From: a virus
Length of the DNA stretch: 28,913 nt
IMG/VR virus record: IMGVR_UViG_3300020396_000027
Coordinates: 1-28,913 of that record
Direction: 5' to 3' (one strand)
Below, piece after piece: positions 1-28,913 of the stretch. A program made the translations under genes and the position numbers. The notes beneath the pieces were generated by a model. That model saw nothing but the letters and a program-made list of their open reading frames with translations. It had not been told where the DNA came from and made no database searches. Numbering within the stretch: position 1 is the first letter of the stretch; every line of letters begins with the position of its first letter.

Positions 1-1
1 T

Positions 2-448
2 TATGGATCTGGCGGTGGTGGAGGTGCAGGTGCAGCGGGGCAGAATGGTGCAACATTAGGCACATATCGTGGTGGAACTGGTGGAATTGGTTTACAATCT
101 AATATTACAGGAACTAATAAATACTATGCTGGAGGTGGCGGAGGTCAGAGTAGATATATTCAATATTTTGCACCAGGCGGAGCCGGTGGCGGTGGTAATG
201 GCAGTTATTATATAAGTGCTAGTGATGCTCCTGTAGCTCAAAACGGAACAAATGAGCTTGGAGGTGGTGGTGGAGGTGCTTATGGATATTTAACATCTTA
301 TGTAGGAACAGGGGGCAGTGGAACTGTAATAATTAAATCTTCTAACCCTTTAACAACTACCGGAACAACTTTAAATCCCGATGGAGCAGTTTCGGGATTT
401 TATATATATAAATTTAACACAACAGGAGGGAATTTTTCAATAAGCTAA
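2..448 (+). CDS. Glycine-rich phage tail fibre/adhesin, C-terminal part (5' end outside window)
   Basis: An open frame enters from the left edge and ends with TAA at 446-448. The visible 148 residues are dominated by Gly runs separated by short Tyr/Asn-containing segments (GSGGGGGAGAAG, AGGGGG, GGAGGGG, GGGGGGAYG), then GGSGTVIIK and a beta-rich tail ending NTTGGNFSIS. A Gly-rich lattice followed by a 'GGSGxVII' strand is common at the tips of receptor-binding fibres of marine and enteric phages, where the Gly stretches may form packed polyglycine-II helices. The role is therefore probably host-surface recognition. Its stop overlaps the next start by one base (TAATG), so translation is probably coupled to the small fibre-like gene that follows. 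The N-terminal virion-attachment domain is not in the window, so the full length is unknown. The fibre assignment rests on composition and neighbours, not on a catalytic motif. Confidence 0.75.
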   Translation, partial: YGSGGGGGAGAAGQNGATLGTYRGGTGGIGLQSNITGTNKYYAGGGGGQSRYIQYFAPGGAGGGGNGSYYISASDAPVAQNGTNELGGGGGGAYGYLTSYVGTGGSGTVIIKSSNPLTTTGTTLNPDGAVSGFYIYKFNTTGGNFSIS

Positions 449-666
449 TGGCAATAACAAAAGTAATAAACGACGCGGTAGATTTAAACCAGACTAGTGA
501 TTATAGTGGACTTAGATTACCCGTAGGCGCAACAATTGGTGTTAGTCCCGCTCCTCCACAAGGAGCTTTAAGGACAAATACTTCAAAATCAGAAGATGGT
601 TCGGCAAGCGTAATAGAACATTATAATGGTACAGCTTGGAAACATTTTGATGCTATTAGCGTTTAA
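448..666 (+). CDS. Small free-standing fibre-like domain protein (72 aa)
   Basis: This 72-residue protein has the short pattern GALRTNT...EHYNGTAWKHF (residues about 39-68). The same pattern, GALRFNT...EYFDGTGWYEI, occurs near the N-terminus of the next, much larger fibre protein. In phage fibres this 'LRxNT-xE-Y-GTxW' unit is a recurrent small beta element near the attachment end or between repeats. Here it stands alone, without a C-terminal adhesin domain. It lies between two fibre genes, with a one-base overlap with the upstream gene and a 53-base gap to the downstream one. It could be a minor fibre collar subunit, a fibre-attachment adaptor or the remnant of a larger fibre that lost its tip. 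I favour a minor structural protein. Exact function is unknown. Confidence 0.7.
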   Translation: MAITKVINDAVDLNQTSDYSGLRLPVGATIGVSPAPPQGALRTNTSKSEDGSASVIEHYNGTAWKHFDAISV

Positions 667-719
667 AAAAGCTGAACAGCTATATAATAACAAAATTGCA
701 TGCTCATAAAATAAATTAA

Positions 720-1961
720 ATGGCAAATACAATAATTAATACACCAGAATTATTAAACCTTGATTCAACAACAGGAGCAACAATTTTAGCCAAAGGAACA
801 ATTAGCGAGCGGCCTACTGGTTCAGCAGCTATAGACGGTGCATTAAGGTTTAACACCGATACTAATAAAACAGAATATTTTGACGGTACGGGTTGGTATG
901 AAATAGTTGATGAATATGCTAGTGGCTTTGTAGGGCCTGGAACTAATTACTTTGATACAAAATTATATACAGGTAATGGTACTACTAAATCTATAAGCAC
1001 TTTAAATTTTCAGCCAGGGTTAACTTGGGTTAAAGCAAGAGAACAAGCTAATGATAATATATTAGTAGATAGCGTTAACGGAGCGGGCAGTAATAAGGGA
1101 TTAAATAGTAATGCTGCTTATTATGAAGGGCAATACACTGCAACTTACGGATATATTTCAAGTTTAGATTCTAATGGTTTTACAGTATCTGCGGGAAGTA
1201 GTAACGCAAATTATACTAATGTAAATAATAAAGATTACGTATCATGGAACTGGAAAGCAGGAGGCGGTGCAGTCTTAAACGAAGTGGGTAATATTGACAG
1301 TCAAGTTAGTGTCAATAGAGACTCTGGATTTAGTATTGTGAAGTACACAGGAAGCAATAGTGCATCTGGTACTGTTGGTCATGGACTCGCTGATGCAGAA
1401 ATAATTATTTTAAAAGATTTAACAGATGGTACTAACAATTGGAGAGTATGGCAAAAAGATTTATCTGCAAATTATTGGATGTATTTAAATTTAACTTTAG
1501 GAGAAGTTTCAGCAGCTACTGATGGAGGAATAAGAAATGTAGATGCAACCACCTTTGGATTTATAAACGGAACTACTGGGGGTGTGGAGGGTGTCAATAG
1601 TAGTGCAAGTAATTATGTAGCTTACTGTTGGCAATCAGTTGCTGGATATAGTAAAATAGGAACTTATCTTGGAAACGGTAACGCAACAGGGACAATTGTT
1701 CAAACGGGATTTACACCATCTTGGGTAATTATTAAAAACGCTACTTCTTCTGGTGCTTGGTGTATATTTGATTCAGCAAGAAACCCAACTAACTCAAGGT
1801 ATAATTTACTGCAAGCGCAAGACTCTGCTGCTGAAATAGATTTATTAAATCTTTATGGCTTAGAGGGTGTTGATTTTTTAAGTACTAGTTTTCAACTAAA
1901 AGATACTAATGCATCAAGAAATACAGGAGGCGAGACTTATTTATATATGGCATTTGCTTAA
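720..1961 (+). CDS. Phage tail fibre with marine-phage adhesin domain
   Basis: This 413-residue protein has two parts. Residues about 1-65 carry the GALRFNTDTNKTEYFDGTGWYEI unit shared with the preceding small gene. The rest, from about residue 75, begins YTGNGTTKSISTLNFQPGLTWVKAR and runs through WNWKAGGG, GFSIVKYTG, VGHGL and YVAYCW to YLYMAFA. This succession (predicted jelly-roll-like beta strands, 'GNGT-SI--L-F-P-LTWVK', 'WNWKAGGGA', 'GHGL--P---I-K') is a domain seen repeatedly in tail fibres of marine cyanophages, pelagiphages and other oceanic phages; I believe it is the Pfam DUF7483 type. It probably binds a cell-surface glycan. The leader upstream is A/T-rich with no Shine-Dalgarno; the start is the ATG in AAATTAAATGGC. 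Neighbouring fibre genes support the assignment. I see no hydrolase motif. Confidence 0.85.
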   Translation: MANTIINTPELLNLDSTTGATILAKGTISERPTGSAAIDGALRFNTDTNKTEYFDGTGWYEIVDEYASGFVGPGTNYFDTKLYTGNGTTKSISTLNFQPGLTWVKAREQANDNILVDSVNGAGSNKGLNSNAAYYEGQYTATYGYISSLDSNGFTVSAGSSNANYTNVNNKDYVSWNWKAGGGAVLNEVGNIDSQVSVNRDSGFSIVKYTGSNSASGTVGHGLADAEIIILKDLTDGTNNWRVWQKDLSANYWMYLNLTLGEVSAATDGGIRNVDATTFGFINGTTGGVEGVNSSASNYVAYCWQSVAGYSKIGTYLGNGNATGTIVQTGFTPSWVIIKNATSSGAWCIFDSARNPTNSRYNLLQAQDSAAEIDLLNLYGLEGVDFLSTSFQLKDTNASRNTGGETYLYMAFA

Positions 1962-1976
1962 AATCAAAATAAAAAT

Positions 1977-2438
1977 ATGAAATTACCCAGAAATGGCATT
2001 GCGCGAGACATAAGACATTATATTGGAAGTTTATTTGTATTTCTATTAATTATAGGAATAGTAGTATGGCTTGTAATGTTTCCAGTATTAGAAACAAACA
2101 AAGAGGTTGTAATGATGCTTATTGGAACTATAAGCGCATCTATAGGTGTTGTTATTAGTACAATCACAGGTGCCAAACCCGATGACGTAAATTCATTAAA
2201 AGGTGATGTAGAAAAAAAACAATTACAAATAGATTATTTAACTAAAGCAAAAGATGATTTAGAATCTATGGTTATTAACCTTCAAAAAGAAATGCTAAAA
2301 AACCAAGATGATGTAATGGATAAGATTATATTAAAAGCAGCATTAGATTATGATAATAGAGCTGAAGCATATAAACAATTATCGTCACAAAAAAAATGTA
2401 CATGCGGTAAAGAAGAGTGCTCCTGTAAAGGTGAGTAA
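1977..2438 (+). CDS. Two-helix membrane protein with coiled coil and C-terminal Cys cluster
   Basis: This 153-residue protein has a basic N-terminus (MKLPRNGIARDIRHY), a transmembrane segment at about residues 17-39, a short turn, and a second hydrophobic segment at about 45-66. A charged, probably coiled-coil region follows (about 72-130), then a C-terminal CTCGKEECSC with spacing CxCx4CxC. Two membrane helices and a cytoplasmic charged domain would suit a holin-like or membrane-anchored accessory protein. The Cys tetrad could bind zinc or form disulphides. It sits between the tail fibre and the chaperonin operon, away from the clearer holin at 7942-8322. A second lysis-related protein or a superinfection-exclusion factor are both possible. 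I do not recognise a named family. Confidence 0.7.
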   Translation: MKLPRNGIARDIRHYIGSLFVFLLIIGIVVWLVMFPVLETNKEVVMMLIGTISASIGVVISTITGAKPDDVNSLKGDVEKKQLQIDYLTKAKDDLESMVINLQKEMLKNQDDVMDKIILKAALDYDNRAEAYKQLSSQKKCTCGKEECSCKGE

Positions 2439-2487
2439 TTACAAGTAATAATAAACTATAAACCTAACTAATTTTAAACCAATACCA

Positions 2488-2769
2488 ATGACACTATTTT
2501 ACCAGACTCAATCGTGGTCTAGTCAACCACAAGTATCCGAAGAAACCAAGAAAATTTGGAAGCGTTATTCAAAGAAAAAAAACTGGAGAATAACACAACT
2601 TCCTAATGGTTATTACCAAGCCGAATGGATTGATTTTAATGAAAACTGGAACGGAATTACAAGACGTGAAACAATTGAAGGTGCTGAAAAAGCAATTGAA
2701 TCCTCAATTGAACATTATGCTAAAAAAATAAAACTTTCCGAAGGTCCTGTTGTTGTAAAAACTTTTTAA
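2488..2769 (+). CDS. Small hypothetical phage protein (93 aa)
   Basis: This is a 93-residue soluble protein, basic overall and rich in aromatic residues. The core reads NGYYQAEWIDFNENWNGITRRETIEGAEKAIESSIEHYAKK (positions about 40-80; several short segments). A Tyr/Trp-rich strand pair followed by an amphipathic helix suggests a compact alpha/beta fold. I have the impression of a small conserved phage protein family with the 'TRRETIEGAE' helix, but no function is known to me. It has its own 49-base untranslated gap upstream, containing no Shine-Dalgarno, and lies 31 bases upstream of groEL, so it may be cotranscribed with the chaperonin genes. Confidence 0.65.
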   Translation: MTLFYQTQSWSSQPQVSEETKKIWKRYSKKKNWRITQLPNGYYQAEWIDFNENWNGITRRETIEGAEKAIESSIEHYAKKIKLSEGPVVVKTF

Positions 2770-2778
2770 ATAAAATAC

Positions 2779-2800
2779 TTAAATTAAATCTAATTAAATC
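2779..2800 (+). promoter_or_regulatory. A/T-rich start leader of groEL
   Basis: The bases immediately before the groEL ATG read AATTAAATC twice with one intervening variation and end directly in ATCATG. There is no Shine-Dalgarno. Leaders of the same type precede the genes at 9106, 15074, 16332 and 17874, suggesting a shared initiation or promoter element used by highly expressed genes. The functional role is inferred. Confidence 0.4.
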
Positions 2801-4354
2801 ATGTCAGACGCAATTGTCAAAAATCTCAGCTTTGGTAACGAAGCTAAGGATCAACTATTTGAAGGTATTAACAAACTTACAAAAGCCGTTAGTTCCACGC
2901 TAGGAGCTAGCGGTAAACGTGTAATATTAGAAGATGGAGGAGGAAAACCTATCATAACAAAAGATGGAGTAACTGTTGCAGATTCAATAGTGCTATTAGA
3001 TCCAATAGAAAATATGGGTGCAACGCTTTTAAAAGAAGCTGCTAGGAAAACTGTTAAAGAAGCTGGCGACGGAACGACAACGGCTACAGTGCTAGCACAC
3101 TCTATATTAACACACGCTTATCCTAAACTAGAGGAGCTTGGGTCAAGAAAGCTAAAAGAAGGTATCGATACTGCTGTTAACAAAGTTATAGATTATTTAG
3201 AAAAAAATTCAATAACAGTAACTGGTCAAATGATAGATCAAGTTGCAAATATTTCTACAAATAATGATAAAGCATTAGGCACGGTTATAGCTCAAGCATT
3301 TAGATCAGTAGATGAAACTGGTGTTGTAATGATGGAAGCTACAGAATTATCAGAAACTACCTCTGAATTAATAGAAGGTATGCAATATGATAAAGGACTA
3401 ACAAATTCCCATTTTGTTACTAAAGCAGAAACAAGAGTTGCGGAATTAGATAATCCAGTAGTTTTACTTATTGAATCACCTGTTGAAAATATAAGAAAAA
3501 TACAAAGTATACTAGAGCATGTTATTAAACATAATGAATCATTACTTATTATTGCTGATTTAGAACCAAAAGTTATTTCTGCTTTAGCTATGAACAAAAT
3601 AAAAGGTAATATAAAAGTAAATGTTATTAATGCTCCTACCTACGGTATAACTAAAAAAGATATGCTAACAGACTTAGCATTATTAACTGGTGCTACTATT
3701 ATTAATGAAGATTTAGGTGATGATATGGATATGATATTGCCTGAACATTTAGGAAAATGTATTAAAGCTGTAACTAGTGATACTGAAACAATAATTAAAG
3801 TTGAAAAAATAACCGACGAAGTAGCAGCTATTATAAATACTATAAAAAAAGACTTAAATAAAAAAAATACTGCTCCTGAAGTTATAAGATTAGAAAAAAG
3901 ATTAGCCAGATTATCTGCTAAAATTTCTACTGTAAAAGTAGGGGCAGATTCAAGTATAGAGCTAAAAGAAAAAACTGATAGAGTAGAGGACGCTATTTGT
4001 GCTACTAAAGCTGCCATTAAAGAAGGCATTGTAGCCGGTGGAGGAGTGGCGCTTTTAAATGCCGCTATGTTTATTAAACCTAAAGATAAAGCTGAAAGCA
4101 TTCTTTTGGATGCAATCAAAGCTCCCTATCACACTATCCTAGACAACGCTAATATTAGTGAAGCACACTCCGAAAAAGAAGGATGGGGATTAGATGTGAT
4201 AACGGGTAAATCGGTTATAATGGTTAAAGCTGGTATAATCGATCCTTTATTAGTAACAAAAGCAGCACTTAAAAATGCAGCTTCTGTTGCAACAACTATT
4301 TTATCTACTGATTGTATAATTAATAATTTAAGAATTAATGAAGGCAATAGGTAG
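2801..4354 (+). CDS. groEL: Phage-encoded chaperonin GroEL (Hsp60)
   Basis: This 517-residue group I chaperonin is close to full length (E. coli GroEL is 548). Equatorial-domain signatures are intact: DGVTVA with Asp55, the nucleotide-binding GDGTTTATVL with Asp90 (equivalent to Asp87 of E. coli), VEDA with Asp397 (equivalent to catalytic Asp398), and VAGGGVALL at about 411-419. The apical domain is recognisable from the IRKIQSILE helix and SLLIIADLEP. The Gly-Gly-Met tail of bacterial GroEL is absent; the protein ends LRINEGNR. All ATPase residues I can check are present, so it is probably active. It would form a folding chamber, likely for capsid or other abundant phage proteins. The start is the ATG behind an AATTAAATC leader. 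The 3' end overlaps groES by 17 bases, and the order groEL-groES is reversed relative to bacteria. Confidence 0.97.
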   Translation: MSDAIVKNLSFGNEAKDQLFEGINKLTKAVSSTLGASGKRVILEDGGGKPIITKDGVTVADSIVLLDPIENMGATLLKEAARKTVKEAGDGTTTATVLAHSILTHAYPKLEELGSRKLKEGIDTAVNKVIDYLEKNSITVTGQMIDQVANISTNNDKALGTVIAQAFRSVDETGVVMMEATELSETTSELIEGMQYDKGLTNSHFVTKAETRVAELDNPVVLLIESPVENIRKIQSILEHVIKHNESLLIIADLEPKVISALAMNKIKGNIKVNVINAPTYGITKKDMLTDLALLTGATIINEDLGDDMDMILPEHLGKCIKAVTSDTETIIKVEKITDEVAAIINTIKKDLNKKNTAPEVIRLEKRLARLSAKISTVKVGADSSIELKEKTDRVEDAICATKAAIKEGIVAGGGVALLNAAMFIKPKDKAESILLDAIKAPYHTILDNANISEAHSEKEGWGLDVITGKSVIMVKAGIIDPLLVTKAALKNAASVATTILSTDCIINNLRINEGNR

Positions 4355-4598
4355 AAATTTAATTATAAGTAAAGATAAGCAAGGAACTTCTGAAACAAAA
4401 GGTGGTCTGCTTGTATCTGAAAATCAACGAGAAGATTTAAGATATAATAAAGCAAAAGTAATTTCAATAGGATCCGAAGTTGTAGGCGTTAAAGAATTAG
4501 ATAATATTTATTATGATAATGCGGCCGGTCATAACATAGAAATAGATAAAATTATTTATCAAGTTATAAAACTTCAAGACATTGTTATAGTAATATGA
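4338..4598 (+). CDS. groES: Phage-encoded co-chaperonin GroES
   Basis: This 86-residue protein matches the 10-kDa co-chaperonin in length and pattern. Features are an N-terminal strand KAIGRNLII, a mobile-loop region SETKGGLLVSEN (residues about 18-29, with LLV where bacteria have the IVL-type GroEL-contact tripeptide), KAKVISIGSE, and the C-terminal strand KLQDIVIVI. It should cap the GroEL ring encoded immediately upstream. The start codon lies inside the end of groEL (17-base overlap), and its stop overlaps the next start (ATGA), indicating a translationally coupled three-gene unit. Similarity to bacterial GroES is low in the middle part, where the 'roof' residues lie. A second, larger GroES-like protein is encoded at 9591-10196. 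Confidence 0.9.
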   Translation: MKAIGRNLIISKDKQGTSETKGGLLVSENQREDLRYNKAKVISIGSEVVGVKELDNIYYDNAAGHNIEIDKIIYQVIKLQDIVIVI

Positions 4599-5041
4599 GA
4601 AGATTAGAAGCTAAGGATTTAAAAGAAATGAACTTAGTTAAGCATTACCGAATAATAAGGCAATGGGCAGCTAAGAACAATAATTTAACCGGTGCGGATA
4701 TAGAACTTCTTATATACTTAGACTGTATAGATATATTTAGCAAAATAGATTTTAAAATGGGAGCCTATTCTTATAGCTGGGATAATAGAAGATGGAATAG
4801 ATTATTACAAAAAGACTGGATTAAAGTTTGGCGTAAAAGAAATTATACTACTCAAAAATATCATTTATATAAATTATCTTTTAAAGGAAAGCAACTAATA
4901 AATAAAATATATAAAATAATGCTTGGAGAAGAAGATATACCAACAAGCGAAAGAAGAAATATTATAATGCTTGGTAAAACATATACTGATATTGTATTAA
5001 AAACATCAATAGATAACGTAAACAAAGACAAAAACAGATAA
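4595..5041 (+). CDS. Winged-helix (MarR-like) putative DNA-binding protein
   Basis: This 148-residue basic protein has a helical N-terminus (VKHYRIIRQWAAKNN), then NLTGADIELLIYLDCIDIF, which resembles the start of a MarR-type winged helix ('LT-AD-ELL-YL'). A Trp/Arg-rich segment (WDNRRWNRLLQKDWIKVWRK) could be the recognition helix, followed by a wing-like hairpin YHLYKLSFKGKQLINKIYKIM. 'KLSFKGKQLI' is typical of the wing and following helix of MarR-like proteins. It is translationally coupled to groES by an ATGA overlap. It may regulate late phage genes or bind DNA during packaging. Nothing in the sequence identifies an operator. I regard the fold as likely and the role as open. Confidence 0.65.
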   Translation: MRRLEAKDLKEMNLVKHYRIIRQWAAKNNNLTGADIELLIYLDCIDIFSKIDFKMGAYSYSWDNRRWNRLLQKDWIKVWRKRNYTTQKYHLYKLSFKGKQLINKIYKIMLGEEDIPTSERRNIIMLGKTYTDIVLKTSIDNVNKDKNR

Positions 5042-5052
5042 ACAAAAACAAT

Positions 5053-5253
5053 ATGAAAAAGCAATCACCAGCAGTAGTAAAAGCAGCAGATGGCGTTGTA
5101 GGCGCTAATGCTCTTTGGGACGGACCATTAAATACAATGGGTTTCCCTATGGGTAGGGGATCTAGTTCGGGAATTACGGGCATGCAACTTAAAAAAGCAA
5201 GCTGTGCTTATAAATCAGGGCCAATAACGCAGTTAGCAAAAAGTTCTGTATAA
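5053..5253 (+). CDS. Small hypothetical protein (66 aa)
   Basis: This 66-residue protein is rich in Gly, Ala and Ser and contains KAADGVVGANALWDGPLNT, GFPMGRGSSSGITGM and a single Cys. It has no membrane segment and no clear fold. It begins ATG after an AACAAAAACAAT leader and lies in a series of small, tightly spaced genes. Composition similar to the proteins at 5403-7005 (short motifs with Gly, Met and Lys) suggests a minor virion or assembly protein. I do not recognise it. Confidence 0.55.
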   Translation: MKKQSPAVVKAADGVVGANALWDGPLNTMGFPMGRGSSSGITGMQLKKASCAYKSGPITQLAKSSV

Positions 5254-5256
5254 AGC

Positions 5257-5403
5257 ATGGAAATTAATGACATTAAACTTATAGCCCTAAATGGGTCTGT
5301 AGGTGTTGTGACAATGATGGATTTAGAGGTTTGGTTAAAAGTAATTTTGTTAATTGTTACAATCGGTTATACACTGAGTAAGTGGATTAAAATAAAAAAG
5401 TAA
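5257..5403 (+). CDS. Short single-pass membrane protein (48 aa)
   Basis: A 48-residue frame starts at the ATG at 5257 and ends with TAA at 5401-5403. It fills the otherwise empty gap between two small genes, and its stop overlaps the next start by one base (TAATG). The product reads MEINDIKLIALNG, then a hydrophobic stretch around VWLKVILLIVTIGYTLSKW (about residues 25-43), ending with a Lys-rich tail KIKK. That is one membrane helix with a positive C-terminus. Similar minute proteins with a 'L-LIVTIGYT--KW' helix occur in phages of Bacteroidota, and may be lysis or membrane-attachment factors. Coding status is inferred from the tight fit between neighbours and the coherent membrane helix. 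Confidence 0.65.
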   Translation: MEINDIKLIALNGSVGVVTMMDLEVWLKVILLIVTIGYTLSKWIKIKK

Positions 5404-5702
5404 TGACATATATACAGAACAATTCGCCTTTTTTAAAAACAGCAGCTTGGACTAGAAAAGAAGGTAAAGATCCTAAAGGGGGATTAAATGAAAAAGGAGT
5501 TAAATCTTATAGAAAAGAAAACCCTGGAAGTAATCTTCAAACTGCTGTAACTACGCCTCCTTCTGAATTAAAAAAAGGTAGTAAAGCGGCTAACAGACGT
5601 AAATCGTTTTGTGCAAGAATGAGTGGAGTAAAAGGCCCAATGAAAAAGCCTAATGGTGAACCCACTAGAAAAGCTTTGGCCTTAAAAAAATGGAATTGCT
5701 AA
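5403..5702 (+). CDS. DUF6321-like conserved phage protein
   Basis: This 99-residue basic protein has a conserved pattern: WTRKEGKDPKGGLNEKG (residues about 16-32), then RRKSFCARMSGVKGPMK and a C-terminal PTRKALALKKWNC. I recognise this arrangement ('SAGK-PKGGLN-KG', 'RRKSFCARM-G', 'PTRKALALRKWNC') as the small DUF6321 family, widespread in marine phage genomes. Function is unknown to me. Conserved Cys residues (RKSFCAR and the final Cys) and many basic residues would suit nucleic-acid or metal binding. It overlaps the preceding small membrane gene by one base. Confidence 0.8.
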   Translation: MTYIQNNSPFLKTAAWTRKEGKDPKGGLNEKGVKSYRKENPGSNLQTAVTTPPSELKKGSKAANRRKSFCARMSGVKGPMKKPNGEPTRKALALKKWNC

Positions 5703-5710
5703 TAACTAAA

Positions 5711-5750
5711 CAATAACAATAACAATAACAAAAACAAAAACAAAAACACA
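5711..5750 (+). repeat. CAATAA / CAAAAA simple-repeat leader
   Basis: Between the genes ending at 5702 and starting at 5757 lies a near-perfect run of CAATAA units followed by CAAAAA units. It contains no G from 5704 to 5750. A similar A/C-rich, G-free leader precedes the gene at 7059. A/C-rich unstructured leaders are consistent with initiation in Bacteroidota, where ribosomes depend little on Shine-Dalgarno pairing. The role as translation enhancer is inferred. Confidence 0.6.
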
Positions 5751-5756
5751 GAAATT

Positions 5757-6209
5757 ATGGGACACATGAAATCAGATGAACGTTATGATGCTAAAGAAGC
5801 ATATAATAAAAAATTATCATCTTCAGCTAGAATGCATTATTTAGAAAATGATATAGCGGATAGAAAAGGACATTCAGGAAGTTATAGCGGTAACCACCCA
5901 AGATACTCCAGCCCAGCGGGTATGATGGGGCAAGCTAAAGCGGACCTTGCTTATAATCCTATGGATGATATTGCAGGACAAGGGACAGAAGGCACAAATG
6001 CTGCTATGATGATGAAAAAAGATATGTCTCCTATGGCTAATATGAATAAAGGATATGGGCAGCAGGTTGGTAAGCCTTCTGTTGCAAGCCGTCAAAAATA
6101 TGGTGGTAACAAAGGGGATGAAAGTATGTCAGATAGAGACTATAGTGCTCCTACTAAAATGTATGGTGGGAAAAAAGGTGACATGAGTAAATCAAGAAAA
6201 GATTATTAA
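5757..6209 (+). CDS. Gly/Met/Lys-rich protein with C-terminal repeat
   Basis: This 150-residue protein is rich in Met, Gly, Lys, Ser and Tyr and looks largely disordered. Its C-terminus contains two copies of a unit of about 16 residues: KYGGNKGDESMSDRDY (about 113-128) and MYGGKKGDMSKSRKDY (about 135-150). The middle part has MMMKKDMSPMANMNKGYG. It is preceded by the G-free CAATAA/CAAAAA leader, suggesting strong translation, and followed two bases later by the basic protein at 6211. Composition and position suggest a minor virion or head-internal protein, but I recognise no family. Confidence 0.6.
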   Translation: MGHMKSDERYDAKEAYNKKLSSSARMHYLENDIADRKGHSGSYSGNHPRYSSPAGMMGQAKADLAYNPMDDIAGQGTEGTNAAMMMKKDMSPMANMNKGYGQQVGKPSVASRQKYGGNKGDESMSDRDYSAPTKMYGGKKGDMSKSRKDY

Positions 6210-6210
6210 G

Positions 6211-7005
6211 ATGGGATTTAAAATGAAACAAGGACCTATTTCTATGAAGGGATCTCCTGTGCATTTGCCTGGAATTGGGAATGCACTAAAAGCTGGCTAT
6301 AACGCTATGTTTGGGAGCAGCACGCCTAAAGCCGCAAACCCAAAAGATCCTCGTAATATGACCAGGGAACAAAGAAACACAATACAAAAAAAAGGCATTA
6401 GAGAGTTACATGATTTAGAAAGAAAAATGACTCATGAAATATCATCTAAGGGAGATTATGAAGTGCCAGCATTAGGAAGTAGCGGTTATGGTATAAAAGG
6501 TAGCGGATATAAAGATGAAGCAACTGGAGGAATTACTACTTTAATAGGACCTACTACCCCTAAAAAGAGAAAAAAAATAAAAACATTAGACACAAAAATA
6601 ACACCCAAAAAGACTAATACTGATACTAAGATTGTAAACACAAAAGCAACAGCAAAAACAATAACTAAAAAAGAAACTGCTAGCAAACCTGGTAAATTAA
6701 GATCACAAAAAAATATTAGAAACCGCAAACTTTCTAATAAAGAAGGGTCTATGACCAGGAGGGAGAGGCGTTTAATGAAAACTTTAGATAAAGCATCCTC
6801 TGCAAAAGCTAAAACAAATCAAACTGCAAAAAGCATTGATACTAGTAAGCCTAAATCCGCAGATACAGGAGCAAAACAGATTAGTGCTAGAAGTTCAAGG
6901 GCTAAGGCCAAAAGATTAGAGAATAGAGCTTCAAGAATAGAAGGACGTATTGAAAGAAAAGCTAGTAGACAAGCACAACGTAAAAAAATTAAAGAAAACA
7001 GATAG
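6211..7005 (+). CDS. Highly basic Lys/Arg-rich protein (possible DNA- or RNA-binding virion protein)
   Basis: This 264-residue protein has an N-terminal segment MKQGPISMKGSPVHLPGIGNALKAGYN, a type of start I associate with small phage proteins of Bacteroidota, although this is an impression only. Residues about 110-220 are a low-complexity Lys/Thr/Ala region (KKRKKIKTLDTKITPKK, TKATAKTITKK, SSAKAKTNQ). Residues 225-264 form an Arg/Lys/Glu helix (RAKAKRLENRASRIEGRIERKASRQ). The net positive charge is very large, resembling histone-tail or SR-like proteins. It probably binds nucleic acid, perhaps condensing packaged DNA or acting inside the head. An alternative is a scaffold-type linker. No enzymatic motif is visible. 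Confidence 0.6.
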   Translation: MGFKMKQGPISMKGSPVHLPGIGNALKAGYNAMFGSSTPKAANPKDPRNMTREQRNTIQKKGIRELHDLERKMTHEISSKGDYEVPALGSSGYGIKGSGYKDEATGGITTLIGPTTPKKRKKIKTLDTKITPKKTNTDTKIVNTKATAKTITKKETASKPGKLRSQKNIRNRKLSNKEGSMTRRERRLMKTLDKASSAKAKTNQTAKSIDTSKPKSADTGAKQISARSSRAKAKRLENRASRIEGRIERKASRQAQRKKIKENR

Positions 7006-7058
7006 GACTGTATAAACCCTAGCAAACAAAAACAACAACAATTACAAACACAAACACA

Positions 7059-7433
7059 ATGGCTAAATTTTTATCATTTAACGTCACTAACACAGCGGCT
7101 CCTACTACAGAAGGAGAGTACTTAGTAAACGTAGATCAGATCAGTGCGGTAACTTACGCTGCCCCAACATTAACTGTAGAATTAAAAAACACTGCAACTT
7201 CACAAATTGCATTTGCACTTTCAACATCTAATGCAGGAGCGGCTACCCCAGTAATTACTGCTGGGACTCCAACAATTCAAACAGTTAACAGAGCTTTAAC
7301 CGCTAATCCAGGTGGAGTAAAAGCTTCTGTTGGTTTTGGAAAAGATCAAACAGGTGGTGTACCAGCTCCAGGACAAGCTCCTTTAGCTGCTAATTTGCAG
7401 ATATTTGTAACCTCAGTTACTTATACTGCCTAA
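7059..7433 (+). CDS. Probable small virion (decoration-like) protein
   Basis: This 124-residue protein consists of beta-strand-like segments rich in Thr, Ala and Val: MAKFLSFNVTN, EGEYLVNVDQISAV, TLTVELKNT, ANLQIFVTSVTYTA. It has few charged residues and no membrane helix. It is preceded by a 35-base A/C-rich, G-poor leader and followed within 11 bases by a strong hairpin. That suggests an abundant transcript with its own 3' end, as expected for a structural protein. A head decoration or minor capsid protein is the best guess, by composition and context only. Confidence 0.6.
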   Translation: MAKFLSFNVTNTAAPTTEGEYLVNVDQISAVTYAAPTLTVELKNTATSQIAFALSTSNAGAATPVITAGTPTIQTVNRALTANPGGVKASVGFGKDQTGGVPAPGQAPLAANLQIFVTSVTYTA

Positions 7434-7443
7434 TTATTAATTC

Positions 7444-7479
7444 ATATGCCTCTTGTTTCGGCAGGAGGTATATAATTTT
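7444..7479 (+). terminator. Hairpin terminator after the 7059-7433 gene
   Basis: A 12-bp stem pairs 7444-7455 (ATATGCCTCTTG) with 7462-7473 (CAGGAGGTATAT), with two G-T wobbles and a 6-base loop. An AATTTTATTTAT stretch follows directly. This is the shape of an intrinsic terminator or mRNA 3'-end stabiliser. The 3' arm contains AGGAGG, which here is better explained as stem sequence than as a ribosome-binding site. Confidence 0.65.
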
Positions 7480-7485
7480 ATTTAT

Positions 7486-7641
7486 ATGAAAGCAACAGGA
7501 CTAGGTGATACAATTGAAAAAATAACAGCTGTAACAGGCGTTAAAAATGTTGTAGGATCAATTTTTAAAAGCTTAAAAAAACCTTGTGGTTGCCAAAAAA
7601 GAAAAGAAGCTTTAAATAAAAAATTTCCTTATGGCGTTTAA
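7486..7641 (+). CDS. Small CxC-motif phage protein (51 aa)
   Basis: I place the start at the ATG at 7486. An in-frame TTG at 7453 lies inside the upstream hairpin and would add an uncharacteristic MFRQEVYNFIY extension. The 51-residue product has a small amphipathic N-terminal part (LGDTIEKITAVTGVKNVVGSIF) and a C-terminal PCGCQKRKEALNKKFPY. This 'CxC-xxR-xx-LN-xxFPY' ending recurs in very small phage proteins near lysis and structural genes; its function is unknown to me. The two closely spaced Cys could bind metal. The frame overlaps the following metallopeptidase-like gene by 11 bases, suggesting coupling. Confidence 0.7.
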   Translation: MKATGLGDTIEKITAVTGVKNVVGSIFKSLKKPCGCQKRKEALNKKFPYGV

Positions 7642-7939
7642 ATTAAACACACCACCTTATAATCAAGATAATACACCTATATATAGTGTAGATTTAGGAA
7701 ATGATGTTTTAGGTAAAGCTAATAATAATGGAACTATACTAGTTAATAAATATTTAAATCCAAAAAAAATTGATAAAGTAGTTGACCATGAGATGGTACA
7801 CATAGATCAATTTAAACGAGGAGATTTAGATTATGACGATAAAAATGTTTACTGGAAAGGTAAAACATATTCTAGAAGTAAAATGCAAGAAGGTGCTAAA
7901 AAACTTCCTTGGGAAAAAGAAGCTTATGATAAAGCTTAA
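7631..7939 (+). CDS. Minimal HExxH metallopeptidase-like protein
   Basis: This 102-residue protein carries HEMVH at residues 53-57 in the context VVDHEMVHIDQ, the zinc-binding and catalytic motif of metallopeptidases. A downstream Glu-containing motif, LPWEKEAYDKA (Glu95 or Glu97), is a plausible third zinc ligand, as in gluzincins. At about 100 residues it is among the smallest such domains, but the HExxH...E layout in so small a protein is a recurrent phage theme ('HE-VH-DQ ... WE-EAY'). There is no signal peptide. It is encoded between the CxC protein and a 3TM holin, so it may be a lysis enzyme cutting peptidoglycan cross-links. Assembly-related proteolysis or an inactive structural role are alternatives. 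Confidence 0.75.
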   Translation: MAFKLNTPPYNQDNTPIYSVDLGNDVLGKANNNGTILVNKYLNPKKIDKVVDHEMVHIDQFKRGDLDYDDKNVYWKGKTYSRSKMQEGAKKLPWEKEAYDKA

Positions 7940-7941
7940 TT

Positions 7942-8322
7942 ATGTGGAAATTATTACTAGGTTTAATAAAAAGCGGCGATAATAAAAAATCAACAGCAGG
8001 TAATTTAGCATGGGAAATTCGTGAAGCTATTAAAGGCAAAGAATTAGATCCTAATGAAATTATTGAATTACAAACTAAAATAAATGAAATTGAAGCAGGG
8101 CATAGAACACTTTTTGTTGCCGGCTGGAGACCTTTTATAGGCTGGATTTGCGGAGTAGCATTAGCGTATAACTTTGTAATCAGAGATTTATTTATTTGGA
8201 TTACAAAAACAGCTGACGCTCCACCAGCGTTACAAATGGAGCATTTAATGACTGTACTATTAGGTATGCTAGGCCTTGGAGGTTTGCGTACTTTTGAAAA
8301 AATAAAAGATAAAACAAAATAA
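7942..8322 (+). CDS. 3TM holin of the GTA-release type
   Basis: This 126-residue protein has a soluble N-terminal half with a helix (residues about 33-56, ELDPNEIIELQTKINEIEAGHR). The segment AGWRPFIGWICGVALAYNFVIRDL follows, then a polar loop (TADAPPALQM) and a final hydrophobic LMTVLLGMLGLGGLRTFEKIK. The signatures 'GWRPFIGW-CG-ALAY' and 'LLGMLGLGGLRT-EK' are those of the Pfam family GTA_holin_3TM (holin of 3TMs, for gene-transfer release). It should form membrane lesions that let a muralytic enzyme reach the cell wall at lysis. It starts 2 bases after the HExxH protein, supporting a lysis cassette. Confidence 0.88.
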   Translation: MWKLLLGLIKSGDNKKSTAGNLAWEIREAIKGKELDPNEIIELQTKINEIEAGHRTLFVAGWRPFIGWICGVALAYNFVIRDLFIWITKTADAPPALQMEHLMTVLLGMLGLGGLRTFEKIKDKTK

Positions 8323-8325
8323 AAC

Positions 8326-9075
8326 ATGTATCCACAAAATCAAAGTACCATGTATACTAACGCGGTCTCGTTACTTACATCAGCAACACTTAGATCACCA
8401 GGGGCAACTGCCGCTGGAATACCAGCAGGTCAATTTGCATCAACTCTTTCTGGAAACCTTCCTGTTAGTACAACTGCAATAGCCTTAGCCTCAAGCGGTA
8501 CTTTTTTAGGCTCTGCCCAAGAAAGACCTACAGCCGGTTACCAAAATAAAGATAAAGGTGTATCTTATATATTGACTACAAATAATGCAGGAGCAATAAT
8601 TAGTTGTGTTGTTGTGCAGACTCGAGCAGCTGGTTCAGCTCAAGCAGCTGTAGTTACTGTTCCTTTAAATCCAGGTGCTGGGCCTAATATGGGAGTTGCT
8701 ACTCAAACAATAGTTTTTGATGCAGCGGCTATAACAACAGCTTTTACAGCTAGCAATGATGGTAACGCTATAACAGGATCTTTAACAGTTACTATAGCTG
8801 CAACAGATTTGCAAAGACCTTTTAGCGGAGGTACAGGTGCAGCAACAGATGGTATTTATGAAGCTGACATACAATCAGGTGGTGATGCTTTTGGATTATA
8901 TATTAATGGAGCAGCTGGAGGAAGTGCAGTTAAAGTAGAGTTAGCATCTGCTCCTCCTAACCAAACTATTACCTTGAATGGCATTTTACAAGGAACAACA
9001 TTAGAAGGTTTATTTAGAAAAGTATACACAACTGATGCTGCTACAACAGCAACAACTATTATAGCATTATATTAA
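8326..9075 (+). CDS. Probable virion structural protein (249 aa)
   Basis: This 249-residue protein is rich in Ala, Thr, Gly and Ser, with beta-strand patterns such as GVSYILTTNNAGAIISCVVV, ITGSLTVTIAA and PPNQTITLNGIL. It has few charged residues and no membrane anchor. The C-terminus ends TTIIALY. The composition is typical of phage head fibres, decoration proteins or minor tail proteins. It follows the holin by 3 bases but does not resemble a lysis factor. It precedes small assembly genes leading to the terminase. I assign a structural role by composition and position only. Confidence 0.6.
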   Translation: MYPQNQSTMYTNAVSLLTSATLRSPGATAAGIPAGQFASTLSGNLPVSTTAIALASSGTFLGSAQERPTAGYQNKDKGVSYILTTNNAGAIISCVVVQTRAAGSAQAAVVTVPLNPGAGPNMGVATQTIVFDAAAITTAFTASNDGNAITGSLTVTIAATDLQRPFSGGTGAATDGIYEADIQSGGDAFGLYINGAAGGSAVKVELASAPPNQTITLNGILQGTTLEGLFRKVYTTDAATTATTIIALY

Positions 9076-9105
9076 AATAAATTAAATTAAATCAAATTAA
9101 ATCAA

Positions 9106-9366
9106 ATGAAAGAAGTAAAAGAAAACAAAGTAACAAAAGAGCAACTTGTTAAAGTTAAAGAACAACAAGTTAAAGTATCTAATCTTTTAAGAGATATTGG
9201 ATTAGTAGAAAGTCAAAAGCACGTGTTATTACATGAATACGCAGGCTTAAATCAAGAAGTAGAAGAGTATAAAAAAGAATTAGAAAAAGAATATGGTGCA
9301 ATTAGTATTGATTTAGAAACTGGTAAATATTCTGAAATCAAAAATGCTGAAGAAGCAAAAAAATAA
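9106..9366 (+). CDS. Small coiled-coil protein (86 aa)
   Basis: This 86-residue protein is highly charged and almost entirely helical. Residues about 10-70 show heptad-like spacing of Leu/Val (EQLVKVKEQQVKVSNLLRDIG ..., HEYAGLNQEVEEYKKELEKEYG). The segment EKEYGAISIDLETGKYSEI after the coil is a recurring pattern in small phage proteins upstream of the terminase. It is probably a dimer or oligomer with an assembly role. It is preceded by a leader of AATTAAATC-type repeats and ends one base before the next ATG. Confidence 0.65.
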   Translation: MKEVKENKVTKEQLVKVKEQQVKVSNLLRDIGLVESQKHVLLHEYAGLNQEVEEYKKELEKEYGAISIDLETGKYSEIKNAEEAKK

Positions 9367-9367
9367 G

Positions 9368-9598
9368 ATGTCTAGTATTATAAGAAAAATCAGTATTGGT
9401 TCTGATTATAAAAATGATGCCATGCATTACTCCGTTGGCCAAGAAGTTTATGGAGGACATAAAATAGCTTATATCATATTTGAAGATACTGATGGTTCTT
9501 ATAATATTTTTATTAAAAAAAACAACGAAGTTTTACCATGGAAAAAGTTTAATACTAATATGGCTGTATCCGTTGAATATAATTTAGAGTATGAATAG
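9368..9598 (+). CDS. Small conserved phage protein (76 aa)
   Basis: I choose the ATG at 9368, one base after the preceding stop (TAAGATG). An earlier in-frame ATG at 9344 would lie inside the preceding gene. The 76-residue product begins MSSIIRKISIGSDYKNDAMHYSVGQEV and continues with DGSYNIFIKKNNEVLPWKKFN and a C-terminal VSVEYNLEYE. It reads as a small beta-rich domain. I recognise the overall pattern as a small conserved phage protein located near terminase genes, but not its function. Its end overlaps the following GroES-like gene by 8 bases, so the two are probably coupled. Confidence 0.7.
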   Translation: MSSIIRKISIGSDYKNDAMHYSVGQEVYGGHKIAYIIFEDTDGSYNIFIKKNNEVLPWKKFNTNMAVSVEYNLEYE

Positions 9599-10196
9599 TA
9601 TATATGATTTTATTGTTGAACCAATAGGAAAAAGATACGATAATACTTTAAAAATAAATAATAAAAATTTAATACTAAATTCTAATATAGAATCTTTTAA
9701 ATTTATAAATAAAAAAGCTAAAGTAATTTCTACACCATTAGCGTATAATACTTCAATAAAAATAGGCGATGAAATAATAATACATCATAATGTTTTTAGA
9801 AGATATTACGATATAAGAGGTAAAGAAAAAAATAGCAGTAAGTATTTTAAAGATAATTTATATTTTTGTCAAATAGATCAAATTTATTTATACAAAAATA
9901 ACAATAAATGGCAATCCTTTGGAGATAGATGCTTTGTTAAACCTATTTTAAATAACGATCATTTAAAGCAAGATAAAGAGCAAAGTCTTATTGGTATATT
10001 AAAATACGACAATAGCTCTTTAAACGAGCTCGATATTAGCTCTGGTGACCTAGTAGGCTACACACCTAATGGGGAGTGGGAATTTATAATAGACAATGAA
10101 CGTCTATATTGTATGAAATCAAATGATATTGTTATTAAATATGAATACAAAGGAAACGAAATTGAATATAATCCGGGCTGGGCAGTTAGCAGTTGA
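9591..10196 (+). CDS. Tandem GroES-like (co-chaperonin-fold) protein
   Basis: This 201-residue protein appears to contain two GroES-like units. The first, about residues 5-103, opens FIVEPIGKRYDNT, then KAKVISTPLAYNTSIKIGDEIIIHHNVFRRYYDIRG, which parallels the 'GK-V------VK-GD-V-F' core of GroES. The second, about 112-185, runs CFVKPI..., IGILKY, DISSGDLVGYTP, EFIIDNERLYCMKSNDIVIKYE, and matches the C-terminal part of GroES ('GD-V-Y---E--ID-E-LI---DI--I-E') quite closely. No clear mobile loop with the GroEL-contact tripeptide is visible. It lies just upstream of the terminase, 5 kb from groEL/groES. It could cap the phage chaperonin, act in head assembly, or be a repurposed structural protein. 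The fold call is from pattern recognition. Confidence 0.65.
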   Translation: MNSIYDFIVEPIGKRYDNTLKINNKNLILNSNIESFKFINKKAKVISTPLAYNTSIKIGDEIIIHHNVFRRYYDIRGKEKNSSKYFKDNLYFCQIDQIYLYKNNNKWQSFGDRCFVKPILNNDHLKQDKEQSLIGILKYDNSSLNELDISSGDLVGYTPNGEWEFIIDNERLYCMKSNDIVIKYEYKGNEIEYNPGWAVSS

Positions 10197-10407
10197 CGAA
10201 TTAATTAAAGTAGCTAAAGAAGCAATTGTAGATTCAGGCGATGATATATCAGCTGACAGACTTAAAAATGCCGCTGCAACTAAAAAACTAGCAATATTTG
10301 ATGCATTTGAAATATTAACTCGCATTGAGCAAGAGAAAAAAATGTTAGAGGATAATACGAAACAAGCTAATAAATTTGGCGGTTTTGCTGAAAGCAGATC
10401 TAAATAA
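10141..10407 (+). CDS. Small protein immediately upstream of TerL (candidate small terminase)
   Basis: The preferred start is the ATG at 10141 (88 residues: MNTKETKLNIIRAGQLAVDELIKVAKEAI...). An in-frame ATG at 10123 would add MILLLN. The product is helical: a first helix (residues about 8-30), a polar turn with DSGDDISADRLKNAAATKKLAIFDAFEILTRIEQEKKML and a basic tail ending GGFAESRSK. It overlaps the preceding gene by 56 bases, and its stop overlaps the terminase start by one base (TAATG). Size and location are those of a small terminase subunit. The helical, oligomer-type sequence is compatible, but no helix-turn-helix is certain. A different packaging accessory is possible. Confidence 0.6.
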   Translation: MNTKETKLNIIRAGQLAVDELIKVAKEAIVDSGDDISADRLKNAAATKKLAIFDAFEILTRIEQEKKMLEDNTKQANKFGGFAESRSK

Positions 10408-12626
10408 TGTATAAACAAATTTTATGTTCTGTTGTAAATGATCATATAAGGCCCAACACTTTAAAAAGATTAAATAGATTAAAAAGTTTTAAGTACGGTT
10501 ATAATAAAGAATATGACTTAGTAGTCATAAGTAAAAATGGTACCGTAGGTGCAATATATGATATACAAGGCTTCAGGATTGGATTACCCATAATTACAAA
10601 TGCATATAAAAAAAGTAAAATAAAAACTGAACAATATTGGGAAAGATTTGAATATCCAAAAGTTTTAAAAAAAATTAGAAGTGTTTTTGATTGGAATAAT
10701 TATCCAGATAATTTTAAAGAACAGTGGTATAATTATATAGAAGATGAATTTAAAGCTAGAGATGAAGGGTTTGCGTTTTACAATAATGGCGTTCCTACTT
10801 ATATTACTGGGTCTCATTACATGTACTTGCAGTGGACCAAGATTGATGTTGGGGCTGCAGAATTCAGAGAATCTAACAGATTATTCTACATTTTTTGGGA
10901 AGCCTGTAAGGCAGACAGCAGATGTTACGGTATATGTTACCTCAAGAATAGACGGTCTGGGTTTAGCTTCATGGCATCATCAGAGACTGTTAGCCAGGCA
11001 ACAATATCAAGTGATGCTAGATTTGGAATTTTATCGAAGACGGGCGCAGATGCAAAGAAAATGTTTACCGATAAAGTCGTACCAATCTCCACGAATTATC
11101 CGTTCTTCTTCAAGCCGGTACAAGACGGAATGGACAGGCCGAAAACAGAACTTGCCTACAGGGTCCCGGCGTCGAAATTAACAAGACGAAAAATAGAATT
11201 AAATGAACAGCTTAAAGATATTGAAGGATTAGATACCACCATTGATTGGAAAAATACAGGAGATAATAGTTATGATGGTGAAAAATTAAAATTATTAGTA
11301 CATGATGAATCTGGCAAATGGGAAAGACCCGATAATATATTAAACAACTGGAGAGTAACTAAAACAACATTAAGATTAGGTAGCCGAATTGTTGGTAAAT
11401 GTATGATGGGCTCAACTTCTAATTCATTAGACAAAGGAGGAGAAAATTTTAAAAAGCTATATGAAAATTCAGATGTTAAAAAAAGAAACCGCAATGGACA
11501 GACTAGCTCAGGATTATATTCTTTGTTCATACCTATGGAGTGGAATTACGAAGGATTCATTGATAAATATGGAATACCTGTATTCGATACGCCAAAAAAA
11601 CCAGTAATAGGAATAGACAAAAATGAAATAGATATTGGAGTTATTAATTATTGGCAAAATGAAGTTGAAGGTTTAAAAACTGATCAAGATGCTTTAAATG
11701 AATTTTATAGACAATTTCCAAGAACTATTCAACATGCATTTAGAGATGAAACAAAACAATCTTTATTTAATCTAACTAAGATTTATGAACAAATAGATTA
11801 TAATGAAGAAATTACACGATCTAGTTTAATAACTCAAGGCAATTTTCAATGGCTTGGAGGAGTAAGAGATACTAAAGTAATGTTTGTTCCAAACAATAAA
11901 GGAAGATTTTTTATCTCTTGGGTTCCAGACAATGAAATGCAAAATAAAATTCTTTTGAAGAATGGAGCAAAATACCCAGGTAATGAACATTGTGGTGCAT
12001 TTGGATGTGACAGTTATGATATATCAGGTACAGTAGATGGGAGAGGATCTAAAGGATCTTTGCACGGATTAACAAAATTTTCTATGGAAGACATTCCTCC
12101 TAATATGTTTTTTTTAGAATATGTAGCACGACCTGATAATGCAGAAACATTTTTTGAAGATGTACTAATGGCTTTAGTATTTTACGGAATGCCTATACTA
12201 GCAGAGAATAATAAACCAAGGCTGCTATATTATTTAAAGAGAAGAGGCTATAGAGGATATTCAATAAACAGACCTGATAAAGTTTACAATAAATTATCTA
12301 CTACAGAAAGAGAAATAGGAGGAGTACCAAATTCTAGTGAAGATATGAAACAAGCCCATGCCGCTGCTATAGAAAGTTATATAGACGCGTATGTTGGATT
12401 TAATGATGATACGCATGGTGATATGTATTTTATACGAACGCTTAACGACTGGTCAAAATTTAATTTAAATAATAGAACAAAATATGACGCCTCTATTAGC
12501 TCTGGGCTAGCAATAATGGCTTGTAATAAAAATAAATATGCTCCAGTGGCTAAAAAAGTTTTTAAAACTATGAGTTTAGGAATAAAAAAATATAATAATG
12601 ATGGCTTTACATCAAAAATAATTTAA
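10407..12626 (+). CDS. terL: Terminase large subunit (packaging ATPase-nuclease)
   Basis: This 739-residue protein has the two-domain layout of a large terminase. In the ATPase domain the adenine/Walker A region reads CYLKNRRSGFS (residues about 177-187), a deviant P-loop in which the usual GKS/T is replaced by GFS. Walker B is LKLLVHDE with Asp300 and catalytic Glu301. The nuclease domain begins with FGCDSYDIS (Asp535), the first metal-binding Asp of the RNase H-like fold. The long N-terminal region (WEACKADSR, HYMYLQW) is typical of large terminases of Bacteroidota phages, including crAss-like ones. It pumps DNA into the prohead through the portal encoded next and cuts concatemers. Bases about 10800-11180 have markedly higher G+C and different codon choice than the rest (see findings). 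Confidence 0.93.
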   Translation: MYKQILCSVVNDHIRPNTLKRLNRLKSFKYGYNKEYDLVVISKNGTVGAIYDIQGFRIGLPIITNAYKKSKIKTEQYWERFEYPKVLKKIRSVFDWNNYPDNFKEQWYNYIEDEFKARDEGFAFYNNGVPTYITGSHYMYLQWTKIDVGAAEFRESNRLFYIFWEACKADSRCYGICYLKNRRSGFSFMASSETVSQATISSDARFGILSKTGADAKKMFTDKVVPISTNYPFFFKPVQDGMDRPKTELAYRVPASKLTRRKIELNEQLKDIEGLDTTIDWKNTGDNSYDGEKLKLLVHDESGKWERPDNILNNWRVTKTTLRLGSRIVGKCMMGSTSNSLDKGGENFKKLYENSDVKKRNRNGQTSSGLYSLFIPMEWNYEGFIDKYGIPVFDTPKKPVIGIDKNEIDIGVINYWQNEVEGLKTDQDALNEFYRQFPRTIQHAFRDETKQSLFNLTKIYEQIDYNEEITRSSLITQGNFQWLGGVRDTKVMFVPNNKGRFFISWVPDNEMQNKILLKNGAKYPGNEHCGAFGCDSYDISGTVDGRGSKGSLHGLTKFSMEDIPPNMFFLEYVARPDNAETFFEDVLMALVFYGMPILAENNKPRLLYYLKRRGYRGYSINRPDKVYNKLSTTEREIGGVPNSSEDMKQAHAAAIESYIDAYVGFNDDTHGDMYFIRTLNDWSKFNLNNRTKYDASISSGLAIMACNKNKYAPVAKKVFKTMSLGIKKYNNDGFTSKII

Positions 12627-12632
12627 AAATAA

Positions 12633-15047
12633 ATGGTTTATACAAATTATAACAGTTCATTCCCAGATCAGGTAGTACCTGATTCAGAAAAGAATAGTTA
12701 TGAGTACGGGTTACAGGTAGCCCAAGCTATAGAAAACGAATGGTTTAGACAAGATATTGGAGGTGATAGATATTTACAAAACTTTCAAAATTATCATAGT
12801 TTAAGATTATATGCTAGGGGTGAACAACCCGTGCAAAAATATAAAGATGAATTGTCTATTAATGGTGATTTGTCTTATTTAAATTTAGATTGGAAAATTG
12901 TACCAGTAATACCTAAGTTTGTAGACATTGTAGTTAACGGCATGACTGATAAAGGTTATGAAATAAAATCATTTGCTACTGATCCATTTGCGCTTAAAGA
13001 AAGAACAGATTTTGCTTTTAAAGCTATTAGAGATATAATAAATAAAGAATATATTGAGCAAATGAATGCCGCTACGGGACAAAATTTTTATGCCTCTGCC
13101 CAACCTGATAAGCTGCCAGCATCGCGAGACGAGCTAGATCTTTATTTGCAATTAAATTATAAGCAAAGTGTTGAAATAGCCGAAGAAGAAATAATTAAAA
13201 ATGTTTTTTCATTTAATAAATATGATGATATACAAAGACGTATAGCCTACGATTTAACTGTGTTAGGCATTGGTGTGTCTAAAACTAGTTTTAATTTTTC
13301 AGAAGGTATTACAGTTGACTATGTAGACCCTGCTTCAGTAGTATACTCTTATACAGAAGATCCTAACTTTGAGGATATATATTATGTAGGAGAAGTTAAA
13401 AATCTAAGTTTAGCAGAAGTAAAAAAATTATATCCTAGTTTAACAAATACAGATTTAGAGGAAATACAAAAATATAGAGGTCCATCTAGCTACAGTAATT
13501 ATGTAAGAAATTATGGTGGTCAAGACGACAATAATTTAGTGTCAGTTTTATTTTTTGAATATAAAACATATACTAATCAAGTTTTTAAATTAAAAAACAC
13601 TGATCAAGGTTTAGAAAAAATACTAGAAAAAGACGATACATTTAATCCACCAGAAAGTGATAATTTTAGTAAAGTTTCAAGAAGTATAGAAGTATTATAT
13701 ACAGGGGCTAAAGTTTTAGGAATGAGCAAAATTATAGATTGGAGGATGGCGGAAAATATGACTCGTCCAAATTCTGATGTTACAAAAGTAAACATGAATT
13801 ACTCTATATGCGCACCTAGAATGTACAAAGGGCGTATAGATTCTATTGTAAGTAGAATTACAAGTTTTGCTGATATAATCCAATTAACTCACTTAAAGCT
13901 ACAACAAGTATTGTCAAGGGTTGTTCCTGATGGTGTCTATTTAGATATGGATGGATTAGCAGAAGTTGATTTAGGTAATGGTACAAATTATAATCCAGCT
14001 GAAGCATTAAACATGTATTTTCAAACAGGTAGTATTGTTGGAAGATCTTTAACTCAAGATGGTGATTTAAATAGAGGTAAAGTGCCTATACAGGAATTAC
14101 AGTCCTCTAATGGAATGGGAAAAATTTCTGCTTTAATACAAACTTATCAATATTATTTGCAAATGATAAGAGACGTTACAGGGCTAAATGAGGCTGTAGA
14201 TGGAAGTATGCCTGATAAAAATGCATTAGTAGGTTTACAAAAAATGGCAGCCGCTAACTCTAATGTTGCTACTAGGCACATATTAAAAGCTTTAATGTAT
14301 ATAACTATTAAAATAGCTGAAAATGTAAGTCTTCGTGCTAATGACGCTTTGCAATTTCCATTAACAAGAGATGCGTTACTTAATAGTATTAATACATTTA
14401 ATGTTAGTACACTTGAAGAAATGGAAAAAGTAGCTATGCATGATTTTGGCATATTTTTAGAATTAGAACCCGATGAAGAAGAAAAAGCTAAACTTGAACA
14501 AAACGTACAAATTGCTTTACAATCAGGAGGAATAGATTTAGATGATGCTATTGATATTAGACAAATATCAAATTTAAAATTAGCTAATCAATTATTAAAA
14601 CTTAAAAGAAAACAAAAACAAGAAAAAGATCAACAAATAGCTCAATCTAATATACAAGCGCAGGCACAAGCTAATGCACAGGCCTCGGAAGCTGCAGCGT
14701 TAGCGGAAGTTCAAAAGCAACAAGCTTTAGCCCAGACAAAAGTGCAAATTGAAAAAGCTAAATCAGATTTTGAAATTGCTAGAATGGAACAAGAAGCATT
14801 AATTAAGAAACAATTAATGGCAGAAGAGTTTAATTATAATATACAATTAGCTCAAGCGCAAGCATCCGCAACAACAGGAAAAGAACAAGAAATAGAAGAT
14901 AGAAAAGATAAACGTGTAAGAATACAAGGTACGCAGCAATCTGAACTTATTGATCAAAGAAAAAATGATTTATTACCTAAAAATTTTGAATCAGCAGGTA
15001 ATGATAACTTAAGTGGCTTTGGATTAGAGCAATTTGAGCCAAGATAA
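12633..15047 (+). CDS. Portal protein
   Basis: This 804-residue protein directly follows the terminase by 6 bases and precedes the scaffold and capsid genes, the usual portal position. The N-terminal half has mixed alpha/beta segments (LDWKIVPVIPKFVDIVVNGMTDKGYEIK; IAYDLTVLGIGVSKTSFNFSEGITVDYVDPASVVYSYTEDPNFED), a typical portal 'wing/stem' signature in which 'DP-SVV--YTEDP-F-D' recurs in podovirus and crAss-like portals. Residues 660-760 are a Gln/Ala/Glu-rich helical coil (QIAQSNIQAQAQANAQASEAAALAEVQKQQALAQ), the barrel-like C-terminal extension of long portals. At over 800 residues it is much longer than the T7 portal and comparable to crAss-like ones. It should form the dodecameric DNA channel. 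No frameshift is visible. Confidence 0.88.
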   Translation: MVYTNYNSSFPDQVVPDSEKNSYEYGLQVAQAIENEWFRQDIGGDRYLQNFQNYHSLRLYARGEQPVQKYKDELSINGDLSYLNLDWKIVPVIPKFVDIVVNGMTDKGYEIKSFATDPFALKERTDFAFKAIRDIINKEYIEQMNAATGQNFYASAQPDKLPASRDELDLYLQLNYKQSVEIAEEEIIKNVFSFNKYDDIQRRIAYDLTVLGIGVSKTSFNFSEGITVDYVDPASVVYSYTEDPNFEDIYYVGEVKNLSLAEVKKLYPSLTNTDLEEIQKYRGPSSYSNYVRNYGGQDDNNLVSVLFFEYKTYTNQVFKLKNTDQGLEKILEKDDTFNPPESDNFSKVSRSIEVLYTGAKVLGMSKIIDWRMAENMTRPNSDVTKVNMNYSICAPRMYKGRIDSIVSRITSFADIIQLTHLKLQQVLSRVVPDGVYLDMDGLAEVDLGNGTNYNPAEALNMYFQTGSIVGRSLTQDGDLNRGKVPIQELQSSNGMGKISALIQTYQYYLQMIRDVTGLNEAVDGSMPDKNALVGLQKMAAANSNVATRHILKALMYITIKIAENVSLRANDALQFPLTRDALLNSINTFNVSTLEEMEKVAMHDFGIFLELEPDEEEKAKLEQNVQIALQSGGIDLDDAIDIRQISNLKLANQLLKLKRKQKQEKDQQIAQSNIQAQAQANAQASEAAALAEVQKQQALAQTKVQIEKAKSDFEIARMEQEALIKKQLMAEEFNYNIQLAQAQASATTGKEQEIEDRKDKRVRIQGTQQSELIDQRKNDLLPKNFESAGNDNLSGFGLEQFEPR

Positions 15048-15049
15048 AT

Positions 15050-15073
15050 TTTATTAATTAATTATATTATATC
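15050..15073 (+). promoter_or_regulatory. A/T-rich start leader ending ATATCATG
   Basis: The gap between portal and scaffold is a pure A/T stretch, TTAATTAATTATATTATATC, followed by ATG. The same ATTATATCATG ending precedes the 277-residue gene at 17874, and ATTAATTAATTATG precedes the capsid gene. There is no Shine-Dalgarno. A shared initiation or promoter element is inferred. Confidence 0.4.
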
Positions 15074-16318
15074 ATGTCAACAGAAGTAAAACAAGAAGGA
15101 GAGTTTAAAATTAAAAAACAAACTCCTAAAAAGTTAGTTAACCAAGAAGGTAACATAACTAAATTAGATTTAACAAAGCCAGGCAATGAGCAAGGGGTCG
15201 TAATTCCCTCAGTGCAAAAGGTTGTTATACCTAAAGAAGAATTAAAAAAACAAGAAAATGCCGTTCAAGCACAAGAGACAGATGATAGCAATGCTGTTAT
15301 CGAAGGATCCGAAGACAGTAGCAACAGCAAAAAAGTGGCTGCAGAAATACGGGTCACCGAAGAAGCAATAGAATCTAATTCACCAATACAAGTTATTGAA
15401 AATGAAGAAGATGACATTAAAGAAGCAGTAGAGGATAATAAAGTTGGCAATTCCGTAGAGGAAAAAAAAGAAATATTGCCAGAAGAAAAAATAGAAGAAC
15501 TGCCAGAAGGGGTAGATAAACTTATAAAGTTTATGAAAGAAACTGGTGGTGATGTAAATGACTATGCTAGATTAAATGCGGATTATTCTAATATAGATAA
15601 TGATGCATTATTAAAAGAGTATTATAGAGTAAGTAAACCTCATTTAGATTCAGAAGATGTAAATATATTATTAGAAGATTTTACATGGGATCAAGAAATA
15701 GATGAGGATAGAGACATACGCAAGAAAAAAATTGCGTATAAAGAAGAAGTTGCAAAAGCTAAAAGCTTTTTAGAAGAAACTAAGAGTAAATATTACGAGG
15801 AAATAAAGTTAAGACCTGGTGTTACTCAAGAACAACAAAAAGCAACAGACTTTTTCAACCGATATAATGAAGAGCAACAGCGTAATGAAACTGTTCGAGA
15901 AGGATTTATTAATACAACTAAAGATTATTTTTCTAATGATTTCAAAGGTTTTGATTTTAAATTAGGAGAAAAAAAAGTTAGATATGGTATTAAAGATCCC
16001 GAATCAACTGCTAATAATCAAAAAGATCTTACAGACTTTGTTGGGACGTTCCTTGACAAAAATGGTCAAATGAAAGATCCAGCTGGTTATCATAAGGCAA
16101 TTTATGCTGCTCGTAATACTGATACTATGGCAACACATTTTTATGAGCAAGGCCGTGCTGATGCTATAAAAGATCAAATTGCAAAATCTAAAAACATTAC
16201 AACAGAACCTAGGAAAAATCCTACTGGTGATATTTTTGTTAATGGATTAAAAGTAAAAGCACTTTCTGGGGTAGACTCTTCAAAACTTAAAATTAAAAAT
16301 AGAAAATTTAACAATTAA
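15074..16318 (+). CDS. Probable scaffolding protein
   Basis: This 414-residue, strongly acidic protein is encoded between portal and major capsid protein. The first 150 residues are low-complexity and Glu/Lys/Val-rich (VEEKKEILPEEKIEELPEG). The middle (about 150-260) is helical and charged: DKLIKFMKETGGDVNDYARLNADYSNIDNDALLKEYYR, then EEVAKAKSFLEETKSKYYEE. The C-terminal part has NPTGDIFVNGLKVKALSG and a basic end KLKIKNRKFNN. Acidic, helical, coiled-coil proteins with a basic C-terminal helix immediately before the capsid gene are characteristic scaffolds, the basic end binding capsid subunits. The segment 'DVNDY-RL--D-S-----LL-EYY' is a recurrent feature of such proteins in marine podoviruses. 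I see no protease. Confidence 0.72.
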   Translation: MSTEVKQEGEFKIKKQTPKKLVNQEGNITKLDLTKPGNEQGVVIPSVQKVVIPKEELKKQENAVQAQETDDSNAVIEGSEDSSNSKKVAAEIRVTEEAIESNSPIQVIENEEDDIKEAVEDNKVGNSVEEKKEILPEEKIEELPEGVDKLIKFMKETGGDVNDYARLNADYSNIDNDALLKEYYRVSKPHLDSEDVNILLEDFTWDQEIDEDRDIRKKKIAYKEEVAKAKSFLEETKSKYYEEIKLRPGVTQEQQKATDFFNRYNEEQQRNETVREGFINTTKDYFSNDFKGFDFKLGEKKVRYGIKDPESTANNQKDLTDFVGTFLDKNGQMKDPAGYHKAIYAARNTDTMATHFYEQGRADAIKDQIAKSKNITTEPRKNPTGDIFVNGLKVKALSGVDSSKLKIKNRKFNN

Positions 16319-16331
16319 AAATTAATTAATT

Positions 16332-17798
16332 ATGGCAAATGTCATCCCCAGTTTTGGGGCAATTACACCGAGTCAATCACAACAGGCTCTTTCAACAAAT
16401 TATTTACAATTCACAAACGCTGCGGGAGCTAACTTTTCCTCTTTTGCACAACAGTATCTTCCTGAGATATATGAGCAAGAGGTAGAGCGTTATGGGAATA
16501 GAACACTTTCTGGATTCCTTCGTATGGTTGGAGCAGAAATGCCTATGACTTCAGATCAAGTTATTTGGTCAGAACAAAATAGATTACACGTTGCTTATAA
16601 TACAGTTACTAAAACAGCTGCTAATGACAACATTTTAACTTTTCCACTTGTGGCTGTCGCAGGCCCTACGTTTGTAGACAACGTAATTTCAGTGCAAGAT
16701 ACTATTGTTATTATGAATCCAACTAATGGACTAGAAGTAAAAGCTTTAGTTACAGCTAGTGCAGGTTCTAATGCCGCTGGTTCTGCTCTTGGTACAATTA
16801 CTGTTGCTCCTTATATAGGTGCTACTGTAGCAACTACTTTAGGTGCGGGTGGAGCTGCTCTTGCTGGTCTTAAAATATTTGTTTACGGTTCTGAATACAG
16901 AAAAGGAACAAATGATAATACCATTACAAGCATTACTCCTTCTTTCACTCAATTTAATAACTCTCCTATTATTATTAAGGACAGATACGAAATTAACGGA
17001 TCTGACATGGCTCAAATTGGATGGATTGAAGTAGCTACAGAAGATGGAACTTCAGGTTACCTATGGTATCTTAAAGCTGAATCTGAAACTCGTTTACGTT
17101 TTGAAGACTATCTTGAAATGGCAATGGTTGAAGGTGAGCTTGCTGCCGCAGGTTCTGCAGTTGCTGGCCTTGCTCCTACTTTTGGAGGAACTGAAGGTCT
17201 TTTTGCTGCTATCAACACCAGAGGTAATGTACTAAACAACTTTAGTGCTACTGCTGGTCTTGGAGAATTTGACAGTATTCTTAAGAATCTTGATACTCAA
17301 GGGGCTATTGAAGAGAATATGCTTTTCTTAAACAGAAAAACTTCTTTGGATTTTGATGATATGCTAGGTGCTATTTCATCAGGAGTACAAGGGGGTACTG
17401 CTTTTGGATTGTTTGAAAACTCTGAAGAAATGGCTTTAAATCTTGGATTTTCAGGATTTAGAAGAGGCTCTTATGACTTTTACAAAACTGACTGGAAATA
17501 TCTTAATGATGCTTCTACAAGAGGTGGAGTACAGGTTTCAGGTATTGATGGAGTTCTTATTCCTGCAGGTACATCTACAGTTTACGATCAAATTTTAGGA
17601 TCTAATATCCGTAGACCATTCCTACATGTACGTTACAGAGCTTCTGAAACAGAAGACAGAAGAATGAAATCTTGGATTACAGGTTCTGCCGGTGGTGCTT
17701 ATACTACAGGAATTGACTCTATGGTAGTTCACTTCTTATCTGAAAGATGTTTATGTGTACAAGGTGCTAACAATTTTGTATTGTTTACTGCATCATAG
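16332..17798 (+). CDS. Major capsid protein
   Basis: This 488-residue protein has the expected size and position (after portal and scaffold) for an HK97-fold capsid subunit. The N-terminal part reads NFSSFAQQYLPEIYEQEVERYGNRTLSGFLRMVGAEMPMTSDQVIWSEQNRLHVAYN, the 'VERYGNRT--GFL---GAEMP--SDQVIW-EQ-RLH' region I associate with capsid proteins of marine and Bacteroidota podoviruses. A long beta-rich insertion (about residues 120-180) contains ATVATTLGAGGAALAGLKIF. The C-terminal part carries HVRYRASETEDRRMKSWITG, compatible with a P-domain spine. The gene is more G+C-rich than neighbours and ends at a strong terminator, as for a highly expressed gene. It is the likeliest client of the phage chaperonin. 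The start is the ATG in ATTAATTATGGC. Confidence 0.88.
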   Translation: MANVIPSFGAITPSQSQQALSTNYLQFTNAAGANFSSFAQQYLPEIYEQEVERYGNRTLSGFLRMVGAEMPMTSDQVIWSEQNRLHVAYNTVTKTAANDNILTFPLVAVAGPTFVDNVISVQDTIVIMNPTNGLEVKALVTASAGSNAAGSALGTITVAPYIGATVATTLGAGGAALAGLKIFVYGSEYRKGTNDNTITSITPSFTQFNNSPIIIKDRYEINGSDMAQIGWIEVATEDGTSGYLWYLKAESETRLRFEDYLEMAMVEGELAAAGSAVAGLAPTFGGTEGLFAAINTRGNVLNNFSATAGLGEFDSILKNLDTQGAIEENMLFLNRKTSLDFDDMLGAISSGVQGGTAFGLFENSEEMALNLGFSGFRRGSYDFYKTDWKYLNDASTRGGVQVSGIDGVLIPAGTSTVYDQILGSNIRRPFLHVRYRASETEDRRMKSWITGSAGGAYTTGIDSMVVHFLSERCLCVQGANNFVLFTAS

Positions 17799-17813
17799 TA
17801 TTTTGATAAAGAT

Positions 17814-17851
17814 AAGGCGTCATTTATTTGGCGCCTTGCTTTATTTTTTTT
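17814..17851 (+). terminator. Intrinsic terminator after the capsid gene
   Basis: A 9-bp stem pairs 17814-17822 (AAGGCGTCA) with 17829-17837 (TGGCGCCTT), with one G-T wobble and a 6-base loop TTTATT. It is followed by GC and a T-rich run with seven or more T at 17844-17851. This is a textbook Rho-independent terminator, 16 bases after the stop codon. It should separate the capsid transcript from the connector genes or allow partial read-through. Confidence 0.85.
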
Positions 17852-17873
17852 AATTATTTAATTTTATTATATC
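17852..17873 (+). promoter_or_regulatory. A/T-rich leader of the 277-aa gene
   Basis: AATTATTTAATTTTATTATATC directly precedes ATG at 17874, with no Shine-Dalgarno. It repeats the ATTATATCATG ending of the scaffold leader (15050-15073). Since a terminator lies just upstream, this short interval could also carry a promoter, but I cannot identify one. Confidence 0.4.
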
Positions 17874-18707
17874 ATGGCTAAAAAAGCTAACATCGCAGTA
17901 AAAGATATTGAGGTTGCAACTCAAACAATTGAAAAACCAATTACTAAAACTACTCAACAACCTAAAAAACCTAGTTGGGAAATTAAAGATAGAACGTATA
18001 CTTTGCTTGGACATCATTCTCCAATAACTTATACAATACCAGCAAGGCACAGTGCTAAATACCCTTTGCTTTGGTTTGATGAAGAATCAGGCGAGCAAAA
18101 AGAATTAAGATATGCAACTAATCAAAACTCTGTATTTGTACAAGATCAAAAAGGAGAAGCTACATTAGGTCATATTATTTTTCACAATGGTACATTAAGT
18201 GTTAGTAAACAAAATCAAAATTTACAAAAAATGCTTTCTTTATATCATCCTACTAAAAATATAAAATATAAAGAATTTGATCCAGTTGAAATTGCGCATG
18301 ACGAACTGGATGATTTACAATTAACAATCGAGGCTTTAAACATGGCTCGAGAAATGGATATTGATATAGCAGAAGCTGTATTAAGAGTTGAGATTGGATC
18401 TAAGGTATCTGAGATGAGTTCTAAGGAGATTAGAAGAGATCTTATACTATTTGCACAGCGTAATGCAGAACTGTTTATAGATCTTGCTAATGACGATAAT
18501 GTACAACTTAGAAATCTTGCTATAAACGCTACTGAAGCAGGCATTATATCTTTATCTCAAGATCAAAGAACATTTAATTGGGCTTCTAATAATAGAAAAT
18601 TAATTAACGTTCCTTTTGATGAAAATCCCTATTCAGCTATGGCTGCATTCTTTAAAACAGATGAAGGAGTTGAAATTTATAAATCTATAGAGAAAAAACT
18701 TTCATAA
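17874..18707 (+). CDS. Conserved virion-region protein (277 aa)
   Basis: This 277-residue protein has a disordered Lys/Thr/Gln N-terminus (about 1-40), then a compact beta domain WEIKDRTYTLLGHHSPITYTIPARHSAKYPLLWFDEESGEQKELRYATNQNSVF (about 35-90), HIIFHNGTLSVSKQNQNLQKML, and helices FDPVEIAHDELDDLQLTIEALNMAREMDIDIAEAVLRVEIGSKV. The C-terminal part is NVPFDENPYSAMAAFFKTDEGVEIYKSIEKKL. The pattern 'P-RH----LLWFDEE-G-QRELRYATNQ' seems to be a recurrent head-tail connector-region protein in Bacteroidota podoviruses. Position after the capsid suggests a minor capsid, connector or cargo role. It is flanked on both sides by hairpin terminators, so it may form its own expression unit. Function is not established. 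Confidence 0.72.
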   Translation: MAKKANIAVKDIEVATQTIEKPITKTTQQPKKPSWEIKDRTYTLLGHHSPITYTIPARHSAKYPLLWFDEESGEQKELRYATNQNSVFVQDQKGEATLGHIIFHNGTLSVSKQNQNLQKMLSLYHPTKNIKYKEFDPVEIAHDELDDLQLTIEALNMAREMDIDIAEAVLRVEIGSKVSEMSSKEIRRDLILFAQRNAELFIDLANDDNVQLRNLAINATEAGIISLSQDQRTFNWASNNRKLINVPFDENPYSAMAAFFKTDEGVEIYKSIEKKLS

Positions 18708-18718
18708 CGTGTAATATT

Positions 18719-18759
18719 TATAATATATAAGGTCGTGTTTTAGCGGCCTTTATATTATA
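18719..18759 (+). terminator. Hairpin after the 277-aa gene
   Basis: A 7-bp core pairs AAGGTCG at 18729-18735 with CGGCCTT at 18744-18750, with one G-T wobble and an 8-base loop TGTTTTAG. Beyond one bulged base it extends through about nine A/T pairs (18719-18727 with 18751-18759). The 3' side is T/A-rich. It resembles the capsid-gene terminator and lies 11 bases after the stop. It may act as terminator, attenuator or RNA 3'-end stabiliser; the lack of a pure T-run lowers certainty for termination. Confidence 0.6.
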
Positions 18760-18774
18760 TAACAAAAAATAAAA

Positions 18775-19530
18775 ATGTCAATAAACGTAAATACTGTATA
18801 TCAAACAGTGTTGTCTATTTTAAATAAAGAACAAAGGGGGTATATGACACCTGATGAATTTAATAAAGTAGGAACACAAGTTCAGCTTGAAATATTTGAA
18901 AAATATTTTGAAGATCTAAATCAACAAGCTAGGGTTCCTCAAAGCAATTTAAACTATGCCAACAGATTAGAAAATATAGATGAAAAAGTAGCTATATTTA
19001 AAACGTTTGGTAATGCTGCTTATAATAATGTTTCTGTAACTCCCACTAATTATTTTACGTTACCTACAGTTGATGCTTATGGAATATCTGTAGAATTATA
19101 TAGAATAGGTGAAGTAACACATAAAGATCAGGTACTTATACAAAGACTTCAAAGAAATGATTTTTACACTTCTGAAAAATCAAAGTTAACAAAAGCAACT
19201 GAAACTTTTCCTACGTATTTATATGAAAACAATTATTTATTTGTAAAGCCTAATAGCATTACAAGTAACGTACAAGTTGAATATGTAAGAAAGCCTTTAG
19301 ACGTTATATGGGGATTTACAATAGGTTCTAGAGGGCAGTATCTTTTTAATGAGAATGCTTTTAATCCTTCAACAGAAGTTGGATCAAGAAATTTTGAATT
19401 GCATATAAGTGAACAATCTGAAGTTATATTAAGAATATTAATGTATGCAGGAATTATAATAAGAGATCCTCAAATAATACAAGCAGCCGCTCAACAAGTG
19501 CAGATGGATGAAATAAACGAAAAAAGTTAA
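18775..19530 (+). CDS. Head-tail connector / ring protein
   Basis: This 251-residue protein begins NVNTVYQTVLSILNKEQRGYMTPDEFNKVGTQVQLEIFEKYFEDLNQQARVP. The 'T-Y-TVL---NKEQRGY-TP-EFN----QVQLEIFE-YF-DLNQ' pattern matches, as I remember, the ring/tail-tubular-like proteins of crAss-like and related podoviruses. A central region, PTYLYENNYLFVKPNSITSNVQVEYVRKPLDVIWGF, is beta-rich, and the C-terminus is helical (EVILRILMYAGIIIRDPQIIQAAAQQVQMDE). In these phages such rings stack below the portal to form the neck of a short tail. It is followed 6 bases later by the 407-residue partner. The family placement is by recollection of the pattern, not by search. Confidence 0.75.
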   Translation: MSINVNTVYQTVLSILNKEQRGYMTPDEFNKVGTQVQLEIFEKYFEDLNQQARVPQSNLNYANRLENIDEKVAIFKTFGNAAYNNVSVTPTNYFTLPTVDAYGISVELYRIGEVTHKDQVLIQRLQRNDFYTSEKSKLTKATETFPTYLYENNYLFVKPNSITSNVQVEYVRKPLDVIWGFTIGSRGQYLFNENAFNPSTEVGSRNFELHISEQSEVILRILMYAGIIIRDPQIIQAAAQQVQMDEINEKS

Positions 19531-19536
19531 AAAGTT

Positions 19537-20760
19537 ATGGCTAAACCAGATGGTGGATTAATACAAGAAACTAATGCTCAATATTACGCGGGAACACAAA
19601 CATTTTTAGCAGACGGCAATATAGTAAATTTTACAACTACATTTAATACAAATTTAATTTTTGGCAATTTTGATCCTACGCAAATGGATTATGCAAAAAA
19701 TAATTTTAAGCTTTATACGAGTGCTAATGGATTGCCAGGAACTTATACAGAATATATTCAAGAATATACTGTTTCTAATAATATTATTACCACGACCGCA
19801 ACTTTGCCAAATAATAATGTACTAGTCATACAATTAAAAAATTTATTAGGTGGTAATTACGGTACTGAGGATGCTTACGGAAATATTGTAGAAGAAAATT
19901 ACGGAGGTTATGCTTATATAAAAGTATCAGAATTAATTACTAATTTTTTAGTAGGTTATGTGGGACAAGGTAAAATTATACAAAATATTAAAAGAACTGA
20001 TGTTATATTTCATACTAAGCGCGCACTTCAAGAATTTAGTTATGATACCTTACCTAGTATAAAATCGCAAGAAGCCACAATACCTCCAAATTTATCAATA
20101 CCATTACCTCAAGACTATGTTAATTACGTTAAGATGTCATGGGTAGATCAGCTTGGTGTAAAACATATTATATATCCAACAACTTTAACTTCTAATCCTG
20201 AAAGTTTATTACCTCAAGATTGGCAAGGTATACCTATTCAAGATAACTTTAGCGAAGACCTAGATGCAACTTCTTTAACAGAAGCAAGATGGGCGGCTGC
20301 TGACGATAACTTAATAGTCGGGAATGTTGATAATAATGCTATAAATAGTGGTTTAGTACCTAATGGCGAAAGAGGCTTTATGGAATCTTTTTTAGGTCAG
20401 CGTTATGGTTTAGATCCAGAAACATCACAAGTTAATGGATGGTTTACTATAAATAATAGAGAAGGCAAGATGTCTTTTTCTAGCAATTTAAAAAATAAAC
20501 TTATTATTTTAGAATATATATCAGATGGTTTAGCTTATGATCAAGACATGAGAGTTCCTAAAATGGCCGAAGCAGCTATATATGCATATATTAATCATGC
20601 TATTTTGTCTACTAAAGTTAATACTCCCGAATACATAGTTAATAGATATAAAAGAGAAAAAAGTGCATTACTTAGAAATGCTAAAATTAGATTATCTAAT
20701 ATTAAATTAGATGAAATAGTACAAGTAATGAGAAATAAATCTAAATGGATTAAAAGTTAA
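19537..20760 (+). CDS. Second connector / tail-neck protein (407 aa)
   Basis: This 407-residue protein has an N-terminal part with beta-strand repeats (about residues 15-140). A helical region GYVGQGKIIQNIKRTDVIFHTKRALQEFSYDTLPSIKSQEATIPPNLSIPLPQDYVNYVKMSWVD follows (about 145-210). 'DVIFHTKR-LQEFSYDTL' and 'IPLPQDYVNYVKM-WVD' are recurrent elements of connector proteins in marine podoviruses. The C-terminal part (KMAEAAIYAYINHAILSTKVNTPEYIVNRYKREKSALLRNAKIRLSNIKLDEI) is helical and basic. It sits between the ring protein and the very large muzzle-type protein, 6 and 4 bases away, supporting a role in joining the portal ring to the tail tube. Confidence 0.75.
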   Translation: MAKPDGGLIQETNAQYYAGTQTFLADGNIVNFTTTFNTNLIFGNFDPTQMDYAKNNFKLYTSANGLPGTYTEYIQEYTVSNNIITTTATLPNNNVLVIQLKNLLGGNYGTEDAYGNIVEENYGGYAYIKVSELITNFLVGYVGQGKIIQNIKRTDVIFHTKRALQEFSYDTLPSIKSQEATIPPNLSIPLPQDYVNYVKMSWVDQLGVKHIIYPTTLTSNPESLLPQDWQGIPIQDNFSEDLDATSLTEARWAAADDNLIVGNVDNNAINSGLVPNGERGFMESFLGQRYGLDPETSQVNGWFTINNREGKMSFSSNLKNKLIILEYISDGLAYDQDMRVPKMAEAAIYAYINHAILSTKVNTPEYIVNRYKREKSALLRNAKIRLSNIKLDEIVQVMRNKSKWIKS

Positions 20761-20764
20761 ATAA

Positions 20765-23700
20765 ATGGCAGAAGTTAAAAATGCTTTTATAAAGTCTAAA
20801 ATGAATTTAGACCTTGACGCACGATTAGTGCCAAGGGGCGAATATAGACAAGGCTTTAATATACAGGTTAGTAAATCCGAAGGCGATGACGTAGGAGCAT
20901 TAGAAAATGTACTTGGAAATAAGTTATTAGAAAATTTTGACCTTTTAGCGGGGGTAAATGGATTAACAATAATTGGTTCTCATGTAAGTGAAGTTAATAA
21001 TTTAATTTTTTTATTTTTAACTAATTATACAGATGAATCTCCAAATCCAGACACAGACCCTATATATGGTATTAGTGCAAATAGTTATATATATTCTTAT
21101 AATACTCAAACAGATTTTGCTTACCAATTAATATCTGGTCGATTTTTAAACTTTTCTACTACTCACCCTATTACTGGCATTAATTTATTAGAAGACATTT
21201 TATTTTTTACAGATAATAGAAACCAGCCAAGAAAAATAAATATAAGCTTTGCCGCAGAAAATTCAAATTATTATACTAATGAAGATCAAATATCTGTATC
21301 AAAGTTTTTGCCTTATGAAGCAATAAGATTATATAAAAATTCTACAACTACGGGGCTTTCCGGTTATGAAACTACTATGTATGATGTTGTTTCACCAGCA
21401 TTGCCAAACAATACAATTGCAAATCCATATTTACAAAACTCTAATAACAATCCAGCTTATGCAGGGGATGCTAATTTTTTAGAAAATAAATTTATTAGAT
21501 TTAGTTATAGATATAGATTTGATGATAATGAATATTCTCCTTTTGCTCCGTTTACTCAGGCCGCTTTTATTCCTAAACAAGACGGATATTTTTTAACCAC
21601 AGGGGCTGCTGCTACTACAACAGATGAAGATTCTACATATAGAAGTACTGTTGTTGATTTTATGGAAAATAAAGTTAATAAAATATTACTGCAAATTCCT
21701 TTGCCTGTGGTAGGTAATCAATTATCGGAAAACTATAATATAAAAGAAATAGAAATTCTTTATAAAAACGATAGTGCAATAGCTGTTTACGCATTAGATA
21801 TTATAACTAATTTTGGAACTACCAATACTGTAGAGTATGTTTATCAAGGTGGTAAGCCTTACAAAACTTTACCAAGTGATGAATTAGTAAGAGTATTTGA
21901 TAAAGTCCCGGTAAAAGCTTTAGCACAAGAAGTATCTGGGAATAGAGTAATGTATGCTAATTTTCAAGATAAACATACTCCCCCCGCATCTTTAGATTAC
22001 AATGTAAATGCAAGCCAAAAACTTACTTTTCAATTACCTAGTACCTCTCTGCCTTCAGGACAAACAGCCCGAACTGAATACCCTGCTAGCACATTAAAAC
22101 AAAACAGAAATTATCAAGTTGGTGTAGTACTCTCGGATAGATATGGCAGATCATCTACAGTAATTTTGTCTAATAATATTTTACAAAAAGAACAAGCTGC
22201 AGACGGCACTAATATAGACTTTGATGCTTCAACTATTTATCATAATTATAGAACTTCTACAGATGCTACTAATTTATCTGTAGACACTTGGCCTGGAGAT
22301 TCACTAAAAGTATTGTTTAATACTCAATTAAGTGGGGCAGGCTTTGATAAAAATGGCTCTACAGGCACGCCAGGTATTTATAATGGAACGTCCTCATCGG
22401 CAAATTACAATCCTTTAGGGTGGTATAGTTATAAAATTGTAGTTAAACAAACACAACAAGAATATTATAATGTTTATTTGCCGGGCATTTTAAATGGTCC
22501 TCCAAATACACAATCTACAGATGACGCTGTGGGAGAAGTTGGATTTATTACTTTGATTAATGATAATGTTAATAAAGTGCCTAGAGATTTAACTGAAGTT
22601 GGACCGGAACAAAAACAATTTAGAAGTTCTGTAGAATTATTTGGAAGAATATCTCCTGATTATGTATTGAATACTAATCCATCATATAATACACAATTTT
22701 ATCCGGAAACAGCTGTAAATTTACCATTGTCAAATACTGTTATAGCAATTGCAGAAGAAGATGATTTATTCGGTAACCCCGCTGGAACGGCTATATCTAA
22801 TATTTATGATACTTTATCAAATCCTTTAATTGGTAGAATATCTCAAATTAATTCTAATGCAATAGGAGGTTCTGGCACAGCTACTACTCCTTATAATTTT
22901 AAATTAGGGGTTTTTGAAACAAGCCCAGTAGAAAGTTTATTGCAAATTTATTATGAAACATCTACAACAGGATTAATTTCTGAACTAAATCAAGCTATTG
23001 CTGGAGGAAACCTTAATGAAGCAACTGGATTATCTAGCTTTATAGCCGATTTTACAGAAGCAAAAAAGGCCGGAGATACTATTGTTTCTCAGTTTGGTGT
23101 ACTTACAGCCGGAGGAGGGGACACTCCGCAAGCTGTAAATTTAACTTTAGAAAGTGTTACCAATGACAAAAATGCAAATGTTACTTCCGAGTTTAAATTA
23201 GATCCTGACCCAGGAAGCGGCAATACTTTATATGATTTAAAAATTGCTTCTGGAATATATTTTGCTTATTTAGCCGACAGTCCTAAAGTTTATACATTTA
23301 CTTTTAAAGATTTAAGTGGATCCGGAGGGTCTCCAACTGCAACATTAACATTAGGTAATGTTACCCCTAGCTTTTCTGCAACTCCGGCAACTATATCAGC
23401 AAGTGTTGGGTCTAAAATTATAAACGGTAACAATTCACTTTTTTCTGCTGTTAATGGAAGTGCAGATCCAGCCGGTGCCATTGGTAATAGCATTGCTATT
23501 AATAAAAGAGAAATAATATATTCATTAGTTTCCAATGCTTACCCTGATATATTCACTATTAATCCTTCTTCAGGACAAATTGATGTAAGCAACACATCAG
23601 ACCCTTCGGGCTCATATTCTTTAACAATTCAAATTCAAGATCCAGGGCCTGATTCTAATAATAAAGCTTCTTTTACTACAAACGTTGTTTTTGGACAAGC

Positions 23701-25156
23701 AGTTGTAAATCCTGGTTTTGGAGCAAATTTACCATTTATTGCTAATAAATATTTAAGTGCCTCGGGTGGGTCATCTTTAGCTATTTACTGGACAAGTGAT
23801 GCCACAAATTCTGTTGCAACAGGACCTTCCAGTGGGTCGGGGTCTAATTATTTTGACAGAACAATAGGCGGAGCGCTGGGGAGTGATGGTAATACTTTAG
23901 TATTGCCCACAACACTAGCTGATGCAAGTGCCTCCTATACAACTCAAGCCGCAACATTCAGAAATTCTTCTAATGGAGAGGTTAAGTATGCAAATGCTAA
24001 TTATAATGTTGTAGGCACCTCTAATCAGTCAGACGGTGGGTTAACCGCGGGAACAGCATACTTATATTTTAGTGTAACAATGGAAAATATTCAATACCAA
24101 AATTATTTAGAAAATTCAAATAACAATAGATTTCCTTTTGCAACATTTCCTATGATTTTGCAATATAGAGCCACTGGGGCCCAGGATAATCAATGGGTTG
24201 ATGCTACTGATATAGAAGGTAAACTAATTGCTTTTGGAGGCGTAACTAAAAATCAATATAGTTATTATAGTCAATCTTTTCCAATAAGCAGTAACTTACA
24301 ATTTTCCTTTGAAGGTATGTTAGAATATAAAAACTCAGCTATAGGAGCATTCAATAATAATAAAGTTAATAGCCCAAGTAGCACTAATAATGCTTCCCCA
24401 GGTCAATCTATGGCTGTAGAAACACAAGCAATGAACAATACTAATCAAAGTGATTTAGTAACTATTGCTCAAAGAGCTGTAGCTTTCGGGGGTGCTGCTA
24501 CCATAAATAGCGGAGGAGTTAATACTAAAGCCTACCCTAATGCGTTAGATAAGTTTGGAGATTATAGATTTATAGTAAGATACCCTTATGGTAGTGATAC
24601 GCAGGATACTAGTATTGTAACCACTCCTGGAAATTGGAATGCAACTCCACCGCAATTACCATCAACAGAATTTTATGATAGATCGATGTTTAGTTATGAC
24701 CTAAGATGGGGAGATTTTTATTATCCAACTACAAATGTAGAAACATTTTTTGAATATCAATTTTCTAGCGTAGGATATAATAGTGCTGTAGAAGCAAGTA
24801 ATAACGGACAATTTACCTCTGACAACCCCCTATTTGCAAGAGAATTTTTACCTAGATATATAACTCAATTGTATACCGACGAAGGTTTAACAAAAGAATG
24901 GATACCTGAAAATTGGTCTAGCGGATCCGGGTGGTATGCTTTCAGAGTAGCAAGTGATAAAAATTCTTCTGCAGATTACGGCACAGATACGGCTAGTCCT
25001 CTTCCTATTAACGGTTCCAATATAAATAAATCAAATATTAAAGCTAACGATAGAATATGGGTAGCTTTTATTAATAATAATGGAAGAAAAAAACAAGGCT
25101 TTGCTTTTCCTTCTAGTACAGTTTTTAGTGGGGGGTATGATGCGCCGGATTTTTAA
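20765..25156 (+). CDS. Giant tail muzzle/stabilisation-type protein with cadherin-like insertion
   Basis: This is the largest protein in the window, at 1463 residues. It begins AFIKSKMNLDLDARLVPRGEYRQGFNIQVSKSEGDDVGALENVLGN. The 'SKMN-DLD-RL-PKGEYR-A-NI-VS-SEG-DVGALENVLGN' opening is a strong signature of large tail-tip proteins that line and close the short tail ('muzzle' or stabilisation proteins) in crAss-like and other Bacteroidota podoviruses. The body is beta-rich (RFSYRYRFDDNEYSPFAPFTQAAF; NYQVGVVLSDRYGRSS). Residues about 860-980 form a separate, cadherin/Ig-like insertion: VTPSFSATPATISASVGSKI, then YPDIFTINPSSGQIDVSNTSDPSGSYSLTIQIQDPG. The C-terminal 450 residues contain more strand-rich, possibly fibre-anchoring domains. 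The gene is uninterrupted. Confidence 0.82.
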   Translation: MAEVKNAFIKSKMNLDLDARLVPRGEYRQGFNIQVSKSEGDDVGALENVLGNKLLENFDLLAGVNGLTIIGSHVSEVNNLIFLFLTNYTDESPNPDTDPIYGISANSYIYSYNTQTDFAYQLISGRFLNFSTTHPITGINLLEDILFFTDNRNQPRKINISFAAENSNYYTNEDQISVSKFLPYEAIRLYKNSTTTGLSGYETTMYDVVSPALPNNTIANPYLQNSNNNPAYAGDANFLENKFIRFSYRYRFDDNEYSPFAPFTQAAFIPKQDGYFLTTGAAATTTDEDSTYRSTVVDFMENKVNKILLQIPLPVVGNQLSENYNIKEIEILYKNDSAIAVYALDIITNFGTTNTVEYVYQGGKPYKTLPSDELVRVFDKVPVKALAQEVSGNRVMYANFQDKHTPPASLDYNVNASQKLTFQLPSTSLPSGQTARTEYPASTLKQNRNYQVGVVLSDRYGRSSTVILSNNILQKEQAADGTNIDFDASTIYHNYRTSTDATNLSVDTWPGDSLKVLFNTQLSGAGFDKNGSTGTPGIYNGTSSSANYNPLGWYSYKIVVKQTQQEYYNVYLPGILNGPPNTQSTDDAVGEVGFITLINDNVNKVPRDLTEVGPEQKQFRSSVELFGRISPDYVLNTNPSYNTQFYPETAVNLPLSNTVIAIAEEDDLFGNPAGTAISNIYDTLSNPLIGRISQINSNAIGGSGTATTPYNFKLGVFETSPVESLLQIYYETSTTGLISELNQAIAGGNLNEATGLSSFIADFTEAKKAGDTIVSQFGVLTAGGGDTPQAVNLTLESVTNDKNANVTSEFKLDPDPGSGNTLYDLKIASGIYFAYLADSPKVYTFTFKDLSGSGGSPTATLTLGNVTPSFSATPATISASVGSKIINGNNSLFSAVNGSADPAGAIGNSIAINKREIIYSLVSNAYPDIFTINPSSGQIDVSNTSDPSGSYSLTIQIQDPGPDSNNKASFTTNVVFGQAVVNPGFGANLPFIANKYLSASGGSSLAIYWTSDATNSVATGPSSGSGSNYFDRTIGGALGSDGNTLVLPTTLADASASYTTQAATFRNSSNGEVKYANANYNVVGTSNQSDGGLTAGTAYLYFSVTMENIQYQNYLENSNNNRFPFATFPMILQYRATGAQDNQWVDATDIEGKLIAFGGVTKNQYSYYSQSFPISSNLQFSFEGMLEYKNSAIGAFNNNKVNSPSSTNNASPGQSMAVETQAMNNTNQSDLVTIAQRAVAFGGAATINSGGVNTKAYPNALDKFGDYRFIVRYPYGSDTQDTSIVTTPGNWNATPPQLPSTEFYDRSMFSYDLRWGDFYYPTTNVETFFEYQFSSVGYNSAVEASNNGQFTSDNPLFAREFLPRYITQLYTDEGLTKEWIPENWSSGSGWYAFRVASDKNSSADYGTDTASPLPINGSNINKSNIKANDRIWVAFINNNGRKKQGFAFPSSTVFSGGYDAPDF

Positions 25157-25190
25157 GTAAATTATAGGTTAAATTAGTAATAATAATTAA

Positions 25191-26711
25191 ATGGGAGCAA
25201 TAGTAGAAGTTAAATATTTTAATAGTTTTTTGTTAAAAAAAGCCACAAAAGCCGATAACACACCGGTCTGGAATGGCTCTTTTGGCATACCTGGCTATGC
25301 CCCTGGAAATACTTTAGTTCAACCTCCTGCTGTTTCTAATGCAACAAAAAATTGGGTTATTGAAGAATCAAGAATAAGAGGTGGATATAATAATGATAGT
25401 GTTACTTATGGGCCTAGAGCTTATTTAGTAGAAGAAGAACCTAATGCTAGATATAGAACAAGCTCAATAATATATTCAGGTATATTTAATTCTAGAACAG
25501 GTATTAATAATAGCAATGTGTTTAGTGTTGGTACAGATATTACTAGAAGTTTAAATCCCGCAAACGGAACTATTCAAAAATTACATTCTCAAGATTATTA
25601 TTTAACTATTTTTCAAGAAGCTAAAGTTAGTAGAGCTCCCATAAACAAAAATGTAATCTATTCGGCTGAGGGCAACCCAACAGTTACTACAAGTAATATG
25701 GTAATTGGTGAGCCTCAAGCATATAATGGTAACTTTGGTATTAGTAAAAATCCAGAAAGTCATGCTGTTTACGGCTTTAGACAATACTTTACAGACAAAG
25801 ATAGAAATGCAGTATTAAGATTATCTAACAATGGTTTAGAAGAAATACAGCGTTATGGTATGTATGATTTTTTTAGAGATAAATTAAGTACTTTAGATAG
25901 CCCGCTGGGGCCTAAAGGTAAAGCTTTAGGAGCTTGGGATATACACACTAAACAATATGTATTATCTCTTCAACCAGCTGTAAATTATACAGTTAATGCA
26001 ACAGGCGAAAATGCTGATATTAATTATTATACTTTATCATTTGATGAATCAGTAAAAGGTTGGACAAGCTTTTACGATTATAAGCCTGGTATGGGAGCAA
26101 GTGTAAAAAACTTTTATTATACTTTTCCTGCGGCTAGTTACAGTAATAGTATAAAAGGATTATATCAACATAATGTTGAAACTGTATTTAGAGGACAATT
26201 TTATGGAGCTAATTATGCCTCAAAAATTAAATTTATTTTTAATCCTAATGTTAGTGTGTCCAAAGTATTTAAAACAATTAATTATGAAGGCAGCAATGGC
26301 TGGCAAGTAGATAGTTTTGTTTCAGATAGAACTGGAATAGGATCTATAAATACTTTACCTTTTGAAAATACAGCTCTTGGGCAAATCTATAGTCAGTCAA
26401 ATACATTAGATACTACAGCTTTTATATATAGTTATAATGAAGGCGCATATGATAATTTTGGAAATACTTTTCCTGCGGCAATGGTTCCTCCTATTAATAG
26501 AGCAGGTTTTAATAGGAAAGAAAATAAGTATATGACTAATTTAATCAATAGTAGTAGCCCTGTCTCAGAAGAAATAATATTTGGCGATCAAATTACTGGT
26601 ATTAAAGGCTACTTTACTACTGTAACCATGTCAACTGACACTGTTACAGATTTAGGTGGTATGAAAGAAATATTTGCTGTATCTTCGGAATACGTAGGAT
26701 CAAGCTATTAA
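25191..26711 (+). CDS. Tail tip/muzzle partner protein (506 aa)
   Basis: This 506-residue beta-rich protein contains WVIEESRIRGGYNNDSVTYGPRAYLVEEEPNARYRTSSIIYSGIFNSRTGINNSNVFSVGTDITRSLNPANGTIQKLHSQDYYLTIFQEAKVSRAPINKNVIYSAEGNPTVTTSNMVIGEP (about 60-180, in several short segments). The 'ESRIRGG-N---V--G-RAYLVEEE' and 'IYSGIFNSRTG-NN-N-FS-G-DITRS--P--GSIQKL' elements recur, as I remember, in the C-terminal half of very large muzzle/stabilisation proteins of these phages. Here they form a separate gene 34 bases after the giant gene. Functionally it probably completes the tail tip and contacts fibres. The fission hypothesis is tested in a separate finding. Confidence 0.72.
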   Translation: MGAIVEVKYFNSFLLKKATKADNTPVWNGSFGIPGYAPGNTLVQPPAVSNATKNWVIEESRIRGGYNNDSVTYGPRAYLVEEEPNARYRTSSIIYSGIFNSRTGINNSNVFSVGTDITRSLNPANGTIQKLHSQDYYLTIFQEAKVSRAPINKNVIYSAEGNPTVTTSNMVIGEPQAYNGNFGISKNPESHAVYGFRQYFTDKDRNAVLRLSNNGLEEIQRYGMYDFFRDKLSTLDSPLGPKGKALGAWDIHTKQYVLSLQPAVNYTVNATGENADINYYTLSFDESVKGWTSFYDYKPGMGASVKNFYYTFPAASYSNSIKGLYQHNVETVFRGQFYGANYASKIKFIFNPNVSVSKVFKTINYEGSNGWQVDSFVSDRTGIGSINTLPFENTALGQIYSQSNTLDTTAFIYSYNEGAYDNFGNTFPAAMVPPINRAGFNRKENKYMTNLINSSSPVSEEIIFGDQITGIKGYFTTVTMSTDTVTDLGGMKEIFAVSSEYVGSSY

Positions 26712-26716
26712 ATTAT

Positions 26717-27094
26717 ATGGAATTAATAAAAACTAAAAACAATAATGTTATAATGCACAATAACGGGGGCATTGTTGATTGTGAAGATATTATACCGGTT
26801 ACTCATGAATTTGCTGACCAAATATATTTAAGAAAAATGGTTATGCAAAAAAACCAAATAGTAGTTGGGGCAGAGCATAAGCACGAGCACGTGTGGTTTT
26901 TATTAGTGGGTAAAGTATTAATTAAAGAAAGTGATGAAACAATTGTACACAAAGCACCTTGTTATACAATTTCAAAACCAGGTGCTAAAAGAACAATTAT
27001 AGCATTAGAAGAATCTATTTTTATGAATGTACATAAAAATCCAGATAACACTAAAAATATTAAAGAATTAGAAAATCAAATAGTAAACTTATGA
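26717..27094 (+). CDS. Cupin-domain protein
   Basis: This 125-residue protein has a single cupin-like barrel. Motif 1 is GAEHKHEHVWFLLVGKVLIKES (residues 51-72), with three alternating His (54, 56, 58) for metal binding. Motif 2 is represented by CYTISKPGAKRTIIALEESIFMNVH with His106. Typical cupins bind Fe, Mn or Zn through such residues. No isomerase or dioxygenase specificity can be read off. It is encoded between the tail-tip proteins and the internal virion proteins, and overlaps the next gene by ATGA. A virion role (for example a small beta-barrel in the tail tip) or a metabolic/nucleotide-sugar role are both possible. Confidence 0.78.
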   Translation: MELIKTKNNNVIMHNNGGIVDCEDIIPVTHEFADQIYLRKMVMQKNQIVVGAEHKHEHVWFLLVGKVLIKESDETIVHKAPCYTISKPGAKRTIIALEESIFMNVHKNPDNTKNIKELENQIVNL

Positions 27095-27843
27095 GTTTTA
27101 TATTAGTAGGAGCGGGTATTGGCTTTGCAGGAACAATCGGAGCTGGAGCCATAGGCGCAAATCAACAAAAACAAGCAGCTAAACATAATCGCAATGAAGC
27201 TAAAAGATTAGGTAAAGAAATTAAAAGTTTAGAGCAAAAAAGATCTTTAGAATTGCCTGTTATTAATCCTTACGAAAATGCAGATGATTTATCTTTTATG
27301 ATAGAGGATCTTTCAGGAATGCTTAGTAATCCTTTTGAAAATTTAGGTGTTGCTACTAAAGCGGCTGAGATACAAATGGAACAAACAGATCTTGCGCTGG
27401 CTAATACTTTAGATTTATTAGCTTCTACAGGAGCAAGCGCTGGTGGTGCTACTGCTTTGGCTCAAGCAGCGGCAGCGGGTAAAAAAGGAGTTGCAGCAAA
27501 CATAGAAGCACAAGAAGCACAAAATCAAAAGTTAAGAGCGCAAGGAGAGGCTACTTTGCAACAACAAAAAATGACAGAAGCACAAAGAGTGCAAAGCGGA
27601 AAGTTTGGTGAAGCTACTAGACAACAAGAAATAGATGCACAGGGCAAATTGTTTGTTTTTAGAGAAGAAGATAATAGACTACTTGAACAGCTTAATAGAA
27701 AGCAGGCTCAAATGACTGGCCAACAACAGGCGGCGGCTCAAAGGCAGTCTGATGCCGCAAGCATTATGAGTAGCGGAATTAGTGCTGGAGCACAAGTAAT
27801 GGGAGCTGGGTTTACAGCTTACGGTGCTAGTTTAGGTCAATAA
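27091..27843 (+). CDS. Probable internal virion (ejection) protein
   Basis: This 250-residue protein starts with a hydrophobic Gly/Ala segment FILVGAGIGFAGTIGAGAIGA (residues about 3-23) and continues with charged and Gln/Ala-rich helices (NQQKQAAKHNRNEAKRLGKEIKSLEQKR; EAQEAQNQKLRAQGEATLQQQKMTEAQRVQ). It ends in another Gly/Ala stretch, ISAGAQVMGAGFTAYGASLG. One or two membrane-active segments around a Gln/Ala-rich coil is the pattern of T7 gp14-like internal head proteins that are ejected with DNA and form a channel across the host envelope. The start overlaps the end of the cupin gene by ATGA. Family-level identification is by composition and position. Confidence 0.7.
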   Translation: MSFILVGAGIGFAGTIGAGAIGANQQKQAAKHNRNEAKRLGKEIKSLEQKRSLELPVINPYENADDLSFMIEDLSGMLSNPFENLGVATKAAEIQMEQTDLALANTLDLLASTGASAGGATALAQAAAAGKKGVAANIEAQEAQNQKLRAQGEATLQQQKMTEAQRVQSGKFGEATRQQEIDAQGKLFVFREEDNRLLEQLNRKQAQMTGQQQAAAQRQSDAASIMSSGISAGAQVMGAGFTAYGASLGQ

Positions 27844-27880
27844 CCTATTAAGAAAGAAAAAAGATTAAAAAACATAAATA

Positions 27881-28913
27881 ATGGCAATACCAATACCATC
27901 ACCTAAAAGAGGAGGTGCTTACGAAAATCCAGAAACAGTAGTTGTTTCTCAAGCGGCGCCGTATGTAAATGCAATAAATTCTTTTGCTAACGCTTTCGTT
28001 ACGGCATCAGAAGGCTTAGTTAAAATAAAAAATGAAAAGCTTAAAAAAACATTAGCAGAGCAGGCTAAACTTGCTAAAGATGTTTATATAGATCCTGCTA
28101 AATTTTTACAAAGATTTGAAAAAGCCGGGGCAACCGAACAGGAATATGATATTGTTAATAAATTATTTGATGAAAACGCTCAATTACAGTTAGATATTGA
28201 AGCAGGTTCTTACACGAAAGAAAATTATAAGGACCTAATGTCTCAAAAAAACCAAACGCTTACTAAGCTAAACCAAATGATTGGATTTGCTGGAGAAGGC
28301 ACAAAATTTAAAGCTAAATGGGCTGAAGATTTTAGAGAACAGGTGCGAACTATGAGCAATCAAGGATACGCCTCTGTTGCTGGGAATGAAGATTATATTG
28401 CGGCAGCAAATGTATTTGCAGGTGTAACTAGCGCTGAAAAGCCTGGAAATGTTGAAATATTTTTTCAAGAAGGTACTGATGCTCAAATGGTTAGAATTAC
28501 AGGAGGAGATTTGTCAGAGGCATATGAAATGCCATTAGCTTCTTTTTTATCTAATCAACTTCCTACTGTGCCTAAATACGATGATGAAATAATTGAATCA
28601 TTAAAAAATAATAATATTTTAGATAATAACGGGCGATTAACTAAGTATGCAAAAAATATGACAGAAAAACAATATTTTGCAACAGTTAATAATCTTGTAG
28701 CTACTAAAATAGAAGGATTTAGTGAAGATATAAATCAAGCTAATAGTTTAGGCTTAGAAGTATTTGGGCTTAATAATCCATTTACTTTGTCAATGCAAGA
28801 TGGTGTTCCTGGAACAGAATTAAGTCCAGAAGATCAAAAAACGTTAACAGCCGCAGGAGAAGCGTATACCTTAACTATTATACCCAAGCATGTATACGAG
28901 CCAGATGGACCTA
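27881..28913 (+). CDS. Probable internal virion/cargo protein (3' end outside window)
   Basis: A long open frame starts at the ATG at 27881, after an A-rich leader (ACATAAATAATGGC), and remains open to the window end: at least 344 residues. The N-terminus reads AIPIPSPKRGGAYENPETVVVSQAAPYVNAINSFANAFVTASEGLVKIKNEKLKK. It is followed by a helical region with Lys/Glu-rich coils (residues about 45-150) and a mixed alpha/beta part (EYDIVNKLFDENAQLQLDIEAGS; VEIFFQEGTDAQMVRITGGDLSEAYEM). There is no membrane segment. Being the next gene after the gp14-like protein and apparently large, it most likely corresponds to the T7 gp15/gp16-type internal or crAss 'cargo' proteins. No catalytic motif is visible in the portion present. 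Confidence 0.7.
   Translation, partial: MAIPIPSPKRGGAYENPETVVVSQAAPYVNAINSFANAFVTASEGLVKIKNEKLKKTLAEQAKLAKDVYIDPAKFLQRFEKAGATEQEYDIVNKLFDENAQLQLDIEAGSYTKENYKDLMSQKNQTLTKLNQMIGFAGEGTKFKAKWAEDFREQVRTMSNQGYASVAGNEDYIAAANVFAGVTSAEKPGNVEIFFQEGTDAQMVRITGGDLSEAYEMPLASFLSNQLPTVPKYDDEIIESLKNNNILDNNGRLTKYAKNMTEKQYFATVNNLVATKIEGFSEDINQANSLGLEVFGLNNPFTLSMQDGVPGTELSPEDQKTLTAAGEAYTLTIIPKHVYEPDGP

Follow-up and report, generated by a model that had tools for sequence, protein, structure and literature searches.

Chaperonin Genes of the Window

The window analyzed here is an entire IMG/VR virus record (IMGVR_UViG_3300020396_000027) of 28,913 bases, which is probably a fragment; records of about 60 kb occur among the relatives retrieved via GroEL or the tandem lid. 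Three overlapping genes encode a group I chaperonin (GroEL), a single-domain co-chaperonin (GroES) and a putative winged-helix protein, and a second, tandem-type co-chaperonin gene is found ahead of the terminase gene (Table I). The first three genes and both of their overlaps (17 bases for groEL/groES; 4 bases for groES/winged-helix, where ATGA places the start over the groES stop) reproduce at the coordinates given in an earlier reading of this DNA, referred to below as the original prediction.

Table I. Coordinates of features discussed in the text
Feature	Position	Strand	Basis
groEL, phage group I chaperonin, 517 aa	2801..4354	+	PF00118 196.7 bits; phrog_5725 428 bits
groES, single-domain co-chaperonin, 86 aa, LLV in mobile loop	4338..4598	+	PF00166; phrog_3188
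Winged-helix (MarR-like fold) protein, 148 aa	4595..5041	+	AF2 model; phrog_17028 weak match
Conserved 84-aa ORF directly upstream of tandem gene	9344..9598	+	Homologue in 146/156 sequences; fixed order
Tandem (Cpn20-like) co-chaperonin, 201 aa	9591..10196	+	phrog_13932; AF2; Cpn20 structural match; hhalign
Tandem domain 1	about residues 1-104
Tandem domain 2	about residues 105-185
NLIL codons, candidate GroEL-binding hydrophobic motif of domain 1	9666..9677	+	hhalign to E. coli GroES GIVL
Conserved 94-aa ORF between tandem gene and terminase	10123..10407	+	Homologue in 146/156 sequences
Terminase large subunit, marks phage lineage	10407..12626	+	phrog_6681 7.6e-165
Virion structural protein and candidate chaperonin client, probably the major capsid protein	16332..17798	+	phrog_13704 1.9e-93

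The groEL product spans positions 1-487 of the 490 in PF00118 (196.7 bits against a cut-off of 34.3), and thus has the Cpn60 fold at full length. Alignment to MG1655 GroEL equates Asp55, Asp90 and Asp397, the ATPase residues named in the original prediction, with E. coli Asp52, Asp87 and Asp398; all are kept, and E. coli Asp495 is conserved too, as Asp481. The C terminus (...NNLRINEGNR) has lost the Gly-Gly-Met repeats, as had been claimed, and the same absence is seen in the related phage GroELs compared. On the GroES-binding apical surface, Phe204, Leu237 and Asn265 of E. coli are retained, Leu259 and Val264 are replaced by Ile and Met, and Leu234 and Tyr203 by Gln and His. Gly375 (E. coli numbering) is Lys. 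The changes at positions 234 and 203, and that at 375, weigh against the mixed lid proposed below.

GroES scores 40.0 bits against PF00166 (cut-off 21.1). Its mobile loop reads TKGGLLVSEN, with LLV, as originally described, where E. coli has IVL; in most short GroES relatives this triplet is hydrophobic and leucine-led. The protein also matches phrog_931, labeled 'head morphogenesis' (E 0.012).

The AlphaFold2 (AF2) model of the winged-helix protein has a pLDDT of 88.5. MarR/TcaR/AbfR-type structures are the best among the Foldseek matches listed, with a TM-score of about 0.45 and E-values of 4e-3 and weaker, and the earlier guess of a MarR-like protein agrees with this model. The ORF has no Pfam match at E 1, and hence no MarR sequence profile. 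In Elemovirus, MW202828 and Panino, its relatives are close to groEL-groES and encoded on the other strand. The protein is probably a regulator of the block.

Against the closest relatives, dN/dS is 0.06-0.09 (groEL), 0.07-0.15 (groES) and about 0.1 (winged-helix gene). With dN/dS at about 0.06-0.15 across all chaperone genes and frames open throughout, these genes are intact and under strong purifying selection; the original prediction was right that this is not a decayed copy.

The order of the genes is equally constant. In all 101 loci that have both genes, groEL comes first; the identical 17-nt overlap with groES is found in 77 of them, and groES overlaps the next (winged-helix) gene by 4 nt in 93 loci. 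Such recurrence puts the arrangement far from chance. A full, linked pair in groEL-first order, which had been presented as unusual, is thus the rule in this lineage, and is annotated in isolated Elemovirus phages. Earlier reports bear on this as well: GroEL occurs in 36 of 78 phi38:1-like marine genomes (PMC5332604), and subunit gene order has been tied to GroEL phylogeny by Marine et al. 2017, as far as that work is restated in PMC9611531.

Shuffled sequence contains promoter-like sites at least as often as this region does, and neither an Rfam match nor a tRNA was found in the DNA searched. A terminator-like hairpin at 7444-7473 (13 paired positions, then a T-rich stretch), the longest stem of the region scanned, lies just past an ORF at 7059-7433 and separates the chaperonin block from the block containing the tandem lid and terminase genes.

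Phage Lineage and Origin of GroEL

Matches of the window terminase, portal and capsid genes are to phage head and packaging families. Relatives of the terminase are confined to phages of four genera (Flavobacterium, Cellulophaga, Tenacibaculum and Maribacter) plus a single uncultured phage, which makes a flavobacterial host (marine flavobacteria) likely.

The full 79-row GroEL tree was completed in quick mode only and has very long branches; for this reason, a smaller and more careful tree was used. Here, the window GroEL falls within a clade of virus sequences only (support 100/99), and forcing this clade together with Flavobacteriaceae GroELs costs 55.9 log units (AU test, p 0.0007). Recent capture of groEL from a host is ruled out by these results. 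Placement inside a host genus clade, which the original prediction had named as telling against it, is not what the tree gives, since the clade is phage-only and the host grouping is rejected.

The broader idea that these are host genes recently captured or decaying, and functionless, has in its favor the low identity of the window GroEL to cellular GroEL (about 37-39%) and the lost Gly-Gly-Met tail. Set against the dN/dS values, the open frames, the phage-only clade with its rejection of a host placement, and a gene order fixed in 101 loci, it is so improbable that it can practically be set aside.

Deeper joins between phage GroEL lineages lie on long branches and should be regarded as unsure. 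The best solved relative of the protein is a reconstructed ancestral Fibrobacteres-Chlorobi-Bacteroidetes chaperonin, and an old Bacteroidota origin of the phage GroEL would therefore fit, short of proof.

Cellular GroEL relatives recovered in a pattern scan were just short MAG-binned contigs, and were taken as phage contigs. Two phage groEL contigs (L264 and L265) are placed in an 'Aliivibrio' MAG; these are probably misbinned, given that the known terminase relatives of the lineage are flavobacterial phages. One record (G064, L037) contains, besides an intact copy, a second groEL at bases 2084-3532 that is broken into several fragments with internal stops; this contig may be chimeric or merged.

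A Probable Tandem Co-Chaperonin Beside the Terminase

The 201-residue product of the ORF at 9591-10196 matches phrog_13932 ('co-chaperonin GroES') along its length with an E-value of 5e-26, a profile that matches 10 of 14 control genomes and whose C-terminal half also picks up short phage GroES proteins. Each of two scans of IMG/VR, which may overlap, returned more than 500 stretches with tandem relatives. Two small ORFs (9344-9598 and 10123-10407) flank the gene, in a fixed order before the terminase.

An AF2 model built from 51 diverse relatives has a pLDDT of 84.9, and its least certain internal stretch, residues 31-40, immediately follows the domain 1 hydrophobic triplet. Among PDB structures, the top match to the model is the chloroplast tandem co-chaperonin Cpn20 (7ekq_R; E 3.2e-5, 211 alignment columns, TM 0.52/0.54), which covers its full length; the next matches are mostly GroES chains. 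In a viral structure library, the 200-residue cpn10 of phi18:3 also matches over the full length (TM 0.71). A PDB search with the single 201-residue sequence gave nothing useful, and the alignment profile of the tandem family returned GroES matches, all weak. The product is phage-encoded and so falls outside Cpn20 as defined by a chloroplast or apicoplast origin.

The two domains differ in how readily they are recognized. Domain 2 is clearly GroES-like by profile comparison with Cpn10 (hhalign, 97.7%, E 1.7e-12), and Cpn10 matches are present in 36 of 51 tandem relatives, the best at 2e-6. Domain 1 has no Pfam match; hhalign aligns part of it to Cpn10 with P 1.9e-4 (its score is 28.0, and the highest of 100 column shuffles reached 20.0), placing LIL opposite E. 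coli IVL. We regard the GroES-like nature of domain 1 as moderately supported, less firmly than that of domain 2. Comparing the two domains directly gave no signal. The window copy as a whole is below the PF00166 cut-off (14.5 vs 21.1 bits), and the phi19:3 relative is above it (31.7 bits).

The loop of domain 2 is short in the window lineage and has no hydrophobic triplet; consequently, this domain may not bind GroEL there. Longer domain 2 loops with hydrophobic stretches occur in the relatives from phi38:1, L241 and phi19:3. The cases are few, but the tandem lids of L241 and L006, relatives without a phage GroEL, have the longer loop with a hydrophobic stretch (for example GSIIVPNSG), and in the GroEL-bearing window lineage this stretch is lost.

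The location of the gene, which adjoins the terminase in nearly all loci, and the short domain 2 loop of the window lineage could indicate that the tandem protein has given up its role as a lid and that its GroES fold now serves in head assembly or packaging, beside terminase and portal. We consider this improbable: 51 of 53 relatives keep a hydrophobic triplet in domain 1; a single lid accompanies the tandem protein in every record that has one, as it does in MaF61, whose tandem gene is directly 5' of groEL; and the phi38:1 tandem protein is not marked as structural, though several of its neighbors are.

Co-Occurrence of the Two Lids

Among 32 related virus records, 31 have the tandem lid, the same 31 have the short GroES and 29 have GroEL. 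Both lids occur without GroEL in Cellulophaga phage phi19:3 (a complete genome) and in G084 (72.8 kb); Gundel_1 has none of the three. These counts are conditional, most of the records having been fetched through GroEL or the tandem lid, and the informative points are therefore the constant pairing of single and tandem lids and the dispensability of GroEL. Of the loci retrieved within the range of the tandem-lid query, all 14 with at least 9 kb of upstream sequence carry GroEL and GroES. Two crAss-like phages, phi14:2 (L321) and cr111_1 (L329), have GroEL and no PF00166 Cpn10 in the whole record; a 136-residue protein annotated '10kDa chaperonin' in cr111_1 has phrog_3188 as its only match, a weak one.

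The original prediction described a self-contained machine of GroEL and GroES. The pair is indeed intact, but the tandem-type co-chaperonin at 9591-10196 had been missed, and since it exists, plain GroEL and GroES are probably not the whole system. That GroEL and a single GroES nevertheless suffice, the 201-residue protein being irrelevant, would accord with the overlap of groEL and groES and their conservation as a pair, and with Bacteroides phage SJC03, which has GroEL and only one, single-domain GroES. It is very unlikely, given a tandem relative in 31 of 32 related records and the retention of both lids by the two records without GroEL.

Comparison with Known Systems

Flavobacterium phages of the genus Elemovirus (NC_055853) resemble the window in having groEL followed directly by groES, a winged-helix relative adjoining groES, and a long co-chaperonin GroES just 5' of the terminase; unlike the window, their groEL-groES pair is on the strand opposite the structural genes. 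Identity is 40% for GroEL and 33-35% for the tandem lid. The uncultured podovirus MW202828 (Manatee Spring) has all three chaperone genes, the closest terminase (62%) and a tandem lid that is 40% identical. However, its groEL-groES block is about 8 kb from the tandem lid, which is annotated as hypothetical. Cellulophaga phages phi38:1 (Pervagoviridae) and phi19:3 (Pachyviridae) also carry both lids, the tandem lid being beside or near the terminase, but in phi38:1 the order is GroES, one gene, then GroEL, and phi19:3 has no GroEL. Further reports concern the same phages or their relatives: cpn10 is a core protein of the Pervagoviridae (PMC8776804), Maribacter phage Panino carries GroEL and GroES (PMC11590407), and mass spectrometry has picked up phi38:1 GroEL both in free virions and in infected cells (PMC13288928). 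Its detection in infected cells means that phi38:1 GroEL is produced during infection.

Flavobacterium phage MaF61 likewise encodes GroEL together with two Cpn10 proteins, one clearly tandem and the other single, in a different setting: the genome is 168 kb, GroEL is about 26% identical and the tandem gene is directly upstream of groEL. The tandem gene of MaF61 (L330, 1912-2475) encodes a 187-residue protein with two Pfam Cpn10 domains, and the single Cpn10 is elsewhere. On these domain matches, MaF61 is a second phage lineage with a tandem lid.

Phage T4 and Pseudomonas phage EL also encode a chaperonin component, a lid (gp31) and a GroEL, respectively. T4 gp31 differs from the tandem protein in being a single-domain lid that works with host GroEL, and a functional interaction of the EL chaperonin with E. 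coli GroES was not found (PMC7185714). Tandem GroES-like domains with a single-domain partner are known from chloroplasts (Cpn20/Cpn23 with Cpn10/Cpn11), which also supply the best solved match, 7ekq. That system belongs to a eukaryotic organelle, no close sequence relationship is seen, and the window protein differs in its reduced domain 2 loop. In Chlamydomonas, Cpn20/23 and a single subunit form functional hetero-oligomers with seven GroES-like domains (PMC5780408). Even-numbered lids are also workable on a seven-fold GroEL: apicoplast Cpn20 substitutes for GroES in E. coli, and concatamers of six or eight domains function (PMC5780408). The same review describes the tandem lid type as unique to and specific for chloroplasts, and the use of fused lids on a seven-fold barrel as a 'symmetry dilemma' (PMC5780408).

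A Proposed Mixed Lid for a Phage Chaperonin

Our preferred reading, to which we assign a probability of about one half, is that the window encodes an intact group I chaperonin of the phage, which folds late phage proteins under a seven-domain cap built jointly from single and tandem lids. The parts, their intactness, the purifying selection on them and the fixed co-occurrence of the two lids are observed; the following account of how rings and lid are put together, what they fold and how they are controlled is inferred. The phage GroEL would assemble into a ring powered by ATP, into which freshly synthesized phage proteins enter, and would be closed by the single and tandem co-chaperonins. As in green-algal chloroplasts, where tandem and single lids of Chlamydomonas make mixed seven-domain rings (PMC5780408), the two lids would most likely combine into one ring with seven GroES domains, such as three tandem proteins plus one single subunit. 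Its grip on the GroEL apical domains would come from two kinds of hydrophobic loop, one in the single subunit and the other in tandem domain 1. Where a phage has no GroEL of its own, the mixed lid would act on that of the host. Probable clients are late proteins made in abundance, the capsid protein among them; regulation of the block probably falls to the winged-helix protein.

The distance of about 5 kb between the two lid genes counts against this mixed lid. It favors, instead, two separate lids: the short GroES would serve the phage GroEL, and the tandem protein would form its own even-numbered ring of six or eight domains, serving host GroEL, or one specific client, at another stage of the infection. 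The function of even-numbered lids with seven-fold GroEL (PMC5780408) makes such a ring workable, and in phi19:3 and G084, which have the tandem lid and no phage GroEL, its partner would have to be the host GroEL. Nevertheless, the short lid is retained wherever the tandem lid occurs, even where phage GroEL is absent (31/31). Moreover, domain 2 of the window lineage has no hydrophobic loop, so that a ring of tandem proteins only would have just three or four anchors. On balance, we regard two separate lids as rather unlikely.

A more far-reaching form of the mixed-lid reading, which we put forward tentatively and with less confidence than the mixed lid itself, is that flavobacterial phages have independently evolved an obligate mixed lid of the chloroplast type, and that relatives lacking GroEL have kept it, there taking over the GroEL of the host.

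The groEL-groES pair is already known in related phages, and the long lid protein is already labeled as a co-chaperonin in databases. Within the open-access literature, in which no report of tandem GroES in phages was found, the system with a tandem beside a single lid is new. The pattern in which the lids are paired, with the phage's own GroEL present or absent, suggests that the two lids together, and not GroEL, are what is conserved at the core of chaperonin use by phages of this lineage. Chloroplasts cap a seven-fold barrel with fused double lids, and the reason for this is a standing puzzle (PMC5780408). Phages with paired lids, with or without their own GroEL, would provide a second and apparently independent case in simple hosts, and in carriers that are abundant and culturable (Elemovirus, Cellulophaga phi38:1 and phi19:3).

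Follow-up and report, generated by a model that had tools for sequence, protein, structure and literature searches.

Minimal zincins such as IrrE/PprI, Spartan, and the minigluzincins abylysin and selecase resemble, in overall arrangement, the predicted structure of the HExxH protein described here, all at alignment scores (VIA-align Z) below 8, and have no PDB sequence match of note to its family. Phage members of PHROG families 16532 and 10499—from Methylophilales phage Melnitz-3, Xanthomonas phage XacN1, and Ochrobactrum phage OC—keep the HExxH motif together with PWExEA; these proteins are 140–168 aa long with no adjoining holin in the stretches inspected, whereas the protein reported here has 102 residues and lies beside a holin. 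That holin belongs by profile to the GTA_holin_3TM (PF11351)/phrog_3427 holins, but no endolysin gene lies next door. Among the literature entries inspected on phage HExxH metallopeptidases, endolysins, and holins, we noticed no mini-zincin of this kind.

At the genome level, Elemovirus and Cellulophaga phage phi38:1 (Pervagoviridae) order their GroES-like, terminase, portal, and structural genes as the present phage does. Their lysins are an M15_4 peptidase and an annotated amidase endolysin, respectively; an M15 peptidase is also encoded by MW202828.1, and a peptidase for Tenacibaculum phage Gundel and an amidase for phage Calle are among the entries listed in PMC8776804. Elemovirus, phi38:1, and Gundel yielded no HExxH homologue at E ≤ 0.01.

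The Window Is a Fragment of a Marine Phage Genome

The window, by which we mean the whole stretch of DNA analyzed, is a virus contig of 28,913 bases, a 28.9-kb piece of a phage of ~60 kb. It encodes groEL, two groES-like genes, the large terminase subunit, and a portal protein. The terminase shares 61.6% identity with its counterpart in MW202828.1 (a 60,850-bp circular genome), 47% with that of Elemovirus, 38% with that of phi38:1, and 31% with that of Gundel; terminase relatives amount to 87 records in all, the phages of Maribacter, Cellulophaga, and Tenacibaculum being less closely related.

Several window genes are recorded here as context. GroEL and one GroES-like gene occupy 2801–4598, and the second GroES-like gene lies near the terminase at 9591–10196 (phrog_5725, phrog_3188, phrog_13932). 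A crAss-type muzzle C-terminal domain at 25191–26711 (PF25729, E 3.3e-12) hints that the phage is related to crAss-like phages. In the structural protein at 18775–19530, an N-acetylglucosamine-binding domain (PF18416) scores below threshold (E 0.0025).

A Three-Gene Locus Ends in a GTA-Type Holin

The initial annotation had described three overlapping or abutting genes—for a 51-residue CxC protein, a 102-residue HEMVH protein, and a holin of the gene-transfer-agent type—and all three are present on the plus strand (Table 1). The HExxH ORF overlaps the CxC ORF by 11 nt, and the holin ORF begins 2 nt past its end.

Table 1. Features of the window bearing on the proposed lysis locus
Feature	Position	Strand	Basis or remark
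48-aa single-TM protein	5257..5403	+	Hydrophobic 15–46; relatives often directly precede lysin gene
CxC protein, 51 aa, basic, CGC motif	7486..7641	+	ORF call; conserved relatives
102-aa HExxH protein, soluble, single-domain, zincin-like (predicted)	7631..7939	+	phrog_16532/phrog_10499; invariant motif; model pLDDT 86.5
HEMVH motif, residues 53–57	7787..7801	+	Sequence; H, E, H invariant in 63/63
WEKEAY motif, residues 94–99	7910..7927	+	W94, E95, E97, A98, Y99 invariant in 63/63
Holin, 126 aa, GTA_holin_3TM family	7942..8322	+	PF11351; phrog_3427
Open-ended ORF at window end	27881..28912	+	Relatives continue with giant late gene, then lysin

The length of the CxC protein is counted from an ATG; an alternative TTG start at 7453 would give 62 aa, and the relatives compared span 47–58 aa. 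Computed net charge is +8, and a hydropathy scan found no hydrophobic stretch. As judged from sequence, the CxC gene is not lysis-specific, because its homologues in Nonlabens phage P12024L and Microcystis phage Mel-JY01 sit without any annotated lysis gene in the stretches inspected.

For the holin, the proposed GTA-type identity was borne out by PF11351 (E 1.5e-9; 38.9 bits against a cut-off of 24.8) and by the holin family phrog_3427 (E 4.9e-25), and on these matches we take the gene to be a genuine late holin. Kyte–Doolittle hydropathy did not by itself confirm the proposed three TM segments: it gives one broad hydrophobic stretch at ~57–88 and another at 102–118. Other holin groups of the relatives match phrog_3427 yet fall below the PF11351 cut-off or miss this family altogether.

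The HExxH Protein Is Strictly Conserved and Predicted to Be a Minimal Zincin

A single IMG/VR scan for the HExxH protein returned 385 relatives, and the 80 best-scoring ones were retrieved. Among the loci, 112 proteins were labeled HExxH; 99 of these are 95–112 aa long, comprising 63 distinct sequences, and the 13 longer or shorter proteins were omitted from the invariance count. Residues H53, E54, H57, Q60, W94, E95, and E97 are unchanged in all 63. In an alignment of 48 rows (two N-terminal pieces from long forms together with the 46 sequences left when the 63 were thinned to below 97% identity), H53, E54, H57, W94, and E95 hold without exception and Q60 and E97 in at least 90%. Such constraint points beyond chance to a genuine gene. 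The zincin signature, HExxH with a downstream acidic ligand, is present throughout the 63 sequences: H53 and H57 should be zinc ligands together with E95 or E97 as the third, with E54 as the predicted catalytic residue.

Profile searches placed the protein in two PHROG families of unknown function, phrog_16532 (E 6e-10, residues 35–100) and phrog_10499 (E 4.5e-9, residues 50–100), which the Melnitz-3, XacN1, and OC homologues match as well. Pfam gave no match above its curated cut-offs, the sub-threshold matches being putative metallopeptidases, and NCBIfam gave none; across the Pfam, NCBIfam, and PHROG profile searches no peptidoglycan hydrolase family was matched. A PDB sequence search with the family profile returned two chance-like hits (E 0.22 and 0.23). 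The absence of a signal, also remarked on initially, is upheld in that no hydrophobic stretch could act as signal or anchor.

The AlphaFold2 model built on the 48-row alignment (pLDDT 86.5, pTM 0.72) places HEMVH within a helix at residues 44–63 and WEKEAY within the last helix, at 93–101. Foldseek against the PDB found nothing at E ≤ 0.001, the best match being abylysin (E 0.048). VIA-align Z scores were 6.2 for IrrE/PprI, 4.6 for the DNA–protein crosslink (DPC)-repair protease 6mdx (which we take to be Spartan), 4.1 for selecase, and 4.0 for abylysin, all below 8 and hence in a range that may reflect merely a common arrangement. Viral models matched better: 11 at E ≤ 0.001, the best of them (E 1.8e-11) an uncharacterised 301-aa protein. 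SprT-like names occur on three of these 11, with the SprT-like models at E 2e-4. We read the protein as a probable soluble minimal zincin that is weakly IrrE-, Spartan-, or minigluzincin-like.

Relatives That Cover the Lysin Site Carry Conventional Lysins

Profile searches of the window gave no match to PF08291, PF01510, or PF13539, and a Pfam scan covering 23 window proteins returned no lysin family; the ten outside that scan comprised GroEL, GroES-like, terminase, portal, capsid, and small proteins. Within these searches the initial remark that no classical lysozyme or amidase is visible stands, and it says little because the window is a fragment whose contig stops short of the lysin place known from relatives.

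Lysins were therefore looked for in the 38 contigs (G numbers) behind the loci (L numbers), one of which, G012, has no HExxH gene. As lower bounds—because an Amidase_2 in G030, added by blastp and confirmed with hmmscan against Pfam (E 2.1e-12), had been missed by profile search—M15_3 (PF08291) occurred in 11 of 26 contigs and then in 5 of 12, PF01510 (Amidase_2) in 3 of 27 including the window's and, by profile search, in 0 of 12 others, and PF13539 in 0 of 16 including the window's. At least 20 of the 38 contigs carry a lysin overall.

Every HExxH contig that reaches the gene convergent on the late operon (12/12: G001, G002, G003, G005, G006, G007, G008, G013, G027, G029, G030, and G033) encodes a peptidoglycan hydrolase of a conventional type: 10 have M15_3 and 2 (G006 and G030) have Amidase_2. 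These are not 12 independent events, because the contigs are related and the G002 and G008 M15 proteins are identical. G012 reaches the convergent gene without a lysin, but it has no HExxH gene and lacks the groEL–terminase segment in which other contigs have theirs. G034 passes the usual lysin place without a lysin and then ends; it lacks the stretch upstream of groEL, which is where the M15 gene of G004 and G021 sits. The remaining lysin-less contigs end before the lysin place.

One of these relatives is G001 (60,934 bp), whose HExxH protein is 87% identical to that of the window. It looks complete, in that its terminase gene is divided between the two ends of the contig, the way it would be in a closed genome, and its last late gene, ~29 kb downstream of the holin, is an intact M15_3 peptidase (Pfam E 3.6e-16; phrog_894, endolysin, E 1.8e-24). 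Tracing the window's own lineage toward this place, searches with the last ORF and with the beginning of the giant gene led to one locus and four loci, respectively, of which only L234 (that is, G013) reaches it; no contig of the window's closest subclade does.

The initial annotation had raised the possibility of a minimal lysis cassette, with the HExxH protein perhaps serving as an endolysin in the form of an unusually small metallo-endopeptidase. The adjoining holin and the lack of M15_3, M15_4, and Amidase_2 in 28.9 kb make this reading tempting, and we now consider it very unlikely. It fails on the evidence that the covering relatives carry a conventional lysin: the search for another endolysin in the rest of the genome, which the annotation had named as a check, was run on relatives, the window's genome being incomplete, and succeeded in every one that covers the site. 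The protein also matches no lysis family and has homologues outside lysis contexts. A variant in which it replaces M15 as endolysin was rejected because the two occur together, in five loci (L097, L133, L136, L139, and L161) as well as in the long contigs. These comparisons remove a poorly supported claim.

Three observations on the lysin regions are noted separately. A PAP2-like phosphatase (L182:4509-5063; PF01569, E 5.9e-6, just below the cut-off) is encoded two genes before the G001 M15 gene. In G004 (L193:18133-19463), M15 is immediately preceded by genes for a TM and a lipoprotein-like protein, which look by eye like a spanin pair. G027 (behind L258; 129.5 kb) has two M15 matches, at 31910–32212 and 94161–94466, ~62 kb apart, and is perhaps two genomes joined in assembly.

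The HExxH Gene Stays near a Holin in Related Loci

We tallied neighborhoods in 161 loci including the window, 107 of which carry HExxH. The holin is the next gene after HExxH in 78/107 and no more than three genes away in 102/107; it lies four genes on in L144 and L167, and none was found near HExxH in L092, L097, and L105. This nearness persists even where the holin subtype differs and, because the loci are related, may be inherited order. The HExxH site is covered in 77 loci; six lack the gene, and four of those six retain the holin.

Outside these loci, GenBank holds HExxH homologues in seven records representing four kinds of phage (CRP-9, Melnitz, OC, and XacN1), in which the direct neighbors have no TM segment and no holin is adjacent. 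Melnitz encodes a two-TM protein two genes upstream of the homologue and a GH108 lysozyme four genes upstream; in OC, a gene annotated as the lysis-inhibition gene rIII lies three genes downstream.

Persistent proximity to holins, which fall in different sequence groups that all match phrog_3427, speaks for an accessory lysis protease. Such a protein would reach the periplasm via the holin and cut an envelope protein—for example an outer-membrane-to-wall tether—or tune the holin, while M15 or the amidase still cuts the wall. We regard this as possible but doubtful: the holin occurs without HExxH at the site in four of the six covered HExxH-less loci and again in L203 and L204, homologues in other phages lack an adjacent holin, and G004 has its TM and lipoprotein-like pair before M15 as well as HExxH. 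The proposal that the zincin serves an abundant marine phage group as a third, dedicated lysis factor, depending on the holin and severing protein links of the envelope instead of peptidoglycan in place of spanins, appears slightly less probable again.

A virion or assembly role, in which a protease packaged in the capsid or active in morphogenesis would process virion proteins or be delivered alongside the DNA, strikes us as rather unlikely as well, though less so than an accessory one. HExxH lies in the late region among genes for proteins of unknown function, many of them Lys-rich, and in L101, L104, L117, and L134 the domain bears a tail of 276–376 aa; searched as separate genes, however, these tails hit nothing beyond the long HExxH proteins. 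A start resembling FK.K..SP is shared by other late proteins, but as a virion signal the N-terminal SP motif was set aside as unconvincing, since the late strand shows no clear enrichment (4 observed vs. 2.26 expected in G001; 3 vs. 2.18 in G002); the other strand gave 2 vs. 1.25 and 3 vs. 0.81, respectively. Virion proteomics was found for none of the phages with an HExxH gene.

An Intracellular Protein Substrate Is the Favored Reading

We consider it probable, with some reservation, that the HExxH protein is a soluble zincin-like protease that acts within the infected cell at a late stage, cleaving a protein of the phage or the host, and is not the endolysin. H53, H57, and E95 (or E97) would hold the zinc and E54 would activate water. 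The wall would most likely be cut by an M15_3 peptidase whose gene, going by G013 and G001, lies ~27–29 kb downstream from the holin gene, at a place past the giant late gene and several kilobases beyond the contig end. An intracellular protein substrate thus ranks as most likely and a virion or assembly role next, with a lysis-accessory role possible and wall hydrolysis unlikely.

The favored reading draws on the invariant HExxH and WExEAY motifs (63/63), the lack of a signal or anchor stretch, the lysins of all 12 covering relatives, and the SprT-like names among the fold matches; the M15 peptidases of MW202828.1 and Elemovirus, the phi38:1 amidase, and the homologues without an adjacent holin agree with it. 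Against it, nearness to the holin in 102/107 loci is compatible with a function in lysis, albeit among related loci; the window genome ends before the lysin place, which no contig of the closest subclade covers; the PDB fold matches are weak; Melnitz has lysozyme and two-TM genes, and OC an rIII-annotated gene, in the neighborhood; and G034 runs past the usual lysin place without a lysin before it ends. What the analysis leaves is a widespread, strictly conserved phage mini-zincin as a testable candidate protease.

A Small TM Protein Often Precedes the Lysin

The comparisons also locate the lysins of this marine phage lineage: M15 or amidase genes, which often close the late operon and often adjoin a gene for a TM protein of 48–54 aa. 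In G011, G030, G032, G033, and L161, the lysin (M15 or amidase) directly follows the homologue of the window's 48-aa TM protein; a small TM protein that looks similar by eye comes before the lysin in G006, L203, and L204. In the latter two, the holin gene is followed immediately by the small TM gene and then by M15, and the fetched stretches contain no HExxH. No lysin follows the small TM gene in the window, and the gene is likewise separate from the lysin in G001, G002, and G021.

Two further window-related proteins deserve mention. In a near relative, the giant late protein (L230:11575-14577) holds a HELLH motif of its own. The window protein at 1977–2438, outside the finding of the initial annotation, has two hydrophobic segments and may belong to lysis, because its relative in G021 overlaps the start of the M15 gene.
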